Of a stretch of DNA of 64,000 nt, positions 1 through 64,000 are shown one piece after another. The position numbers and the translations under genes are program-made. The stretch's first letter is position 1. The number at the start of each line of letters is the position of its first letter. The notes under the pieces were generated by a model. That model ran no database searches. It worked only from the letters and a program-made list of their open reading frames with translations, and was not told where the DNA came from. This stretch comes from Thermotoga sp. (lineage in GTDB: Bacteria > Thermotogota > Thermotogae > Mesoaciditogales > Mesoaciditogaceae), in NCBI GenBank assembly GCA_020722015.1, contig DYLQ01000002.1, positions 16,697 through 80,696 of the forward strand, read 5' to 3'.

Positions 1-65
1 CTGCAAGTCAATTTGCTCTCCGTCAAATTTATTATGTTTTTGAAAAAGATTTGGTATATTTAAAG
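1..65 (-). repeat. possible truncated copy of the dispersed intergenic repeat
   Basis: On the minus strand this edge reads ATACCAAATCTTTTTCAAAA followed by a run ending in AATTTGACGG. The left flank and left end of the repeat copies at 35553 and 57426 read CTAAATCTTTTTCAAAACC and then, some 20 bases on, AAATTTGGC. The match covers only the left portion and the window starts here, so the rest cannot be seen. The region lies directly upstream of mtnA. I see no convincing -35/-10 pair in it. Confidence 0.35.
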
Positions 66-98
66 GTATTAAAAGTTTATTAAAGGAGATGAATGTGA

Positions 99-1142
99 TT
101 GATATCGACCGTAACGATGAAATGGGATGGAAAAGCACTTGAACTCATAGATCAAAGAAAACTTCCGCAAACGGAGGAATATGTCAGATGTACAACGTCT
201 GATTGCGTTGCCGCTGCCATAAAAGATATGGTGGTAAGAGGCGCTCCGGCTATAGGTGCCGCGGCTGCGTTTGGTTACGTTATAGGTGCCATGGAAAACT
301 CCAAAAATTTAACGGAAGAGCGTATGAACGCCATCAAAGGAAAATTGGCAAAAACAAGGCCGACGGCCGTTAATCTCTTTTGGGCACTCGATAGGATGCA
401 CTCTAAATTCATATCTTTAAAAGGTAAGCCTGATTTCATGATAGACAAGTTAAATCAGGAGGCCGAGAAGATAGCCGTTGAAGATATAGAGGTCAACAAA
501 AAAATGGGTGAGTATGGTCAAACTTTGTTATCAAATGATGCAACTGTCATAACTCATTGCAACGCCGGCGCTCTTGCAACCGTTGATTACGGTACGGCGT
601 TGGGGATGATCCACGCTGCCGTAGATCATGGCAAGCATTTAAGCGCATATGTGGATGAAACAAGACCATATTTACAGGGTGCAAGGCTTACGGCATGGGA
701 ACTCATGAAATTGGGAGTAAAAACAACGCTTATATGTGATAACATGGCAGGCTGGGTTATGAAAACGAAAAAAATCGACGCTGTTATAGTAGGTGCCGAC
801 AGAATTGCCGCAAATGGCGATGTTGCAAACAAAATAGGGACTTATTCTTTAGCCTTACTTGCAAAACGCCATAACGTTAAATTTTACGTCGTTGCACCTC
901 TCTCAACGATAGATGTGAAGATAAAAAGCGGCCTTGAAATTCCAATAGAAGAGAGAGCCCATGATGAGGTTACTTCTATAAGGGGAGTAAAGATAGCCCC
1001 AGAAAATGTTGGAGTTTACAATCCGGCATTCGATGTCACGGATTCCGATCTCATCGATGCCATAATAACCGAAAGGGGTATGCTTACGTATCCTTACGAA
1101 ACGAAAATAGCCAATATCGTAAAAGGAGGAGCGGTTCACTAA
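99..1142 (+). CDS. mtnA: S-methyl-5-thioribose-1-phosphate isomerase
   Basis: Isomerises 5-methylthioribose-1-phosphate to 5-methylthioribulose-1-phosphate in the methionine salvage pathway (cytosol). The 347-residue length is normal for the family (eIF2B-alpha/MtnA fold). Visible motifs are RGAPAIG (residues 47-53), the catalytic Cys154 in THCNAGALAT and the catalytic Asp234 in VGADRIAANGD; these correspond to the Cys/Asp pair known in the Bacillus enzyme. The start is TTG at 99, ten bases after GGAG (85-88); the in-frame ATG at 117 is too far from any ribosome site. First gene of an eight-gene operon; its stop overlaps the next ATG by one base. No other salvage gene lies nearby, so its grouping with replication and translation genes looks like operon packing. 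Identification is firm. Confidence 0.95.
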   Translation: MISTVTMKWDGKALELIDQRKLPQTEEYVRCTTSDCVAAAIKDMVVRGAPAIGAAAAFGYVIGAMENSKNLTEERMNAIKGKLAKTRPTAVNLFWALDRMHSKFISLKGKPDFMIDKLNQEAEKIAVEDIEVNKKMGEYGQTLLSNDATVITHCNAGALATVDYGTALGMIHAAVDHGKHLSAYVDETRPYLQGARLTAWELMKLGVKTTLICDNMAGWVMKTKKIDAVIVGADRIAANGDVANKIGTYSLALLAKRHNVKFYVVAPLSTIDVKIKSGLEIPIEERAHDEVTSIRGVKIAPENVGVYNPAFDVTDSDLIDAIITERGMLTYPYETKIANIVKGGAVH

Positions 1143-2095
1143 TGACCGCAATAGAAGCTTTCGTTGAAAAAATATCTACTTTTTTTGGAGATAAATCTGC
1201 CGTCAGAATTCTTATAAAAGTTGAAAATGATCTTTTGAGGAAGCAAATGCTTTCGGAACTCTTCAAGAGAATAGAGGTTAAAGATCCGTCATACGATACT
1301 TTTGAAATAGATAAAAGCGGCAATATAAGTATAGAAACGATAAGAAGTATAAAGGAATTTTTGTCATATCCTCCTTCTTTTTCATCGAGAAAGTACGTGA
1401 TCATAGACGAGATGACGCTTATGACTCCGGAGGCATCCTCGGCAGTTCTCAAGATTTTAGAAGAACCTCCTGATTTTTCAGCCTTCATATGTTTTTCTTC
1501 GAATTTGGACGGTGTCTTCTCTACCATAAAAAGTCGTTTTTTGATTTTTAAGCCTTATGCAGATCCGATTGAATCCGTAATTGAACCTTTGAAAATAGAA
1601 AACATGGAAATTGAGGATCTTTTGAGAACAGATTTAGCACTGGCGATGAATTACCAAGAAAAGCCTGAGACGCTTAAAAATCTTTTGAAGGATGTGGAAG
1701 AAAATCCCGCTAAATTATTTGCGAAATCTTTTAAAGATAGATCTTACTTAACACTTTCGGTAACGGCTGAAAGGATCTTACTTTTGGTGGATGTTAAAAA
1801 CATATCAAAATTTTTTCAGATATTGCAACCTTTATTTGACGATGAAGATTCACAAAAGATGATAGATGTTTTCCTTAACGCCTCTTTAATTCTTTGTGAG
1901 GATCTCGTGATTTTCAATTTTACAAGTTATTGGAAAGGGCTCAACAGAAAATCTTATTCGACTTATTACGCTAAAATGAAAGTACCATCTGAAGAATTCA
2001 TAAAAAGAATTTCAATTGTCAGACATGGCAACGTGAGTAAAGATCTTTTGATCTTTTGGCTTTTGCTTAATTTCGCCATGCTGAAAAGGGTGTAA
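1142..2095 (+). CDS. holB: DNA polymerase III clamp-loader delta-prime-like subunit
   Basis: A 317-residue AAA+ clamp-loader protein. It keeps the delta-prime-type core: SIETIRSIKEFLSYPP near residue 65, the Walker B-like YVIIDEMTLMTPEA (about 86-100), then AVLKILEEPP and a sensor region ending in TIKSRF. As usual for delta-prime it has no Walker A loop, so it should be a structural, non-ATPase member. The SRC motif reads SRF, and the zinc-binding cysteines seen in many HolB proteins are absent. The next gene is ricT, a neighbour pair (holB-yaaT) also known from Firmicutes, which supports the call. The start ATG overlaps the mtnA stop. An alternative would be a divergent gamma/tau paralogue, but the lack of a P-loop argues against that. 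Confidence 0.82.
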   Translation: MTAIEAFVEKISTFFGDKSAVRILIKVENDLLRKQMLSELFKRIEVKDPSYDTFEIDKSGNISIETIRSIKEFLSYPPSFSSRKYVIIDEMTLMTPEASSAVLKILEEPPDFSAFICFSSNLDGVFSTIKSRFLIFKPYADPIESVIEPLKIENMEIEDLLRTDLALAMNYQEKPETLKNLLKDVEENPAKLFAKSFKDRSYLTLSVTAERILLLVDVKNISKFFQILQPLFDDEDSQKMIDVFLNASLILCEDLVIFNFTSYWKGLNRKSYSTYYAKMKVPSEEFIKRISIVRHGNVSKDLLIFWLLLNFAMLKRV

Positions 2096-2100
2096 ACATC

Positions 2101-2937
2101 ATGATATATGGAGTATCTTTCGAAAAGCTTGGACAAATATATCCATTTGAATACGGTGAAAATTTGAACTTGCATGATAAAGTTGTCTGTGAAAGTGATT
2201 TTGGCATTGAAATAGGGACTGTCGTAAAAATATTTAAAGCACAAGTTGAAACCAAAAAATCGATCCTCAGAACAGCAACTCAAGAAGATTTTGCGAATGA
2301 CATTCAGAATGGTAAGGATGTCAAAGTGGCAATTGAAATTGCCAAGAAAAAAGCGGAAGAACATTCGTTGACAATGAAAATGTTGAGTGCAAAATACACG
2401 CTCGATAGAACGAAGTTGATTTATTTTTTTTACGCCGATGGAAGAGTGGATTTCAGAACACTTGTTAAAGATTTAGCCAGCACATTTAAAACGAGAATAG
2501 AACTAAGACAGATAGGTGTAAGAGATACGGCAAAGATCATTGGTGGCGTAGGAATGTGCGGGATGCAAACTTGTTGTTCGAGATTTGAAAAAGATTTTAA
2601 AAGTATAACGCTCAAGTATGCCAAAACTCAACAACTTATGATAAATCCTTCCAAAATATCGGGAGTGTGCGGAAGACTTTTGTGTTGTCTTGCTTACGAA
2701 AATGATACCTATCTTAAAATGTTGGAAGATCTTCCGGACACCGGAGATATGGCTCGGTATGAAGGCAAAGTGTACACAGTTTCTGAGGTAAACATCTTTT
2801 CAAAGACGATAAAGATGAGAGATAACGAATACTCCGAACTGAAATTAACTTTTGAAGAATTTAAAAAAGGGAAGGGTGAAAAAATTTGCGATTCGAAACT
2901 TCCGGAAGAAACGGATATGCAAGAACCGGAAAGCTGA
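2101..2937 (+). CDS. ricT: PSP1/YaaT family Fe-S protein (RicT-like)
   Basis: A 278-residue PSP1 C-terminal-domain protein. The N-terminal third is a small beta domain; the middle holds the conserved RQIGVRDTAKIIGG, and two cysteine-rich blocks follow: GMCGMQTCCSRF (about 156-167) and GVCGRLLCCLAYE (about 194-206). In Bacillus, YaaT (RicT) forms a complex with RicA and RicF that carries [4Fe-4S] clusters and affects RNase Y-dependent RNA processing. No RicA or RicF gene is visible here, so the role in this organism is inferred. Starts five bases after holB. Its 3' end overlaps tgt by 52 bases. Confidence 0.87.
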   Translation: MIYGVSFEKLGQIYPFEYGENLNLHDKVVCESDFGIEIGTVVKIFKAQVETKKSILRTATQEDFANDIQNGKDVKVAIEIAKKKAEEHSLTMKMLSAKYTLDRTKLIYFFYADGRVDFRTLVKDLASTFKTRIELRQIGVRDTAKIIGGVGMCGMQTCCSRFEKDFKSITLKYAKTQQLMINPSKISGVCGRLLCCLAYENDTYLKMLEDLPDTGDMARYEGKVYTVSEVNIFSKTIKMRDNEYSELKLTFEEFKKGKGEKICDSKLPEETDMQEPES

Positions 2938-3992
2938 CACTTGCTCATGGAATAGTTGAAACTCCAGCCTTTATGCCGGTAGGGACAAATGGCGCGGTAA
3001 AGATGTGCGGCCATGAATGTGTAAAAGATGCCGGCGCGCAAATTGTGCTTTCTAACGCTTTTCACCTTTATCTCAAACCAGGTCTTGATGTTTTGAGAGA
3101 GTTCGGAGGTATCCATAATTTTGCCTCGTGGGATATACCTATTTTGACGGATAGCGGTGGCTTTCAAATTTTCAGTCTTTCAAAAAACATGCGTGTTGAC
3201 GATGAAGGAGTTGATTTTAAATCTCCATTTGATGGTGCTGTTCATAGATTTACTCCCGAAAAAGTCATGGAAATTCAAGAAGCGATAGGTTCAGATATAG
3301 CGATGGTGCTCGATGAGTGCCTGGCACCGGGAAACGATCTCGAATCGACAAAAAAATCCGTAAAAAGAACGACACAATGGGCAAACAGGGCACTTGAATC
3401 TCATAAAAGGAAAGATCAAAATCTTTTTGGCATAATTCAGGGCGGGTTTTTTGAAGATCTAAGAAGGAAAAGTGCCATCGAAATTACGTCAATGCCTTTC
3501 GACGGCTTTGGCATAGGAGGATTAAGCGTTGGCGAAGATATCGATACGACCATCAAGATGCTTGATGCTGTACTTCCTTTGATGCCTGAGGATAAGCCAA
3601 AATATCTTATGGGCGTGGGAGATCCGGTCTTGATGCTTGAAGCAATTGAAAGAGGTGTTGACATGATGGATTGCGTTTTGCCAACGAGAATGGGAAGGCA
3701 TGGCGGAATCTTCACCTCGATGGGACGGATTAACATACGTGCATCTGTGTACGAGAAAGATCCAAGTGGTCTTGATCCGGAATGTGATTGCAAAGTATGT
3801 CAAACCTATTCGAGAGGATACATTCATCATCTTATAAAACGTGGAGAATCAACCGGCATGATATTCGCGACTTATCATAACATCTATTTTCTCACCAATC
3901 TAATGAAACAATCAAGAGATGCTATAATGAAAGGTGAATTTGATGAGTTCAAAAAATTCGTGATTGGAAAAATCAACGACAAAAAGAGGTGA
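2886..3992 (+). CDS. tgt: queuine/preQ1 tRNA-guanine transglycosylase
   Basis: Exchanges guanine-34 of GUN-anticodon tRNAs for preQ1 (bacterial queuosine pathway). Catalytic features are complete: TDSGGFQ with Asp89, Asp262 in MDCVLPTRMGRHG (the nucleophile position), and the zinc ligands Cys300, Cys302, Cys305 and His331 in CDCKVC...TYHN. Length 368 is typical. The TTG start at 2886 lies within the end of ricT, behind the purine run GGGAAGGGTG; an ATG further in would cut into the conserved N-terminus. The 52-base overlap suggests translational coupling. No queuosine synthesis genes (queA, queC-F) are seen in the window. Confidence 0.95.
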   Translation: MRFETSGRNGYARTGKLTLAHGIVETPAFMPVGTNGAVKMCGHECVKDAGAQIVLSNAFHLYLKPGLDVLREFGGIHNFASWDIPILTDSGGFQIFSLSKNMRVDDEGVDFKSPFDGAVHRFTPEKVMEIQEAIGSDIAMVLDECLAPGNDLESTKKSVKRTTQWANRALESHKRKDQNLFGIIQGGFFEDLRRKSAIEITSMPFDGFGIGGLSVGEDIDTTIKMLDAVLPLMPEDKPKYLMGVGDPVLMLEAIERGVDMMDCVLPTRMGRHGGIFTSMGRINIRASVYEKDPSGLDPECDCKVCQTYSRGYIHHLIKRGESTGMIFATYHNIYFLTNLMKQSRDAIMKGEFDEFKKFVIGKINDKKR

Positions 3993-3997
3993 ATAAT

Positions 3998-5002
3998 TTG
4001 ACAAAAGAAGATGTTATCGAACTGCTTTCAAAAGTAAAATATCCTGGGTACGCAAGAAATATCGTTGATTTCAAAATAATAAAATCGATAGACGTTAACG
4101 ATGAAGAAGTCAAGATAGTGCTTAATCTTGCCACAAAAAACGAAGACATCAAGAGAATGATTTTAGACAACATAAAAAACATTTTCAAAGGATCGGGAAT
4201 ACGCCTTATTTTAAGTACCGTTCAAGATGAACCTAAATCCACTACCGTAGAGCAAAAACATTTCGTAAAAACCGCCAAAAAACGTATAGCCGTGTTGAGT
4301 GCCAAAGGTGGAGTTGGCAAAAGTACATTTACGATTTCTTTGGCCGTATTTCTCAAAAGAAAAGGATACACCGTCGGTGTCTTCGATGCCGATATACATG
4401 GACCGAATATTCCGAGAATGCTGGGAACTCTTGATGAAAAGGCGTCTATAAACGAAAACAAAAAGATAGTGCCAGTTTTAAAAGATGGGATTTATTCCAT
4501 GTCCCTTGGATACATCGTTGATCAAGAAACACCTGTTATATGGAAAGGGGCGATGGTTTCGAAGGCCATAGTCGAGATGCTTGAATCGACGGAATGGCCC
4601 GATATGGATTATCTCATAGTTGATCTCCCGCCAGGTACCGGCGATGCCGCTTTGACTGTAAAACAAAATATGGATGTCGATAGCGCCGTAATAGTCACAA
4701 CACCAAATGAACTCGCCATAGCCGACGCTTTGAGAACAATTGATTTTTTCAAACAGGTTGAAATAAACATTTCAGGATTTGTTGAAAATATGGCATACTT
4801 CGTGTGCGATAACTGCCATAACAAACTTTATCCATTCGGCAACGTTGAACCTGAAGAGCTTGAAAAAGCATTTGGTATTCCGTGCTTGGGAGCTATTCCC
4901 TTTGATCCGACAATCGAAGAAGCAACTGACAATGGGACGCTCATGACATTGGGAAATGAAGAGTATTTTAATTTGATAAATGAAGTTGTAAGCAAAATTT
5001 AA
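3998..5002 (+). CDS. mrp: Mrp/NBP35-type P-loop ATPase, Fe-S carrier (ApbC-like)
   Basis: Cytosolic ATPase thought to carry and transfer [4Fe-4S] clusters. Order: an N-terminal MIP18/DUF59-like domain (about residues 1-80), then a ParA/MinD-type domain with deviant Walker [11 protein letters not shown] (101-110), [24 protein letters not shown] and, near residue 270, CDNCHNKL, the CxxC that binds a bridging cluster in family members. The longest frame begins with GTG at 3989 inside the tgt stop, but the TTG at 3998 sits eight bases behind AGAGG and is the better start. RicT upstream is also an Fe-S protein, so a maturation link is possible but is only inference. Confidence 0.93.
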
Positions 5003-5018
5003 ACTTGGGAGAAAAGAC

Positions 5019-6737
5019 ATGGATTGGTCTAAACTTTACGCACCAACTTTAAAGGAAAGTCCTTCGGATGCCGATATAAAAAGTGCAGAATTGCTCATAA
5101 GAGGAGGGTTTATAAGGAAATCCGCCTCGGGAGTTTTTTCGTACCTTCCTTTAGGCACTCGTGTACTTCAGAAAGTAACCCAGATTGTAAGAGAAGAAAT
5201 GAATGCCACAGGAGCTCAGGAACTTTTGATGCCTATAATGCAACCGTCGGAGATATGGAAAACAACCGGAAGATGGGACGATTACGGGCCCGAAATGATG
5301 AAATTCAAAGACAGGAATGACAGAGAATTCACACTCGGTCCAACTCATGAAGAAATGATAACAACCCTTGTTAAAGACGAACTGAGATCTTACAAGCAAT
5401 TGCCGGTAAATCTTTACCAGATAAACACGAAATACAGAGACGAAATAAGGCCAAGATTCGGTTTGCTGCGCGGTAGAGAATTCATAATGAAAGATGCTTA
5501 CAGTTTTCACACGAGCACTGAATCTCTCGATCAAACGTACATGGATATGTACAACGCATACTCTCGAATATGCGAAAGGATGAATTTGATGTACGTTGCC
5601 GTTGAAGCCGATACAGGGGCAATTGGCGGCAGTAATTCTCACGAATTCACGGTTTTCGCTGAAAGCGGAGAGTCAAACATACTTGTGTGCGAAAAATGCG
5701 GATATTCCGCAACACAGGAGAAGGCAGAGTGCCTTGACGATCGAAAGAGCACAGATGAATCGTTGAAAGAATTGACGCTCGTTAGCACTCCAAATGTCAG
5801 GACCGTAGATGAATTGGCAAAGTTTTTGAAGATCGAAAAAGCACAGATCGTCAAATCGATGGTTTTAGTTGGCAAAAGTGGATACGTAATGGCTCTCATA
5901 AGAGGAGATCTTGAGATAAACACATCAAAACTCAAATCATATCTTGGGGATCAAACGTTAAGATTTGCAACACCGGAAGAAGTTCTTGAAAAATTTTCAA
6001 GTCAGATAGGTTATATAGGCCCTGTTGGCGTAAAGGAAATCAGAATTATCGCGGATAATTCCGTAAAATTCTTGAAAAATTACGTTGTGGGAGGTTTGAA
6101 AAACGAATATCATTACATCAACGTTAATCACGGAAGAGATTACGAAATAAAAGCATACACGGATATAAGAGTCGTCGTTGATGGAGACAGATGTCCAAAA
6201 TGTGGAGCACCTCTTAAATTGAAAAAGGGTATCGAAGTCGGACAGGTTTTCAAATTAGGCACCAAATACTCTGAAAAACTTTCTGCCACTTATGTGGATT
6301 CGGATGGAAATGAAAAATATTACATCATGGGTTGTTACGGTTGGGGCGTGAGCAGGACGATAGCAGCTGTCGTTGAGCAATTTCACGATGAGAGGGGAAT
6401 AATCTGGCCAAGGTCAATCGCACCTTTTGAGGTTGCCATAACGATCGTAAACATGGCTTTACCAAATCAATTTGAAACCGGTCGAAAGATCGGCGAAATG
6501 CTTGAAAAACACGGAATTGAAGTGCTTTTAGATGATAGGGATGTCTCTGCGGGTTTCAAGTTCAAAGATGCAGATTTGATAGGCATACCTTTGAGGATAA
6601 CTTGTGGTAAGAGTCTTGAAAATGGTGACATAGAGTTAAAACTCAGAAATTCAGATAAATCTCTTAAAATCAAAGCAAAAGATGATGAGTTGATCTTGAA
6701 CACCGTCAAAACACTTCTTGAAAATTACAATTTGTAA
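5019..6737 (+). CDS. proS: prolyl-tRNA synthetase, bacterial type
   Basis: Class II aminoacyl-tRNA synthetase charging tRNA-Pro. The 572-residue size and domain order are bacterial type: catalytic core with motif 1 around [39 protein letters not shown], motif 2 [20 protein letters not shown], an inserted YbaK-like editing domain (about residues 225-385), motif 3 [17 protein letters not shown], then an anticodon-binding domain (about 465-572). ATG at 5019 follows TTGGGAG at proper spacing. The editing domain indicates it can clear Ala-tRNA-Pro in cis. Sixteen bases separate it from mrp. Confidence 0.97.
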
Positions 6738-6747
6738 GAGTGATGAT

Positions 6748-7632
6748 ATGGGAATATTCGATTTCTTAAAAAAAGGTCTTCAAAAAACAAAAGAGGGGTT
6801 TCTCGGAAAGGCTCTTTCCATCCTCAAAGGCGGAAATTTAGACAAAGAAAAGATTGAAGAGATAAGAGAATTGCTTTTGCTTGCGGATGTCGGAATCTCG
6901 ACATCCGATTACATAATAGAAAAACTTAAAAGTTCAAAAGAGAAAGCGCCTTTAGAAGCATTGAAAAATGTGTTGTTAGAACTGTTAGGGCAAGATGAGT
7001 CGATAAAATTATCTGATGTTCCTCCGACAGTTTACACGCTTGTAGGTATAAATGGATCGGGTAAAACAACGACGGCAGGCAAATTAGCCTTCAGATTCAA
7101 GAAAAGCGGGAAAAGAACGGTGTTGGGCGCAGGCGACACGTTTAGGGCCGCTGCCATTGAACAACTTAAAGAATGGGGAAGCAGAGCAGATGTTCCAGTC
7201 ATTGCCCATCAAATGGGAGCTGATGCTGGAGCCGTCGCTTATGATACCGTAAACCATGCCATCGCCGAAGGGCTTGACGTGGCCATAATCGATACTGCAG
7301 GACGTCTTCACACAAAAGAAAACCTTATGAGAGAACTTGAAAAGGTCCATAAAGTTATAAAAAAATTGAGGCCGAACCAACCAGAAGAAGTGCTGCTTGT
7401 GCTTGACGCGACCATAGGACAAAATGCAATCCAACAGGCAAGGATCTTCGATAAAAGTACAGGCGTAACCGGAATTGTGCTCACAAAATTTGATGGAACG
7501 GCAAAAGGAGGCATGATCTTTTCCATAAAACGCGATCTGGGGATACCCGTTAAGTTGATAGGAGTTGGAGAAGGTATCGAGGATCTAAAAGATTTTAATG
7601 CCTCCGATTTCGTTGACGAACTTTTAAGATGA
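6748..7632 (+). CDS. ftsY: signal recognition particle receptor FtsY
   Basis: SRP receptor GTPase that docks ribosome-nascent chain complexes at the membrane. The 294-residue protein has almost no acidic A domain; a short amphipathic start (MGIFDFLKKGLQKTKEGF) leads directly into the N domain and then the G domain. G-motifs: GINGSGKTTTAGKLA, DTFRAAAIEQLKEWG, DTAGRLHTKENLMREL and TKFDGTAKGG. The longest frame would start at 6718 inside proS, but the ATG at 6748 matches the conserved FtsY N-terminus. Its stop overlaps the next start by four bases. The short N-terminus suggests membrane binding by the amphipathic helix alone. Confidence 0.95.
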   Translation: MGIFDFLKKGLQKTKEGFLGKALSILKGGNLDKEKIEEIRELLLLADVGISTSDYIIEKLKSSKEKAPLEALKNVLLELLGQDESIKLSDVPPTVYTLVGINGSGKTTTAGKLAFRFKKSGKRTVLGAGDTFRAAAIEQLKEWGSRADVPVIAHQMGADAGAVAYDTVNHAIAEGLDVAIIDTAGRLHTKENLMRELEKVHKVIKKLRPNQPEEVLLVLDATIGQNAIQQARIFDKSTGVTGIVLTKFDGTAKGGMIFSIKRDLGIPVKLIGVGEGIEDLKDFNASDFVDELLR

Positions 7633-8636
7633 AAGACAAAACCATTGCCGATCTGTACAAAGAAAAGATATTCCTCGAAGATGGCGAAAACGCACTTCAT
7701 CTTGCCGAGGTTATAAGAAGGTATGGAAAAGATGGGTGGACAAAACGTAAGATCGCCATAGCTCTCAGAATGATAGATCCGAATTTGGAAGAATTATCAG
7801 AAATAACAGATTTTGATCCATCAAAAACAGAAGAGGTATCGAAAAAGACCGGTATTCCCATTTCCAGATTAAGTGTCATGTCCATGATAATTGAACCTAA
7901 AAAATACCTTCCCATGGACGATGTGATGATAAAACTTTCGGTAAATCAATCAATAGACGTTTCGAATTATTCAACATTTCTTTCAGAATGGAGAAAGATC
8001 CTTTCGCAAAATCAGGGTTATTTCGATGATTTCATGGATCTTTATCTTGTACTTTCAGAAAAACGCGAATACGAAAAAGATTCTTCACTTGTAGATGAAA
8101 CGATAAAAATGGTCGAAAAAAAGGATTTTTTGTCTCTCGACATGAAAACATTCAAAACGTTCAGAGAGATATACGATTCTCTCCTTCCATCCGACAAAAA
8201 GCAGATCGCAGAATCGATAACGGATCCTTACGTTAGAGGCGCTCTGACAAGACATACCGATGCACTTTTAATCGTGGATGGAAGTAATATTGCCATGGTA
8301 GAATCGCATTATCCTGATCTGGAAAATATATCTTTGGCATTCAAACTGATCGGGAATTTAAAAGAAGTTCCCTGGCCTTTCAAGATCGTTTTCGATCAAA
8401 ATTTAGAGTATAACCTCAGAGGCACACAAAAAAATCTTTTTGTGGAAAAATTTCAAAAGCACCCTGACGTCAAATTTCATTCTCCTGCCGATGAAATGAT
8501 ACTGGAAACCGCAAGAAGCACAAATGCATGGATTTTATCGAACGATAGGTACCATGATTATCCACGAATAGACTGCGTAATGTTAAGATTCGACGGTAAA
8601 AGCATTTCAAAAGAGAAATATTCTCACCATCGATAA
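7629..8636 (+). CDS. protein with C-terminal Zc3h12a-like (NYN/PIN) ribonuclease domain
   Basis: A 335-residue protein. The last ~125 residues match the Zc3h12a-like NYN RNase fold: LLIVDGSNIAM with the metal-binding Asp, PWPFKIVFDQN, SPADEMILETARS and AWILSNDRYHDYP, giving the usual acidic set of a PIN-type nuclease. The first ~210 residues are helical, include TKRKIAIALRMIDPNLEEL, which resembles a small helix-turn-helix, and I do not recognise them as a family. A role in RNA turnover is inferred from the C-terminal domain only. The start overlaps ftsY (ATGA). Last gene of the operon, ending at the hairpin at 8635. Confidence 0.72.
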   Translation: MKDKTIADLYKEKIFLEDGENALHLAEVIRRYGKDGWTKRKIAIALRMIDPNLEELSEITDFDPSKTEEVSKKTGIPISRLSVMSMIIEPKKYLPMDDVMIKLSVNQSIDVSNYSTFLSEWRKILSQNQGYFDDFMDLYLVLSEKREYEKDSSLVDETIKMVEKKDFLSLDMKTFKTFREIYDSLLPSDKKQIAESITDPYVRGALTRHTDALLIVDGSNIAMVESHYPDLENISLAFKLIGNLKEVPWPFKIVFDQNLEYNLRGTQKNLFVEKFQKHPDVKFHSPADEMILETARSTNAWILSNDRYHDYPRIDCVMLRFDGKSISKEKYSHHR

Positions 8637-8665
8637 AAAAGTCCCATTTTTCAATGGGACTTGAG
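8635..8665 (-). terminator. hairpin terminator between convergent operons
   Basis: AGTCCCATT and AATGGGACT form a strong stem with a short loop centred at 8650. On the minus strand the stem is followed by a run of Ts, giving a canonical Rho-independent terminator for the NfnB/Mbx operon. On the plus strand the downstream tract is weaker (TTGAGTTT), so it may also act, less strongly, for the mtnA-to-RNase operon. Confidence 0.8.
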
Positions 8666-8672
8666 TTTAAAC

Positions 8673-10088
8673 TTACTTAGAAATCTTTTTTGATCTTACA
8701 TATTCATCTATGGCAACGGCGGATTTTTTACCTGCACCCATGGCAAGGATCACCGTGGCAGCACCCGTAACTATATCTCCTCCGGCATAAACACCCTCGA
8801 CTGAAGTCTGACCCGTTTGAGGATCGGCCTCTATGTATCCGTGAGAGGTTAATTTGAGTTCAGGAAAGGCACTGAGAAGCACTTTGTTAGAAGTCTGTCC
8901 TATCGCTTCTACTACCATATCGGCCTCTATCGTGAACTCACTGTTCTGAATCGGGACAGGCCTTCTTCTTCCAGATGCATCAGGTTCTCCAAGTTCCATC
9001 TTTATACATTTGACGGCCGTTAAATTGCCCTTATCGTCGCCGATATATGCTATCGGATTCGTAAGCCAATGAAATTCTATGCCTTCTTCTATCGCATGAT
9101 GGTATTCTTCTATTCTCGCGGGCATTTCCGCTTCGCTTCTTCTGTATACGATCTTCACATTCTCGGCTCCAAGTCTGAGCGCAGATCTCGATGCATCCAT
9201 TGCGACATTGCCTGCTCCCACAACTACAACGTGTTTTCCCAATCTGACAGGGGTATCCGATTGGTAGGGAAATTCGTAAGCGTGCATCAGGTTTATCCTT
9301 GTTAAAAATTCGCTTGCCGAATACACGCCGTTCAAATTCGTCCCTGGTATGTTCATGAAACTCGGTGTTCCGGCACCGGTACCTATGAAGATCGCATCGA
9401 ATTTTTTGATTTCGGAAATGGTTATACTTCTTCCGACTATCGAATCCGTGTCTATTTCAACGCCAAGAGATCTTATGAAGTTTATCTCACGCTCTACTAT
9501 CGATTTTGGAAGACGAAATTCAGGAATACCATACATGAGAACCCCACCAGCCGCATGCAATGCTTCAAAGATCTTAACCTCATATCCCATCTTTGCGAGA
9601 TCGGCAGCAACTGTCAGTCCTGCAGGCCCTGCGCCTATGACCGCGACTTTACCGCGTTTTTGCGTCGGAATTTCCGGAATCTTCACATCGCCACTGGAAG
9701 CCTCCCAATCCGCGACAAACCTTTCAAGCTTTCCTATGGCAACAGGTTCATGCGCTTTCATCTTTCCGACTGTACATCTTCCTTCACACTGGCTTTCCTG
9801 AGGACATACCCTACCACAAACGGCTGGAAGGTTGTTGTAACTTTTCAATATCTCTGCTGATTTTGGAAGATCTCTGTTTTTCAGTGCAAGGATAAACCCT
9901 GGGATATCTATGTTGACAGGACATCCGGCGACGCATGGTTGATTGACACACTGCAAACATCTGTTTGCCTCTGCAACCGCCTCTTCAAGGGAATAACCGA
10001 GAACGACTTCTTTGAAGTTGTGAGCGCGTACTTTTGGATCCTGTTCTTTTATAGGAGTTTTGTTGTTTGGAATCTTTATCACAGCCAT
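8673..10088 (-). CDS. nfnB: NfnB, large subunit of NADH-dependent ferredoxin:NADP+ oxidoreductase
   Basis: GltD-like flavoprotein of 471 residues. Cys44, 47, 52, 56 and Cys91, 95, 101, 105 give the two N-terminal cluster motifs; an FAD Rossmann motif VIGAGPAGLTVAADLAKMG follows, then a nucleotide-binding VVVGAGNVAMDASRSALRLG with a trailing YRRS that favours NADPH. Families annotated as glutamate synthase small subunit look the same, but no large glutamate synthase gene lies nearby and the partner upstream is NfnA-like. This matches NfnAB, the electron-bifurcating complex known from Clostridium kluyveri and Thermotoga maritima. It overlaps nfnA by ten bases and is the last gene of the operon. 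Confidence 0.85.
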   Translation of the reverse strand: MAVIKIPNNKTPIKEQDPKVRAHNFKEVVLGYSLEEAVAEANRCLQCVNQPCVAGCPVNIDIPGFILALKNRDLPKSAEILKSYNNLPAVCGRVCPQESQCEGRCTVGKMKAHEPVAIGKLERFVADWEASSGDVKIPEIPTQKRGKVAVIGAGPAGLTVAADLAKMGYEVKIFEALHAAGGVLMYGIPEFRLPKSIVEREINFIRSLGVEIDTDSIVGRSITISEIKKFDAIFIGTGAGTPSFMNIPGTNLNGVYSASEFLTRINLMHAYEFPYQSDTPVRLGKHVVVVGAGNVAMDASRSALRLGAENVKIVYRRSEAEMPARIEEYHHAIEEGIEFHWLTNPIAYIGDDKGNLTAVKCIKMELGEPDASGRRRPVPIQNSEFTIEADMVVEAIGQTSNKVLLSAFPELKLTSHGYIEADPQTGQTSVEGVYAGGDIVTGAATVILAMGAGKKSAVAIDEYVRSKKISK

Positions 10089-10924
10089 GAGAGATCACCA
10101 ACCTTTGCGATGTAATTTTCCAAAGAGATCTTTTCCTGATCTTTGTATTGTCTGAGCCTATTCATAACCTCGTCCCAGTTAACCTCATATCCGTCGAATT
10201 CAGGACCATCGACGCAGGCAAATCTTATATTTTTTCCGACAGTTACCCTACACGCACCGCACATACCTGTGCCATCCACCATTATAGGGTTTAAAGATAC
10301 AAAGATCGGAATTCCGAGATCTTTGGCGGTATAAGCCGAAAATTTCATCATGATGGTGGGTCCTATCGACCATGCCTGATCTATTTTCTCTCCACGCTTG
10401 ACGAGTGCTTTCATTCCATCCGTCACAACGCCTTTCATACCCATAGAACCATCATCCGTTGTGACGATAAGTTCATCGGAATTTCTTTCACACTCATCTT
10501 TGAGTATGACAAGATCTGCCGATCTCCCTCCCAAAATGGTTATAACTCTGTTACCGACACCTTTTAGCGCCTTCAAAATCGGTAAAATTGCCGCTATGCC
10601 CACACCACCGCCTACCATGAGCACGGTTCCATATTTCTTTATTTCGCTTGGATGACCAAGAGGCCCTGCAACATCTTGCAAAGAATCTCCAACCTTCATC
10701 GTGGCAAATTCGTATGTGGTCTTGCCAACGGCTTGAAAGATCAACCTTATCTCTCCCGTTTCGACGTTGGCATCTGCAATTGTAAGAGGAATTCTTTCCC
10801 CATTTTGGGATGTTCTTACAATGACGAATTGACCGGGCTTTGCGTGTGATGCCACTTGTGGGGCTTTAACCCAAAATTCATACTCTTTGGTGGCGATCTT
10901 TTCCTTTGACGTTATTTCAAACAT
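10079..10924 (-). CDS. nfnA: NfnA, small subunit of NADH-dependent ferredoxin:NADP+ oxidoreductase
   Basis: FAD/NAD-binding protein (ferredoxin-NADP reductase fold, SudB-like). Order: FAD-binding beta barrel (GQFVIVRTSQNGERIPLTI), NAD-binding domain (VLMVGGGVGIAAILPILKAL), then a C-terminal [2Fe-2S] site with Asp217, Cys222, Cys225 and Cys237 in VDGTGMCGACRV...FACVDGPEF. The Asp/three-Cys site is the hallmark of NfnA and separates it from PyrK. In the bifurcating reaction this subunit handles NADH. The start chosen is ATG 10924, six bases behind AAGGAGG. It overlaps the end of the fused flavoprotein gene by eight bases, so Nfn is co-translated with the Mbx-type complex. Confidence 0.87.
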   Translation of the reverse strand: MFEITSKEKIATKEYEFWVKAPQVASHAKPGQFVIVRTSQNGERIPLTIADANVETGEIRLIFQAVGKTTYEFATMKVGDSLQDVAGPLGHPSEIKKYGTVLMVGGGVGIAAILPILKALKGVGNRVITILGGRSADLVILKDECERNSDELIVTTDDGSMGMKGVVTDGMKALVKRGEKIDQAWSIGPTIMMKFSAYTAKDLGIPIFVSLNPIMVDGTGMCGACRVTVGKNIRFACVDGPEFDGYEVNWDEVMNRLRQYKDQEKISLENYIAKVGDLSWL

Positions 10925-12773
10925 TTCCTTCCTCCTTTGCCAAATACACTTCAACTCCCTTTGCCGCTCTCATCCCAGAACCTATGGCACTTATTATATC
11001 TTGCCTTGCATTGGAAGCATCGCCACCGCAAAAGAGACCCTTAACCTTGGTACGACCGTATTCATCTACCGGAATTGATTTTCCATCAAACCCTATCTTT
11101 TGTTGGATATCTACTGGGATGAAATCTATCGATGGGGTCTGACCGATGGCTGCAACAACGTAATCGGCAGAGATTTTAACATGCGGAGATTTGTCATCGA
11201 CGACAGGCCTTGGCCTTCCACCAGAAGGATCTGGGACAAGAGATGCAACTGCATATTCGAACTCTTTTGCGTGTTTTTCACCGTATATTTCGATTGGTAC
11301 CCCCATTTCTACTATTTTAACACCCTCTTGACTGGCATCTTCGATTTCCTCAGGATCGGCAGGCATATCTTTTATTCTTCTTCTGTACACGATCGTAACA
11401 TCTGCGCCAAGCCTTACAGAAGATCTTGCAACATCCATTGCGACATTTCCTCCCCCTACGACAACGATTTTTTTGCCGTTTAAATCCTTCAGAGTTCCAT
11501 CGTTGACCATGTGCATGAATGTAAGACCTTGAACGACATTCTCGAGATCTTCTCCCTTTATTCTGAGTGTCATGGGCTTAGAATTTCCAACGCCGATGAA
11601 GACGGCATCGTAAGATCTCATAAGATCTTCGAATTTCACATCTCTTCCAACCTTTGTGTTCAATTTCACTTCTATTCTCGTTGAGAGTATGGCATTTATA
11701 TCCTTCATCATCTCATCTTTTGGCAGTCTATAAATCGGTATGCCCCACATCATGGCACCGCCAAGCTTTTCTTCGGCTTCGTATATCGTAACATCGTAGC
11801 CAAGTAATCTTGCGTAATATCCAAATGAAAGTGATGCGGGCCCTCCTCCTATCGCCGCGAGTTTTTTACCGTTTGACTTTGGCAAAAAATTACTTATCTT
11901 CAAATAATCATCCACGTTAGAGGCAGAAAACGCCTTAAGCCAGCGTATGGCCAAAGGTTCTCCCTGTATTCCCACAACGCATGCCTCTTCGCATTGATGC
12001 GTGCAAACCTCTCCACAGATAAGCGGCAACGGATTTCTCTTGTATATCCAAGTAAGAGATTCTTCGGGATCACCCTTCGATATGGCGCTTATGTATTCTG
12101 GTATGTGAAGTTCGTTTGGACATGCCTCAACGCATGCGCCACATCCGAGACATCTCGAAGCTTCTTTTTCCGCTTCTTCTTTTGAATATATCTGGACGTA
12201 CTTCGAAAAAGAAATCTTTCTTTTGGCAGGATCTGTTTTCTTGGGTGCTGTTCTTTCGAAATTTATAACCTTATCGAATTTATTCTTTTCGTTTCTTACA
12301 TATCCGGGATTGCCGACATGTGTGCTATCGGCCCTCCATATGAAATCTTTCGAAACGATTTCCGGTTCTTCCTCGACTGAAATCGAGACGGAAGGATGAA
12401 ACGTATGAATGTAATCCCTCGACATTTGCAACGATCCGGTTGGACATACATCCACACACTGAGCACAAAAGCAACATCTTCCGTAATCAAAAACAGGCCT
12501 TACCGTTTTTGCAAATTTGTTTGCTGGTTTTAAGTCCGTCGTTTCAACCATGGTAACGGCATCTGTCGGGCAAACTCTTGCACAATTCCCGCATCCTATA
12601 CACTTTTCAAGATCGTTGGTATGAAAACCGCGATAATTTGGAGAGTTTCCAGAGATGGGAAAAACTTCGAGATCCTCTTTTGGATATCTTACCGTATGAG
12701 GCTTTTTGAAAAGGTATTTAAGTCCGACTATCGGTGCAAATCCATTTTTCTTTTCGATGTCTTGACTACTCAT
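10917..12773 (-). CDS. fused NuoI/MbxN-type ferredoxin and GltD-type flavoprotein
   Basis: A 618-residue electron-transfer fusion. Residues ~1-125 are a NuoI/MbhN-like polyferredoxin with two complete [4Fe-4S] motifs (Cys58-61-64-68 and Cys100-103-106-110). Next come a GltD-type cluster domain (CLGCGACVEACP, CGEVCTHQCEEACV), an FAD site (IGGGPASLSFGYYARLLG) and a dinucleotide site (VVGGGNVAMDVARSSVRLG, then YRRR favouring NADPH). In archaeal Mbx the N subunit ends after the ferredoxin part; here the flavoprotein would give the membrane complex its own NAD(P)H site. A GltD-like gene next to Mbh-type genes is also remembered from T. maritima. The ATG at 12773 follows GAGGTG correctly; the longer GTG start at 12782 overlaps that site. 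Confidence 0.85.
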   Translation of the reverse strand: MSSQDIEKKNGFAPIVGLKYLFKKPHTVRYPKEDLEVFPISGNSPNYRGFHTNDLEKCIGCGNCARVCPTDAVTMVETTDLKPANKFAKTVRPVFDYGRCCFCAQCVDVCPTGSLQMSRDYIHTFHPSVSISVEEEPEIVSKDFIWRADSTHVGNPGYVRNEKNKFDKVINFERTAPKKTDPAKRKISFSKYVQIYSKEEAEKEASRCLGCGACVEACPNELHIPEYISAISKGDPEESLTWIYKRNPLPLICGEVCTHQCEEACVVGIQGEPLAIRWLKAFSASNVDDYLKISNFLPKSNGKKLAAIGGGPASLSFGYYARLLGYDVTIYEAEEKLGGAMMWGIPIYRLPKDEMMKDINAILSTRIEVKLNTKVGRDVKFEDLMRSYDAVFIGVGNSKPMTLRIKGEDLENVVQGLTFMHMVNDGTLKDLNGKKIVVVGGGNVAMDVARSSVRLGADVTIVYRRRIKDMPADPEEIEDASQEGVKIVEMGVPIEIYGEKHAKEFEYAVASLVPDPSGGRPRPVVDDKSPHVKISADYVVAAIGQTPSIDFIPVDIQQKIGFDGKSIPVDEYGRTKVKGLFCGGDASNARQDIISAIGSGMRAAKGVEVYLAKEEGNV

Positions 12774-12784
12774 CACATTCACCT

Positions 12785-13918
12785 CTACCTATCGAAATCG
12801 GGCGGACACATGTCTGTCGTGTGAATCCATACGGGAACGTCTTCTATCCTCATGCCGACAAGTGCTTTTGTCGCATAGTAAAGGCCTATCGAATAAGACG
12901 GTCCTCTGACGTAGACTCTGTATGGCTTCACATCACCATCTGACACCATGTAATAGCCAAATTCTCCTCGAGAACTCTCAACTTTTGAATAATACGATCC
13001 CTTTGGAACTCTGAATTGAAATGGATTTGGCACCTTCGTCCTGTAAGGACCTTGTGGAATCTGTTTTATACATTGTCTCAATATCTTTATAGATTCACCC
13101 AGTTCGAGTCTTCTTTGCAAGATCCTTGAGAATGCATCTCCATCTCCCGTTTTGGGAATTTCAAAATCAAGTTCATCGTAAACCAGGTAAGGTTGAGCTT
13201 TTCTTATATCGTAAATAACGCCGGAAGCCCTTAAATTTGGACCTGTAAGTCCATTTTCTATCGCTTCATCTGCCGAGATATACCCAAGTCCAACCGTCCT
13301 TTTCTGGATTATTGGATTTTTGAAGATGAATTTATCGTACTCTGGCAATCTTTTTCCCATGTAATCCAGAAAATCTGAAAGTTTATCAAGCCATCCTTCC
13401 GGAAGATCGTTCTTAACACCGCCGGGATACTGGTATATGTGGTATACTCTTCCTCCTGTAAGCCATTCGAAGAGATCAAGGATGTAATCTCTGTCTCCGA
13501 TGAGCCATTGAGCCGAGGTGTAATGACCTGTCGTACCGCCAAGGCCGCTTACTCCAAAAAGAAACGAGGCTATCCTTGCAAGTTCCAACACGATGACTCT
13601 TATGTATTGTGCGCGCTTGGGAACTTCGATCTTTGCCATATGCTCAATTCCCATACAATAAGCAACCTCGTTAACATCTGGCTCTGGAACGCATATCCTT
13701 GGGATCAAAGCGAGGTTTTGAGTCCATAACCTTCTTTCCATCAACTTTTCGAAACCTCTGTGAAGCAGACCAGGATCTGGCGTTGCTTCTGCAACGGTAT
13801 GACCTTTCATCTTTAAGATGTATGAGAAGTTGCCCTCTATTCCGGGATGGTTTGGCCCTATGAAGAGTTCGTAATATCTGTAATCGTCATTCGATTCGTT
13901 CAGGGGGGTTAATTCCAT
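12785..13918 (-). CDS. mbxL: Mbx-type large (NuoD / hydrogenase-large-like) subunit lacking [NiFe] ligands
   Basis: Peripheral-arm subunit related to complex I NuoD and [NiFe]-hydrogenase large subunits, 377 residues. Conserved features: GPNHPGIEGNF near the N-terminus, PDPGLLHRGFEKLMERR, and VRGPSYSIGLYYATKALVGMRIEDVP near the end. The N-terminal hydrogenase CxxC is reduced to one cysteine (Cys76 in PRICVPEPD) and the C-terminal pair to Cys371 in TTDMCPPDFDR. A [NiFe] centre is therefore not expected and H2 production by this subunit is unlikely. The ATG at 13918 lies nine bases behind AAGGAGG; the longer frame to 13963 only extends into the previous gene. Confidence 0.92.
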   Translation of the reverse strand: MELTPLNESNDDYRYYELFIGPNHPGIEGNFSYILKMKGHTVAEATPDPGLLHRGFEKLMERRLWTQNLALIPRICVPEPDVNEVAYCMGIEHMAKIEVPKRAQYIRVIVLELARIASFLFGVSGLGGTTGHYTSAQWLIGDRDYILDLFEWLTGGRVYHIYQYPGGVKNDLPEGWLDKLSDFLDYMGKRLPEYDKFIFKNPIIQKRTVGLGYISADEAIENGLTGPNLRASGVIYDIRKAQPYLVYDELDFEIPKTGDGDAFSRILQRRLELGESIKILRQCIKQIPQGPYRTKVPNPFQFRVPKGSYYSKVESSRGEFGYYMVSDGDVKPYRVYVRGPSYSIGLYYATKALVGMRIEDVPVWIHTTDMCPPDFDR

Positions 13919-14384
13919 GCGTCTCATCCTCCTTAAATTCAAAAAGTTCCTCCGAGAAAGCAAGTGTATCGAAATCTTTTCTCAAAGGAGGTGTATCAAG
14001 CCAATTTTCAAGGAAAAATGGCCTGAGATTTGGATTCCCGACGAACTCAATTCCAAAAAATTCATGCATCTCTCTTTCGTAAACTTCACAAAGTTTCCAA
14101 ATGGCATTCATCGATTCAATGACAGGCCTGTGCCTTGGGATTTTCGTTTTAACAATTGCCTCAAGCGAAAGATCATAGGATTGAAGTATGTAAACGAGTT
14201 CAAACTTTCCCTCATCTATCCAATCCACACAGGATAATCCCATAAACCCCTTAAAAGTTCTGGATTTCAGATAATCAAGTACCGATCCAATTCTTTCTTT
14301 TGGCACGATCACCTCAAATTCCCAATCGTTAAGCCATGAGGCCTTTAAATCCATTGCCCTTATTTCATCGAGAATATCAGCCAA
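13887..14384 (-). CDS. mbxK: Mbx-type NuoC-like subunit
   Basis: A 165-residue NuoC (30 kDa) family subunit of the peripheral arm. The diagnostic block near residues 105-135 reads EREMHEFFGIEFVGNPNLRP, followed by LENWLDTPPLRKDF. NuoC-type subunits bind no cofactor and hold NuoB and NuoD partners together. It overlaps the NuoD-like gene by 32 bases and the NuoB-like gene by eight, as expected for stoichiometric partners. Confidence 0.93.
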   Translation of the reverse strand: MADILDEIRAMDLKASWLNDWEFEVIVPKERIGSVLDYLKSRTFKGFMGLSCVDWIDEGKFELVYILQSYDLSLEAIVKTKIPRHRPVIESMNAIWKLCEVYEREMHEFFGIEFVGNPNLRPFFLENWLDTPPLRKDFDTLAFSEELFEFKEDETHGINPPERIE

Positions 14385-14922
14385 TTTTTGTCACCTTCTC
14401 AATTCTTTCCAAAACAGGTTTTGTTCTTTTCAAAACTTTATCCTGATTTGCTTTGTACCATTCGTAATTTTTGACGTATTTCTCATAACCTTTTGCTTCA
14501 CCATTTTGAACCATCTCTTTGAGCTTAACGAAAGAATCCAAAATGGCCTCCGGCCTTGGCATACAACCGGCTATGTATATGTCAACTGGAATGTATTTAT
14601 CAAGTCTTTCTATAACGTTGTAAGAATCCCAGTAAATCCCTCCGTTTATCGTGCAGGATCCAAAACCCAAAACCCATTTTGGTGGTTGCATTTGTTCGTA
14701 AGTGTAGATGACACGCTTTAGAGTTTTTATGGCAAGATATCCTGTTATAAGCAATATATCGGCTTGACGGGGCGTAGCCATCGGAGTTATTCCAAACCTT
14801 TCCATATCCCATCGAGAAGTCATAGTCGGAGGTAATTCTATTGCTCCACAGCCAGTACAATAGTGGAGCATCCACATCGATCTGCCTCTGAAATAATCAA
14901 CAATTTCAGTCCACTCAGACAT
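14377..14922 (-). CDS. mbxJ: Mbx-type NuoB-like Fe-S subunit
   Basis: A 181-residue NuoB / small-hydrogenase-like subunit carrying the proximal [4Fe-4S] cluster. Ligand cysteines are in YCTGCGAIE (near residue 22), FGSCTINGG and IAGCMPRPE, the complex I N2-type arrangement. It should pass electrons between the ferredoxin subunit and the NuoD-like site. The NuoH-like gene overlaps its start by eight bases. The C-terminal 40 residues are charged and variable. Confidence 0.93.
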   Translation of the reverse strand: MSEWTEIVDYFRGRSMWMLHYCTGCGAIELPPTMTSRWDMERFGITPMATPRQADILLITGYLAIKTLKRVIYTYEQMQPPKWVLGFGSCTINGGIYWDSYNVIERLDKYIPVDIYIAGCMPRPEAILDSFVKLKEMVQNGEAKGYEKYVKNYEWYKANQDKVLKRTKPVLERIEKVTKIG

Positions 14923-15838
14923 TTAAAACACCTCCCTGAATTATCACTATCACAGCCTGTAAAATTCCCAAAAACAAAGGCAATTTCCAGAAAAAACTCG
15001 TGGCTTCATGAACCCTTAACCTTGGAAGAATGGCATCTACAAGTACGACTACGAAATACAGAACGAATTGCTTTGCTATGAAGATCCAAAAGTTTGGAGC
15101 ACCTCCGAGGAAAAGATCGACTATTATGCCCGTTTCCAAAAACAACGCTACAGAATGTTGGATCATTCCGAATCCGAGGTATTTCCCACCCAATTCGACC
15201 ATAGGGCCTGAAGCTATTTCGGCCGGTGCTATGGCCTGATCGAACGGCTTTTCTCCGAGCATGCCTTGAAGGACTATTTCAACAGCCAAAAAGCCAAGCG
15301 GCATTTTGACTATATTCCAGTTCATGAATCCACCAGATTGCATGGCAACTATCTGCGTTAAATATCCGGTCTTTGAAAAGAAGTAAATCGAGAAGATAAC
15401 CGCCGCGAACGGTACTTCATATCCCGCCATCAGCATCAAAGCCCTTGACATTCCAATTGCCGAATTGGGATTTCCCGATGCAAGGACTCCCATGGCCATT
15501 CCGAGATACGCCATCATCATAAGGTAGACTATCATTATCAGGCTTGAATCAGATGGGAAAAGTGTGAATGGACCTATTGGCAAAAACATCAATGCCGCAA
15601 GCATAGGCACAAATCCTGCCACAAGTCCAAGATCAAAAGCCCATCCGTGACTTACCGAGCCTTTCGAGAGCAATTTGAAAAGATCCATGAAATTTTGAGT
15701 GAATGGAGGCCCATATCTCCTTTGAATTCTGGCCATTATCTTTCTTGCTATTCCGCCAAAAAGGAGACCAGTTGCCAATGCAAGCGCTCCTATTCCAAAA
15801 CCTTGCGATAACTTTATCAGAAATTCTACTATCACCAT
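14915..15838 (-). CDS. mbxM: Mbx-type NuoH-like membrane subunit
   Basis: Roughly 307-residue polytopic membrane protein of the NuoH/MbhM family, the subunit linking the peripheral arm to the ion-pumping modules. It has about eight hydrophobic helices. The early cytoplasmic loop RRYGPPFTQNFMDLFKLLSK is characteristic, and EKPFDQAIAPAEIASGPMVE holds conserved acidic residues at the quinone/sulfur-cavity side. The ATG at 15838 follows GGGGTGG and is preferred over GTG 15847. Confidence 0.92.
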   Translation of the reverse strand: MVIVEFLIKLSQGFGIGALALATGLLFGGIARKIMARIQRRYGPPFTQNFMDLFKLLSKGSVSHGWAFDLGLVAGFVPMLAALMFLPIGPFTLFPSDSSLIMIVYLMMMAYLGMAMGVLASGNPNSAIGMSRALMLMAGYEVPFAAVIFSIYFFSKTGYLTQIVAMQSGGFMNWNIVKMPLGFLAVEIVLQGMLGEKPFDQAIAPAEIASGPMVELGGKYLGFGMIQHSVALFLETGIIVDLFLGGAPNFWIFIAKQFVLYFVVVLVDAILPRLRVHEATSFFWKLPLFLGILQAVIVIIQGGVLNV

Positions 15839-17697
15839 ACAATCCACCCCGCTATGACGAAAATCACAAGTCCTCCTATCGCAAGATATGTGTATATCTG
15901 CACATTTCCTGTGAAAATCTCTTTGATGGAACTTCCCAAGTATTCAACGGAATCACCAAATCCCTTGAAAAAGCCATCTATCTTTATCTTTAAGAACGGC
16001 GCTATTTCTTTGTCCATGGGTTCATAGAAATCATAACTGAACTGGTACATTTCAGGCGTTAAGTTCCAGTCTTTCGGAATCTGCCCTGCCGTGTAATTGT
16101 CCTCCTGAGGCACCTTTTTGTGCTTTGCAGAAACGGCAAAAAGCAGAAACCCGAAAATGAAAGCGACTATCACGACGATGAAGATCGAGACCATATTCAC
16201 CGAAGAGAAGAAACCATTTATGTATTCATACCCGGATGTCGGAAGTGGCTTAAGCCCAAAAGAGCCCACGATTGAATTTATCGGATCCAAGATGAATCCT
16301 GGGAAAATGCCGAAGAAGATCAAAGCACCGATCAAAAATACCTCCGTTATCTTTCCGATGGCAGAGATTTCTTTAACGTTATCGTACTTATGAGAAAGTT
16401 GGCCAAGGAATATGGCGTGAAAGGCACGCATCAGATACAAAAAAGATGCTATGGAGGCGAAGAAAAGCAAAACGGTGGCAAAAATAAGCCCATGACTTAT
16501 CATCGCTTGAAAGATCATCCATTTCGATCCAAATCCCGCAAACGGCGGTATGCCAGCCGCCGATGCTATACCCACAAAAAAAGTCAAAAAGGTAAGTGGC
16601 ATCTTTTGCCAAAGCCCTCCCATCTCACTCATGCGCGTTATTCCAACTTTTGAAATTACCGCGACTACCGTTATGAATATTGCCCCGTTGAAAAGCAGAT
16701 GGTTGAAAGCGTGAAACAACCCTGCAGTCAAACCTATTGGAGTGAAAAGTGCAATTGCAGCCAGAATGAATCCCAAATTGCTGAAAGATGAATAGGCGAA
16801 AAGTTTTTTCACATCATCCTGCATGAAGGCAAGCACACTGCCGACCACGGCCGTGATCGATCCAAACCAGACAAGTGTGTAATTTGGCCATGGAAGTCCC
16901 AAAACGCCTGGAACGTTTCGAAGGCTCAAAGTCAGTGGCAGAAAGATCAAAAATCCGTAAATGCCGTATTTACTCATGACAGAAGAAAGGTATGGAACGA
17001 AACCGTCCGGAGATTCTCCATACGTGTATGGCACCCACGTATGGAAAGGGAAAATTCCTGATTTGACCATGAAGGCCACGAAAAACATGGAAACTATCCC
17101 CAAAACCCACCATGGATGCACGGTCATAATGGAAACAAGATAAGACACATTTTGTTGTATCGAAAAGCTTCCTGTGAGATTTGAAAGCAGGAAGATGCCA
17201 ATAAGCATAGAATAAGATCCCCCAATGCTCATCATGGCGTAATACAAAGCCCCATGTCTTGATTCTGCTGTACGTCTTCCTCCGAAGATGGCAAGAATTG
17301 ATGCCCATCCCATCAATTCCCAAGCGAAGAAGAAACTCAAAAAATCAGTTGCCATGAAGATCCAGTTGCTTGCCGCCAAGGTGAGCAAGAGCAGAAAACT
17401 CTTCATTTTCGATCTTTCGGTAAGATCGAAAAAAGTCAAAAGTACTCCAAATGCAATGGTCATGTAGAGCATGAAGATGGAAAGGGGCGTTATTTGGAGA
17501 CCCATCTCGATGTTTTTTCCAAGAAAACCAAGGCTCCATGTAAAAGCATCTCCTACCCTTATGTCAATCAAAAAAAGCAACGTTACAACGAAAGTTGAAA
17601 AAGACACGAGTCTCTCCGCAAGTCTATATCTTTGAATTATGGCTGCAACGATACTTCCCGTTACGGGTACAAGCAAAAGTGCCAAAAGTGAACTCAT
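15832..17697 (-). CDS. Mbx-type second antiporter-like subunit (NuoL/MrpA-N/MbxH-prime)
   Basis: A 621-residue NuoL-like subunit with about 14 or more membrane helices and a long C-terminal extension (after ~residue 500) that ends in a final helix, resembling the lateral arm of NuoL. Ion-channel residues are kept: Glu in FAWELMGWASIL, Lys in MVKSGIFPFHTWVP and Lys in SSVMSKYGIYGFL. This second antiporter-like subunit separates Mbx-type from Mbh-type operons. It lies between the H subunit and the NuoH-like subunit, with 11 bases to the former and a seven-base overlap with the latter. Na+ or H+ specificity cannot be read from the sequence. Confidence 0.9.
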   Translation of the reverse strand: MSSLLALLLVPVTGSIVAAIIQRYRLAERLVSFSTFVVTLLFLIDIRVGDAFTWSLGFLGKNIEMGLQITPLSIFMLYMTIAFGVLLTFFDLTERSKMKSFLLLLTLAASNWIFMATDFLSFFFAWELMGWASILAIFGGRRTAESRHGALYYAMMSIGGSYSMLIGIFLLSNLTGSFSIQQNVSYLVSIMTVHPWWVLGIVSMFFVAFMVKSGIFPFHTWVPYTYGESPDGFVPYLSSVMSKYGIYGFLIFLPLTLSLRNVPGVLGLPWPNYTLVWFGSITAVVGSVLAFMQDDVKKLFAYSSFSNLGFILAAIALFTPIGLTAGLFHAFNHLLFNGAIFITVVAVISKVGITRMSEMGGLWQKMPLTFLTFFVGIASAAGIPPFAGFGSKWMIFQAMISHGLIFATVLLFFASIASFLYLMRAFHAIFLGQLSHKYDNVKEISAIGKITEVFLIGALIFFGIFPGFILDPINSIVGSFGLKPLPTSGYEYINGFFSSVNMVSIFIVVIVAFIFGFLLFAVSAKHKKVPQEDNYTAGQIPKDWNLTPEMYQFSYDFYEPMDKEIAPFLKIKIDGFFKGFGDSVEYLGSSIKEIFTGNVQIYTYLAIGGLVIFVIAGWIVW

Positions 17698-17708
17698 CTT
17701 ATCACCTC

Positions 17709-19223
17709 TTAATGTCCAACAATGGTAGGTATGACGTTGAGAACATACCCGCTCATCTTGTCGGTTAATTCATGTGCCGCAGAATAAGAGATACCACTTA
17801 CGATTTGTGGGAAGATGCCTATCGCTATTATCAAGATCGCAAAGGCGGCTATGGGTATTGCCGGCGATATTTCTACCTTTATCTTTTCTGAAACGGCAGG
17901 TTTAGATGTAAAAATGTATCCAACGACTTTGAGGTAATAAAAGGCCTCAACGACGGATGCAAACAGTACAATTGCCATTATGAAGTCATACCATCCACCA
18001 CGCTGAAATGAAGCATCGACAAGAGCGAACTTCGACCAAAAACCTCCAAAAAGAGGCAATCCCAACAAACTAAGAGCACCTATTGTGAAAGTAACGGCTA
18101 AAAAAGGACTTTTATACCAGAGCCCCTTCATGTCTTCCACGCGTTCTCCCCCAAAGGAAACTATAACGCCAAGTATTAAAAAGAGCATCGCTTTGGCGAT
18201 TGAATGGTTTATCAACTGGAAGATCCCCGCATATGCTCCAAGCCTTGAACCTATGGAAAAGGCCATCGCAACAAGACCCATCTGCGCCATTGACGAATAT
18301 GCCAACATTTTTTTGATATTTGTCTGGACAAGCGCCGATAGCTCTCCTATCACGACCGTCGCTGTACCTAAAATGGCTATTAAGGTCATGAGATCTAAAT
18401 TTCCATACGTTGATACAAAGTTCCCATTTTTCCCAAAGACGGTCATGACGATTCTTATCAGAACGTACACACCACCTACGGATCCTATACCACTTAACGT
18501 TGCGGAAACGGGATTGATGGCGCCTGTATAGGTATCTGGCACCCATCCATTGAAGGGGAAAAGTTCTGCCTCAACTGCAAGACCTGCAACGAGTAAGATC
18601 CCGGCAAAAGTCAAAAGACCCGGTGTTGTTTGAGAAATTCTTGCGGCTATCTCGGCTATGTTGAGCGTTCCAAGTTGGGTGTAGATCAAAAGTACGCCAA
18701 AAAGATAAAGTGTTGATCCTATTGAGCTTATGACGAGGTATTTGAAAGCACCTCCAAGTGCTCTTCTTTCTGGGCCATAAGCCGCCAACGCGTAAGAAGA
18801 GATACCTGTTATTTCCATGAAGATGAAGACGTTGAATATGTCTCCCGTCGATATCAATCCGATCGAACCACCGACAAACATGAGAAAAAGTAAAGCGAAA
18901 TGCACAACGTCTCCGTACTTGGCAGACCAAAGGTTGTATATGCTTATCATCAAGCCAACGAAAGATATCACCACTATCAAGATCGTTGCAAGTGATCCTA
19001 TGTAAAGATTTTCACCAAACGGAGGCACCCAGTTTCCCATTATAACGTTAAAAGGATACACGTGCCATAAGAGTATGTAAAGTGAAAATAAAAACTCAAA
19101 AGTAAGCGTTAAAACCGTTATCCATTTTGCGAGTTGTTTTGAAATAAACCCAAAAAGCGGAATCGAGAAGGCCATCAGCAAAGGAACACCAACGAGTAAA
19201 GCGGCGAAATTGTAAGTTTTCAT
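17709..19223 (-). CDS. mbxH: Mbx-type antiporter-like subunit (MrpD/NuoN family, MbxH)
   Basis: A 504-residue MrpD/NuoN-like subunit with about 14 helices. Glu is kept in EITGISSYALAAYG and Lys in IKKMLAYSSMAQMG. At the key half-helix, where NuoN/MrpD-type proteins carry Lys before xxPFHxW, this protein reads AVEAELFPFNGWVP, so Lys is replaced by Glu and His by Asn. The next conserved Lys (K in xxKxGxY) is Val in SGIGSVGGVYVL. Its paralogue just downstream keeps both lysines. The ATG overlaps the G-subunit stop by four bases and follows AAGGAGG. Confidence 0.92.
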   Translation of the reverse strand: MKTYNFAALLVGVPLLMAFSIPLFGFISKQLAKWITVLTLTFEFLFSLYILLWHVYPFNVIMGNWVPPFGENLYIGSLATILIVVISFVGLMISIYNLWSAKYGDVVHFALLFLMFVGGSIGLISTGDIFNVFIFMEITGISSYALAAYGPERRALGGAFKYLVISSIGSTLYLFGVLLIYTQLGTLNIAEIAARISQTTPGLLTFAGILLVAGLAVEAELFPFNGWVPDTYTGAINPVSATLSGIGSVGGVYVLIRIVMTVFGKNGNFVSTYGNLDLMTLIAILGTATVVIGELSALVQTNIKKMLAYSSMAQMGLVAMAFSIGSRLGAYAGIFQLINHSIAKAMLFLILGVIVSFGGERVEDMKGLWYKSPFLAVTFTIGALSLLGLPLFGGFWSKFALVDASFQRGGWYDFIMAIVLFASVVEAFYYLKVVGYIFTSKPAVSEKIKVEISPAIPIAAFAILIIAIGIFPQIVSGISYSAAHELTDKMSGYVLNVIPTIVGH

Positions 19224-19594
19224 TTGTCTTCCTCCTTGATCTTTCTGACATCAAGTGTGCCATATTTTTGGTATATCTTAACGGCTATGGCAAGGGCAAG
19301 CGCCGTTGTTCCAAGGCCTATGACTATTGCCGTTAAAACCAGAGATTGTGGTAGTGGATCTGCCGCCACGACATGGCCATCCACGACAAGATTGTTTGTC
19401 GCAGTATATATAGGCATGACTGACTTTGGATGCCAGGCTATTGTCACGATGAAAAGGTTAGTTCCACTGTCAACTATGTTAAGGCCGACTATTATCCTGA
19501 GTATGTTCGTATTCGTAAGTACTATGTAAAGTCCTATTCCAACAAGTGCCATTGCCCCGGTTAAATATATCCAGTTCTGGAGAAAATCTATCAT
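19220..19594 (-). CDS. mbxG: Mbx-type MrpC/NuoK-like subunit
   Basis: A 124-residue small membrane subunit with three helices, MrpC/NuoK family (GIGLYIVLTNTNILRIIVGLN then LPQSLVLTAIVIGLGTTALALA). In NuoK-like proteins these helices carry part of the ion path. The ATG at 19594 lies nine bases behind GGAGG; the upstream ATG at 19603 directly abuts that site and is less likely. The mid-protein loop (TNNLVVDGHVVAADPLPQ) is typical of MrpC. Confidence 0.91.
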   Translation of the reverse strand: MIDFLQNWIYLTGAMALVGIGLYIVLTNTNILRIIVGLNIVDSGTNLFIVTIAWHPKSVMPIYTATNNLVVDGHVVAADPLPQSLVLTAIVIGLGTTALALAIAVKIYQKYGTLDVRKIKEEDK

Positions 19595-19595
19595 T

Positions 19596-20426
19596 TCAAT
19601 CATCCTCCGTATCGATTATCATGGCATTTGTAACGGCCGACAATTCAGATCCAACCTTCATGCCTATGGCTATGTATATCAGTGCAATGAATCCTGCACT
19701 GAAAAGGTCACCAATTGTTCCGGTCGGAAGAAAGTTTGCAAGAAAAGATTTCTCGCCGATAAGTCCAATTATTCCTATTACAACGTAAGCCATTCCAGAC
19801 AGAGATTCAAAGATGGTCAATCCCGATTTGTTGGGGGAATATCCTTGTTTTCCGAGAAACAGGCCAAGTATACCGGACGCTATTATCGCTCCACCAGGAA
19901 ATCCCCCACCTGGTGTTAAGTGGCCGTGTATAAATACGTAGATTCCGAAAAGCAGGATCACGGCAAAAGCGATTCTCGTTCCCACGTACATTATTTCAGA
20001 AGGTTCTGTACGTTTCTTTGGTATCTTTCGCTTTTGACCGTGGAGCACAAGCATAACGCCACTGGCGGCCAAAAACAGTACCGTTACCTCTCCAAGCGTA
20101 TCAAAGCCTCTGTAATCAACGACTATCGATGTTACAACGTTGGCCGCACCATCTTCGAGATTCGCACTTTTACCAAAAGTGATGGGCGTATATGGTACGT
20201 CATTCCTCAAAGGTACCATATCTTTATTGAAATAAGTGCCTTTATCAAGCATTTCAGTTGCCTGATCGACATCTTTCATCACGTAAAATCTCGAAACGGT
20301 GTTGTTCACGTTAACGGCATTTGCCTTTGGCATTTGTGTAAAGGCCATAAAGAAACCAACGATCAAAATGCCAACGACAAAAATTGCGAAAACTTTTTTG
20401 ACCATTTCAGGTGTATCATTCATCAT
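19596..20426 (-). CDS. Mbx-type MrpB-like subunit with MbhE-like N-terminal part
   Basis: About 276 residues. The N-terminal half has one helix, a soluble segment (about residues 35-95) and a second helix region with DYRGFDTLGEVTVLFLAASG, the sequence seen in MbhE/MrpA-C-terminal subunits. The C-terminal half is a four-helix MrpB/MbhF domain (GHLTPGGGFPGGAIIASGILG). It therefore joins what are two genes (E and F) in Pyrococcus Mbh. The ATG at 20426 follows GGGTGGG; the GTG at 20438 overlaps that site. The gene overlaps mbxD by 11 bases. Confidence 0.87.
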   Translation of the reverse strand: MMNDTPEMVKKVFAIFVVGILIVGFFMAFTQMPKANAVNVNNTVSRFYVMKDVDQATEMLDKGTYFNKDMVPLRNDVPYTPITFGKSANLEDGAANVVTSIVVDYRGFDTLGEVTVLFLAASGVMLVLHGQKRKIPKKRTEPSEIMYVGTRIAFAVILLFGIYVFIHGHLTPGGGFPGGAIIASGILGLFLGKQGYSPNKSGLTIFESLSGMAYVVIGIIGLIGEKSFLANFLPTGTIGDLFSAGFIALIYIAIGMKVGSELSAVTNAMIIDTEDD

Positions 20427-20670
20427 CGCTTGTCCCACCCTTTTGTACCTTTTTAATCGCTATGATAAAGATAGCCGTTGAAAGTCCAGCACCTATAGCC
20501 GCCTCGGTTATCGCAACATCAGGAGCCTGAAGAAAGAAAAACAAGCCTGAAACTCCCAAACTGACAAGGCCCATCGAAATGACGGAAGAAAGCAATTTTT
20601 TCGAAAAAATAGCCACAAATCCTCCGGCAATTATCAATATGACGAGTAAGGTCGAAAAGAGAGTTATCAT
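20416..20670 (-). CDS. mbxD: Mbx-type DUF4040 subunit (MbhD-like)
   Basis: An 84-residue protein with three short helices and the DUF4040 signature FFFLQAPDVAITEAAIGAGL, shared by MbhD and the C-terminal part of MrpA. It is part of the Na+/H+ antiporter module of the complex. The ATG overlaps the mbxC stop by four bases. The C-terminus is a short charged tail. Confidence 0.9.
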   Translation of the reverse strand: MITLFSTLLVILIIAGGFVAIFSKKLLSSVISMGLVSLGVSGLFFFLQAPDVAITEAAIGAGLSTAIFIIAIKKVQKGGTSDDE

Positions 20671-21017
20671 TTTTGATCACTTTCTTTTTTTATCTTCTCG
20701 GAATAAAGATCCGGATTTGTTTTTTTGTATGGCTTGACTCCGGCCCTGTAAGATGCACGCCCTAAAGCATGACTTGAAATGGGATTCGTCATCAGTAAGA
20801 AGATTGCAAGTGCGAGTGAGAAGATAAGCCATCCCTTTGCGATGAGGCCAACGCCTATGGTTGTCGATACCACACCCAGAGTCGTTGCTTTCGTTCCAGC
20901 CTGAAGCCTGTTGAAAAGATCTGGAAGCCTGAAAATTCCAAGTGCTCCCAAAAAGAGAAAAAACACTCCTACGAAAACCAACACAACACCTGTCCATCCT
21001 AAAATCAGATCAAGCAC
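20667..21017 (-). CDS. mbxC: Mbx-type MrpG-like subunit
   Basis: A 116-residue MrpG/MnhG-family subunit with three helices and the signature LGIFRLPDLFNRLQAGTKATTLG. It starts with GTG at 21017, just behind the mbxB stop, with a GGGGG purine run upstream. The last ~25 residues are hydrophilic and rich in Lys. Confidence 0.91.
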   Translation of the reverse strand: MLDLILGWTGVVLVFVGVFFLFLGALGIFRLPDLFNRLQAGTKATTLGVVSTTIGVGLIAKGWLIFSLALAIFLLMTNPISSHALGRASYRAGVKPYKKTNPDLYSEKIKKESDQK

Positions 21018-21018
21018 A

Positions 21019-21291
21019 TTAAAGCCCCCTTTCGAGGTACCTTGCTATTGCCAAGATCCCTAAAAATGAGAGTATGGCATAGACCATTGAAACGCTTAAA
21101 AGTACGTATTGAAAAAAGTAAAGTGCAAGTATAACCCAAAAGCCTGTTGTAATGGTCGTCCAAGTGTCAAGGCCAACTGCTCTGTCCGAATTGGTTGGGC
21201 CTATTATTGCCCTTACAGTGGCCAAAATGGTTGCCAATGACACTATGACGAACCATGCTATCCATATGAATTGAGGTATTTCTATTCTCAT
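21019..21291 (-). CDS. mbxB: Mbx-type MrpF-like subunit
   Basis: A 90-residue MrpF/MnhF-family subunit with three helices. It has the conserved ATVRAIIGPTNSDRAVGLDT, the loop after helix 1 that marks this family. The start is ATG 21291, behind GAGGTG; the longer open frame to 21453 runs back through mbxA and is not supported. Overlaps mbxA by four bases. Confidence 0.91.
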   Translation of the reverse strand: MRIEIPQFIWIAWFVIVSLATILATVRAIIGPTNSDRAVGLDTWTTITTGFWVILALYFFQYVLLSVSMVYAILSFLGILAIARYLERGL

Positions 21292-21797
21292 CTGAACATC
21301 ACCTCTAAAATCTTTTCGAAACTGCCGGCGATTTCCTCGGAAGCATGTTCGACATCGGTAGAACCAACAGTTATCCAGTGAATGTAAATGTACTGCCCAT
21401 CTATATCGATGGACAGGGTACCGGGAGTTAAAGTTATCGAATTCGCAAGCCAAACACGCGCGACCTGAGATTGAAGATTGGTCTTTATCTTAACGAAACC
21501 GGGCTTTATAGGCATTTTGGGATTTAAAACAAGGCCAGCCACATGAAGATTTGCTTTTATCAATTCGCGTATGAAGACCGGTAAATACCAAAATAGCAAG
21601 ATACCTATGCGTTTGATGTTTTTCAAGCCGGAAACACTTAATTGCTTGTAAGAAAGCAAAGCGGCAATTAAGGCTATAGCGGTTCCCGCTTCCCATTCTT
21701 GAATTGAGAAAGGATAGGTTAGAACTATCCACAAGAAAAAATAAAGCACAACCGCGTAAAAGTAACGGTTGATCGAAGAAGCTTCGATCTTTTCCAT
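21288..21797 (-). CDS. mbxA: Mbx-type MrpE-like subunit
   Basis: A 169-residue MrpE/MnhE-family subunit: two or three N-terminal helices and a soluble C-terminal domain with QVARVWLANSITLTPGTLSID and YIHWITVGSTD, the MrpE signature. First gene of the antiporter module. The ATG at 21797 lies eight bases behind AAGGAG; the frame could begin at TTG 21803 inside the upstream stop but this is less likely. Confidence 0.9.
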   Translation of the reverse strand: MEKIEASSINRYFYAVVLYFFLWIVLTYPFSIQEWEAGTAIALIAALLSYKQLSVSGLKNIKRIGILLFWYLPVFIRELIKANLHVAGLVLNPKMPIKPGFVKIKTNLQSQVARVWLANSITLTPGTLSIDIDGQYIYIHWITVGSTDVEHASEEIAGSFEKILEVMFR

Positions 21798-21799
21798 GA

Positions 21800-22261
21800 T
21801 CAATTCTCCTTGTAGACTATATCATCGTATAGAAATTGTACTTTGTTTTTGTGCTTTAACTCTTCTATAGAAAGATATTCCAGGACTTTCCTTAAATCTT
21901 CGTCTTTAGCGCCTTTGAGAAGGTTCTGATAAAACTGATGAGTTAAGTCCTCTCTCTTTATGGCCGCTATTAAAATGTCTTGAATTGTGGAATTGGGATC
22001 GAAATATGAAGGCATAAGATAATCTCCGAGTTTCATGTCCTGAATTCTTTCAATCTTCAACTCTTTTGCGATCTTCGATGGTCCTTCTGAAATCATGGCT
22101 TCGATCTTTTTTCTGTGATCGATTTCTTGTTCGGCAAGATATTGCAACTCTTTTTTCAAATAAGGAAGCGTTACAACTTCTTGGGCTTTGGTGTAAAAAA
22201 TGTAAGAACTTTCCTCTATCCTTTTTGCAGTTTCAAGTACTTCATCAACACTGTTAAGCAT
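21800..22261 (-). CDS. ferritin-like (rubrerythrin-domain) diiron protein
   Basis: A 153-residue four-helix-bundle protein. Candidate diiron ligands fall in the ferritin-like order: Glu16/17 (RIEESSYIFY), Glu46/His49 (EQEIDH), Glu and His in REDLTHQFY and the Glu/His pair in EELKHKNKV. There is no rubredoxin domain, so it is shorter than a classic rubrerythrin. A role in peroxide reduction or iron handling is family knowledge; the exact activity is not visible. It sits 14 bases after the antiporter gene and three bases before mbxA, so it is expressed with the complex. GGAGG precedes its ATG. Confidence 0.82.
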   Translation of the reverse strand: MLNSVDEVLETAKRIEESSYIFYTKAQEVVTLPYLKKELQYLAEQEIDHRKKIEAMISEGPSKIAKELKIERIQDMKLGDYLMPSYFDPNSTIQDILIAAIKREDLTHQFYQNLLKGAKDEDLRKVLEYLSIEELKHKNKVQFLYDDIVYKEN

Positions 22262-22275
22262 AAGAATTACCTCCT

Positions 22276-23559
22276 TTATTCAATTGATTCGCTTAAAAGT
22301 TTTTTACTCAAAGGTCTGACCCATAGAGTTTCGATTATGACGGAAACAAGCACCGTTATAACCGTGGTGGCCAATATGATTTCACCCCACTGAATCAAAA
22401 TTGGATTTTTGTACATCACGCCCAAACTAAGTGGCAATCCGGCAAGTGCGGATGGCACCACTCCCCTTGGCCCTTCAAATGAGATGAACAAATACTCCTT
22501 TGCGTTCCATTTTTTTAACGGCAATATCGTAAGTCCTGCAATGGGCCTTGCTATGAAAACAACCACCAAAGCCAGTATCGTTCCCATCAACAGAGAGGAT
22601 CCTAAAACGGAGAGATCAACCGTGGCACCTATAAGGATAAAGATGAAGACCGTTGCAAAATCAGAAAGAATTTCGTTGAAGTGCAGTTCCGTTTCTACAA
22701 GATTTCCAAATGCTTTTGAAGTGCCATTTTTCTTGAAAAACAGTTCATGATTTCCCCAAACTATACCTATTGTAGTGGCAACGAGGTAGCCTGACGTCTG
22801 AGCCCATTCACCTATTAAAAAACCGCCAAATGCAAGTGCAAGCGCGTATATCTCAGGAAATGTATCGATTTTCAATTTTCTTACAATCCAGTATCCGATA
22901 ATTCCTAAAATTATACCTATTACGACGGATGACCCTATCTCATAGAGGAAAAAGATAACGGCGGCCGGATAAAGCGTTGTATATCTTGCTATTGCTTCTA
23001 TTAATTTAGCACTTGATGCCTGTGGAACTACTAAAGCCACGGCAAGCATGGTCAAGACTATTCCCAAAGGATCGTTGAATATAGATTCTGTCACTATCAC
23101 GGTCCTTATGTCTTCGTTAACTTTATTTTGTTTGAAAAGCGGTATCAAAGTTGCAGGATCAGTCGCTGAAATTATGGCTCCAAAAAGGAATCCGGCCAAG
23201 AAAGGAAGATGAAAGAAAAGAGAAAAAAAGATACCAGCCACAATGGCAGTAATGAAAAGTCCTACGGTATCGAGAATTCCTATCGTTGCCATGTGTTTTT
23301 TCAGTAGTGGCCATTTAAGGTTGTGGCCTTCTGCAAAAAGAATTACGACAAGTCCTATGACCCTAACGTAGTTGAAAAGCGTTGTGGCATTTCCGCGGCT
23401 TATGAAGCCAAGTAGCGGACCAAAAATGATTCCCAACACTATGAGGAGTGGAATCGAAGAGATGTGTACTTTCTTGCTGAGAAAAAATGTGATAAACCCC
23501 AACGTCATAACTATAACAAATGAAAATATGACAAGATCCACATGCGACAAATAGACCAT
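22276..23559 (-). CDS. CPA1-family Na+/H+ antiporter
   Basis: A 427-residue membrane protein with about 12 helices. The CPA1/NhaP-type ion-binding signatures are present: ISATDPATLIPLF (near residue 130) and TESIFNDPLGIVLTM (near 153), with the ND pair that binds the cation. It should exchange cytoplasmic Na+ or K+ for protons. It heads the 17-gene operon, so it probably recycles the gradient made by the Mbx complex. The ATG at 23559 abuts GGGAG; TTG at 23550, nine bases behind that site, may be the true start. Confidence 0.9.
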   Translation of the reverse strand: MVYLSHVDLVIFSFVIVMTLGFITFFLSKKVHISSIPLLIVLGIIFGPLLGFISRGNATTLFNYVRVIGLVVILFAEGHNLKWPLLKKHMATIGILDTVGLFITAIVAGIFFSLFFHLPFLAGFLFGAIISATDPATLIPLFKQNKVNEDIRTVIVTESIFNDPLGIVLTMLAVALVVPQASSAKLIEAIARYTTLYPAAVIFFLYEIGSSVVIGIILGIIGYWIVRKLKIDTFPEIYALALAFGGFLIGEWAQTSGYLVATTIGIVWGNHELFFKKNGTSKAFGNLVETELHFNEILSDFATVFIFILIGATVDLSVLGSSLLMGTILALVVVFIARPIAGLTILPLKKWNAKEYLFISFEGPRGVVPSALAGLPLSLGVMYKNPILIQWGEIILATTVITVLVSVIIETLWVRPLSKKLLSESIE

Positions 23560-23610
23560 CTCCCTTTGAACTTGTGATTTTTTACGCTAATGTTTTCCAA
23601 CCAAAAATTT

Positions 23611-23639
23611 ATTATATACCATATACAGGTATTTTTCAA
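23611..23639 (-). promoter_or_regulatory. sigma-70-type promoter of the antiporter/Mbx/Nfn operon
   Basis: On the minus strand TTGAAA (23639-23634) and TATAAT (23616-23611) are separated by exactly 17 bases. The transcript would start near 23604 and reach the antiporter start about 45 bases later. The -35 box overlaps the outer edge of the dispersed repeat at 23638. Confidence 0.72.
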
Positions 23640-23765
23640 AACCAACATATAAATCTAAATTTGGCGAGTGGCAAGTAGCGGGTAGCAGGTGGCTTATGGT
23701 GTTTTTGACCTGATAAGAAATCCAATCTGATAAAGTCAAATGACTTCGCTTTTAAAGTTGGTTTA
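23638..23765 (+). repeat. dispersed intergenic repeat, copy A
   Basis: About 127 bp bounded by AAAACCAAC and GTTGGTTT, which are inverted copies of each other. Inside are imperfect GTGGC/GTAGC units (GGCGAGTGGCAAGTAGC, GGGTAGCAGGTGGC) and the near-palindrome AAGTCAAATGACTT (23733-23746). The same parts occur in the same order near 35553 and, inverted, near 57426. No open reading frame is present. It looks like a small non-autonomous mobile element (MITE-like) or a structured RNA/DNA element. Confidence 0.72.
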
Positions 23766-23817
23766 GTAATCTTCTTATTTGATTTGATGTGAATTGTTTT
23801 TGGTTCAATTCGAACGC

Positions 23818-23847
23818 TTGAAATATAAATACATTGTATGATAGAAT
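23818..23847 (+). promoter_or_regulatory. promoter of the tRNA-Gln gene
   Basis: TTGAAA (23818-23823) and TAGAAT (23842-23847) are separated by 18 bases, and the predicted start lies just before the tRNA 5' end at 23860. A TATAAT a few bases further on has worse spacing. Confidence 0.55.
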
Positions 23848-23859
23848 ATAATTTGTAAT

Positions 23860-23933
23860 TGCGCGGTTGTGTAATGGCAGCACACGGGACTTTGGATCCC
23901 GGCGTGGAGGTTCGAATCCTCCCCGCGCAACCA
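23860..23933 (+). tRNA. tRNA-Gln (anticodon UUG)
   Basis: A complete cloverleaf can be drawn. The acceptor stem TGCGCGG pairs with CCGCGCA, followed by discriminator A and an encoded CCA. The anticodon arm CGGGA-CTTTGGA-TCCCG places TTG at positions 34-36. The T arm GGAGG-TTCGAAT-CCTCC is perfect. The U1-A72 pair and UUG anticodon fit glutamine. It lies between the two divergently arranged minus-strand operons. Confidence 0.96.
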
Positions 23934-23942
23934 GAGTGGTTT

Positions 23943-25457
23943 TCATATATCGTCTTTTAAAAGATGTGACGCTTTCTCGATTATTGTCTCAGGTAATCCA
24001 AGTATGCCCGCTATTTTTATGGCATCTCCGTAACTTAACATGCTGCCCTCGATGAGATGATGGTCTATTTTGGAGTTCAAATTTTTAGCGTTTATTTCGC
24101 CTTCAAAACTTATCCTTCCCATGGTGTAATTAAAACATTTACCCACCTCTATTGTGCGCTTGAAATGGGTCACCATGATCGAAAAATGTCTTGAATTTGA
24201 GAGATATTCGGCAAGAGCGGTTGCGAGCGCTTCTCCTTCATATGGATTTGTTCCGGAACCGAATTCGTCGATCAAGATCAATCCTCTTCCATCCATTCTC
24301 AAGGCATCTGATACTTTTTCTATTTGATTTGCAAATCCAGAAAGATCAAGGCTTTGAGACGAAGAACCGATAAATCTTATCCAATCTATTTCAGCCAAAA
24401 CAGCCGACTTTGCAGGCACCAAAAAGCCATGCATGGCCAACGCACATGAAATGGCCAAGGTTCTGAGAACAGTTGTTTTCCCACCCATGTTCGGTCCAAA
24501 GATAATCGTCAATCCTTGAGAAAAATTCCCCGTTAACGGTGTATATTCGAAATTGTTTTTTTTCACGGTGCCAGAAACCATCGGGTGAAAAGATCCTTCA
24601 AGCTTTATTTCTTTTCCAAATTGAGGGAAAACATATCCATCTTTGATGGCTTTTATCCTCGCAAAAGCGATATCAAATTTCGCTATCCTGTCTATTTCTT
24701 TTTTCAGAGAGGTTATCCACTTTTTTAGTTCTTTTGAAATTCGTTTTATCTCATCATCTTCAGCGTGTTTTATCTCTTCTTCTATCTCGTTGAGTTCGTT
24801 TTCTTTAATCGCGATCTCTTCGGTTGGTCTTACGACAAAAGTGTAAGTTTTCATTCCTTCTCTTTCGATCATGACAAGATTCGAATCGATTAATTCCTTG
24901 GCTCGCGCTCTTTCTATCACGAAGCGTCTATCGTTAAGATCAAGATTGAACTTGTCAGAGATAAATTTAATTCTTTCTTTGTACAATTCGTTTATTTGTT
25001 TCTCAATTCTTCTATGTTTTTCGATCAAATCATCTATTAGTGCGTTTTCAGGCATAAAAGAAAAAGATCCACTTTTTTGAGGATCAAGCAAATCCCATAT
25101 TTCATCGAGATCTCCAAAAAATTCTTTGACACATGTCGTGAGTTGTTTAAGTATCTTGTGATGATGTACAAATCTTTTTATCTCAAAGAGATCGACATCT
25201 GTTGACGTTCCGTTTTCTATCGACAAAATACTGCCGGTAATTTCGTGAAAATCTCGAAGGATATTTTCGATTTTCACACGATTGGGTTCACAATCTTTTA
25301 CCTTTGAAAGGAATTCAAAGTGAGAAGACAATTCATCTCCCTTCAAAGGTAAAAGCTCCACATCGGCTTTCTTTCCAAAAATGCCGATCGATTTGTAAAA
25401 AGATGCGATCTCGTCAAAAAAACAAAATCTTTTCGTTTCTTCGTCTATGAATTCCAC
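23943..25457 (-). CDS. MutS-family ATPase without mismatch-recognition or nuclease domains
   Basis: A 504-residue protein with a MutS core (lever/clamp helices, about 60-300) and a C-terminal ABC-type ATPase: Walker A FGPNMGGKTTVLRTL (near 325), SSQSLDLSGFANQIEKV, Walker B LILIDEFGSGTNPYEG and the switch histidine in MVTHFKR. It has neither the MutS N-terminal mismatch-binding domain nor the MutS2 Smr nuclease domain. Proteins of this type are often called MutS-related and some lie in amino-acid fermentation loci, so a DNA-repair role should not be assumed. A true MutS2 is encoded separately at 52310. Last gene of the purine operon, one base after the carboxypeptidase gene. Confidence 0.78.
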   Translation of the reverse strand: MEFIDEETKRFCFFDEIASFYKSIGIFGKKADVELLPLKGDELSSHFEFLSKVKDCEPNRVKIENILRDFHEITGSILSIENGTSTDVDLFEIKRFVHHHKILKQLTTCVKEFFGDLDEIWDLLDPQKSGSFSFMPENALIDDLIEKHRRIEKQINELYKERIKFISDKFNLDLNDRRFVIERARAKELIDSNLVMIEREGMKTYTFVVRPTEEIAIKENELNEIEEEIKHAEDDEIKRISKELKKWITSLKKEIDRIAKFDIAFARIKAIKDGYVFPQFGKEIKLEGSFHPMVSGTVKKNNFEYTPLTGNFSQGLTIIFGPNMGGKTTVLRTLAISCALAMHGFLVPAKSAVLAEIDWIRFIGSSSQSLDLSGFANQIEKVSDALRMDGRGLILIDEFGSGTNPYEGEALATALAEYLSNSRHFSIMVTHFKRTIEVGKCFNYTMGRISFEGEINAKNLNSKIDHHLIEGSMLSYGDAIKIAGILGLPETIIEKASHLLKDDI

Positions 25458-25458
25458 T

Positions 25459-26952
25459 TCAAAAATATATCTCAGAAAATTTTTCTTTAACGTAATTCAT
25501 GAAAAATTTATGGCTAAGAGGTTCTCCTGTGACTTTAATCAAAAGATCTTTCGGATCGTACAAGGCACCAAATTTGTGTATTTTTTCTCTTTGCCATTCC
25601 CTTAACACCTTTAAATTCCCATTTTCAATCTCTTCCTCAAGGTTTGGAATCTCTTTTTTCGCCGTGAAAAAGAACTGTGATGCGTAAAGATTTCCAAGCA
25701 TATAGGAAGGGAAGTATCCAATTTGGCCGCCTGACCAGTGAACATCTTGCAACACACCGTGAGCGTTGTCTGGTACATCTATTCCAAGGTACTGCTTTAC
25801 CTTTTCATTCCATACCTCAGGTAAATCTGCAACTTTAATCTTGTCATTTATAAGAGCTTCTTCCATTTCAAATCTGATCATTATATGTAAATTGTAAGTC
25901 ACCTCATCGGATTCAATCCTTATCAAAGAAGGTTTGGTGAGATTAATTGCCCTGTAAAATTTTTCAAGTGGTACACCCTTGAATTGCGGAAAGATATTTT
26001 GCAACTTTGGAAAGAAAAATTTCCAGAACGAACGTGATCTTCCAACAAGATTTTCCCATGTTCTCGATTGAGATTCATGAATGCCCATGGATGCACCGTT
26101 GTAGATTGGCATCAATTTGTATGCTTCGGAAACGCCTTGTTCGTAAAGTGCGTGACCGCCTTCATGCATGGTAGAAAATAATGCCGATGTCATATCATCC
26201 ACGTGATAATTCGTTGTAACTCTTACATCTCCCACTCCCATTCCTATCGTGAATGGATGGGCCGTCTCATCTATACGGCCACCGTTAAAGTCGTAAGTCA
26301 TGGCGCTGAGCACTTCATGAGATAGTCTTTCTTGCGATGCTTTATCGAAATTTCCCTTCAGAATGGATGTATCCGGAGCTTTGCCTTTTGAGGTTAAATC
26401 TTTTATGAACGGAACAAGCTCTGCTTTCAATTCATCTATTATTTTTTTGAGATCTTTTGTCGTCATAGAAGGTTCGTAATCTTCAAGAAGGGCATCGTAT
26501 TTATTTTCCTCATAACCGTAGTATTCGACGAATTTCTTGAGATATCCTACAATTTCTTCAAGGTATGGTTTGAATTTTGCGAAATTGGATTCTACTTTTG
26601 CCTCTTGCCATACGTTTTCCCCTTTTGAACAGGCAATGGTGAATTTTTCAAATTCATCCGGTGGTATTGAAGAAACGCGCCTGTATTCTTTGGTTACAAG
26701 ATAAACGTTTCGTCTGTCGACCTCACTTAACTTTTCGTTGATTTTTGGTCTGTTAAAGTATTCGACGAAAGTCGCCATTTTGGGAGAAGTTCCCATATCG
26801 AATATCGTTCTGGCGAGTTTGCCTGCAACTTCCGCTCTGTCCATTGCGGCTTTTGGGGGCATTTTCGTTCTCATGTCCCATTCAACAAGCGCATAAGCCA
26901 CTTTGAACTTCGCTATTTCCTTGTTGTAATCGTAAAATTCTTTTATTTCCAT
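25459..26952 (-). CDS. M32-family metallocarboxypeptidase
   Basis: A 497-residue thermostable carboxypeptidase Taq-type enzyme that removes C-terminal amino acids. The zinc-site motif HEGGHALYEQG lies near residue 263 and the third ligand is in the following GASMGIHESQSRTWEN segment; SYMLGNLYASQFF and YHVDDMTSALFSTMHEGG are family blocks. Length is normal. The ATG at 26952 is eight bases behind AAGGGG; the GTG at 26961 overlaps the upstream gene. Its place in a purine operon is unexplained; it may serve general peptide use. Confidence 0.93.
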   Translation of the reverse strand: MEIKEFYDYNKEIAKFKVAYALVEWDMRTKMPPKAAMDRAEVAGKLARTIFDMGTSPKMATFVEYFNRPKINEKLSEVDRRNVYLVTKEYRRVSSIPPDEFEKFTIACSKGENVWQEAKVESNFAKFKPYLEEIVGYLKKFVEYYGYEENKYDALLEDYEPSMTTKDLKKIIDELKAELVPFIKDLTSKGKAPDTSILKGNFDKASQERLSHEVLSAMTYDFNGGRIDETAHPFTIGMGVGDVRVTTNYHVDDMTSALFSTMHEGGHALYEQGVSEAYKLMPIYNGASMGIHESQSRTWENLVGRSRSFWKFFFPKLQNIFPQFKGVPLEKFYRAINLTKPSLIRIESDEVTYNLHIMIRFEMEEALINDKIKVADLPEVWNEKVKQYLGIDVPDNAHGVLQDVHWSGGQIGYFPSYMLGNLYASQFFFTAKKEIPNLEEEIENGNLKVLREWQREKIHKFGALYDPKDLLIKVTGEPLSHKFFMNYVKEKFSEIYF

Positions 26953-26957
26953 TTTGA

Positions 26958-28304
26958 TCACCCCTTCAAGAATTTTCGTGATATCTCATTTTGCCTTTTG
27001 ATAAGATAATCTATGTCCTTAACTTTTAATTCACCATTTTCAACGACGACCTTCCCGTTTACCATGTTGAAATCCACGTTATGTGCGTCGCACATGACGA
27101 TTGAGCCAACGGGATCATCCAATCCACCTGCAAGAGCGAGTTTATTCATGTCAAACATCACCAAATCGGCAGCCTTCCCAACCTCTATTGTTCCTATGTA
27201 ATCGTCCATCCTCAAAACTTTCGCACCACCACTTGAAGCCATTTCGAGTGCTTCTTTTGGTGTCATAGCTCGGGCTCCGTACTTTACCCTTTGAAGCAAC
27301 ATGGCATTTCTTGCCTCCAAGATCATGTTAGATGTGTCGTTGGATGCGCTGCCATCAATTCCCAAAGAAAGCCTCATGCCTTTCATTTTAAAAATGGGAG
27401 CAATCCCAGATCCAAGCCTCATATTTGAAGTTGGGCAATGGGAGATACCCACGTCATTTTTTTTCATCTTTTCGATATCCAGATCACTCACATGAACCGT
27501 ATGCGCAAACCAAACGCGCGGATTCAACCATCCCAATTTTTCCATGTAATCGACAGGTCTAAGACCAAATTTTCCAAGGCAAAAGCTTTCCTCATCCTCT
27601 GTTTCCGCAAGATGAGTGTGTAAAAGTACGTCATGTTTTTCTGCCATCTCGAGAGTCTTGATCATCAAAGACTCGGTGACGGAAAATGGAGAACATGGGG
27701 CAAGAGCAACTCTTGTCATGGCGTATTTAGATCTATCATGATATTTAGAGATGGTTCTTTCGTATTCCGAAAGGATTTCATCTTCATCCTGTACAACGAC
27801 ATCCGGAGGAAGACCGCCGTCTTTTTTCGACATCGACATGGCTCCCCTGGTAGGATGAAATCTAAGGCCAACATGCGAAACTCCCTTGATCTCTTCGTCG
27901 AAGATCTTGTTTCTACCGTAAGGATAAAGATAAAGCATATCACTTGATGTCGTTACACCGCTTAGTGCCATTTCAAAAGCGGCAATGGCTGAACTTACGT
28001 ATGATGATTCTTCATCTAAATTTTTCCACACCTCGTAAAGGGTAACTAACCAATCGAACAATTTAGCACTTTGGACGGATTTGACATTTCTCGTCAAAGT
28101 TTGGTAAAAATGATGGTGTGTATTTACAAAGCCAGGAAGCATGATCATATTCGAACAATCGATGATCCTATCGAATTTTTCATCAGGCTGAACCTTACCG
28201 ACATGCGTTATGACGTTGTCATCAACCACGACATGGGCATTTTCAATCTCACCTTGTTTTGAAAATGTTTCAAGAAAGGCTATTTTTTTGAAAAGGTATT
28301 TCAA
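26958..28304 (-). CDS. amidohydrolase, purine-deaminase-like (SsnA / 8-oxoguanine deaminase group)
   Basis: A 448-residue metal-dependent deaminase of the guanine deaminase/TrzN/AtzB group (COG0402 type). Metal ligands: HHH in FVNTHHHFYQTLTRN, His in LLHTHLAETEDE, His in VWFAHTVHV and Asp in LSLGIDGSASND. HCPTSNMRLGSG is the substrate-side block. The nearest characterised enzymes include 8-oxoguanine deaminase and the uncharacterised SsnA of purine clusters. Neighbouring adenine deaminase and a molybdenum hydroxylase subunit point to a purine substrate; which one is not visible. TTG start at 28304 behind GGGAGGGG, overlapping the upstream stop by four bases. Confidence 0.82.
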   Translation of the reverse strand: MKYLFKKIAFLETFSKQGEIENAHVVVDDNVITHVGKVQPDEKFDRIIDCSNMIMLPGFVNTHHHFYQTLTRNVKSVQSAKLFDWLVTLYEVWKNLDEESSYVSSAIAAFEMALSGVTTSSDMLYLYPYGRNKIFDEEIKGVSHVGLRFHPTRGAMSMSKKDGGLPPDVVVQDEDEILSEYERTISKYHDRSKYAMTRVALAPCSPFSVTESLMIKTLEMAEKHDVLLHTHLAETEDEESFCLGKFGLRPVDYMEKLGWLNPRVWFAHTVHVSDLDIEKMKKNDVGISHCPTSNMRLGSGIAPIFKMKGMRLSLGIDGSASNDTSNMILEARNAMLLQRVKYGARAMTPKEALEMASSGGAKVLRMDDYIGTIEVGKAADLVMFDMNKLALAGGLDDPVGSIVMCDAHNVDFNMVNGKVVVENGELKVKDIDYLIKRQNEISRKFLKG

Positions 28305-29689
28305 TTGTACCCCTCCCGTTTTCTGTACTCGAGTATCAATTGATCGGTTTCGCCAACCACTTTTTGTTGATCTTCCCAGTATTTTGGATCAGCCTGTGCG
28401 TTAAGTTCTTCAACGGTTTTCCCCTGTTGCTCAACCCATGTGTAATATTTCAGATTATGCCATCTTCGTCTATTCTCAAGTGTTCCTTCGAAGAACCAAT
28501 CCGTTTTAACTCCCATAAAGATAGAATTGAATCTTGATTTCGACTCCGCAACATCCATCTTTCCAAACTGCATATCAAGATCTGACATTACAGAATGATA
28601 TCTGTCAATCGTGTCGGTTGCTATCGTTATGATGTTATCGTCAGGACCAAATTTGTATTGTTTGGCTACCTTTATCGCACCAAGTACATTCGCCACACCG
28701 GAAATTCCGAAAATAGTGGCCATTTCTTCAACAATTTTGGGATCGATAAAACTTTTAAGAAATTTTTTACCAACTTCATCCGTAAGGAGTTGAAGGCCTT
28801 TTTTCGATTCCATATCATCGACTGCCACAACGGCATCAGAATTCATCACGTTATGGATCCATGTTACGTGCTTGTCTCCTATTCCTTGAATGTCATGTGT
28901 CCCATATCCGTTCATAGAAATGGTCGGGCATTGTATCGGCTCAAGTGTAACCACTTTTGCATCACTGAAAGCTTGTTTCACCCTATCGCCGCATGCTATC
29001 GTGCCTGCCGAGCCGACACCGGATACGATAGCTGCGATCCGACCATTCCCTATTTTTTCCTGTTGAACAAGTTCTACCATGGTGTTGCCTGTAACATAAT
29101 AATGAAATCTGTAATTTCCAAACTCGCTGAATTGATTTAAGATTCTGACTTTTTCTGGGTTTTTAGACAATATTTCCTTTGATTTATCGTAGATCTCTTT
29201 AACGTTCGATTCGGATCCAGGCGTGGCAACGACTTTTGCACCGTAAGACTTTATAATGTCAAACCTTTCCTTGCTCATACCCTCAGGAAGTATGACTATC
29301 GTGTCGAACTTCATTCTGCATCCGACCCATGCTCCGCCTATGCCGTAGTTCCCTGTAGATGGCCATATCAAGGTGTTGTAAGACGGATCTACCTCATTTC
29401 TTATGACCTTTTCCACCAAGATGGAATACGTTGCTCCAACTTTATGGCTTCCGGTGGGGAAATCTCTTCCATACATGACGATTATATTGGCATCTACACC
29501 TGTCAATTGTTTCGGAAGCACCACATATTTTATTTTGTTATCCGGATCTCTCCATGTTATGTTGAAAAAGTTTATGGGATCAAGTGGATCTTCCTTCATC
29601 TTCTGAAGCGCAAGTTTTCTAACCTTCGGATCGATTTTTTCCGGGTGTAACATTTCCTCAAACGTAGGTCCTATGATCTTCGAACTCAT
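28301..29689 (-). CDS. fold-type II PLP-dependent enzyme (cysteine synthase / ammonia-lyase superfamily)
   Basis: A 462-residue PLP enzyme. The Schiff-base lysine is Lys83 in FPTGSHKVGATY; PSTGNYGIGGAW is the substrate/PLP phosphate-side loop and SGVGSAGTIACGDR a glycine-rich phosphate loop. It is longer than cysteine synthases (about 300) and than the diaminopropionate ammonia-lyase YgeX (about 400). In Escherichia coli YgeX sits with SsnA and Xdh genes, the same neighbourhood as here, so an ammonia-lyase on a purine-ring breakdown product is an attractive but unproven guess. The ~60-residue C-terminal extension rich in Trp/Arg is unusual. Overlaps the next gene by four bases. Confidence 0.72.
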   Translation of the reverse strand: MSSKIIGPTFEEMLHPEKIDPKVRKLALQKMKEDPLDPINFFNITWRDPDNKIKYVVLPKQLTGVDANIIVMYGRDFPTGSHKVGATYSILVEKVIRNEVDPSYNTLIWPSTGNYGIGGAWVGCRMKFDTIVILPEGMSKERFDIIKSYGAKVVATPGSESNVKEIYDKSKEILSKNPEKVRILNQFSEFGNYRFHYYVTGNTMVELVQQEKIGNGRIAAIVSGVGSAGTIACGDRVKQAFSDAKVVTLEPIQCPTISMNGYGTHDIQGIGDKHVTWIHNVMNSDAVVAVDDMESKKGLQLLTDEVGKKFLKSFIDPKIVEEMATIFGISGVANVLGAIKVAKQYKFGPDDNIITIATDTIDRYHSVMSDLDMQFGKMDVAESKSRFNSIFMGVKTDWFFEGTLENRRRWHNLKYYTWVEQQGKTVEELNAQADPKYWEDQQKVVGETDQLILEYRKREGYN

Positions 29690-29690
29690 T

Positions 29691-31985
29691 TCATTCCTCC
29701 TCTATGAGATTTAACACGTATTCTTGTGTTGCAGGTATCCTCTTCACTCTTTTTCCTATCGCATTTGATATTCCATTTGCTATCGCAGCAGGAGTGGGCA
29801 TTAAAGAAGGTTCCCCTATTCCCTTAGCACCAAAAGGGCCTTGCGAAAATTCGTCTTCGACGAAATCCATCTTTATGCTTTGCGGTATGTCGTTTATCGT
29901 GGGTATCATATAAGTACTGAAATTATCCGTTAATATCTTTCCATCACGCATCTTTATCTCTTCGTAGACTGCATATCCCATGCCTTGCACAAAACCGCCT
30001 TCAACTTGGCCTGTAAGTCCGACTGGGTTTAAAGCTTTTCCGACATCATGTGAGGTAAATGCGTTAACGACGGATGTTTTACCAGTCAGCAGATCGACCT
30101 CAACGACCACTACTTGTGTTGCGTAAGCATACGTGAGATAAGCCTCTCCGAGACCTGTTTTGGGATCCCAATGAAGTTTAGGAGATTTAAACCAACCGTT
30201 TGATATGAGATCAACATTCGAATCATAGCAAATGCGAACAATTTCTTCAAATGTCATCTTTTCATCGGGCGAAAAAATGATTCCATCTTTTATGCTTACC
30301 GTTTCCTCATCCACGTTTTTGATCTTTGAAAACACGGTGATGATCTTAGCCTTTATGGTTTCACATGCTTCTTTTACGGCATTCCCGCTGAACAAGGTCG
30401 CGCGTGATGCAACCGTCGGGCCGCTATCCTGAACGTAAGAGGTGTCGGTATTCTCAACGGATATTTTTTCAAGTTTTTGACCAAGCGTTTCTGCTGCTAT
30501 CATGGCAAGCACGGTTTTCATGCCTTGACCCATTTCGGTATTCCCAACATGAACATTCACGCTTCCGTCTCTTTGCACCTGAACAAGTGCGCCAGCGGCG
30601 TCCAAAAGCTGACCGGCAGCACCAAGTGCTACACCGTAAATTATGTGCGAAACTCCTATTCCTCTTTTTTTAAATCTATTTCTTGAGTTGAATTCAGAAA
30701 CCGACTTTTTCAAGTTTTCGTAGTCGGAGATTTTGATCGCATGCATTATCGTTTCTATGGCACCGACGGATTCCGTAAGAAGATGATCCGTTGATGTTCT
30801 GCTTCCGACTTTAAGAGCATTTTCCAATCTTAAGTCCATAGGATCGATTTCAAGCCGCTTTGCGGCCTCATCCATTATGGACTCTATCGCAAAAAGCACT
30901 TGAGGACTTCCAAAACCTCTGAATGCCCCGCATGGAACTTTGTTGGTGTAAACCCCATCTATATCAACCTTGACATTTGGAACATCGTAAGCGCCCGCGG
31001 CATGAACAAGGCTTCTGTACATGACTATCGGAGATAGGGTGGCATAAGCACCGATATCCATGTGGGCATTTACTTCAATGGCCATGAGCTTTCCGTCTTT
31101 TTTGAATCCCACTTTATAATGGGATTTTATGGGATGCCTTTTGCTTGTGAATTGTACATCGACCTCTCTTGAATAAGAGAGTAAAACCGGTTTTTTCGTG
31201 TGATACGCAAGCAAAGCACACTGAGCGGCGACGTAAGACGGCACGTCTTCTTTGCCTCCGAAGGCTCCTCCCGTATCAGATTGCACTATTCTGACTGAAT
31301 TCATGGGAATGCCGAGTATCCTTGGAACTGCATTTTGAACGTAGTACGGACATTGCATCGATCCGTAAATCGTCATCCCGTTAGATTCAGGAATTGCAAG
31401 TATTCCTTGAGTTTCAAGGTAAGCGTGTTCCTGATAATCGGCAAAGAAATCATCTTCGATTATCACATCGGAATTCGAAAATCCGTTTTCGATATTTCCT
31501 TTTCTTATCTTTTTAGATGTGAGTATGTTCCCAGATTCATGGACTTTTACATCATTTTTCAGCGATTCCTCAATTGATAAAATGGGAGGGAGCTCCTCGT
31601 ATTCAACCTCAACTGCTTGAGCGGCTACATTTGCGATCTGCTGGCTTTCTGCTGCCACAATGGCAACGACATCTCCAAAGTACCTAACTTCTTCTCCGAT
31701 CGGAACAAGACATGGCATGTCTTCGACGACCTCGCCAAGTTGGTTTTCTCCTGGGATATCTTCGTAAGTCAGCACGGCTTTGACGCCTTTTAGCTCCTTC
31801 GCCTTATCCGTATTTATGTTTTTAACACGTGCTCTTGCATATTTCGAAAGCACCAGAGCTCCGTAAAGCATTCCCTTGAATTCGTAGTCCGCTATGAATT
31901 TACTTTCACCTTTAACCTTTTGAATGGCATCGACACGCTTTACCCTTTTTCCGATCGTCGTTAATTCGGAAACTTTAGGTTCCAT
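29691..31985 (-). CDS. xdhA: molybdenum hydroxylase large subunit (xanthine dehydrogenase family)
   Basis: A 764-residue molybdopterin-binding subunit of the xanthine dehydrogenase/aldehyde oxidase family. Features: N-terminal GESKFIADYEFKGMLYGALV, the Mo-site glutamine/glycine loop GGAFGGKED, the substrate-orienting Arg in CGAFRGFGSPQ, GNTEMGQGMKT and the catalytic Glu725 in GAKGIGEPS. The FAD and [2Fe-2S] subunits needed to complete the enzyme are not in this window, nor are Mo-cofactor genes. Position next to ade suggests hypoxanthine or xanthine as substrate, but nicotinate or other heterocycles cannot be excluded. A GAGGGGG site precedes its ATG. Confidence 0.87.
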   Translation of the reverse strand: MEPKVSELTTIGKRVKRVDAIQKVKGESKFIADYEFKGMLYGALVLSKYARARVKNINTDKAKELKGVKAVLTYEDIPGENQLGEVVEDMPCLVPIGEEVRYFGDVVAIVAAESQQIANVAAQAVEVEYEELPPILSIEESLKNDVKVHESGNILTSKKIRKGNIENGFSNSDVIIEDDFFADYQEHAYLETQGILAIPESNGMTIYGSMQCPYYVQNAVPRILGIPMNSVRIVQSDTGGAFGGKEDVPSYVAAQCALLAYHTKKPVLLSYSREVDVQFTSKRHPIKSHYKVGFKKDGKLMAIEVNAHMDIGAYATLSPIVMYRSLVHAAGAYDVPNVKVDIDGVYTNKVPCGAFRGFGSPQVLFAIESIMDEAAKRLEIDPMDLRLENALKVGSRTSTDHLLTESVGAIETIMHAIKISDYENLKKSVSEFNSRNRFKKRGIGVSHIIYGVALGAAGQLLDAAGALVQVQRDGSVNVHVGNTEMGQGMKTVLAMIAAETLGQKLEKISVENTDTSYVQDSGPTVASRATLFSGNAVKEACETIKAKIITVFSKIKNVDEETVSIKDGIIFSPDEKMTFEEIVRICYDSNVDLISNGWFKSPKLHWDPKTGLGEAYLTYAYATQVVVVEVDLLTGKTSVVNAFTSHDVGKALNPVGLTGQVEGGFVQGMGYAVYEEIKMRDGKILTDNFSTYMIPTINDIPQSIKMDFVEDEFSQGPFGAKGIGEPSLMPTPAAIANGISNAIGKRVKRIPATQEYVLNLIEEE

Positions 31986-32004
31986 ACGGTAACCCCCTCA
32001 AATA

Positions 32005-33717
32005 TCAAATTCCAACGTTCACGAAATTACCCTTCTCAACGTCTACAAGTCCGAAATTCGTTATCCTCAATTTTGGAATGACCGCAAGTTGCACAAAAGA
32101 TAAAACCATGAAAGGATCATTTATTATACACCCGATCGATTTTGCTGCATCTTTCAATTCATTTATTTTTTTAACAACTTCTTCTGTTGTCAAAAATGAC
32201 ATAAGGCCTCCTATTGAAAGTGGGAGTTCGGCCAGAATATTTCCATTACTTGAGACGACAATTCCACCTCTCATATTCAAAATCTCATTTATGGCCAAAA
32301 CCATATCGGAATCGTTTGTTCCAATAACTGACATGTTGTGCGAGTCATGGCCCACAGAGGTCGCTATGGCACCGTTTTTTATGCCGAAACCTGTCACAGC
32401 ACCCACAAATATCGATTTTTCTTTAGAATATCTGGATACAACTGCGATTTTAAGTAGATCATTTTCAACATTTGGTACTTTAACAGGTGGGATGTCAAAG
32501 ATCTCTTCAGAAGTTACTATGCTATCGTTAAAAACCCTTATGGCTCTTGTTTGATGTCCACTTGAAAGTATCGTCAGATCATCCGCTTCGATCTTTGAAA
32601 TTCTGAAATTGCCACTCAATTTTTGTTCTATGTTATTTCCAACGATATCCGTCACCAGTTTACCATCTCTGGCAACTATCTTTGAATCTTTTATGACGAT
32701 CTTGGGAGAAAATTTTTCAAGGGATTCTGTTACAACCATATCGGCCTTGTAAGACGGCGCAATCGCTCCCATACTTCTGAGGCCGTAAAATTGAGCTGAA
32801 TTTATCGTTGCCATCCTTATCGCGATGATCGGATCGATTCCCTTCGATACCGCAAGTCTTATCATGTTATCTATGTGGCCTTCTTTTACTATATCATCCG
32901 GATGACGATCATCTGTACAAAAAGAAAAAAATCTTTCGTTGTACGGAGTAACGGCACCTATTAAACCGTCAAGATTTTTTGCAACACTGCCTTCTCTGAT
33001 CAGCACTTGCATGCCACGAGATATTTTCTCAAGTGCCTCTGACTCATTCGTGCATTCATGATCTGTTCTTATAAAGGCCGACACATAAGCGTTAAGTTTT
33101 TTACCGGAAAGTCCAGGGGCATGGCCATCTATTTTCTTGTAAAGATGTCTTATTATCTCTATTTTTGTGATAAGATCCTTGTTTGTATCTATCACACCGG
33201 GATAATTCATAACCTCTCCAAGTCCAAGCACTCTCGGGTATTTTGTAACAAGTGCTATCGTGTCTACGGAGGTTATCTCGGATCCGCTGATTTCCATGTT
33301 CGTGGCAGGCACACAAGATGGGATCATCATGTAAATGTTAAGCGGTATTCCTTCAGTGTATCGCAACATGTACTCAATACCGTCTAAGCCGATCACATTT
33401 GCAATTTCGTGGGGATCGGCAATGATAGTCGTCGTTCCTCTCGGAAGGATTGTTCTTGCAAATTCAACGGGATCTACCATCGAACTTTCAATGTGCACAT
33501 GGGCATCTATTAAACCTGGAACAACGTAATTTCCTTCTAAATCTATAATTTCTTTACCCGATCCGTAATCTCCTACACCGGCAATTCTTTTTCCGTAAAG
33601 AGCTATGTTACCTTCTTCAATCTTTCCCGTAAAAACATTGACAATCTTGCAATTTGTCAGAAGTACATCGGAAGGGACTTTCCCAAGGGCAACGGGGATT
33701 ATCTCATCGATCTTCAC
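32005..33717 (-). CDS. ade: adenine deaminase
   Basis: Converts adenine to hypoxanthine and ammonia. The 570-residue length and layout fit the Ade family: beta-sandwich start, LIDAHVHIESSMVDPVEFAR with two metal His, ADPHEIANVIGLDG, LGLGEVMNYPGV, FCTDDRHPDDI and a C-terminal domain with VGHDSHNMSVIGTND. The start is GTG at 33717, overlapping the thioesterase gene by 14 bases. It would supply hypoxanthine to the molybdenum hydroxylase 20 bases downstream, or to Hpt (gene at 60614) for salvage. Confidence 0.95.
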   Translation of the reverse strand: MKIDEIIPVALGKVPSDVLLTNCKIVNVFTGKIEEGNIALYGKRIAGVGDYGSGKEIIDLEGNYVVPGLIDAHVHIESSMVDPVEFARTILPRGTTTIIADPHEIANVIGLDGIEYMLRYTEGIPLNIYMMIPSCVPATNMEISGSEITSVDTIALVTKYPRVLGLGEVMNYPGVIDTNKDLITKIEIIRHLYKKIDGHAPGLSGKKLNAYVSAFIRTDHECTNESEALEKISRGMQVLIREGSVAKNLDGLIGAVTPYNERFFSFCTDDRHPDDIVKEGHIDNMIRLAVSKGIDPIIAIRMATINSAQFYGLRSMGAIAPSYKADMVVTESLEKFSPKIVIKDSKIVARDGKLVTDIVGNNIEQKLSGNFRISKIEADDLTILSSGHQTRAIRVFNDSIVTSEEIFDIPPVKVPNVENDLLKIAVVSRYSKEKSIFVGAVTGFGIKNGAIATSVGHDSHNMSVIGTNDSDMVLAINEILNMRGGIVVSSNGNILAELPLSIGGLMSFLTTEEVVKKINELKDAAKSIGCIINDPFMVLSFVQLAVIPKLRITNFGLVDVEKGNFVNVGI

Positions 33718-34063
33718 GACTGAAATCCTTTCTTTTCACGGCAACTCTGATGTGATTGGCTTTGGCTATGAGCTTATCGGCAACTCTCATTTCAATGTAA
33801 AAAGAAAATTTCCTGGATTTTCTTTCGAGCAAACTTGCGACTACGGTTACTTTCTCTCCAGGCCATACGGGAGCAACATGATCTAAGGTTACGTGTGCGC
33901 CAACGGTAATTTCATCACCAGAAAGAAAAGTCTGGGCAAATTCGGAAGCAGTTTCCTCCATCCACGCAAGTACGGTTGGAGTCGACAAAACGTCAGCATT
34001 TCCACTTTTTAGCGTAGATGCAAGATCTTTTTGCGTTACCATTTTCTCTTTTATCATCTCCAT
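33704..34063 (-). CDS. hot-dog fold thioesterase (FlK-like)
   Basis: A 119-residue hot-dog protein similar to fluoroacetyl-CoA thioesterase FlK and related acyl-CoA thioesterases. Candidate catalytic residues are Thr in TPTVLAWMEETA, Glu in the same helix, and His in GAHVTLDHVAPVWPGEKV. The ATG at 34063 sits behind GAGGTG and overlaps the DegV stop by one base; the longer frame to 34090 has no support. The CoA substrate is unknown. Together with the DegV fatty-acid-binding protein it forms a small acyl-related pair ahead of the purine genes. Confidence 0.8.
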   Translation of the reverse strand: MEMIKEKMVTQKDLASTLKSGNADVLSTPTVLAWMEETASEFAQTFLSGDEITVGAHVTLDHVAPVWPGEKVTVVASLLERKSRKFSFYIEMRVADKLIAKANHIRVAVKRKDFSREDR

Positions 34064-34920
34064 TATATCACCTCTATTCCGAAGCCACACATGCCGGGGC
34101 CGACATGTGTGGTTATGACTTTGCCTGTCATATGAAATGAAGCATCGACAACTTCATATTTTGTTTTCATTTTTTCGAGTAATTCCTTTGCTTCGTCCTC
34201 GACATTTGCATGAATCATGCAGAGTATCACTTTAGAGCCAAAAGGAATGTATTTACCAGATTGTTCGATAAGCATATCATAAGCATGCGATTTTCCTCTT
34301 GTCCTTCCAAATGGTATCATCTCTCCACTTTTGTCTATCCAAATTCCAACCTTGAATTTCAGAACTGTACCGAAAAAGCCCTGAATCTTTGAGACCCGTC
34401 CACCCTTTACAAGAAAGGAAAAATCCGAAACATAAAAGATAGCTTGAAATCTATCTTTTTCTCTGTCAGTGTTAAGTTGTTTAACGATTTCTTTTGGATT
34501 CATTCCTTGATTTGCAAGTTCTCTCGCCCTTCTTGCGACAAGCGGTATGACTGCGGAGGCAAGTTTTGTATCAAAAATCTCAACAGGGATTTTAGCTTCC
34601 TTTGCCGCAGTTGTAGCGGAATTTGCCGTACCTGACATTTTCGAAGACAAGGTTAAAACGACAATACCCTCATATCCCGATTGTTCTGCATTTCTGTACC
34701 TTTGTAAGAATTCAAAAACCGTCGGTTGCGATGTTTTCGGTAATTCCGAAGTTTTTGATATCCTTTCGTAAAAATTCATCAATTCAGACGGATTTCTTGT
34801 ATCATCTTCCTGAGAGCCATCAGGCCATATAACCTTTAAAGGTACCATATCGGCATCTAATCTTTCAAACCAATCAGGAGCCATATCAGCCGTACTATCC
34901 ACGAATATCTTTATCCGCAA
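34063..34920 (-). CDS. DegV-family fatty-acid-binding protein
   Basis: A 285-residue DegV protein. The family fold binds a fatty acid between two domains; in Gram-positive bacteria such proteins (FakB) present the fatty acid to a kinase. Motifs: IFVDSTADMAPDWFE at the N-terminus, TSQPTVFEF, LTLSSKMSGTANSA (lipid-binding Ser/Thr) and a C-terminal THVGPGMCGFGI. The longest frame starts with ATG 34935, but that frame contains the GGAGGTG ribosome site; TTG at 34920, six bases after it, is the real start. First gene of the eight-gene minus-strand operon. Confidence 0.88.
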   Translation of the reverse strand: MRIKIFVDSTADMAPDWFERLDADMVPLKVIWPDGSQEDDTRNPSELMNFYERISKTSELPKTSQPTVFEFLQRYRNAEQSGYEGIVVLTLSSKMSGTANSATTAAKEAKIPVEIFDTKLASAVIPLVARRARELANQGMNPKEIVKQLNTDREKDRFQAIFYVSDFSFLVKGGRVSKIQGFFGTVLKFKVGIWIDKSGEMIPFGRTRGKSHAYDMLIEQSGKYIPFGSKVILCMIHANVEDEAKELLEKMKTKYEVVDASFHMTGKVITTHVGPGMCGFGIEVI

Positions 34921-34964
34921 ATAGTCCACCTCCATTCGCTAAACTACCATTTTCAATTTTCTTT

Positions 34965-34970
34965 ATTATA
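34965..34970 (-). promoter_or_regulatory. -10 box for the DegV/purine operon
   Basis: The minus strand reads GCTATATAATAAAG, with TATAAT at 34970-34965 and about 45 bases to the TTG start of the DegV gene. I cannot find a good -35 hexamer at 16-18 bases; a TTGTTC lies too close. Support is therefore partial. Confidence 0.45.
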
Positions 34971-35010
34971 TAGCATTTCGAACAAGATGTGCTAATCTGA
35001 AAATTTGGTG

Positions 35011-35016
35011 TATAAT
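35011..35016 (+). promoter_or_regulatory. -10 box for mscL
   Basis: TATAAT at 35011-35016 stands 30 bases ahead of the mscL ATG, giving a leader of about 25 bases that contains the AAGGGGG ribosome site. The -35 region (TGTGCT at 17 bases) is poor. It is back to back with the DegV promoter. Confidence 0.5.
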
Positions 35017-35046
35017 ATTGTAAAGGTCATGATGAAGGGGGATATT

Positions 35047-35508
35047 ATGCTCAAAGACTTTCGTAACTTTTTGTCGCGCGGTAACGTGTTAGACATGGCC
35101 GTTGGAATAATAATAGGCATAGCGCTTGGCACTGTCGTATCTTCGCTCGTTAACGACATCGTAATGCCACCTATAGGATTGCTTATAGGAAAAATCAATT
35201 TTGCGGATCTTTTCATCAACCTTTCAGACAAACATTACGCAACTCTTGCTGCTGCGAAAGCTGCCGGTGCTCCTACGATAAATTACGGTGCTTTCATTAA
35301 CACGATCATCAACTTTTTGATAATCGCTTTTGTCGTGTTTTTGATGGTAACTGTCGTATACAAAACTCAAAAGAAATATCAAAAACCGGCCGCTTCCGCA
35401 CCTGTAACAACGAAAAAATGTCCTTATTGCAAAACCGATATTCCAATAGATGCCGTGAAATGTCCAAATTGTACATCCGATCTATCTCATGTTGAAGGTA
35501 AATCTTAG
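35047..35508 (+). CDS. mscL: large-conductance mechanosensitive channel with C-terminal zinc ribbon
   Basis: A 153-residue MscL, the pore that releases solutes on osmotic downshock. The N-terminal amphipathic helix (MLKDFRNFLSRGNVLDMAVG) leads to TM1 (GIIIGIALGTVVSSLVNDIVMPPIGLL) and, after a periplasmic loop, TM2 (INTIINFLIIAFVVFLMVTVVY). The cytoplasmic tail adds a zinc ribbon with CPYC and CPNC (about 125-142) where E. coli MscL has a plain helix. The start is ATG 35047 behind AAGGGGG; the frame is open from 35005 but that part includes the ribosome site. Confidence 0.95.
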   Translation: MLKDFRNFLSRGNVLDMAVGIIIGIALGTVVSSLVNDIVMPPIGLLIGKINFADLFINLSDKHYATLAAAKAAGAPTINYGAFINTIINFLIIAFVVFLMVTVVYKTQKKYQKPAASAPVTTKKCPYCKTDIPIDAVKCPNCTSDLSHVEGKS

Positions 35509-35552
35509 TCTTCCAAGATGATGATTTACGATAGATATACTAAATCTTTTTT

Positions 35553-35668
35553 AAAACCAGCATATAAATTCAAATTTGGCAAGTGGCGAGTAGCAAGTGG
35601 CAGGTGACTTGTGGTCTTTCATTCTCGACTTGATGGAACCTCAACTGATAAAGTCAAATGACTTCATC
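35553..35668 (+). repeat. dispersed intergenic repeat, copy B
   Basis: Begins with AAAACCAGC (one change from the AACCAAC end of the other copies), continues with TTTGGCAAGTGGCGAGTAGC and GTGGCAGGTGAC units, and reaches AAGTCAAATGACTTC at 35651. The right GTTGGTT end is missing; a hairpin-forming TTCCCGATCAGGTTGGGAA follows at 35678-35696 instead, which resembles an internal part of copy C. It fills the 210-base gap between mscL and the next gene. Confidence 0.68.
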
Positions 35669-35719
35669 GAATGGGGGTTCCCGATCAGGTTGGGAATACT
35701 CCAGTAAATCAAAGAGGGA

Positions 35720-36277
35720 ATGATTGGTTGGATGGAAGAACTTTCAAAAATATTCAAAGAGATGGCTGATGTAACAGATTTCATAGGGGATGGTCCCTTT
35801 AAATCGAGAGTATACAAGCTTGCCGCAGAAGCGACTAAAATGTATGGAACCGATAAAGACAAACTTTCGCAGGTTAAAGGCATAGGAAAAGCAATTCTCG
35901 AAAAAACCTCAGAATACGCAAATACCGGCAAAATAAAGAAGCATGACGATCTTGTAAAGCTCGTTCCTCAGGAGTTTCTTTCCAGAGTTTTTGAAGAAGA
36001 TCCGGTACTACTCGGCAAAAAATGGCGTGATGAGATAAAGAAAAGATATTTCCGTGCCGACGGCACCTTGAAAACAATGCCGTCAAAATTTTCCTTGAAA
36101 TTCTACGTTTTAAAAGAAATTTCAAGGCACTTCAAGAAAAATAAGGTTTACACCGAGAAAGACGTCAATTCAATGCTTTCTTCGATACATCCGGATCATG
36201 TCGAAATCAGAAGATATCTCGTTGATTTCGGATTTTTGGAAAGGAAGGCAGACGGAAGCATTTACAAAAAAATATGA
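35720..36277 (+). CDS. helix-hairpin-helix protein with C-terminal DUF2087 domain
   Basis: A 185-residue two-part protein. The N-terminal ~80 residues resemble the 8-kDa/HhH start of PolX-type polymerases (ELSKIFKEMADVTDFIGDG, then KLSQVKGIGKAILEKTSEY, a clear helix-hairpin-helix), a non-specific DNA-binding module. The C-terminal ~75 residues (SKFSLKFYVLKEISRHFKKN to RYLVDFGFLERKADG) match DUF2087, a small winged-helix-like domain often found with transcription regulators. Function unknown; DNA binding is the best inference, perhaps as regulator of the sugar transporter that follows. The ATG at 35720 nearly touches GAGGG, and the ATG at 35732 is an alternative start. Confidence 0.7.
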   Translation: MIGWMEELSKIFKEMADVTDFIGDGPFKSRVYKLAAEATKMYGTDKDKLSQVKGIGKAILEKTSEYANTGKIKKHDDLVKLVPQEFLSRVFEEDPVLLGKKWRDEIKKRYFRADGTLKTMPSKFSLKFYVLKEISRHFKKNKVYTEKDVNSMLSSIHPDHVEIRRYLVDFGFLERKADGSIYKKI

Positions 36278-36330
36278 GAGGGAAATATCCCTGATAATTT
36301 GGGAAAATTCAAAAAGGAGGGGTTTAAAAA

Positions 36331-37656
36331 ATGTGGCGTAAGATAATTTTGTTTTCGGTAATGGTGATTTTAACATCGGTCATTTTTGCGGCGCCAGTTA
36401 CGATCCAATTTTGGCATGCAATGGGCGGGACGGATAGAATTCAACTTCTTCAAAACCTCGCAAAAGAATTCATGCAACAGAACCCAGACATCAAAGTTGA
36501 TGTTCAATACACAGGCTCTTACACGGATACGATGACAAAGATGATAGCGGCGGTAAGAGCCGGGAATCCACCGGATCTTGTCATGATATACGATATAGGA
36601 ACTCAAATGATGATAGACAGCGGCGTGATAATACCAATTCAAAACATGATCGATAAAGATCCGACATTCGACATCAACACGCTCGTTTCGGCCTCGAGAG
36701 GTTATTACACGGTGGGTGGAAAGTTGTACAGTTTACCCTTTAATTCCTCAAATCCAGTCATCTTCTACAACAAAACACTTTTTGAAAAGGCAGGGCTTAA
36801 TCCGAATAATCCACCCACGACATTTGAAGAATTCATGGCCGATGCGCAAAAATTAACGGTTAAAGACAGCAGTGGTAACACGATTCAGTACGGCTTCACA
36901 TTCGGAAGTGGCGAACCACTTGCATGGTTCTTCGAACAGTTCATGGCCGTTCAAAACGCTTTACTTTTGAACAACAATAACGGACGAGATGGCAGGGCAA
37001 CAAAGGCTGTTTTTGCAAATGAGGCCGGATTAAGGATCTTCAATTTCTTCAACGACATGATCCAAAACGGCTCAGCCATAAACGCGGGGCCCGGGTGGGA
37101 CAATGCACGTCAGATCTTCATCTCTCAAAGAGCCGCTATGCTCATAACGTCGACTTCTGATGTGAACATGATGGTCAAAGCCGCCAAATCCGGAAATTTC
37201 TCACTTGGGGTTATGTTCCTGCCACATCCATCAGGTGTACCTTACGGTGGAGTGATAGTCGGAGGTGCGAGTTTATGGATGGTTAACACACATAACACTC
37301 AAAGAGAAGAAGCAACATGGAAATTCCTTAAATTTCTTGAAAGTGTTGATGCGCAAATTCAGTGGAGCACAGGTACGGGGTATTTCCCAGTCAACAAAAA
37401 TTCGATAATAAAACTCATGTACGAAGGGTATTATGCCCAAAACCCGCCATATCTTGTTACAGTTCTACAACTTCTCATGTCTAACGTTACACCGGCAACA
37501 AGCGGTGGAGTGACAGGCGCATTTCCACAGATAAGGATAGCCGTTAACGATGCTTTCGGTAAGATGTTCACCAAAGCGATGACTCCGCAGCAGGCGCTCC
37601 AATGGGCACAGGATCAAGCCAATCAAGCAATAGCAAATTACAATTCGCTTTATTGA
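36331..37656 (+). CDS. ABC sugar transporter, substrate-binding protein (family 1)
   Basis: A 441-residue periplasmic solute-binding protein with a cleavable signal peptide (positively charged start, hydrophobic stretch to AVIFAA-like end near residue 21). The mature start TIQFWHAMGG and later GKLYSLPFNSSNPVIFYNK, NPPTTFEEF and GGASLWMVNTHN are typical of UgpB/maltose-type binding proteins. The substrate is probably a sugar, oligosaccharide or glycerol phosphate; it cannot be read out further. GGAGGGG precedes its ATG. A perfect palindrome follows its stop codon. Confidence 0.92.
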   Translation: MWRKIILFSVMVILTSVIFAAPVTIQFWHAMGGTDRIQLLQNLAKEFMQQNPDIKVDVQYTGSYTDTMTKMIAAVRAGNPPDLVMIYDIGTQMMIDSGVIIPIQNMIDKDPTFDINTLVSASRGYYTVGGKLYSLPFNSSNPVIFYNKTLFEKAGLNPNNPPTTFEEFMADAQKLTVKDSSGNTIQYGFTFGSGEPLAWFFEQFMAVQNALLLNNNNGRDGRATKAVFANEAGLRIFNFFNDMIQNGSAINAGPGWDNARQIFISQRAAMLITSTSDVNMMVKAAKSGNFSLGVMFLPHPSGVPYGGVIVGGASLWMVNTHNTQREEATWKFLKFLESVDAQIQWSTGTGYFPVNKNSIIKLMYEGYYAQNPPYLVTVLQLLMSNVTPATSGGVTGAFPQIRIAVNDAFGKMFTKAMTPQQALQWAQDQANQAIANYNSLY

Positions 37657-37662
37657 TAATCT

Positions 37663-37688
37663 AAGAGGGCATCGTACGATGCCCTCTT
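37663..37688 (+). promoter_or_regulatory. 26-bp perfect palindrome between binding protein and permease genes
   Basis: AAGAGGGCATCG-TACG-ATGCCCTCTT style symmetry with a CGTACG centre, ten bases after the binding-protein stop and immediately before the permease ribosome site. No T-run follows, so it is not a full terminator. Such hairpins stabilise upstream mRNA or attenuate transcription, giving more binding protein than permease. This role is inferred. Confidence 0.72.
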
Positions 37689-37703
37689 GTTGAGGTGATT
37701 GAA

Positions 37704-38573
37704 TTGTCGAGAAAAATCTTTCCTTACCTTTTGCTTATCCCAACATTTTTAATAGTGGTTATCTTCATATATTATCCGGCTTTTCAGACGTTTAAACTCA
37801 GTTTTTACAAGATGTCTCCATTTGGAAATAGGTTGTTCTTCGTGGGACTTGGTAACTTTTGGTCTTTATTTACTTCGGGCCAATACGTTCAATCGGCATA
37901 TACAACTTTGATCTTCGTTACGGTTACAGTTGTCGCAGGCCTTACCATCTCTCTTTTTCTTGCGCTTCTTTTGAATCAAAGAGTTCCCGGAATAGGCATA
38001 TTCAGAACTTTGATCTTTGCTCCTTATGCGGTTTCTCCAGCTGTGGCAGGGACTTTGTGGGCTTTTCTTTTGAGCCCAGTTGCAGGATACGTAAGTTACT
38101 TGTTTTTAGTGCTTTTCAAATCGCAACCTCAATGGCTTACCTCATACCCTCTTGCCCTTATAGCTGTAATGATCGCAACGATATGGAAAAATCTTGGATT
38201 CAACATAATATTTTTTCTTGCAGGACTTCAATCGATCCCACAAAGCTACTATGAAGCAGCCACAATAGATGGGGCAAATGCATCAAGCAGATTGTTCAAA
38301 ATAACGATTCCTTTGCTTTCCCCCATAACTTTTTATCTGATCGTCATGAACGTAACCTTTACGGCCTTTTCTGCTTTTGCAACGATAGATGTCATGACTC
38401 AAGGAGGACCGGCCAACACCACATCCACTTTGATATACAAACTTTACCAAGATGGTTTTGTGAATTTCAATACGGGTTTTGCCTCGGCCGAATCCGTCAT
38501 TCTGATACTCATAATGACTGTATTCACTTATCTTTACTTCAAATTTGGCCAGAAAGCGGTGTTTTATCAATGA
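37704..38573 (+). CDS. ABC sugar transporter permease (MalF type)
   Basis: About 289 residues, six membrane helices. The EAA loop that contacts the ATPase is YYEAATIDGANASSRLFKIT. The FYKMSPFG start and PGIGIFRTLIFAPYAVSP are typical of UgpA/MalF-like permeases without the large MalF periplasmic insertion. The start is TTG 37704, six bases behind GAGGTG; the GTG at 37695 lies inside that ribosome site. Overlaps the second permease by four bases. Confidence 0.92.
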   Translation: MSRKIFPYLLLIPTFLIVVIFIYYPAFQTFKLSFYKMSPFGNRLFFVGLGNFWSLFTSGQYVQSAYTTLIFVTVTVVAGLTISLFLALLLNQRVPGIGIFRTLIFAPYAVSPAVAGTLWAFLLSPVAGYVSYLFLVLFKSQPQWLTSYPLALIAVMIATIWKNLGFNIIFFLAGLQSIPQSYYEAATIDGANASSRLFKITIPLLSPITFYLIVMNVTFTAFSAFATIDVMTQGGPANTTSTLIYKLYQDGFVNFNTGFASAESVILILIMTVFTYLYFKFGQKAVFYQ

Positions 38574-39409
38574 AAAAAAGTCAAAAGAAAATTCTCAAAA
38601 CGATTTTAATAGAAATAGCATTGATAGCAGTTTCCATCATCATTCTTCTTCCAATTTTTCTGGCTTTAACCATGAGCCTTAAGAGGCCATCCGAAGTGTT
38701 CGTTTACCCGCCCAAAATTTTCCCGGATTCATTTTACGTTCAAAATTACATAAGTGCTTTCAATTCCATAAATCTTGGAAGACTGATGTTGAACAGTTTG
38801 ATAATGAGTATAGCCATCATGGTAGGAAAAACGATCTTCGGAATATTTTCAGGTTATGCTTTCTCAAACTTCAAATTCAAAGGTTCATCTTTGCTTTTTG
38901 CCGCGCTGTTCGTAACGCTTTTCATGCCAGCAGAAATGATAATGATAGTTCCGCTGTTCCAAATAATGCAGAGTTTCCACTGGGTTAACACTTACTGGGC
39001 TTTAACCGTACCTTTTTTGGCAAGCGCAACCACAACTTTTTTGATGAGGCAACATTTCATGACCATTCCGAAAGAACTCGAGGATGCAGCTAAAATAGAT
39101 GGGGCAGGACCGATGAGATTTTTGTTTGAGATACTCGTTCCGCTTTCCAAATCGACGATAGGTGGCATTGCCATGATAAACTTCGTTTACGCATGGAATC
39201 TTTACCTCTGGCCATTGGTAGTCACAAACTCAAACAACATGGCGACGGCACAGATAGGTTTGAAGATGCTTACCAACGTTGAATCGACAAGCAATTGGGG
39301 AGTTATAATGGCAGGAACTTTGATGGTACTCGGACCGACTTTGATCCTTTTCTTCGCAGTGCAAAAGTTGTTCGTAAGAGGTATAATAACTACTGGATTG
39401 AAAGAGTAA
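38570..39409 (+). CDS. ABC sugar transporter permease (MalG type)
   Basis: A 279-residue permease with six helices. EAA loop: LEDAAKIDGAGPMRFLFEIL. The NYISAFNSINLGRLMLNSLI and FNFVYAWNLYLWPLV blocks match UgpE/MalG partners. No ATP-binding protein follows, so the transporter must use a shared ATPase (MsmX/MalK type) encoded elsewhere. The start ATG overlaps the MalF-type stop (ATGA). Confidence 0.93.
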   Translation: MKKSQKKILKTILIEIALIAVSIIILLPIFLALTMSLKRPSEVFVYPPKIFPDSFYVQNYISAFNSINLGRLMLNSLIMSIAIMVGKTIFGIFSGYAFSNFKFKGSSLLFAALFVTLFMPAEMIMIVPLFQIMQSFHWVNTYWALTVPFLASATTTFLMRQHFMTIPKELEDAAKIDGAGPMRFLFEILVPLSKSTIGGIAMINFVYAWNLYLWPLVVTNSNNMATAQIGLKMLTNVESTSNWGVIMAGTLMVLGPTLILFFAVQKLFVRGIITTGLKE

Positions 39410-39426
39410 AGGAGAGATAAGATCGA

Positions 39427-40155
39427 ATGGAGAAATTCAACGAAAAAACGCTTGCCAAATTCAACGGGAAAGATGAAAAATCAATTTACATTGCGTACAA
39501 AGGAAAAGTGTACGATGTGACGGAAAGTCGAATGTGGAAAACTGGAACCCACATGAATAGGCATTTTGCCGGAAAAGATCTGACGAATGAAATAGGTGCG
39601 GCACCTCACGGGGAGGAAGTTTTAAGCAAATTCAAAGTTGTAGGCATATTCGAGAGTACAGGTGAAAGCCAAGAAGCAGGTAAAGTGCCGGGTTGGCTTG
39701 GAAATATGCTCGAAAGGCATCCATCTTTGAAAAGGCATCCTCATCCCATCTTTGCACACTTTCCAATCGCTTTCATGATCGGATCAAGCCTTTTTGCCAT
39801 TTTATACGCTATCTTTGACGTTAAATCTTTCGAAGCAACGACTATCAATCTTGTAATCACCGGTCTTATCTTCAGTTTTTTTGCCATTCTGACCGGATTT
39901 CTGACATGGTACATCAATTACATGGCCAAACCGATAAGAGCCGTTAAGATAAAGATAGCTTTTTCTTTTATAATGGATGCAGATGCCATATTCTTGATTT
40001 TCTGGCACAGTATAGATCCGCAAATACTGTTGAATTTGAGAGATCTCCCATTCTCAAGTTTAACTTTTTTTGTTATGACTTTGTTCTTAGGGATTTTTGC
40101 CGTGATAATAGGTTATTATGGAGGTGAGTTAGTCTTTCCGGTGAAAAAATCTTAA
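39427..40155 (+). CDS. cytochrome b5-like heme-binding domain fused to DUF2231 membrane domain
   Basis: A 242-residue fusion. Residues 1-78 form a cytochrome b5-like domain (YIAYKGKVYDVTESRMWKTG, then His42/His46 and His61 in GAAPHGEEVL as axial-ligand candidates; the usual HPGG is altered). Residues ~95-240 form a four-helix DUF2231 domain beginning HPHPIFAHFPIAFMIGSSLF, whose histidines may bind a further heme. A membrane redox role is inferred. It may be cotranscribed with the transporter (17-base gap). Its stop overlaps that of convergent tatD by four bases. Confidence 0.8.
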   Translation: MEKFNEKTLAKFNGKDEKSIYIAYKGKVYDVTESRMWKTGTHMNRHFAGKDLTNEIGAAPHGEEVLSKFKVVGIFESTGESQEAGKVPGWLGNMLERHPSLKRHPHPIFAHFPIAFMIGSSLFAILYAIFDVKSFEATTINLVITGLIFSFFAILTGFLTWYINYMAKPIRAVKIKIAFSFIMDADAIFLIFWHSIDPQILLNLRDLPFSSLTFFVMTLFLGIFAVIIGYYGGELVFPVKKS

Positions 40156-40907
40156 TGGATTCCGAAAAATCTTTTCGCGTTATCCGAAGTTATCTTTTCA
40201 ATTTCATCAAAGGGAAGATTGAAGATCAAAGAAAGTGTTTCGATCGCGAACCTGACGTATTTGGGTTCATTTCTTTTCCCTCTGACAGGTTGAGGAGCAA
40301 GGTAAGGGCAATCTGTTTCCGTTAAAATTCTGTCGAGTGGCGCGAAAGACAGGATTTTTCTTAGATCATCGTTTTTCTTGTAAGTTGCCATGCCGCCAAC
40401 GCCTATGTAAAATCCAAGATCGAAAAATCTTTTTAAATCGTCCTTCTCTCCGTTAAAACTGTGAACTACGCCTACAAGGTTAAAATGCCTTATGATATCG
40501 TAGGCATCAAAATACGCATCCCTAACATGAAGAATCACCGATAAATGCCTTTGTTGGGCAATTTCAAGCTGATGTTCGAAGTACTCCCTTTGAAGGTTTC
40601 TGGGAGACAGATCTCTGTAATAATCAAGGCCTATCTCCCCAACCGCCATGACCTTTTTTTGATTCAAAAGTAACTCAATTTCTTCCTGCCACCCATTTTC
40701 AAGACTTACAACATCATGGGGATGTATCCCGACAGACGCATAAACTCTATCGTGCATTTTGGCAAAACTGACGGCCTTTTGGCTGGAATTCATATCAAAG
40801 CCGACTTCCACGATGAATTCTAATCCATCTTCTTCGAAATTCTCAACGATCCTTTCTCTGTCTTCATCAAAATCTTTCATCGAAAGATGAGAATGTGTAT
40901 CTATCAT
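40152..40907 (-). CDS. tatD: TatD-family metal-dependent deoxyribonuclease
   Basis: A 251-residue TIM-barrel hydrolase with all metal-site blocks: MIDTHSHLSMKDFDEDR (HxH), VGEIGLDYYRD (Glu), VILHVRDAYFDAYDI (His), VHSFNG (His) and TETDCPYLAPQPVRGKRNEP (Asp). TatD enzymes degrade DNA 3'-5' and are tied to DNA quality control. Length is typical. Overlaps the murC stop by four bases, so it is translated with murC. Confidence 0.93.
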   Translation of the reverse strand: MIDTHSHLSMKDFDEDRERIVENFEEDGLEFIVEVGFDMNSSQKAVSFAKMHDRVYASVGIHPHDVVSLENGWQEEIELLLNQKKVMAVGEIGLDYYRDLSPRNLQREYFEHQLEIAQQRHLSVILHVRDAYFDAYDIIRHFNLVGVVHSFNGEKDDLKRFFDLGFYIGVGGMATYKKNDDLRKILSFAPLDRILTETDCPYLAPQPVRGKRNEPKYVRFAIETLSLIFNLPFDEIEKITSDNAKRFFGIH

Positions 40908-42178
40908 TCCAATTCACCTGCAAATTCGTGTGCTTTGTAAGTTATGTTTCCTGCTCCCATGAATATATAAAGATCGGCCCACGTTTTTTTCAATGCTTCG
41001 ACAATTTCATCGAGCTTCACGAACTTTCCAACCTTACTCTTAGATTTTATATCATCTACAAGGATTTCCGATCCAACGTTGTTTTCTTCTTCAAACGCAC
41101 CAAAGATTTCCGTTACATATATCTCATCCGCAAAAGAGAGAGCATCAGCGAAAGATCTTTCAAATTTTGAAAATCTCGTGTACCTGTGCGGTTCAAAGAC
41201 GGCGATTATCCTTTTGAAGTAAGGCCTTACGGACATAAGGGCAGCTCTGACCTCGTCTGGAGTGTGAGCGTAATCATCGACAACGGTAATTTCTCCGGCG
41301 TGCAAGACTTCGAGCCTTCTTTTCAGACCAGGATAATTCACAAGCGCTTCTGCACATCTTCTAAGCGAGAAACCGGCTAAAATGCCTCCGGCAATCGCAG
41401 TCGTGGCATTTGCGATTTGATGAACTCCGACGATGTTAAGCACGACCGTTGCCTCGGAACTACCGTACTTTACCTTGAAAATTTGTTTTTTAAACCCATA
41501 TTCAACAGGCCAATACTCGATATCTCCACCTTTTCCGATCTTAAGAGAAGCGTTGAAGTCAAAATCAGATGGTACGATGGTATACTTAGCTTTATTTAAA
41601 AAATTCACAACCTTTTCAAATTGCAACTTTGGATCGTTTTGATACCTGTCAAGATGATCATATCTTAAGTTAGTCAGAATCCCAATCTCCGATTTCACAC
41701 CCTCCATCTTTGGATCGGATTCATCTACTTCAAAAACGAGACCATCTTTGCCAGGTCTAAATGTACTGCCCAACGAATCTATCGGCATGGCCCCGCATAT
41801 CATGGCCGTGTCCAACCCGTTTTTCATGGCTATCCATTGAGACATGAAAGTTGTAGAACTTTTCCCATCTGTACCTGTGACGCCCATGAATGGCGTTATT
41901 TTAGAGATCACGAAATCCATCCGTTCGGTGACGTTAAAACCCGATCTTTTGAAATCATCGACAGTTGCTTTAGGAACGGCAGAAGAGACGACGACGATGT
42001 CGGGATGATCGATAATTTCATTTTTGCCTATCTTGACGTCTATTCCGTAATCTCGAATGATTTTTATCATGGGACCGTCAGAAAGATCGCACCCCGTAAC
42101 GTCGTGACCATTGTATTTTGACCACATGGCAAGCGCACTCAACCCCATGCCACCGATTCCGACAAATTGTATTTTCAT
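40904..42178 (-). CDS. murC: UDP-N-acetylmuramate--L-alanine ligase
   Basis: Adds L-Ala to UDP-MurNAc, the first peptide step of peptidoglycan synthesis. About 424 residues. Motifs: N-terminal IQFVGIGGMGLSALA, ATP loop GVTGTDGKSSTT, VFEVDESDPKM, LTNLRYDHLDRY and VVDDYAHTPDEVRAAL (the MurC C-terminal block). The frame is open to 42235 but the ATG at 42178, behind GGAGG, gives the standard N-terminus. It lies apart from any other mur gene in this window. Confidence 0.92.
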   Translation of the reverse strand: MKIQFVGIGGMGLSALAMWSKYNGHDVTGCDLSDGPMIKIIRDYGIDVKIGKNEIIDHPDIVVVSSAVPKATVDDFKRSGFNVTERMDFVISKITPFMGVTGTDGKSSTTFMSQWIAMKNGLDTAMICGAMPIDSLGSTFRPGKDGLVFEVDESDPKMEGVKSEIGILTNLRYDHLDRYQNDPKLQFEKVVNFLNKAKYTIVPSDFDFNASLKIGKGGDIEYWPVEYGFKKQIFKVKYGSSEATVVLNIVGVHQIANATTAIAGGILAGFSLRRCAEALVNYPGLKRRLEVLHAGEITVVDDYAHTPDEVRAALMSVRPYFKRIIAVFEPHRYTRFSKFERSFADALSFADEIYVTEIFGAFEEENNVGSEILVDDIKSKSKVGKFVKLDEIVEALKKTWADLYIFMGAGNITYKAHEFAGELE

Positions 42179-42310
42179 AAATCCTCCATGGATTTTCAAG
42201 ATAATGTCATTTGACTTCAGCATATATGATAACACAAGGCGATATTCACAAAACTTTCAGCACATTTTGTTAAAACCGAATTTTCAACAATTGGTAACAT
42301 TACCTCTATT

Positions 42311-42339
42311 TTGAGATGATATACTTAAATTAAGATAAT
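42311..42339 (+). promoter_or_regulatory. promoter of the flavodiiron protein operon
   Basis: TTGAGA (42311-42316) and GATAAT (42334-42339) are separated by 17 bases. Transcription would start near 42346, about 32 bases before the ATG. The 199-base divergent region 42179-42377 also contains GTCATTTGACTTC (42205-42217), close to the near-palindrome found in the dispersed repeats. Confidence 0.65.
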
Positions 42340-42377
42340 AAAGTTTCATAAGTATAACTTTATGGAGGTGAAAGGTT

Positions 42378-43559
42378 ATGTCTGTTCAAAAAATCAAGGA
42401 AGATGTTTTTTCTTTAAGAGCCAATGACTGGAACAGAACGCTCTTTGATGAACTTATATTCCTACCCGATGGTACAAGTTATAACTCTTACCTTATTAAA
42501 GGAAAGGAGAAAGTTGTCCTTATCGATACCGTTGATCCGAGAAAAACCGAGGAACTGCTCAAAGATATAGAGAGTTTGAAACTGCAACGGATCGATTACA
42601 TAGTATCACAGCATTCCGAACAAGATCATTCGGGATCTATTCCGGAAGTGTTGAAGGCATATCCGATGGCTAAAGTTGTTACAAACAAAAAGGGGAAAGA
42701 ATTTTTAACGGATCTGGTTAAAATACCCGAAGACAAATTCTTAACCATCGAAGATCTGGGTACAATGGATCTTGGAGGAAAAACTCTGAAATTCATTTTT
42801 ACACCATGGGTCCATTGGCCTGAAACTTTTTCAACCTATCTGTTGGAAGACAAAATACTTTTCACGTGTGACTTCTTTGGATCTCACATAGCGACCAACG
42901 ATCTTTTTGCAACAGACGAAGGCAAAGTGATGGAAGCGGCAAAAAGGTATTACTCTGAAATAATGATCCCGTTCAGAACTTCCATAAGATCGAATCTTCA
43001 AAAGATAAAGGATATCGATTTTGACATCATAGCTCCATCTCATGGATGTGTTTATGAAAATAAAGAAATGATAATCAATGCGTACGCTGACTGGTCTTCG
43101 GATGATGTCAAAAATGTCGTCGTGATCCCCTACCTTTCCATGCATGGAAGTATTCAGAAATTCGTCGATCGTTTTGTAAGAAAGCTCCAAGAAATGGGAA
43201 TAGATGCAAGGCCTTTTGATGTTGTAACGGCAGATATAGGCAATATCGCAATGGCTCTGATAGATGCCGCTACGATAGTTGTTGCTTCTCCGACGATGCT
43301 CGCAGGTGTACACCCGAAGATAGCCTACATCGCCTATCTCGCGAATGTTTTAAGGCCAAAAGCAAAGTTTGCCTCTGTGATAGGTTCTTACGATTGGGGA
43401 GGGAAGGAAGTTGAGGTACTGGCCAGTTTACTTGGCAATTTAAAGGTTGAGATGATACCGCCAGTGCTTATCAAAGGAGATGGCACAGCGGAAGAATTGA
43501 AGGGAATAGACGATCTTGCAGAAAAAATTTCTGAAAAACACAAAACACTTAAACTCTAA
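42378..43559 (+). CDS. flavodiiron protein (A-type, O2/NO reductase)
   Basis: A 393-residue flavodiiron protein. The N-terminal metallo-beta-lactamase domain (about 1-250) carries the diiron ligands in His79-x-Glu81-x-Asp83-His84 (QHSEQDH), His in FTPWVHWPETFS, Asp in LFTCDFFGSH and His in IAPSHGCVY. The flavodoxin domain (about 255-393) has VIPYLSMHGSIQKF and ASPTMLAGVHPKI around FMN. Such enzymes reduce O2 to water or NO to N2O with electrons from rubredoxin, protecting anaerobes. GGAGGTG precedes the ATG. The following Nramp-like gene overlaps its 3' end. Confidence 0.94.
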   Translation: MSVQKIKEDVFSLRANDWNRTLFDELIFLPDGTSYNSYLIKGKEKVVLIDTVDPRKTEELLKDIESLKLQRIDYIVSQHSEQDHSGSIPEVLKAYPMAKVVTNKKGKEFLTDLVKIPEDKFLTIEDLGTMDLGGKTLKFIFTPWVHWPETFSTYLLEDKILFTCDFFGSHIATNDLFATDEGKVMEAAKRYYSEIMIPFRTSIRSNLQKIKDIDFDIIAPSHGCVYENKEMIINAYADWSSDDVKNVVVIPYLSMHGSIQKFVDRFVRKLQEMGIDARPFDVVTADIGNIAMALIDAATIVVASPTMLAGVHPKIAYIAYLANVLRPKAKFASVIGSYDWGGKEVEVLASLLGNLKVEMIPPVLIKGDGTAEELKGIDDLAEKISEKHKTLKL

Positions 43560-44763
43560 AATTCACAGTCTTCAAAAATTCATGCGCTTTTTTGGACCGG
43601 CATGGCTTACCATGATGGCCGATATGGATGCCGCAAGCACTATAAGCGCAGCCGAGGTGGGAGCAACTTTTAGATATGGTCTCATATGGTTTATGATGTT
43701 TCTTGCCATACCGCTGTTTTTTGTTCAGGAAGCTACCGGGCGGATTGGCGTTGTGGCACAAGATGGACTCGGTAATGTCATAAGAAAAAATTATTCCAAA
43801 AAAACGGCATTGTGGATGACAATACCTATGCTTCTTACAGATGTGATAACTTATGTAGCGGAATATGCCGGTATAGCAGTTGGATTTGAAATATTTGGAA
43901 TATCTCCTTTTATTTCGCTTCCGATCGTCTTTGTTCTTCATATATTACTTGTGACAAAAAGAAAATATGCGCAATTCGAAAAAATGCTAATTGCAATTTC
44001 CGGAATTCTAATGGCAACTTTTTTCATAACGCTTATATTCAGAGGAGTTAAACCTTATTCTCCCTTCTATTTTGTTCCATCCGGTTCTTTCTTTTTCATG
44101 CTTGCGGTAACCGTAGGAGCGGTTGTCATGCCATTCATGCTTTTCTTTCAAGCTTCCGCATCCGGTGAAAAGGTATCCTCTTTGCGCAATTATTTTGGCG
44201 AAGAAGGAGAGACATACTTGAAAAGGAAGGCCATTTCCTTTTCAAAGTGGGAAACTTTCGTAGGTGCAATAGTAACAGAAATATTGATGGTTGTAATTGA
44301 AATGGTCGCAACGGGAATAAATCCATCCGATAATTTGTTGTCTCCAAAAGATCTTTCAATGATACTTTCTTCAATAGCCGGCTCAATGTCTCCTTACATT
44401 TTCGGTATCGGATTAATTGCAGCGGGATTTCTTGCGCTCGTGGTCGTTTCTTTAGGAAGTGCGTGGGGATTTATCGAAGCAGCCGGTATCCCGAAAGACA
44501 AAACTTACATAGTATACATACTTGAAAGTTTACCTGCGGTTATATTTCCCATGATCTTCAGTTCATCGCTTGTAAATTTCATGCTTACGTTGATGGTTAT
44601 ATTCGTTTTCGTGCTGATAGGACCGGGAGTTATGGTAGGTATAATATCATCGAGTAAAAGAATAATGGGTGAATATGTCTCCAACAAAAAATGGAAAATA
44701 TTCTATTGGTCAAGTCTTGCATTTGTTTTGTTCTTTGGTTTTATAGCATTGACAAGTCTATGA
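43516..44763 (+). CDS. Nramp-like divalent cation transporter with non-canonical metal site
   Basis: A polytopic protein with about 11 helices, Nramp fold. In helix 1 the metal-binding DPGN of Nramp transporters is replaced by MADMDAAS, and in helix 6 the MPH motif reads VVMPFMLFFQ, so the His is Phe. Two acidic residues spaced DxD in helix 1 could form a different site; the cation (Mn, Fe, Mg or other) cannot be assigned. The longest frame starts at TTG 43516 inside the previous gene, behind AAGGGAA; the ATG at 43582 (MRFFGPAWLT) is an alternative without a ribosome site. The next gene, a DtxR/MntR-like repressor, overlaps its stop, so transporter and regulator form one unit. Confidence 0.8.
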   Translation: MQKKFLKNTKHLNSKIHSLQKFMRFFGPAWLTMMADMDAASTISAAEVGATFRYGLIWFMMFLAIPLFFVQEATGRIGVVAQDGLGNVIRKNYSKKTALWMTIPMLLTDVITYVAEYAGIAVGFEIFGISPFISLPIVFVLHILLVTKRKYAQFEKMLIAISGILMATFFITLIFRGVKPYSPFYFVPSGSFFFMLAVTVGAVVMPFMLFFQASASGEKVSSLRNYFGEEGETYLKRKAISFSKWETFVGAIVTEILMVVIEMVATGINPSDNLLSPKDLSMILSSIAGSMSPYIFGIGLIAAGFLALVVVSLGSAWGFIEAAGIPKDKTYIVYILESLPAVIFPMIFSSSLVNFMLTLMVIFVFVLIGPGVMVGIISSSKRIMGEYVSNKKWKIFYWSSLAFVLFFGFIALTSL

Positions 44764-45293
44764 TGGCAAAAATGGAAAGCATAAACGATCTAAGCAATGG
44801 TTTTCAAGATTATCTTTTGGATATATTTAAGATCGCCGGTGAAAAGAAAATTGTAAGGGCAAAAGATATATCCAAAAAAAGAAATGTAAAAATGCCAGCC
44901 GTAACCGTCATGTTAAAAAAAATGGAAGAAGCGGATTTGATCGTCCATGAGCGTTACGGTTATATCGAATTAACGGAAAAAGGAAAAATACTTGCAGATC
45001 AAATCGATAAAAGACATAAATTACTTTACGAATTTTTAAGAGATATCTTGAATCTACCCCAAGAAATAGCCGAAAAAGATGCTCACAAAATCGAACATGA
45101 TCTTGATGAAAGCACCATCAAACAGATTTCCGATTTAATGGAATTCGTAAACCTTATGGACAAGAGATTTCATACACGCAAATGTTTTTGTTTCTCATAT
45201 TTTTCAGAAAACAGAGATCTTCCCACTGAAGATGTCTGCAAAGCTCAATTGTGCGTCAGATTTCCGAAAGAATCAAAGTTTAACGAGAGGTGA
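44760..45293 (+). CDS. DtxR/MntR-family metal-dependent transcription regulator
   Basis: About 177 residues. Winged helix-turn-helix: IVRAKDISKKRNVKMPAVTV then MLKKMEEADLIVHERYGYIE; dimerisation/metal domain: LTEKGKILADQIDKRHKLLY and KDAHKIEHDLDESTIKQISD. Compared with Bacillus MntR, the ligand His77, Glu102 and His103 positions are kept, but Glu99 is His, and the Glu11 position is changed. The C-terminal ~35 residues hold five cysteines (RKCFCF, DVCKAQLC), not usual for MntR. ATG 44760 or 44763 overlaps the transporter stop, so it probably senses the cation carried by that protein. The frame extending to 44691 is spurious. Confidence 0.82.
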   Translation: MMAKMESINDLSNGFQDYLLDIFKIAGEKKIVRAKDISKKRNVKMPAVTVMLKKMEEADLIVHERYGYIELTEKGKILADQIDKRHKLLYEFLRDILNLPQEIAEKDAHKIEHDLDESTIKQISDLMEFVNLMDKRFHTRKCFCFSYFSENRDLPTEDVCKAQLCVRFPKESKFNER

Positions 45294-45298
45294 TTTAA

Positions 45299-46243
45299 AT
45301 GAGGATTGGGATAATAGGACTTGGTAGAATGGGAATGAACATGGCTCGGAGACTTTTGAAGAATGGCCATGAGGTCGTTGCATACAACAGAACTTTTGAA
45401 AAGACCAAAGAGATCGAAAAAGAAGGAGCAATCGGCATTTATAAATTAGAGGAATTGGCAAGCCATCTAAATGAACGCAGGATCGTTTGGACGATGCTTC
45501 CGGCAGGTGAACCTACCGATGAACACATCGAGATGCTTTCGAAAATTTTGTCAAAAGGAGATATCATAATAGACGGTAGCAATGGATTTTACAAAGACGA
45601 TGTAAGACGTGCAGAGTACCTTGGGAAAATGGGAATCGATTACATCGACGCTGGTGTTTCAGGTGGCATATGGGGATTAGAAGTTGGGTATTGTACCATG
45701 ATAGGCGGGAAATTAGAGAATTTCAAATACATCGAACCAATTTTAAAAGCGCTTGCTCCAGAAGAAGGGTACATGTATTGCGGTGAGACAGGAGCAGGCC
45801 ATTACACGAAGATGGTTCACAACGGTATAGAATATGCACTTATGGAAGCTTACGGAGAAGGGTTTGAAATTCTCAAATCCTCTCCTTACGGTTCAAAACT
45901 CGATCTCGGTATGGTAGCGCATATTTGGAATCATGGGAGTGTCGTCAGATCATGGCTTTTAGAACTTTTAGAGATGGCACTTAAAGATGATAAAGACCTT
46001 TCGTCTGTAAAAGGATATGTCGAAGATTCGGGTGAAGGTCGATGGACAGTCAAAGAAGCCATCGACCTCGGAGTTCCTGCAACTGCCATAGCCCATTCGT
46101 TATTCAAGAGATTTGAATCAAGACAAAACGATCTTTTCTCCGACAAGATCATAGCGGCATTGAGAAAAGAATTCGGTGGTCATAGGGTTTACAAGGAAGA
46201 TGGTGAAATTGACTCAACAGGGGAAAAAGATCTTAACATGTAA
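45299..46243 (+). CDS. gnd: 6-phosphogluconate dehydrogenase, short (decarboxylating) form
   Basis: Oxidises 6-phosphogluconate to ribulose 5-phosphate. The 314-residue length matches the short bacterial form, not the ~470-residue form of E. coli. Motifs: Rossmann [16 protein letters not shown] with YNRT (which may favour NADP), [31 protein letters not shown] and the catalytic [21 protein letters not shown] with Lys and Asn. Zwf follows directly, overlapping its end, so the pair makes the oxidative pentose phosphate branch. GAGGTG precedes the ATG. Confidence 0.93.
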
Positions 46244-47756
46244 AGACTTTTTCTGTACGGAATCCCATCCAAAATCCACCGGTATGGTGATCTTTGGCGC
46301 ATCAGGAGACTTAACACACAGAAAATTGATTCCATCTCTTTTCAATTTGTTTTTAAAAGATTTACTCCCCGACGACTTCTACATTGTTGGCATATCGCGC
46401 ACCAATTTCACCGACGATACGTTCAGAGAAAAAATAGTTGCCGAATTATCAAATGAAAACGACGTTGATAGCGATGAGAAACTTAGAGAGTTCTCAAAAA
46501 GATGCTTTTACCTTTCCGGAGATTATGAGTCACTTTCTCTGTATTCCGATCTCAAATGGAGAATTAAGGAACTCGACAAAGAATTTCATACAGATATGAA
46601 TAAGATATTCTACATGGCAGTTCCTCCGGATCTTTATACATCTATAATCGAGAATTTGGGTGATTTAGGTTTAACTTATGACGACGGTTCATCTTACTCA
46701 AGAGTTATCGTTGAAAAACCATTTGGATTTGATCTTGAGAGTGCTACGGAGCTCGATAGGAAACTGCATCTTGTTTTAAGAGAAGATCAGATTTACAGAA
46801 TAGATCATTATCTCGGAAAAGAAACGGTTCAGAACATATTGATCTTCAGATTTGCAAATTCTCTTTTCGAGCCGATATGGAATAATCACTACATAGACAA
46901 CGTTCAAATAACCGTCGCAGAAGAGCTTGGCGTTGAGCACAGAGCTGGATATTACGAACATGCCGGTGTCATAAGAGACATGTTTCAAAATCACATGATG
47001 CAACTTTTATCTCTTGTTGCGATGGAACCACCGGCATCGTTTGGGGCAAACGAAATTCACGATGAAAAGATCAAACTGTTCAGATCTGTAAGAAGATTTC
47101 CAAAAAATGCAAATGAATGGATAATTCGTGGACAGTACGGTGCAGGAAAAATCAACGGTAACGATGTCGTTGGGTATCGTAACGAAAACGGAGTAAGCCC
47201 AGAATCCAAAACGGAGACATTTGCGGCGGTAAAATTTTTAATAGACAATTGGAGATGGAACGGTGTTCCATTTTACATGAAATCTGGCAAAAGGCTTCAG
47301 AAGAGGGTAAGTGAGATAATTGTGGCGTTTAAACGTGTTCCACATTCCATCTTTCCGCAATTGTCCGTTGACGATATACCGGCGAATATTTTAAAGATAA
47401 ACATTCAACCCGAAGAGGGCATAGTGTTGACTTTTCAAGCCAAACATCCTGGACCCAAATTATGCATGAGTACACTCACGATGGATTTTGATTATGAAGA
47501 AGTTTTTGGTGATAAACCTCCGGATGCATACGAAAGATTGTTGTTAGATTGCATGCTTGGAGATCAAACGCTCTTTATAAGAGATGACGTTATGAAAGAG
47601 GCATGGTCTATCTTTACGCCTGTCCTTGAAAGTTGGGAAAATGCACCTGAAGAACAGGTAAATCGGGAATTGCATATCTATCCGTCTGGTAGTTGGGGTC
47701 CACCGGAAGCAGACGAATTGCTTAAAAAAGATGGAAGAGAATGGTACCAATTGTAG
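46200..47756 (+). CDS. zwf: glucose-6-phosphate dehydrogenase
   Basis: Oxidises glucose 6-phosphate to 6-phosphogluconolactone. About 518 residues. Motifs: nucleotide-binding [30 protein letters not shown] and the active-site [14 protein letters not shown]. Start is uncertain: GTG 46176, ATG 46200 (touching AAGGAAG) or TTG 46209 (nine bases from it) are all possible, and all lie inside gnd. No lactonase (pgl) gene follows. No clear terminator is seen after the stop; the next promoter lies 80 bases on. Confidence 0.94.
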
Positions 47757-47836
47757 TCTTCAAAATCAAACAATGCCATTGCGTCGTCCGTTTCTAAATC
47801 TTTTCATGTACTTTTATTTTGATGCAATTCGCGCTA

Positions 47837-47865
47837 TTGACAATTTATTTTTTTTATGGCATAAT
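47837..47865 (+). promoter_or_regulatory. promoter of the asparagine synthetase leader transcript
   Basis: Consensus TTGACA (47837-47842) and CATAAT (47860-47865) with a 17-base spacer, the best-looking promoter in the window. Transcription would start near 47872, giving a leader of about 175 bases before the structural gene. Confidence 0.78.
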
Positions 47866-47891
47866 ATTCTAAATTTTAGGGAAGTGATTAA

Positions 47892-47972
47892 ATGGTTACA
47901 TGCTTAACATGTATGACTTGTAAAATTAACAACAATAATAATAACTCAATCGACGTCGGTTGGTTGGGTTAG
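47892..47972 (+). CDS. asparagine-rich leader peptide (attenuator)
   Basis: A 26-codon open frame, ATG 47892 to TAG 47970-47972, behind a good ribosome site AGGGAAGTGA. Codons 13-18 (47928-47945) are AAC AAC AAT AAT AAT AAC, six asparagines in a row; the peptide reads MVTCLTCMTCKI, six Asn, then SIDVGWLG. The preceding part has a CxxCxxC pattern of unknown meaning. It lies between a promoter and a terminator just ahead of an asparagine synthetase gene, so the Asn run should act as the sensor in ribosome-mediated attenuation: scarce Asn-tRNA stalls the ribosome there. Too short for normal gene calling. Existence is inferred from sequence design, not from expression data. Confidence 0.88.
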   Translation: MVTCLTCMTCKINNNNNNSIDVGWLG

Positions 47973-48004
47973 TTTTTGATATAAGAAATCCCAAAAGGCC
48001 GATG
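47954..48004 (+). promoter_or_regulatory. predicted antiterminator hairpin
   Basis: Bases 47954-47968 (last codons of the leader peptide, CGTCGGTTGGTTGGG) can pair with 47990-48004 (CCCAAAAGGCCGATG): five pairs GGG/TT with CCC/AA, a two-base mismatch, then T-G, T-G, G-C, G-C, C-G, T-A, G-T and C-G, with a 21-base loop. This uses up most of the 5' arm of the terminator, so the two structures exclude each other. A ribosome stalled on the Asn codons leaves this segment free; a ribosome at the stop codon covers it. Drawn by hand; energies not computed. Confidence 0.72.
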
Positions 48005-48033
48005 AGAAAACTCATCGGCCTTTTAAAATTTTT
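47993..48033 (+). terminator. attenuator (Rho-independent terminator) before the asparagine synthetase gene
   Basis: AAAAGGCCGATGAG (47993-48006), loop AAAA, CTCATCGGCCTTTT (48011-48024), a 14-bp perfect stem followed by AAAATTTTT. It is placed between the leader peptide and the ribosome site AGGAGG (48034-48039) of the structural gene, and can only form if the antiterminator does not. Confidence 0.88.
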
Positions 48034-48046
48034 AGGAGGTGTTAAA

Positions 48047-48955
48047 ATGGTAAATGTTCAAGAAAGTCCCAAAGTTAAAAGAGAAGTGCTTGAGGTCTCA
48101 AGTGAGATCATGTCTGAAGCGGGACAATTTTTGAGAAGAAATGGATTCATCGAAATTTTACCAGTCATAATTTCCCCAATAACCGATCCTCTTAATCACA
48201 GCGTTCTTGATGCTTCGATCAATTACTACGACGGCCAGTACTCTTTAACCAAATCGATGATCTTTCACAAACAGCTTGCAGTCAGAGTTTTTCCAAAAAT
48301 CTTCACATTTTCCCCGAATATACGTCTTGAAACAGAAGACAAAAAATCAACAGGAAGACACCTAATAGAATTCACACAACTTGATCTTGAAGTCAAAGAT
48401 GCAAAAAGAGACGATATTTTAACTCTTGTAGAAAACTTGTTCGTAGAGGTCTTTAAAGATCTTGACAAAAAATTTGGTAAAATTATCAGATCGACGAACC
48501 CTCACTTTTCAATTCCGAAAATTCCTTTCGAACGTGTAAGATATCTTGAAGCTCTCGAAAAATACGGGAGCGATTTCGAGGCCATCCTTTCAAAACAGGC
48601 AACGGAACCATTCTGGCTTATAGACATACCAATAGAAGAGAGAGAATTTTATGACAGGTTAGACGGGGATGGAAAGGTCCTTGCAGATATGGATCTGATA
48701 TATCCATATGGATTTGGAGAGGCCATTTCCGGAGGAGAGAGGGAACACGAGTACGAAAAAATTCTTTACAGAATGAGTCTTAAAGGTAATGATCAAAAAT
48801 CTTTAAAATGGTACCTCGACGAGGTCAAAAAGGGAATACCGCCATCGGCAGGGTGCGGAATCGGTATCGAAAGGCTTACAAGATTTGTGTGCAATTTAAG
48901 GCATGTTTCTGAAGCGAGGTTATTCGCAAAAGTACCCGGAAGTTTATCAATATAA
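48047..48955 (+). CDS. archaeal-type asparagine synthetase related to AsnRS (ammonia-using)
   Basis: A 302-residue class II aaRS catalytic core with no N-terminal anticodon-binding domain. Motif 2 lies in FSPNIRLETEDKKSTGRHLIEF and motif 3 in GCGIGIERLTRFV; PHFSIPKIPFERVRYLEAL and DMDLIYPYGFGEAISGGERE match the AspRS/AsnRS family. Pyrococcus abyssi has a similar stand-alone core that makes asparagine from aspartate, ATP and ammonia, and this is the proposed activity. The Asn-codon leader in front supports it strongly. The alternative, a trimmed AsnRS, is less likely without the tRNA-binding domain. The ATG at 48047 lies behind AGGAGG; the frame open to 47960 runs through the terminator. Confidence 0.87.
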   Translation: MVNVQESPKVKREVLEVSSEIMSEAGQFLRRNGFIEILPVIISPITDPLNHSVLDASINYYDGQYSLTKSMIFHKQLAVRVFPKIFTFSPNIRLETEDKKSTGRHLIEFTQLDLEVKDAKRDDILTLVENLFVEVFKDLDKKFGKIIRSTNPHFSIPKIPFERVRYLEALEKYGSDFEAILSKQATEPFWLIDIPIEEREFYDRLDGDGKVLADMDLIYPYGFGEAISGGEREHEYEKILYRMSLKGNDQKSLKWYLDEVKKGIPPSAGCGIGIERLTRFVCNLRHVSEARLFAKVPGSLSI

Positions 48956-48978
48956 AAACAGCCCATTGGGCTGTTTTT
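48954..48978. terminator. bidirectional terminator between asparagine synthetase and rpmE
   Basis: AAAAACAGCCCA and TGGGCTGTTTTT form a 12-bp stem with a one-base-plus centre; both strands end in T-runs. It overlaps the stop codons region of both convergent genes and should end both transcripts. Confidence 0.9.
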
Positions 48979-49186
48979 ACTTTTTTGCGTTTGAATATCT
49001 TTTGTTAAATCTGTCCACTTGTCCTTCGATATCAACTATGTTTGACCTTTTACCCGTGAAAAACGGATGACATGCAGAACAGACTTCTAATGTTATCTTT
49101 TCCTTCGTTGATAACACTTTGTACTCAGCACCACATGCACATGTAGCCGTAACTTCGTGTAACTGTGGATGTATACCTTTTTTCAC
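48977..49186 (-). CDS. rpmE: 50S ribosomal protein L31 (zinc-binding type)
   Basis: A 69-residue L31. It keeps the zinc ligands of the C+ form: CAC in VTATCACGAEY and CSAC in LEVCSACHPFFTGK; IHPQLHEV and DRFNKRY are signature blocks. It starts with GTG at 49186 behind AGGAGG, 12 bases after the upstream gene, so it may share that transcript. The terminator stem overlaps its stop codon. Confidence 0.96.
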   Translation of the reverse strand: MKKGIHPQLHEVTATCACGAEYKVLSTKEKITLEVCSACHPFFTGKRSNIVDIEGQVDRFNKRYSNAKK

Positions 49187-49198
49187 TTTAAAAACCTC

Positions 49199-50269
49199 CT
49201 ATGAAGACTTCTCCTTTATTATAACATCTTTTTCTGGCGTAATCTTTACTCCTCTTAAAGATTCTAACAGAACAACGATGAATCCTATGATCAATGGTAT
49301 GAAATACCTCAAAATTCCCCACTCTATGGTGATCGTTGCAAGGTACCTGCCCGGTACTATGGATGAAAAGAAAAGATAAAATTCACCTTCGGCAGTTCCG
49401 CTTGATCCGGGTGTCGGAGAATAATATATTATAAGTGTGGCGAGTGCTTGAATTGCCAAGACATCGAAAAATTGCTGAATTCCATTGTTAAAAAGATTCA
49501 AAGATGCTATCGTTGGTAGCACAAGCAAAAGACTTGTTCCACTTGATACAATGGAAAGTACGAAAACAAGGATCAAAATGTAAGACTTATGGGTAAAATT
49601 CTTTGCACTTTCAGAATATTTTTCTATTTCGTCATCAAATTTTGCAAGTAACCATTCTGCCTTTGGCTCTATCTTTTTGCTGAACTTAAATATCGATATG
49701 AATTTTCTTATGACGTTAAAAAAAACGTCGTAAACCTTTCTGTTAAAGTTAAAAAGTATCATAATAGCTATTATTGAAGACGATATGATAAAACCGATCA
49801 AGGCAAGAGAAAGAGCGGAAGGGACGGCATTTAACAACACTATAGCACGTCCAAGTTCAAAAATCGCTATCATCTCTATCGCACCCTGCCAGGCTATGAA
49901 CTTGAAAACAAGCACAGAAGTTGATATGCCCGGTGAAACACCGACCTTATTCAAATAAACAACTTGCATAGGTTGGCCACCTGTTGATGAAGGTGTTATC
50001 ATCCCAAAGAAGTTGGATATTATAGTCGCTTTCAAGGATTGAAAAAAGCCTATTCGCGATTTTGAAATTCTAACAAGTATATAAGTGTTAAAAGCATCAG
50101 TTATCCATGAAACCAAAAGCAGCGCTACACCAATGAGGCCCCACCAACTTTTTAAAAAGAAAAAATAGAGATCGTTAAAATTTATACCTCCACCGAAATA
50201 ATTAAGCAAATATATCATAACGACGAAAACTATGCCTATGATTATTCCGTAGATGACAAACTTTCTCAA
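49199..50269 (-). CDS. YbhN/UPF0104-family membrane protein (flippase-like)
   Basis: A 356-residue membrane protein with about eight helices, of the lysylphosphatidylglycerol synthase transmembrane/YbhN family. Conserved blocks: FFGMITPSSTGGQPMQVVYL (near residue 95) and YSPTPGSSGTAEGEFYLFF (near 275). It lacks the cytoplasmic transferase domain of MprF, so only the membrane part is present. Family members are thought to handle lipids or sugar lipids; the role here is unknown. The TTG start at 50269 overlaps the stop of the nucleotidyltransferase gene, with GGTGATG upstream. Confidence 0.82.
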   Translation of the reverse strand: MRKFVIYGIIIGIVFVVMIYLLNYFGGGINFNDLYFFFLKSWWGLIGVALLLVSWITDAFNTYILVRISKSRIGFFQSLKATIISNFFGMITPSSTGGQPMQVVYLNKVGVSPGISTSVLVFKFIAWQGAIEMIAIFELGRAIVLLNAVPSALSLALIGFIISSSIIAIMILFNFNRKVYDVFFNVIRKFISIFKFSKKIEPKAEWLLAKFDDEIEKYSESAKNFTHKSYILILVFVLSIVSSGTSLLLVLPTIASLNLFNNGIQQFFDVLAIQALATLIIYYSPTPGSSGTAEGEFYLFFSSIVPGRYLATITIEWGILRYFIPLIIGFIVVLLESLRGVKITPEKDVIIKEKSS

Positions 50270-52266
50270 TTTGCATCACCAATTATCTTTTTAAGCGCTT
50301 CTTCCTCTTCCATCCCAAAATTGATCTTCATTTCCATAATTTTTTCAAGTGTACGCTTTATCCTCATACCATCCATTTTGTATTTTTCTTTTAAAAGAGC
50401 TCCGTTAACTTTTTCAAGCGTTATTTTTGACAACTCATCTAAATATTTAAAAACACTCCTTTTCGTTTTTTCATCGTAAGCAAGTGTTAGTATTGTCTCA
50501 ATGGAAAGGGGTTTCATCAAAGTATAAAGATCGAAATTACTTTTTGGATTTGCAACGGATGATACGAATTCATCATTTTTTATCAACAAAAGCGAATTGA
50601 TGAATTTTAACGGCATTCCGTAAAGTTTTATTATCTCAATTGCCCTTTTTAACTGGCAATTTTTAAGGATAAGCAATAAAATAGCGTAAAGTTTGTTTGA
50701 TTTTGCAAATTCATTCATCTTTGCCAGGGTGAAAAATTTAGAGAAATCGATATTAGATTCACAATAAAGTAAACTTAAAATACCATACCTTTGATAAGAC
50801 TCTAATATCTCAAAAGCTTTTTCATCTTCAACGGATCTTTCTAATTCCGATCTGATCCTCGAAGGTGTTACGGAAAAAAGGTATCCACTTTTAACGGCGT
50901 TAAGAAGAAGTACTTCCGTGTTCGATGATAATTTGTAACCAAATCTCGATGCATACCTCAAAGCTCTCAAAATCCTTGTTGGATCTTCTACGAAGCTCAA
51001 ACTGTGTAGCACACGTATTTTTTTATTTAGGATATCTTCCATCCCGCCAAAAAAATCTATCATAGTTCCAAAATTGCCCGGGGTTAGATCTATGGCCATT
51101 GCGTTTATCGTAAAATCTCTTCTGTAAAGATCTCGCCTTAGATTAGATCTTTCAACCTTGGGTAATGCCCCGGGTGTTTCATAATATTCCGTCCGAGCCG
51201 TTGCAAAATCTATTGACACCCCGTTCAACTTTACCGTCGCCGTTCCGAATTCGGGATATGTAAAGCACCGAACATTTCTAAAGTCAGCAAAGATTTTTGC
51301 CACTTCAATCCCATCGCCTTCAACGACGATATCTATGTCAAGGCTTTCGTCATTCATCACAAGATCTCTTACGAAACCTCCTACTACGTATAATCTTTCT
51401 CCTCTCGAAAAGGCCAATTTACCGATTTCTTCAAGCACAGAAAAAATTTTGGGAGAGAGTGTTTTCTTCATTTTATCAACCATGCTCCATATTTGACGAT
51501 ATTCCATCGTTGTACTTGCAATCGCCCTCACAAGGTCCCTTCTTGTTATGATGCCGATTACTTTTTGGCCTTCATCAACGACGACGATCCTTCCGACATC
51601 ATGAATAGCCATCAATTCAATGATCTTTTGAACTTCATCGTTGCTTTTGACGGTTACAACAGGTATACTCATCACAAGTGACAGATCGTCAATTCCAGAT
51701 TTTATGGCACGATCGAGATCTTTCTTCGTTATCATACCGAGAGCGTGATTTTCTTCGTCTACAACAGGAAGCCCCGTAAGACTGGTTTTATCGATCACCT
51801 TTTTAATATCTGAAACACTAATTCCAATTTTAACAGTCGTAACTGGACTTGTCATTATTTCTGATGCCAGAAGATGCGTTTTTCCCGAAAATTCAGCCAT
51901 GATTGAACCGAGATTGATGCCAAATTTAAAACAAAAGGCAAGGGCAAGTATATCCTCTGCATTTGTTGTAGAAGTAAGTAAAGCCTTTGTTTTGGAATAT
52001 ATCACGAAGGCAAACAACTTCATATCTTCAATGGATGGTATTATCCGCTTTCTTTGGATCTTTCTCAAAAGCAAAGAGGTCTCACATCTTGACGATTCCG
52101 ATCCTTCTTCTTCAAAATTCATCTCAAAATTTTCAATTTGAACAAATTTTCTGAGGGTATCGTCTGGCTTACCGATAAGCAAAATCTTAGATGATGGATG
52201 AAGATACGTCCACGCCACCGCACTACCTAATCCATCTAAAGTGGCTGGGAATTTTTTAACGCCCAT
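50266..52266 (-). CDS. CBS-domain tRNA nucleotidyltransferase (CCA-adding/poly(A) polymerase family) with eroded DHH-like N-terminus
   Basis: A 666-residue multidomain protein. Residues ~1-135 look like a shrunken DHH-type domain (TLDGLGSAVAWTYLHPSSKI in place of the usual DFDA block, no DHH motif). Two CBS domains follow (ASEIMTSPVTTVKIGISVSD to DLDRAIKSG; LVMSIPVVTVKSNDE to DLVRAIAST). The catalytic head starts near 290: VVGGFVRDLVMNDESLDIDI with the DxD metal site, RRDFTINAMAI and FVEDPTRILRALRYASRFGY. DHH-CBS-CCA proteins are known in Aquifex and Thermotoga; there the DHH part is about twice as long. It probably repairs tRNA 3' ends. CBS domains may bind adenosyl nucleotides. Confidence 0.86.
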   Translation of the reverse strand: MGVKKFPATLDGLGSAVAWTYLHPSSKILLIGKPDDTLRKFVQIENFEMNFEEEGSESSRCETSLLLRKIQRKRIIPSIEDMKLFAFVIYSKTKALLTSTTNAEDILALAFCFKFGINLGSIMAEFSGKTHLLASEIMTSPVTTVKIGISVSDIKKVIDKTSLTGLPVVDEENHALGMITKKDLDRAIKSGIDDLSLVMSIPVVTVKSNDEVQKIIELMAIHDVGRIVVVDEGQKVIGIITRRDLVRAIASTTMEYRQIWSMVDKMKKTLSPKIFSVLEEIGKLAFSRGERLYVVGGFVRDLVMNDESLDIDIVVEGDGIEVAKIFADFRNVRCFTYPEFGTATVKLNGVSIDFATARTEYYETPGALPKVERSNLRRDLYRRDFTINAMAIDLTPGNFGTMIDFFGGMEDILNKKIRVLHSLSFVEDPTRILRALRYASRFGYKLSSNTEVLLLNAVKSGYLFSVTPSRIRSELERSVEDEKAFEILESYQRYGILSLLYCESNIDFSKFFTLAKMNEFAKSNKLYAILLLILKNCQLKRAIEIIKLYGMPLKFINSLLLIKNDEFVSSVANPKSNFDLYTLMKPLSIETILTLAYDEKTKRSVFKYLDELSKITLEKVNGALLKEKYKMDGMRIKRTLEKIMEMKINFGMEEEEALKKIIGDAN

Positions 52267-52309
52267 ACTTTAGCCTGCAATTATCTTCGTCAAATGGCAA
52301 ATCCATGCT

Positions 52310-54595
52310 CTATTCTCCTATTACCGTAACTCCGGTACCGCCTTCACCTTCACGTCCTATTCTGAATTTAACGTGTTTTGATCTTAGAAAAGACCATATT
52401 CCATTTGAAAGTTTCCCCGTTCCCTTACCATGAATTATAAAGCCAACCGAATTTGATTCTATCACACGTTCAACGAATTCTTCAACAATAGGAATAGCTT
52501 CTTCCACCGTTAATCCTCTTAAATCTATTTCATCGGAAATTTTTTCGCTTTTAACATATTCGATGCTTTCTTTATTTTCTTGAATTGTCTGAGCTTTTTC
52601 GACTTTCTCAAGTTTTTCGGTTGAAATTTCAACATTTGATCCTTCAACATCAAGAATGGCTGTATCCTTTTTAAAAGATTTTACCCTTCCAATCACATCG
52701 GTACCCTTTATTTTCACGTAAGAATTTGAGTTAAAGGAAAGGTTTGATGATTTTTCAATCATTTCTTGTTCAAGAATTTTTCTTAAATTTTCAATTTTTT
52801 TGTTTTGCATCACCAGTTCATCTTCATTTTTTGATGATCTTAAATTGTGTATCGCTTCTTCTGTCTCTTTCTTTACCTTGGACAATTGATCGGAGAGCAA
52901 CTTTATCTCCGAAGATAAATCCGCAAGTGCTTTAGATTTCAACTTTTCAAATCTGTATTCATAATCTTTCTCTTTTTGTTCAAGTATTTTTTCTCTTTGC
53001 GTCAATTGTTCTATTTTATCCTCGTAATCACGGATTTTGGTTTGAAGTTCTTCTATAAGAAGATCACCATTTGAAAAGGAAATCGAGCGATTTCTCTTAA
53101 AATTTTCTATGATTTCTTTTGAAACAGCCATTTTTTCTATGATTTCAAGTGCCCTACTTCGACCTGGCAGATCCATGTAAACGCGATAAGTCGGTTCCAT
53201 TCTTTCGATGTCGAAGCCAACAGATGCATTTCTTACATACTTGACGGTGTAAGCAAGATTTTTGAGTTCCAAAAGATGAGTGGTGACAAGCACTTTTGCG
53301 TTTTTAGAAATCAAGATATCAAGGATAGACTTTGCGAAAGCCGCACCTTCAGATGGTTCTGTTCCTTCACCTATTTCATCTATCAAAACGAGTGTTTCTT
53401 CATTTGAAAGATCGCATATTTGATCCGCTCTTAAAACTCTCGCCGAGAAGGTACTTAATTCATTTTTAACAGATTGATTATCACCTATATCAGAATAAAG
53501 AGATTGGAACAGTGAAAGTTCAGTTCCATCCTTTGCGGGTATAGGAATGCCAAGTGCAGACATCAAAGAAAAAAGACCTATTGTTTTTAAAAAAGCCGTC
53601 TTACCTCCCATGTTTGGTCCGCTTATGACTATAACACGATCTGTGTCTTTTATCTCAACATCTATGGGGACAACTTTGTTTTCCGGAATAAGGGGATTTC
53701 GGCCTCCAACTATTTTTATGAATCCATCTTTCCTTATTACCGGTATAATAGATGAACTTTTAAGACCGTAAGAAGTCTTTGCATAAATAAAATCAAACTC
53801 ACCCATCGCATTTATGATTTTGAAGATCGAATCAGAATTTTTGGCCACCATATCAATTCCGTTGTTTATTATTCGCGATATCTCGATCGATTCTTTGGAT
53901 CTGGCTATTGCAAGTGCATCGTTAAGTTCTATCATCTCTTCGGGTTCAATGTAATAAGTGAGGCCTGTCGCAGATTGACCGTGTATTATGCCTTTAACTA
54001 TTGAACGACTTGATGCATCAACGGGAAGTACATATCTGTCATGTCTCTGTACAACGAGCGCTTCTGAAATGTAACCCAACTTAACTCCATCTGAGATCAT
54101 TTTTTTCATTCTATAATCTATTTCTTGTTCTATACCATGTATTTCCTTCCTGATTCTAACCAATTCGGGAGAAGCGTTATCTTTAACACTTCCATCCGGA
54201 TTAAAGGTTTTATCACAGAATTCCACAAACCCTTTTGGAGGAATCATTTGCTCTGAAATGGTGATCATCGAAGGAAGAGATAAAAGTGCATCAGAAATGC
54301 TTTTCGAAACTCTAAATAATTCAGCAAAGTTAATGAGGTCTTTTGAACTGACTTGCTTACCGTCTAAAATTGATTTCAAAGGTTCTTCCATATCCTCAAT
54401 CTTAGACAGTAAAGCGGAAATTTGCTGGAAAATGCTTGTAACTTCAATAACCTTTAAATATGCCTCTTGAGGATCTCCATCAAAATTCAAATTTTGAAAA
54501 TATCTTCTCCCATAGGGAGAAAAAGATAGATCTTTTAAAGTATCTATAAAAGTGTAAAATTCCAATTCTTCAAGAGTTTTACGATCAACTTTCAA
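52310..54595 (-). CDS. mutS2: MutS2 endonuclease/ATPase
   Basis: About 761 residues. Core helices, then ATPase: Walker A ISGPNMGGKTAFLKTIG (near 330), Walker B TLVLIDEIGEGTEPSEG, VLVTTHLLELK; a coiled coil (about 520-640) rich in Glu and Lys; and a C-terminal Smr nuclease domain (EIDLRGLTVEEAIPIV, FIIHGKGTGKLSNGI). MutS2 acts against recombination or on stalled, collided ribosomes, depending on species. The start TTG 54595 lies seven bases behind GGAGG; the longer TTG 54610 contains that site. Confidence 0.94.
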   Translation of the reverse strand: MKVDRKTLEELEFYTFIDTLKDLSFSPYGRRYFQNLNFDGDPQEAYLKVIEVTSIFQQISALLSKIEDMEEPLKSILDGKQVSSKDLINFAELFRVSKSISDALLSLPSMITISEQMIPPKGFVEFCDKTFNPDGSVKDNASPELVRIRKEIHGIEQEIDYRMKKMISDGVKLGYISEALVVQRHDRYVLPVDASSRSIVKGIIHGQSATGLTYYIEPEEMIELNDALAIARSKESIEISRIINNGIDMVAKNSDSIFKIINAMGEFDFIYAKTSYGLKSSSIIPVIRKDGFIKIVGGRNPLIPENKVVPIDVEIKDTDRVIVISGPNMGGKTAFLKTIGLFSLMSALGIPIPAKDGTELSLFQSLYSDIGDNQSVKNELSTFSARVLRADQICDLSNEETLVLIDEIGEGTEPSEGAAFAKSILDILISKNAKVLVTTHLLELKNLAYTVKYVRNASVGFDIERMEPTYRVYMDLPGRSRALEIIEKMAVSKEIIENFKRNRSISFSNGDLLIEELQTKIRDYEDKIEQLTQREKILEQKEKDYEYRFEKLKSKALADLSSEIKLLSDQLSKVKKETEEAIHNLRSSKNEDELVMQNKKIENLRKILEQEMIEKSSNLSFNSNSYVKIKGTDVIGRVKSFKKDTAILDVEGSNVEISTEKLEKVEKAQTIQENKESIEYVKSEKISDEIDLRGLTVEEAIPIVEEFVERVIESNSVGFIIHGKGTGKLSNGIWSFLRSKHVKFRIGREGEGGTGVTVIGE

Positions 54596-54599
54596 AAAT

Positions 54600-55445
54600 T
54601 CAACCTCCAAAATTGTAATTCATTGAAACGGTAAAAGGATTAAGTAATTGGCCAAAACTTGCCGAATCAATAAAAGTGTAAGAAACAAAAAGATCAAAAC
54701 CGAGGTAATTTTTTATGGCCAAACCAGTACTAAATGCATTTGAAACTTGAGCTCCAATTGAGCCTTTGTAACCACCTACAATGCTGAAGAATTTTGTCAA
54801 AGGTAATTCAATCCCGGCGCCAAATTCCTTTGATGTAAAGTTAACAAAAGTATTAACGTCGAAAGATGAATTAGAATAACCGACTCCAACGATTATCTCG
54901 GCCGGGTAATTCTCAACGGTTGGTGGCGTAGATTGCCACGTTATGGAAGCCAGAGCGTTTTTCAAAACAGCGGCAAAAGTATAATTGCCCGTTTGAAATA
55001 TACCACCCAAGTCCATTGAGAAACCATTTACGATGTCTGTACCAAAAAAGCCATTTATATCTGTACCGATAGAGATGCTTTTTGTTCTATATGCAACAGC
55101 ACCAGAAAATATGTACTGCGAGTAATTCAAATAATTTTCAGCAGTTCTCGTTGTTTGCATGGAACCTCCAAAATAAAAGTTACCAGCATTCAAGGAACCC
55201 GCAAGAAAATCATTTCTTACAACTCCGAGATAATGTTCAACATGAGAAAAGAAAAAACCACCCTCCCCATTTGCCATCCCGGCAGGGTTGTAAGCAATGG
55301 ATTGCGATCCGGCATAAACGGTGTACAAAGCTCCGCCCATTGATATGCCATAGGCAGAAGGATTGTCTAACTCGTCTAAAACATCTCCAAATGTGATAAC
55401 AGAAAAAGCCATCAGAAGTATGAAAATATAGGTTATCTTTTTCAT
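54600..55445 (-). CDS. predicted outer-membrane beta-barrel protein
   Basis: A 281-residue secreted protein. The signal peptide (MKKITYIFILLMAFSVITFG) is followed by DVLDELDNPSAYGISMGGAL and YAGSQSIAYNPAGMANGEGG, the N-terminal plug-like pattern of PorV/FadL-type barrels. Alternating hydrophobic/polar beta strands run to the C-terminus, which ends in NPFTVSMNYNFGG; the final aromatic-rich strand is typical of barrels. It probably sits in the toga outer membrane. Substrate unknown. It lies ten bases after the large secreted protein gene. Confidence 0.72.
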   Translation of the reverse strand: MKKITYIFILLMAFSVITFGDVLDELDNPSAYGISMGGALYTVYAGSQSIAYNPAGMANGEGGFFFSHVEHYLGVVRNDFLAGSLNAGNFYFGGSMQTTRTAENYLNYSQYIFSGAVAYRTKSISIGTDINGFFGTDIVNGFSMDLGGIFQTGNYTFAAVLKNALASITWQSTPPTVENYPAEIIVGVGYSNSSFDVNTFVNFTSKEFGAGIELPLTKFFSIVGGYKGSIGAQVSNAFSTGLAIKNYLGFDLFVSYTFIDSASFGQLLNPFTVSMNYNFGG

Positions 55446-55454
55446 ATCATCATC

Positions 55455-57326
55455 TCACTTTGATATCGCAAATGGTATAGATTGGGTTTGAGTGAAAGCA
55501 TTTGTAAGATTTCCAATTCCTATAACGGCAACGTAAAGACCATTTGAGATTGAAGACGGATTAAGTGTATAAACGAGGTTCCTATTTGAAGCCACTGCCA
55601 TCCCACTTTGAAAGCCAACGATCCTTCCTCGCATATCGTACACGTATAACTTGTAGTAACAATCGTTGTTGACGGTCAGATAGAAATAAACATTTCCATT
55701 TCCCACCAAATTAGAGGGAATAGACCAAAACGAGATAATCGAGGGAGAGAGATTGTGCTGTGCCTGAGCGGTTAATCCAAGGGCATAAGTACCGGTTTTG
55801 GCTTCAAAATTGACCATTTGCATTCCCACTTCAACGTTGGGATTTATCGTCGAGAGTTGCCAATTTCCGTTTTGAAGTGAATAAATTTTTATATCTCCAA
55901 AGAGCCCATTGACAGTTTGATTGAAAAAATAAAGATTGTAGTCAAAAGAAGCCACGGGAGTTACCGCAGAAACAATAGATACGGCATCTGATACTTGATT
56001 GAAATTCGAATATCCTGTGTAAAAATCCTGTGGGCTGAAACTTTCAAGATATACAGCTACTATAGATGGAACAGAGAAAGCGTTATTCGGTATTGTAACC
56101 CAGCCTCCATCGGAAAGTGTGATATTTCCACCTCTTACCATGTATTTTGTAAAACTCTTTGATATTACACTTGAAGTATTCAAGAAAGTTGACATGATCG
56201 TGACATTTCCCGGTGTGTTGTTGTACGTGTAAGTACCAACCCAAGTTTGACCTATTTTACTCGCAGGTATAAAGTAAGAATTAGAAACATCTTTGACCGT
56301 GATCGTAGGTGTAGATACGGAAGAGACATTCACAACCACTTGACGTGTACCGTTGACGAGACGTATGTTCATGGAAGGAATGATATTAACGGCACGTGCG
56401 CTTAAGTTTGGATTCACGATCATCTGCAAACTTTGATTTTTGTACACATATCCAACTATTATCTTTGACAAAGTATAGGTACCTGGCAAAGTCATATTCA
56501 CGCTCGACGAAAAATCATTTCCAGATGGAGATAAAGCCGATGTTTGCGAATTTTGAGGTGTTATCCATACAACGTAGATGTAAGAAAGTGCGACATCATT
56601 TGAATAATAAATGGAAAAATATGCAGATAAATTACTGCCAACACCAAAACTTGTACCTGAAATTGAGATAGGCGTTATCACGAGTCCATCAGGCCCTAAA
56701 ATGTATCTCGCAAGCAGATAATTGGACAATCCAGATCGAGGATCATTTGTCTTCATAACGGCATCAAGGGTGTAGTTATTTCCTGGAATAAAAATTCCAG
56801 TGGGTTTTACAGAAAAAGTCGCCGACTCTTCCGATGGAATCTGCCCACTAAGCGGATTTATCGAAAGGCCTGTTGGAGAAGAAAAATTTGTGAAAGAAAG
56901 CGTTTTAGATCCGATACTTTTGACACTTACAACGCACGACGGCAATTCATTTGATATGAAAGGAATGTACACAATCGTCGATTGAACACTCGCTGCAGGT
57001 ATATCGCTTGTGAAAGTTGCGATATTCGAAAGAATGGTCGAATTGGGTGTGCGTAAAATACCTTGTGCTCTGTAATTTGCGTAACCATTAACATCATAAT
57101 TAAGGATGTATTTACCGTTAAAAGATGGAATGAGAAGTTGAGTTGAATTCGTCGATGAGTTGTAAATTGCCATGACGGCAGAAGCCGAAATAGTCGGAGA
57201 TGAGATCATAGTTAGCGTGACAGTACCGCTCAGCAGGAAAGTCGGCGTTGCCGTCAGAATAACGGATGCCCCCGCTGCAAAGATCGGAATCGAAATGAGA
57301 AGAGTAAGAAATAAAAGTTTTTTCAT
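55455..57326 (-). CDS. large secreted surface protein, Ig-like C-terminus
   Basis: A 623-residue exported protein, with signal peptide MKKLLFLTLLISIPIFAAGA. The mature part is rich in Ser, Thr, Asn and Val, with beta-sandwich character throughout and almost no cysteines (one near residue 132, CVV, and one in NNDCYYKLYVYD). The C-terminal ~85 residues (YKLYVYDMRGRIVG to SNGLYVAVIG) resemble the FlgD-type Ig-like domain found at the end of secreted bacterial proteins. No catalytic motif is seen. Its pairing with a barrel protein suggests that the two form an envelope complex. GGGGGAGG precedes the ATG. First gene of the minus-strand operon down to rpmE. Confidence 0.68.
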   Translation of the reverse strand: MKKLLFLTLLISIPIFAAGASVILTATPTFLLSGTVTLTMISSPTISASAVMAIYNSSTNSTQLLIPSFNGKYILNYDVNGYANYRAQGILRTPNSTILSNIATFTSDIPAASVQSTIVYIPFISNELPSCVVSVKSIGSKTLSFTNFSSPTGLSINPLSGQIPSEESATFSVKPTGIFIPGNNYTLDAVMKTNDPRSGLSNYLLARYILGPDGLVITPISISGTSFGVGSNLSAYFSIYYSNDVALSYIYVVWITPQNSQTSALSPSGNDFSSSVNMTLPGTYTLSKIIVGYVYKNQSLQMIVNPNLSARAVNIIPSMNIRLVNGTRQVVVNVSSVSTPTITVKDVSNSYFIPASKIGQTWVGTYTYNNTPGNVTIMSTFLNTSSVISKSFTKYMVRGGNITLSDGGWVTIPNNAFSVPSIVAVYLESFSPQDFYTGYSNFNQVSDAVSIVSAVTPVASFDYNLYFFNQTVNGLFGDIKIYSLQNGNWQLSTINPNVEVGMQMVNFEAKTGTYALGLTAQAQHNLSPSIISFWSIPSNLVGNGNVYFYLTVNNDCYYKLYVYDMRGRIVGFQSGMAVASNRNLVYTLNPSSISNGLYVAVIGIGNLTNAFTQTQSIPFAISK

Positions 57327-57425
57327 TTTAAGCCTCCCCCAAATTCTTAAAATCCTACTCCAATGATCGTACGAATCTCGAAAGATATTTATCGCTATAT
57401 TTCAGCTATCTCATGCCATATACTG

Positions 57426-57550
57426 AACCAACTTTAAAAAACGAAGTCATTTGACTTTATCAGATTAGGTTCCCGATCAGGTCAGGAACGAAAGACCAAA
57501 AGCCACCCGCCACTTGCAACCTGCCAAATTTAAACTTATACGTTGGTTTT
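57426..57550 (-). repeat. dispersed intergenic repeat, copy C
   Basis: Runs inverted relative to copies A and B, bounded by AACCAAC (57426-57432) and GTTGGTTTT (57542-57550). On its own strand it contains GGCAGGTTGCAAGTGGCGGG units, a GTTCC...GGAAC hairpin around CCTGATC, and AAGTCAAATGACTTC. It fills most of the 274-base gap between the secreted protein gene and rsmD; no gene is visible there. Confidence 0.7.
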
Positions 57551-57600
57551 GAAAAAGATTTAGCATATGTAGCTTTATCGTTTATTTCCCACACCTTGTA

Positions 57601-58140
57601 TTATCTCACAAAAAAGTTCAAAATCACATCTCCATATTTTTTTCTGGATTTGATACGTATATTTTTGCCTTCGTCAGGCAACGTTTCTTTCTCAAAAGAT
57701 TCTATCACGATTATGCCATCTGATCTTAATATCTCTGGGTGATAATCGATCTCTTTAAAAGTTTCAAAAACCAAACCTGTGCCAAACGGAGGATCGGCAA
57801 ATATGAAATCAAAATCAATTCCCTTCGATATCAACCTGCGCATTGCTATTCTAAAGTCAAGGTTGAGGATCGTGAAATCATCATCAAATCTTTCCAAATT
57901 TTTTCTTATGGTCATGCAAGATGATCTTGATATTTCAACTATGGTGACGCTCCCAACCGATCTGCTAAGCGCCTCTGCGGAGATAATCCCACTGCCCGCA
58001 AAAAGATCTAACATCTTCATACCCGTTACGTCTATCATGTTAAAAAGCGCTTCTCTGACAATTGCCGGAGTGTAACGAGTTCTTTTATCTGAGACGGCAT
58101 AAACATTCATTCTCGAATATTTACCTCCCGTTATCTTCAT
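57601..58140 (-). CDS. rsmD: 16S rRNA (guanine966-N2)-methyltransferase RsmD
   Basis: A 179-residue SAM-dependent methyltransferase. MKITGGKYSRMNVYAVSDKRTRYTPAIVREALFN is the RsmD start pattern (shown here by its KITGGKYS and VREALFN ends), MLDLFAGSGIISAEALSR binds SAM, and FIFADPPFGTG holds the catalytic DPPF. It methylates G966 of 16S rRNA in the E. coli system. Its ATG overlaps the recG stop by one base. Confidence 0.94.
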   Translation of the reverse strand: MKITGGKYSRMNVYAVSDKRTRYTPAIVREALFNMIDVTGMKMLDLFAGSGIISAEALSRSVGSVTIVEISRSSCMTIRKNLERFDDDFTILNLDFRIAMRRLISKGIDFDFIFADPPFGTGLVFETFKEIDYHPEILRSDGIIVIESFEKETLPDEGKNIRIKSRKKYGDVILNFFVR

Positions 58141-60500
58141 CAGCCAACCTCTACAAATTTGATTTTTTCGCCGTATCTTTTGTTTATCTCTTCGAGAAGT
58201 TCAACATGATGATCAAGGTTTGGGTCTTCTTCTATAATTTTACTCGCATCTTCTCTTGCCATCAACAATATCGCTTCATCTTCGACAAGATTGGCAACCT
58301 TAAATTCCGGCATCCCATGTTGACGGATACCCATGAATTCTCCAGGGCCGCGCATCTTAAGATCGTATTCGGCAAGATTAAAACCATTGAAAGTGTGCTC
58401 AAAATATCTTAACCTATCAAGTTCAACGCCACTGGTAAGTAATATACAAAAGGATTCATTGCCGCTTCTTCCCACTCTTCCCCTCAGTTGATGAAGTTGC
58501 GCGAGTCCGAACCTTTCAGGATGTTCTATCACCATGACACTGGCGTGCGAAATATCTATTCCAACTTCTATAACGGTTGTGGAAACGAGAAGTTGAATTT
58601 CCTTTTTCAGAAATCTCTCCATGACGCTCTCTTTTTCTTCAGAAGGCATTCTACCGTGAAGTAAACCTATCTCTCGATCTTTAAAAGGACCATTTTTAAA
58701 ATCTTCGTAAACTTTTTTTGCAGCGCTAAGCGCCATTTTCTCAGATTCCTCTATTAAAGGGACAATCCAAAAAACACCATGACCTTGATCCATTTCTTGC
58801 ATGACAAATTCGTAAACTTCATCTTTTTTTGAATCGTTTACTATCAAAGTTCTTGAATTTTTTTTGCCGTAAGGCATCTCATCTATGACCGTAACATCAA
58901 GATCACCGTAAAGCGTCATGGCCAAAGTTCTTGGAATCGGAGTTGCCGTCATCACAAGTGTATCAACGGCTTTTCCTTTGGACATGAGATTTTCACGCTG
59001 TTTCACGCCAAATTTGTGTTGTTCGTCTATCACGGCAAGTCCGAGATTTTTGAAGTTCACGTCCTTTTGAATCAAAGCATGAGTTCCTATGACAAGATCA
59101 AGCTCCCCAGACGATAATTTTTCTTTTACGCTCATCTTTTCAGAATTTGCCGTTGATCCGGAAATAAATCCTATTTTGATATTCAAATTGGATAGATCGT
59201 TTTTCATTCGATCGTAATGTTGTTTTGCAAGTACATACGTTGGAGCCATTAACGCAACTTGAAATCCACTTTCGATTACATCCAAAGTCGCAATCTCAGC
59301 AACGACTGTTTTACCACTGCCAACATCTCCGTGGAGCAGCCTGTTCATCGTTCTGTCATCTTTCAAATCGCTTTCAATCTCGCTAATAGCGCGTTTTTGA
59401 GCATTTGTGAGTTTGAATGGAAGGGATTCAATGAATTGTTTAGACATGTGACCTTTAAATACTTTCGATATCCCTCCTTTTGATTGCACGTTATGCTTGA
59501 TCATCATTTTTGACATCTCAAGCAAGAACAATTCGTCGTAAGTAAGTCTTTTTTTCGACTCTTTGAGATGAAATTCACTTTTTGGAAAATGCATTCCGTA
59601 GATTGCGCTTTTTATATCTATAAGTTCTCTTTTTTTGAGAAACTCTTCAGGAATAATTTCATTGAAAGCGTTGATGTATTTCACGTTGCTTTCAATTACA
59701 GATCTCATAATTCCTTGAGAAATACCGGAAGTCAAATCGTATATCGGAAATATCCTTGGAGGTGCTTTATCTACAATTTGGAAATCTGGAGAATAAACTT
59801 TGAAATTTCCGTATTCTTTTTTCACCAAACCACTAAAGGCTATCCTTTTTGCTTTCGATAACGAATCATAAAGATAGTCCTGATTGAACCATACAAGGTA
59901 CATATTCGAAAAGCCATCTGTTACAACCACATTTATGATCTTGAATTTTTTAACGCTTACTTTCTCGACACTTACAATTTCAGCCGTTGCAACAACTTGC
60001 TCGCCAATTCGAAGATCGAGTATTTTCAGGGGCCTTCTCCAATCATCGTAAAAACGAGGAAAATGATACATAAGATCTCTAACGGTGTAAATGCCGAGTT
60101 TTCGCAAAGCAGCTTCTCGCATTGGCCCTACTTTTTTACCGAATTTCACATCAACATCGGGATTAAGTGTTTCCTCGCTAATTGGTGGAGATTCAATGAG
60201 ATTTTCCTTTCTCAACTTCTGTATCATTCTAAGGCCATTTTTAAGCCTTACTTCCACATGATCTTCAGTCAATTTTGAAATACCCATAAAATATCCACAA
60301 AAAGCATCAAATCTATCTTTGACATCCGGTGTGGCAAGTGTGTTTTTGACTGCGGATCTTATGAACTTATCAAACTCAACGATTTCAAGATTACCATCCA
60401 AAACTTCATTTATTTTTTCTTCAGCAGAATCAACAAATTCTTCAAACAGCATCTGTGATATACCCCGTTGTTCATTTCGAAAAGGTTTGAACGAGATCAT
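58140..60500 (-). CDS. recG: ATP-dependent DNA helicase RecG
   Basis: A 786-residue superfamily 2 helicase that remodels stalled forks and branched DNA. There is an extra ~100-residue helical N-terminus, then a wedge/OB domain (RIGEQVVATAEIVSVEKVSV), Walker A LLHGDVGSGKTVVAEIA, DEQH box (LAVIDEQHKFGVKQRENL), TATPIPRTLAMTLYGDLD, VSTTVIEVGIDISHA, QLHQLRGRVGRSG and the C-terminal DLKMRGPGEFMGIRQHG. The longer N-terminus is like the Thermotoga RecG. The small membrane peptide gene overlaps its start. Confidence 0.96.
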   Translation of the reverse strand: MISFKPFRNEQRGISQMLFEEFVDSAEEKINEVLDGNLEIVEFDKFIRSAVKNTLATPDVKDRFDAFCGYFMGISKLTEDHVEVRLKNGLRMIQKLRKENLIESPPISEETLNPDVDVKFGKKVGPMREAALRKLGIYTVRDLMYHFPRFYDDWRRPLKILDLRIGEQVVATAEIVSVEKVSVKKFKIINVVVTDGFSNMYLVWFNQDYLYDSLSKAKRIAFSGLVKKEYGNFKVYSPDFQIVDKAPPRIFPIYDLTSGISQGIMRSVIESNVKYINAFNEIIPEEFLKKRELIDIKSAIYGMHFPKSEFHLKESKKRLTYDELFLLEMSKMMIKHNVQSKGGISKVFKGHMSKQFIESLPFKLTNAQKRAISEIESDLKDDRTMNRLLHGDVGSGKTVVAEIATLDVIESGFQVALMAPTYVLAKQHYDRMKNDLSNLNIKIGFISGSTANSEKMSVKEKLSSGELDLVIGTHALIQKDVNFKNLGLAVIDEQHKFGVKQRENLMSKGKAVDTLVMTATPIPRTLAMTLYGDLDVTVIDEMPYGKKNSRTLIVNDSKKDEVYEFVMQEMDQGHGVFWIVPLIEESEKMALSAAKKVYEDFKNGPFKDREIGLLHGRMPSEEKESVMERFLKKEIQLLVSTTVIEVGIDISHASVMVIEHPERFGLAQLHQLRGRVGRSGNESFCILLTSGVELDRLRYFEHTFNGFNLAEYDLKMRGPGEFMGIRQHGMPEFKVANLVEDEAILLMAREDASKIIEEDPNLDHHVELLEEINKRYGEKIKFVEVG

Positions 60501-60621
60501 GGATGATCATCCTTTGAATCTCCATATGATTTGTTTGAATTTGAAGATAAACATCTACAACAACTCCAATTACCACTAACAGTAAAACGATGATAGTTAG
60601 AGTAATTTGCCCATCACGCAT
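60472..60621 (-). CDS. unannotated 49-residue single-helix membrane peptide
   Basis: A complete small frame between hpt and recG: ATG 60621, six bases behind GGAG, to TGA at 60472. It starts MRDGQITLTIIVLL and continues through about 17 hydrophobic residues to VVDVYLQIQ, then a polar, amphipathic tail ending VQTFSK. One membrane helix with an N-in start is predicted. It overlaps the end of hpt by eight bases and the start of recG by 29, so it would be translationally coupled to both. I recognise no family. Without the gene, hpt and recG would have an odd 113-base gap in an otherwise tight operon. Confidence 0.6.
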   Translation of the reverse strand: MRDGQITLTIIVLLLVVIGVVVDVYLQIQTNHMEIQRMIIHDLVQTFSK

Positions 60622-61126
60622 CTTCGACTCCGACAAAAGGTAAGTTACGCTTTTTTTGATCGTAATCGAATCCGTAACCTACTATGAATTTATCGCCTAT
60701 CTCGAAGCCAACAAAATCTATCGGCACATCGACTTTTCTATGAGCTTTTTTTTCAAAAAGTGTTGCAACCTTTAATGTTGCCGGTTTATATTTCGAAAAA
60801 TATCCAAGGATGTAATTAAGAGTTATCCCCGTGTCAATTATATCCTCAACAACGAGTATATGTTTGCCATATATACTTTCGTCAAGCCATGATTTGACCC
60901 TTATCCGTTCCGTACTTCCTGCACCGGAATAACTCGAAACTTGGACAAAACTGTAAAGTACGTTCATGTTTATTTCAAGCATAAGATCGCTGAAAAAATG
61001 CACAGCTCCTTTTAGAACACAAACAGCCATTATCTCATCTGTAAAAGGACTGTAGGCACTTGTTATCTCATCTCCAAGTTCTTTAATGCGAGCATGAATC
61101 TGATCTCTTGTAAAAAGTGTTTGCAC
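60614..61126 (-). CDS. hpt: hypoxanthine phosphoribosyltransferase
   Basis: Converts hypoxanthine (and usually guanine) with PRPP to IMP/GMP. About 170 residues. The PRPP loop is ILVVEDIIDTGITLNYIL; VCVLKGAVHFFSDL and FVQVSSYSGAGSTERIRV are the family's earlier blocks, and the Phe/Val-Gly-Tyr-Gly (FIVGYGFDYDQKKRNLPF) closes the active site. The GTG at 61126 sits behind GGGGGTG; the frame open to 61159 overlaps the upstream gene. It can recycle hypoxanthine made by adenine deaminase encoded at 32005. Confidence 0.94.
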   Translation of the reverse strand: MQTLFTRDQIHARIKELGDEITSAYSPFTDEIMAVCVLKGAVHFFSDLMLEINMNVLYSFVQVSSYSGAGSTERIRVKSWLDESIYGKHILVVEDIIDTGITLNYILGYFSKYKPATLKVATLFEKKAHRKVDVPIDFVGFEIGDKFIVGYGFDYDQKKRNLPFVGVEDA

Positions 61127-61139
61127 GAAGCACCCCCAT

Positions 61140-61775
61140 CTACATTTCAAATATAACAACTTTGCGATCGAATTTTCTTATATCTTCTAAATTCACTTCA
61201 AAAGGTCCCTTAACGCTTGAAACGTCCTTAAAAGACGATGTGAAATTCTCAAGCTTTCCAAGTTCAAAACTCACGTATTTGGTCATGTAATGCATCGGAA
61301 AAACAAGATGCGGTTTCAGGCGATTGACGATTTCTGTTGCTTTCTTTGCATCTATGGTAAATATTCCACCGACGGGAATCATCACCACATCGACATTTTC
61401 AAGTTTTTTGATTGTATTTTCATCGATCATATGACCCAAATCGCCAAAATGCACAACAGCGACAGACGATGGAAATTTCATTTTGAAGATGATGTTAGGG
61501 CCTCGTTTTGCTCCTTTTTCCTCATCATGATAGGATGGTATACCTTCAATTTGAAGAGCACCGAAATTGTAAATTCCTGGTTCTTTGATGACTTCAAAGT
61601 TTCCTCTTAACAAATTATGTGCGTTGTGATCAAAATGTTGATGGCTTTCAGTTACGTGTGTGGGCTTTACATTTGGAATCGGATAACCCACACTTTTGTC
61701 AAATGGATCTGTTACAAGAAAAATGCCGTCATCTTCGATGGCAAAAGAGGAATGACCAAACCACCAGAATTTCAT
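61140..61775 (-). CDS. metallo-beta-lactamase-fold hydrolase (UPF0173/YtkL-like)
   Basis: A 211-residue member of the UPF0173 group of metal-dependent hydrolases. Metal ligands: ESHQHFDHNAHN (HxHxDH), HFGDLGHMI and FPMHYMTKY near the C-terminus. The N-terminal WWFGHSSFAIEDDG is typical. The substrate is not known for the family. Its start overlaps the RseC-like gene stop by four bases. Confidence 0.87.
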   Translation of the reverse strand: MKFWWFGHSSFAIEDDGIFLVTDPFDKSVGYPIPNVKPTHVTESHQHFDHNAHNLLRGNFEVIKEPGIYNFGALQIEGIPSYHDEEKGAKRGPNIIFKMKFPSSVAVVHFGDLGHMIDENTIKKLENVDVVMIPVGGIFTIDAKKATEIVNRLKPHLVFPMHYMTKYVSFELGKLENFTSSFKDVSSVKGPFEVNLEDIRKFDRKVVIFEM

Positions 61776-62224
61776 TGAAGATCGCCCATCCTTTCAAAAT
61801 TGACATTTGTGGGTGGATCCACCTTTCTAACATGATAAGGAGAATATTTTTCCTGATGTTTTTTTGAATATAGATTCAAAAGCCAATAATAAACTCCAGC
61901 ACTTGCGAGCGAAATTCCAAGAGACCAAAAATTCCCAAGTTTTGTTACGTTTATGAGCGTTATGGTTAATCCTATGAATATGATAAGAGGTATACCGTAA
62001 AGTAACATCGACAGTTTCGTCGCATTCAAACTTTTAGGAGTTTCAAATTCCACATAATCACCCACCTTTACATCGATCTCTTTTGATTTTGGGATAATCG
62101 TTTGAGAGTTCGAATTCAAAGAGCAATGACCGGCCATAACACACTCTGAGCATGAACTTGTTGAAGTAACATTGACTATAATGGAATTTTTTTCGACTTT
62201 TATAACTTTAGCCGTTTCTATCAT
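61772..62224 (-). CDS. RseC/MucC-family membrane protein
   Basis: A 150-residue protein of the RseC/SoxR-reducing-system family. The N-terminal soluble part has CSECVMAGHCS (three cysteines) after a beta-rich start MIETAKVIKVEKNSIIVNV; two membrane helices follow (LLYGIPLIIFIGLTITLINV, LGISLASAGVYYWLLNLYS), then a polar tail. RseC-like proteins are often tied to Rnf-type electron transfer or Fe-S redox control; neither rnf nor rse partners are in the window. The ATG at 62224 is eight bases behind AAGGTGG; the GTG at 62236 overlaps that site. Confidence 0.82.
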   Translation of the reverse strand: MIETAKVIKVEKNSIIVNVTSTSSCSECVMAGHCSLNSNSQTIIPKSKEIDVKVGDYVEFETPKSLNATKLSMLLYGIPLIIFIGLTITLINVTKLGNFWSLGISLASAGVYYWLLNLYSKKHQEKYSPYHVRKVDPPTNVNFERMGDLQ

Positions 62225-62244
62225 CAAAATCACCACCTTTCTGA

Positions 62245-62257
62245 TATAATAATTATA
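62245..62257. promoter_or_regulatory. overlapping divergent -10 boxes
   Basis: TATAAT at 62245-62250 on the plus strand suits the GlmL-like gene, and TATAAT on the minus strand (ATTATA at 62252-62257) suits the RseC-like gene. Only 57 bases separate the two starts, so the two promoters must overlap and may compete. No good -35 box is visible for either. Confidence 0.4.
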
Positions 62258-62281
62258 CCACTGTTTTTAAGGAGAGATAAA

Positions 62282-63634
62282 GTGAATTTAGATATTTTAA
62301 CGGTAGAGGTTGGAAGTACAACAACTGTTTTAAGTGGATTTGTCGGAATTGGTGATCATCCAAGACTACTTGTACAGGGCGAGCATTATACAACTGTCAA
62401 CGAAGGAGATGTGACGATCGGGATAGAGAAAGCCCTTGAATCGATTGAAGAAAAGATGGGTGAAAAGGTAAATTGGGATAAAATGCTTGTTTCTTCAAGC
62501 GCCGCCGGTGGCTTGAAAATGACAGTCCATGGTCTTGTTTACAGTATGACCGTAAGGGCAGCAAGAGAGGCAGCACTTGGGGCAGGTGCCATAGTTGTAT
62601 TTGCAACAGGCGGGAAAATTTCCACAGAGACGATTGATGAGGTCAGGAAGGTATCACCAAAACTCATCCTACTTTCAGGTGGAGTGGACAACGGAGAAAG
62701 TGAAACGGTCATCCACAACGCAGAATTGTTTGCGAAAAGCGATTTGAATCTTCCGTTTGTTTACGCTGGCAACTCCGCTGTTTCGTCAAGAATTGAAAAT
62801 ATCTTTAAAGCATGGGGAAAAGAAATAATCGTAACTCAAAATGTTTATCCAAAGGTTGACCTTTTAAACGTTGAACCGGTCAGAAAGATAATTCAGGACG
62901 TATTTGCAAAACACATAATCCATGGACCAGGCATGTCTAAACTCGATGGCAAGGTCAACGGAAAGATAATTCCAACGCCTGCGGCCGTTATGTCGGCAGT
63001 CGAGATATTGCAAAGAGAAATGGGAGATTCCGTTGCCGTGGACATAGGTGGTGCCACAACCGATGTTGATTCAATCACAAATGGATCCCCGGAAATTCAA
63101 AAAATCCTTATTTCTCCCGAACCTTTTGCAAAAAGAACCGTCGAAGGAGATCTTGGTGTCTTTGTGAACGCAAAGCACGTTGTTCAAAATTTTGAATGGA
63201 TAAGAAATGAATTTTCAGATCATCAAGACCTTTTAAAACGCATAACTCCGTACCCGAAAGACGAGAGAATGGAAGAATTCGTTAAAGCTTTGGCTTTGGC
63301 TTGCGCATCTGAGAGCATGATAAGGCATGTTGGACAAAAACGATATCTTTACGGTCCAACGGGAAGAATTGAAATTGCCGAAGGAAAAGATCTCACGGCT
63401 GTGAAGAATATATTTGGTACGGGAGGAGTATTAAGTCGCTCAAGGGTAAGCGTCGAAATATTGAATGAGATAAGGAATATCTCTAAAAAGCATCCAATGG
63501 CTTTATTGCCACGCCCAGAAGTCAAACTTTACGTTGACTCAAATTACATATTCGCAGCCTGTGGCCTTTTATCTCAGGTAGATTCTGAATCTGCCAAAAA
63601 ATTGTTAATGGAAGATGTCAAACGTGTCGGATGA
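62282..63634 (+). CDS. GlmL/MutL-like ASKHA-fold ATPase (mutase reactivase type)
   Basis: A 450-residue actin-like ATPase of the GlmL family (glutamate mutase accessory 'MutL', not the mismatch-repair MutL). Motifs: phosphate 1 LTVEVGSTTTVLSGF, LILLSGGVDNGESE, phosphate 2 VAVDIGGATTDVDS and TGGVLSRSRVS. In clostridia such proteins accompany B12-dependent mutases and are thought to reactivate them; none is encoded in this window. GTG start at 62282, behind AAGGAG. The 3' end overlaps the RNase H gene. Confidence 0.82.
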   Translation: MNLDILTVEVGSTTTVLSGFVGIGDHPRLLVQGEHYTTVNEGDVTIGIEKALESIEEKMGEKVNWDKMLVSSSAAGGLKMTVHGLVYSMTVRAAREAALGAGAIVVFATGGKISTETIDEVRKVSPKLILLSGGVDNGESETVIHNAELFAKSDLNLPFVYAGNSAVSSRIENIFKAWGKEIIVTQNVYPKVDLLNVEPVRKIIQDVFAKHIIHGPGMSKLDGKVNGKIIPTPAAVMSAVEILQREMGDSVAVDIGGATTDVDSITNGSPEIQKILISPEPFAKRTVEGDLGVFVNAKHVVQNFEWIRNEFSDHQDLLKRITPYPKDERMEEFVKALALACASESMIRHVGQKRYLYGPTGRIEIAEGKDLTAVKNIFGTGGVLSRSRVSVEILNEIRNISKKHPMALLPRPEVKLYVDSNYIFAACGLLSQVDSESAKKLLMEDVKRVG

Positions 63635-64000
63635 TATCATAGTAAGGACGGACGGTGGATCAAATCCAAATCCTGGGCCAGCAGGGATTGCTTTTGTCAT
63701 AGAAGAAAACGGAAAATTAAAATGCGCTCATTGTGAATACATCGGAGTGGCAACGAATAACGAAGCAGAATACATGGCAATTTTAATGGCTTTAGAATAC
63801 TTAAAAGATCATTTCCCTGGAAAGCACATAAGAATAATAAGTGATAGTCAATTGGTTATCAATCAAATGAAAGGCGAATACAAGGTAAAGGCCGATAATT
63901 TGCTTTCCATAAAAAAAGAGATAGATAAACTGTCAAAAAAAATGAGATTAGAATTTGAATGGAATGAAAGAAAAGAAAATAAAATTGCAGATCGCCTTGT
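63624..64000 (+). CDS. ribonuclease HI family protein (3' end outside window)
   Basis: Partial gene; the frame stays open to the window end. The RNase H acidic residues are visible: Asp in VRTDGGSNPNPGPAG, Glu in ATNNEAEYMAILMAL, Asp in IISDSQLVINQMKG and Asp in ENKIADRL at the very end. It should cut RNA in RNA-DNA hybrids. Short version, without an N-terminal hybrid-binding domain. GTG 63624 lies nine bases behind GGAAG and is preferred to ATG 63615, which touches that site; both overlap the GlmL-like gene. Confidence 0.9.
   Translation, partial: MSDDIIVRTDGGSNPNPGPAGIAFVIEENGKLKCAHCEYIGVATNNEAEYMAILMALEYLKDHFPGKHIRIISDSQLVINQMKGEYKVKADNLLSIKKEIDKLSKKMRLEFEWNERKENKIADRL

Follow-up and report, generated by a model that had tools for sequence, protein, structure and literature searches.

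The window (the whole 64,000-nucleotide stretch that was analysed) belongs to the genome of a thermophilic and acidophilic, Athalassotoga-like bacterium (Mesoaciditogaceae, Thermotogota). It contains three genes arranged head to tail on the + strand, which encode a flavodiiron protein (42378..43559), a transporter of Pfam family PF01566 (43516..44763) and a DtxR-family regulator (44763..45293). The flavodiiron protein is of the FprA type (metallo-beta-lactamase and flavodoxin domains; Pfam ODP, 98 bits). It has the diiron ligands (HxExDH, H, D and H) and the flavodoxin domain that mark the family, and its putative iron ligands are intact in the motifs HSEQDH, WVHWPE, TCDFFG and PSHGC. An earlier note on this DNA had placed an iron-requiring flavodiiron enzyme before the other two genes, and both the gene and the expected motifs are there. 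The transporter (415 amino acids, TTG start) is Nramp related and of the DAAS...AVVMPF type, and the regulator (176 amino acids, with Pfam matches) is of the feo type without a FeoA domain. The overlap noted previously between these two genes amounts to one base, with stop and start codons combined in TGATG, and the flavodiiron gene overlaps the transporter gene by 44 bases. Given these overlaps, the three genes are almost certainly carried on a single transcript. Genes for 6-phosphogluconate dehydrogenase and glucose-6-phosphate dehydrogenase follow the unit, as they do in the related locus L003; they are absent from this place in L005 and L006. Before the unit, a + strand gene (39427-40155) encodes a protein with a membrane domain after a cytochrome-b5-like one; the host is presumed to be an anaerobe.

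All four Athalassotoga genomes (represented by the window, L003, L005 and a plasmid of A. saccharophila) share the order flavodiiron protein-transporter-regulator, with the flavodiiron gene first in each. This constancy upholds the view that transporter and regulator form one unit, and the pair does recur outside the window, although it is confined to Athalassotoga. In A. saccharophila the unit lies on the 43.5-kb plasmid pATS2 (L006 4830-7774), with an IS110 gene upstream and IS256 genes close by on either side; the transporter of this copy is WP_232060168.1. The chromosome of the same organism carries a second transporter copy (L004 6001-7254) that has neither flavodiiron gene nor regulator and whose neighbours are those of the full unit in L005. 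A plasmid copy among insertion sequences and a lone chromosomal copy suggest that the unit is probably mobile and that parts of it can be lost. Each of the five Athalassotoga copies has the transporter site described below, which is also present in two genomes from a different phylum, and so it is neither an error nor a chance change.

The metal site of the transporter was examined in an alignment that included EleNRMT, DraNramp and some 75 relatives. The TM1 site reads D36-M-D38-A-A-S41 (43621..43638, + strand) and the TM6 site reads A202-V-V-M205-P-F207 (44119..44136, + strand). D38 is predicted from the alignment to be the conserved metal-binding aspartate of TM1, and the motif in register with it, D38-A39-A40-S41, stands opposite DAGG of EleNRMT and DPGN of DraNramp. 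The replacement of DPGN by DMDA proposed in the earlier note therefore rested on a wrong register, while its replacement of MPH by MPF is seen in M205-P-F207, where phenylalanine takes the place of the TM6 histidine (DraNramp His232). S41 occupies the position of DraNramp Asn59, D36 that of Tyr54 and Met360 that of the TM10 residue Gln378. Ala202 and Met205 of TM6, the canonical selectivity residues of Nramp proteins, are retained, as is the glutamate of TM3 (E116). Among the four residues of the canonical core (DxxN...AxxM), the only change is from asparagine to serine. The site is thus altered, as had been claimed, through the changes of asparagine to serine and of histidine to phenylalanine, but Ala202 and Met205, which the earlier note did not report, are unchanged. 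As aligned, the predicted site is halfway between that of canonical Nramp proteins and that of Mg-type NRMT proteins, having kept the alanine and methionine and lost the asparagine and histidine. None of the papers found describes an assayed DAAS/MPF protein.

The transporter does not belong with the standard, proton-coupled MntH proteins. It matches the Pfam Nramp model (149.7 bits against a cut-off of 29.8) but falls far below the NCBIfam MntH cut-off (102.6 against 430 bits). Its best sequence match in the PDB is EleNRMT (2.5e-26), and its AlphaFold model (pLDDT 86) has EleNRMT and DraNramp as the top fold matches. Canonical Nramp/MntH proteins of clades A, B and C share with it the TM6 alanine and methionine, the TM1 aspartate and the TM3 glutamate, whereas it lacks the Pro-Gly-Asn that follows their aspartate (DAAS for DPGN) and their TM6 histidine (MPF for MPH). 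NRMT proteins (EleNRMT, 7qia; Clostridium NrmT) belong to the same Pfam family, likewise lack the TM6 histidine, and keep the TM1 aspartate and TM3 glutamate. However, the Mg-type NRMT site is DxxG...TxxA/T (PMC8806188) and usually has a CBS/MgtE-like neighbour, while the window protein has DxxS...AxxM, methionine for the TM10 glutamine and no such neighbour. The Pfam match, the LeuT-type fold, the absence of DPGN/MPH and a position outside the canonical clades place it in the Nramp-related outgroup of PF01566, in which other proteins, including B. subtilis YcsG/MntG, also lack DPGN/MPH. This outgroup is diverse and almost entirely uncharacterised (PMC12873925).

Trees drew on small phyla and on about 390 genomes from across the bacteria, a broad but sparse sample. 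Comparison with Nramp and NRMT proteins, which the earlier note had recommended, sets the window protein apart from both, in a DxxS...AxxM branch: the EleNRMT clade (99/97) excludes it, and a 100/100 branch splits it from canonical Nramps. The DAAS/MPF clade (100/100) holds the five Athalassotoga copies together with L173 (G446) and L174 (G443), from two genomes of another phylum, the L173 protein being 45% identical to the window transporter. These two members rule out a site unique to Athalassotoga. In a first tree without them, the group sat on a long branch and its placement was unsure, a clade with the DAGS group not being rejected (p 0.37). In a later tree, to which they were added and from which long-branched rows were removed, the DAAS/MPF clade joins a DAGS...AVIMPW clade with moderate support (86/87). 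One DAGS-type transporter lies in a 793-amino-acid frame with a long low-complexity extension (L100 4079-6460), which probably stems from a wrongly called start; the genome is GC-rich.

The regulator matches Fe_dep_repress (42.7 bits) and Fe_dep_repr_C (56.9 bits) in Pfam, and its predicted ligands are D16, H85, H108, E111 and H112. The earlier note described it as MntR-like, with some MntR ligands kept, histidine at the position of Bacillus MntR Glu99 and a changed Glu11 position. All three details agree with the alignment: D16, H85, E111 and H112 are conserved, and the positions of Glu11, Glu99 and Glu102 are occupied by L19, H108 and E111. Like MntR, the regulator has aspartate in place of DtxR Met10. 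The identification as a modified MntR was nevertheless rejected, since it has the site of the feo regulators and falls in their clade. The regulator shares the DtxR fold with Bacillus MntR but lacks Glu11 and Glu99, the carboxylates expected of a two-Mn site; its NCBIfam MntR score is 81.8 bits against a cut-off of 138, and MntR falls in a different clade.

The nearest relatives of the regulator outside Athalassotoga, 42-45% identical and found in two sister genera, are DtxR-FeoA proteins that head feoA-feoB; among the ten genomes of the family, a regulator-linked feoAB copy was found only in these two genera. In a survey of 390 genomes, seven non-Athalassotoga relatives with histidine at the DtxR Cys102/MntR Glu99 position were examined, and in every one the regulator gene stands immediately before feoA and/or feoB; no examined non-Athalassotoga relative has an Nramp neighbour. 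Relatives of the cysteine type often precede feoA/feoB too. In the regulator tree, 10 of 11 histidine rows, the window's included, form one 99/99 clade with feo-operon regulators, and leucine at the Glu11 position is common to several of the histidine-type relatives. The site is thus normal for its subfamily. With the feo-operon regulators the window protein shares the DAHKxEH ligand motif, the domains, the clade and a homologous tail; it differs from them in having no FeoA domain and in standing last in an Nramp-related operon, next to the transporter in all Athalassotoga copies of the unit, rather than heading feoAB. By its sequence, it is assigned to the feo-operon (ferrous iron) DtxR subfamily, and a search of the genome with it as query yielded no other DtxR-type protein. 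The C-terminus, said earlier to be an addition with five cysteines, has four (141, 143, 159 and 164), three of them conserved in other Athalassotoga copies, and aligns with the usual tail of feo-type regulators. An added cysteine domain was therefore rejected.

The neighbourhoods of related transporters differ between branches. A CBS/MgtE-like neighbour, a partner of NRMT known from Shin et al. (PMC4072509), occurs at 27 of 34 NRMT-type loci but in none of nine DxxS lineages. An iron-regulator neighbour is present in three of the nine DxxS lineages and, apart from weak GTPase matches, at no NRMT locus (Fisher test, post hoc, p about 0.007). One of the three lineages (G307, L078 1079-5893) has on one strand the string Fur, DAGS-type transporter, FeoB-N, FeoB-C and DtxR/FeoA, an apparent composite iron operon in which FeoB is split into two genes. 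In another, which includes G261, several species of a single genus have Fur directly upstream of the transporter, and the third is Athalassotoga with its feo-type regulator. An Mrp iron-sulfur carrier gene near the transporter in G306 and G448 is weak evidence.

The best reading is that the transporter is an importer of Fe(II), or of Fe and Mn, under an iron-type repressor, and we give a probability of about 0.55 to the three-gene unit being a self-regulated operon for Fe(II) supply and protection from oxygen. We infer the metal, the direction of regulation, the operator and the loss of proton coupling, starting from the observed gene order, conservation, motifs, clades and neighbourhoods. The DtxR-family repressor would sense Fe(II) and in its loaded form repress the operon, probably by binding a dyad, ATAAAGTT-N10-AACTTTAT (42338..42363), just upstream of the flavodiiron gene. 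The search for an operator upstream of 42378, another proposal of the earlier note, thus yielded a candidate. Its core, AAAGTT-N10-AACTTT, is conserved in L003, L005 and L006 besides the window, with diverged flanks in L005, and the exact core occurs elsewhere in the genome only once, inside a ribosomal-protein region. However, an 8-bp dyad arises by chance in about 6% of simulated regions, so that this one is no more than suggestive. Iron shortage would lead to more of the LeuT-fold importer and of the iron-dependent flavodiiron O2 reductase. The metal would be held between TM1 (D38 and S41), TM6 (the A202 carbonyl and M205) and TM3 (E116). Import would probably proceed without proton coupling because the TM6 histidine and other proton-path residues are absent; loss of this histidine together with retention of E116 points to uniport, the mode of EleNRMT and clade B Nramp (PMC8806188, PMC12873925).

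In favour of iron, the seven examined regulator relatives outside Athalassotoga that have the same histidine all stand directly before feoA and/or feoB, the transporter keeps the TM6 alanine and the transition-metal-selecting methionine and groups with a DAGS...MPW clade that has Fur, FeoB and DtxR-FeoA neighbours, the CBS/MgtE-like partner is missing throughout the DxxS lineages, and the first gene of the unit encodes a diiron enzyme. A search of 38000-50000 for Rfam riboswitches, including the M-box, found none, which also fits iron. Against this, the genome already has FeoB, a canonical MntH and three Fur-family genes, so that there is a priori no need for a further iron importer. Two-thirds of the DxxS lineages have no iron-regulator neighbour, no iron genes were found at the loci of the two DAAS/MPF relatives outside Athalassotoga (L225 and L226), and the chromosomal transporter of A. 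saccharophila stands alone. A role as FeoB replacement in Athalassotoga lacking FeoB was discarded, since FeoB is present in 10 of 10 genomes of the family.

Manganese, for which the regulator would sense Mn(II) and the transporter import it in aid of oxidative-stress defence beside the flavodiiron enzyme, is a serious, though less likely, alternative. The aspartate at the DtxR Met10 position and the all-N/O ligand set would suit this metal, and a DAGS-type copy is carried on plasmids of Lactiplantibacillus plantarum, of a manganese-demanding genus. The Nramp-related YcsG/MntG of B. subtilis imports manganese, raises its level in the cell and is regulated by MntR (PMC10448178). In Porphyromonas gingivalis, the regulator MntR is a DtxR-FeoA protein for manganese that controls the manganese FeoB2 (PMC4805248), and linkage to feo is therefore no proof of iron. 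However, a canonical MntH (DPGN/MPH) next to a peroxiredoxin gene (L058 8651-10651, G000:C113) indicates that the standard manganese importer is kept elsewhere in the genome, leucine and histidine stand in place of Glu11 and Glu99, which contribute to the two-Mn site of MntR, and regulators with the site seen here lie on feo operons and not beside mntH. NRMT-like import of magnesium, or of divalent cations with loose selectivity, is improbable, even though EleNRMT is the best match in sequence and fold and the window protein has aspartate at Tyr54 and phenylalanine at His232, positions at which changes in DraNramp relax the exclusion of magnesium even with Met230 kept (PMC13060092). Yet Thr224 of EleNRMT, needed for magnesium (PMC8806188), corresponds to alanine and the methionine is retained, the locus has no M-box and no CBS/MgtE partner, and an iron-type regulator lies within the operon. 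The earlier note took parallel changes in transporter and regulator to mean a cation other than Mn or Fe. Zn, Co, Ni or Cu, also setting Mg aside, would be a very improbable substrate: the combination of DAAS/MPF with the TM10 change from glutamine to methionine is unmatched by any characterised member compared, but no neighbouring gene suggests any of these metals and the regulator belongs to the feo type. The argument finds support on neither side, as the regulator site is ordinary for its subfamily and the transporter keeps the methionine and has family neighbours that point to iron.

On the iron reading, the DxxS...AxxM branch as a whole (DAGS/MPW and DAAS/MPF) may, at somewhat less than even odds, be a distinct family of proton-uncoupled Fe(II) importers that act beside or instead of FeoB and are controlled by Fur or by a feo-type DtxR; in Athalassotoga the importer and an O2-reducing enzyme would travel together as a mobile module. 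The locus links one little-studied Nramp-related branch to an iron-type regulator, and its site is a natural test of which residues determine metal selection and proton coupling across the Nramp family, for which a cultured host, A. saccharophila, is at hand. In an unrelated bacterium (G464), a flavodiiron-like gene (L205 1-702) and a DAGS-type transporter gene on the opposite strand are about 3.6 kb apart.

Follow-up and report, generated by a model that had tools for sequence, protein, structure and literature searches.

On the forward strand of the window, by which we mean the whole 64,000-nucleotide stretch of DNA analysed here, a short leader open reading frame and a terminator precede a gene for an asparagine synthetase. 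The region begins with a sigma-70-type promoter (TTGACA-17-CATAAT with an extended -10, 47837-47865), which matches the consensus at 11 of 12 positions and is the top-scoring match within 6 kb; promoters scoring 9 or more of 12 lie at the equivalent place in 35 of 45 relatives. Behind it are a Shine-Dalgarno-like sequence, AGGGAAGTG (47878-47886), and a leader ORF of 26 codons (47892-47972) that encodes the peptide MVTCLTCMTCKINNNNNNSIDVGWLG and ends in TAG. Six consecutive Asn codons, AAC AAC AAT AAT AAT AAC (47928-47945), lie in frame within this ORF and form the putative sensor. As expected of an attenuator, the leader has a promoter and a ribosome site, and its codon run specifies the amino acid that the product of the gene behind it would make. 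A preliminary description of this DNA had picked out the consensus promoter, the 26-codon frame with its own ribosome site and the six Asn codons, and each of these held on closer reading.

The controlled gene (48047-48955, 302 aa) has its own ribosome binding site, AGGAGGTG (48034-48041), and is apparently monocistronic, with a terminator of its own at 48953-48979. Archaeal enzymes of the family to which it belongs make Asn from Asp and ammonia. Its product scores 387.6 bits against NCBIfam NF005054, for which the cut-off is 309, and consists of a class II catalytic core without an anticodon-binding domain. The closest solved structures are the AsnRS-related proteins 1nnh and 3p8t (E 2e-62 and 2e-59), of which 3p8t bears the database title archaeal asparagine synthetase A. 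We thus agree with the preliminary assignment of the gene as an AsnRS-like core whose Pyrococcus relative makes asparagine, and refer to it as an archaeal-type asparagine synthetase (AS-AR). The same genome encodes a true AsnRS, GatB and one asnB-type homologue; an E. coli-type AsnA was not found in it, nor was an Asn leader before its AsnRS gene. Given the true AsnRS, tRNA-Asn is likely charged from free Asn by this enzyme, as the sensing logic needs, and the asnB-type homologue may give the cell a source of Asn besides AS-AR.

Between the sensor codons and the gene, the RNA can fold into three mutually exclusive hairpins. The first, a 13-bp protector hairpin that the preliminary description did not name, pairs arm 1 with arm 2 (1:2; 47942-47954 with 47959-47971) and is supported by covariation in 12 sequences. 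The second is an antiterminator (2:3) made of two helices of 8 and 5 bp, 47954-47961 with 47997-48004 and 47964-47968 with 47990-47994. The third is the terminator (3:4), a 14-bp stem (47993-48006/48011-48024) that shows two-sided changes in the alignment and is followed by AAAATTTTTA. The T-tract in the genus of the window, UUUUAAAAUUUUU, is interrupted, has its first UUUU within the stem and is weaker than those of most relatives. Just after hairpin 1:2 we also noticed by eye, in several lineages (L008-L010, L016-L024), the motifs TTGTG or TTTGCG, which are similar to the core of sites at which RNA polymerase pauses.

We folded the transcript with RNAfold with a ribosome footprint placed on it. 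In RNA that extends to 48005, a ribosome on Asn codon 1, 2, 3, 4 or 5 leads to pairing of 47954-47968 with 47990-48004, worth -21.2 kcal/mol at 37 C and -12.2 kcal/mol at 55 C, and one on Asn codon 6 to a slightly shorter antiterminator. Once the ribosome has moved on to the leader stop codon, no stable structure is predicted for a transcript ending with arm 3, and the terminator is free to form. The antiterminator, which excludes the terminator, is thus available at an Asn-codon stall and masked at the leader stop. These are exactly the pairings that had been proposed from inspection, together with the placement of the 5' arm in the last leader codons and of the 3' arm in the stem of the 14-bp terminator, the one qualification being the interruption of the T-tract. 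In the full-length RNA, the terminator is preferred at equilibrium whatever the state of the ribosome, which means that switching has to be under kinetic control, as it is in attenuators generally.

These features are consistent with a model in which the element is very probably a ribosome-mediated transcription attenuator specific for asparagine; ribosome stalling, the termination decision and the dependence on Asn are steps that we infer from sequence. Transcription would start near 47872, and a ribosome would load onto the leader ORF. When Asn-tRNA is short, the ribosome would stall on the Asn codons at 47928-47945 and cover arm 1, so that arm 2 would stay open and could pair with arm 3 once the latter is made; as the antiterminator takes the 5' arm of the terminator, polymerase would read into the asparagine synthetase gene. 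When Asn-tRNA is plentiful, the ribosome would reach the stop codon at 47970 and cover arm 2, so that the terminator would form and transcription would end before the gene. If no ribosome is present, hairpin 1:2 and the terminator would both be expected to form. With the trp, his, leu, ilv, thr and phe attenuators, this arrangement shares a short leader ORF carrying a codon run for the amino acid produced, a set of three hairpins that exclude one another, a leader stop over arm 2 and an intrinsic terminator before the gene. It differs in its amino acid, in its phylum, Thermotogota, and in its target, an asparagine synthetase derived from AsnRS, which is joined in some genomes by glutamine synthetase.

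AS-AR scores over the NF005054 cut-off in 45 of 103 Thermotogota genomes. Of the Thermotogota AS-AR loci with upstream sequence, 44/44, in five families, have a leader ORF with Asn codons and a terminator behind it; at the 45th locus (G003), which was left out, the contig end falls inside the terminator. The 44 leaders have 17-34 codons, and the median distance from the Asn codons to the stop is 8 codons. Most of these leaders have 3-9 Asn codons in their longest run, and five have 1-2. Both Asn codons are in use (197 AAT, 75 AAC). In genus g28 (L020, L021, L023, L024, L026) and in L013, the leaders contain 2-4 Asn codons with all stems kept, and with fewer Asn codons these sensors may be less sensitive. 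Families f2, f10 and f11 had neither an AS-AR over the cut-off nor a match to a search pattern of an Asn run plus a terminator. Partial or broken AS-AR genes in three further genomes (G024, G084, G086) are also preceded by a leader and terminator; in G086 (L213, G086:C12:117200-118000) both are intact, and the AS-AR frame is broken by stops. One apparent exception to the rule (G027, L122) was rejected when its leader was found several hundred nucleotides farther upstream, behind a repeat-like insert between attenuator and AS-AR (L210, G027:C20).

The stems are conserved with their partners across lineages. We analysed 45 loci, comprising 43 Thermotogota rows (one genome counted twice) and two copies from Caldisericum MAGs. 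A ribosome at the leader stop covers 100% of the arm-2 partners of the terminator's 5' arm in these loci, and in 44/45 at least half of arm 3 of the terminator can be captured with a ribosome on an Asn codon. The mean folding z-score over the 45 loci is -2.95, and at some loci the individual z-score for 2:3 is modest. Ribosome-mask folding and arm-swap tests were used in place of per-locus dinucleotide shuffles of the 2:3 duplex limited to the terminator arm, which we dropped as too weak because arm 3 extends upstream of the terminator stem. The sequences of the paired arms vary by lineage, with CATCGGTC pairing with GGCCGGTG, GACCGGCCTGTCTTT with AAAGACAGGCCGGT, CAGCGTCGGCAATT with GGTTGCCGGCGCTG and GCCGGCTC with GAGCCGGC. 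When arms were swapped across families among 27 representatives, 2:3 fell from -20.1 in the native combinations to -13.5 +/- 0.75 kcal/mol (z -8.8), and the same test gave z -10.4 for 3:4. For the extension of 2:3 outside the terminator stem, swapped only within families, z was -2.9.

Within Mesoaciditogaceae and close copies (alignment A2, 12 sequences), 97.9% of cells are paired in 1:2, with 6 two-sided changes, and 89.3% in 3:4, with 7 two-sided changes. In 2:3, 94.9% of cells are paired with one-sided changes only, and in a column shuffle of A2 its covariation was no better than that of shuffled columns. One-sided changes are expected there, as these arms are tied to two partners, and they are no positive evidence of covariation. 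Compensatory changes thus accompany conservation across lineages and, for 2:3, not inside Mesoaciditogaceae. The parts of the element, their mutual exclusivity, their conservation and the covariation of the stems between lineages can be read directly from the DNA. In family f7, the leader is closely followed by ATTGTTATT, with which the Asn codons themselves can pair and so form part of arm 1, a departure from the trp/his type; a stalled ribosome would then open 1:2 directly. Folding for f7 was masked at the first Asn codon, since a mask at the last one covered arm 2. The comparison of upstream regions that the preliminary description had called for thus came out in favour of its trp/his/leu-type logic with Asn sensing, to which conservation, folding and stem covariation lend strong support.

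A stall need not report uncharged tRNA. As in TnaC-like control, the nascent peptide itself, or free Asn acting on the ribosome-peptide complex, could be what arrests the ribosome. A leader peptide does exist, and its tail is partly conserved within families (SIDIGRLG, GPGSVG, TQRR), but these conserved residues are encoded just where RNA arm 2 lies. Moreover, the peptides are wholly different between families apart from Asn, the number and codons of the Asn residues vary freely, and it is the Asn codons and the RNA arms that are kept. We therefore regard nascent-peptide or ligand-type control as very unlikely.

Control could also act at translation initiation, or through Rho instead of an intrinsic terminator. 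The interrupted T-tract of the window locus would suit such a scheme, as would the leaders before AS-AR in Aminicenantes and Bipolaricaulota described below, whose Asn codons and hairpin are not followed by a clear U-tract. However, an intrinsic terminator lies between leader and gene at 45/45 analysed loci, each with a GC-rich hairpin and T-rich sequence behind it that at many loci includes at least 6 T without a break, and it ends 22-157 nt before the gene. On this evidence, a mechanism working through translation or Rho has very little chance of being the right one, and attenuation at an intrinsic terminator remains the reading that we favour.

Asn-related genes can also be controlled by RNAs that read uncharged tRNA-Asn directly; in Firmicutes, T-boxes control such genes, among which PMC2494555 names asnS. 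Like those riboswitches, the proposed attenuator would respond to uncharged tRNA-Asn and act on Asn metabolism through antitermination, but sensing would be by a translating ribosome and not by direct binding of tRNA. We rejected a T-box and other Rfam families for the window, in which no covariance model of a regulatory RNA matched at gathering score and the best sub-threshold matches were to unrelated sRNAs. In the two Fusobacteria/Thermotogae genomes that the same paper covers, T-boxes were absent (PMC2494555), and a known element of this kind seems extremely improbable here.

Still less credible is the chance placement of a functionless Asn-rich ORF beside an ordinary terminator: AT-rich DNA does favour AAT codons, but runs of five Asn codons (AAYx5) occur at only two places in the 1.9-Mb genome, both with the same attenuator architecture and both at nitrogen-amide genes, and the leader is kept at all 44 Thermotogota loci across families and at 0/39 archaeal copies.

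The second of these runs (G000:C41:81571-81667; loci L143-L146, L152) lies in a leader for the peptide MMFAFFRMNNNNNNNNPIGTGRLG, within an attenuator of the same type that is followed by glnA, the gene for glutamine synthetase (TIGR00653, 538 bits against a cut-off of 429). The preliminary description had missed this copy, as it had the wider distribution. Athalassotoga has the same arrangement (G002, L153), and in another family G020 (L168) carries an attenuator before glnA with arm sequences of its own; all three glnA attenuators fold as expected in both states. In four genomes (G014, G081, G065, G059) the attenuated AS-AR has glnA as its immediate downstream neighbour in the same orientation, and the two genes there probably form one operon. 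In other Mesoaciditogaceae genera glnA is in a different operon without an Asn leader, so the link between AS-AR and glnA is not universal. The glnA copies and the AS-AR/glnA neighbours indicate that the Asn signal probably also governs ammonia assimilation. In the genus of the window, the second copy before glnA suggests that the Asn-tRNA signal also raises glutamine synthetase, and we infer that a shortage of Asn-tRNA is used as a sign of ammonia shortage.

Textbook accounts of leader-peptide attenuation deal with few amino acids and mainly with Proteobacteria and Actinobacteria. Our data would add to them asparagine and a distant, mostly thermophilic phylum. We found no Asn leader attenuation in the literature searched, which left out the 2010 survey of Lopatovskaya and others, a work that could contain a prediction. 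The mechanism appears to be classical ribosome-mediated attenuation with Asn specificity, a reading for which the support is about as good as sequence by itself can give. We likewise did not find described the link that the glnA copies make between the charging state of one tRNA and ammonia assimilation. Near-universal conservation provides dozens of natural variants for dissecting the switch, and the attenuator supports, independently of enzymology, the view that bacterial AS-AR genes really make asparagine.

Beyond Thermotogota, the archaeal AS-AR proteins (3p8t, 1nnh) are of the same family as the controlled enzyme, and no Asn leader ORF was found at the 39 archaeal AS-AR loci examined (mostly Thermoplasmata). 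Two Caldisericum MAG contigs (L041, L043) carry the same attenuator before AS-AR genes whose products are 71% and 67% identical to that of the window; as these contigs are short, the copies possibly reflect horizontal transfer or mis-binning. In Aminicenantes (L083, L085, L096) and one Clostridiales-labelled MAG (L112), the leader peptides of AS-AR finish with NNN(N)VP, and the Asn codons are directly followed by a GUCCCC...GGGGAC hairpin. In AS-AR leaders of Bipolaricaulota/Acetothermia (L070, L075, L076, L081, L089, L093, L099, L108, L109, L113), a set that includes one Neomarinimicrobiota-labelled copy, the Asn codons are near the leader stop, and many end near NxNAPxGA over a GCCCC...GGGGC hairpin. 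We saw no clear U-tract or terminator in either group. With a codon run near the stop and no clear terminator, they resemble the Cys leaders of actinobacterial cys operons (PMC1262725), whereas the Thermotogota Asn attenuators have a complete terminator and antiterminator. Taken together, we lean somewhat towards a broader model in which tRNA-Asn charging is a nitrogen-status signal in Thermotogota, where single, duplicated or operon-shared Asn attenuators would jointly control asparagine synthetase and glutamine synthetase, and in which Asn leaders of different architecture would control asparagine synthetase in Aminicenantes and Bipolaricaulota/Acetothermia.

The Asn run plus terminator pattern matched in 21 of the 103 Thermotogota genomes, with 0 matches in the reversed control, and all sites but one are at AS-AR or glnA. 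The exception, in G051 (L192, G051:C1:791982-792072), is an orphan Asn attenuator with neither gene behind it. The AS-AR of this genome carries a separate, f7-like attenuator elsewhere; the original AS-AR may have been replaced and its old leader left behind.
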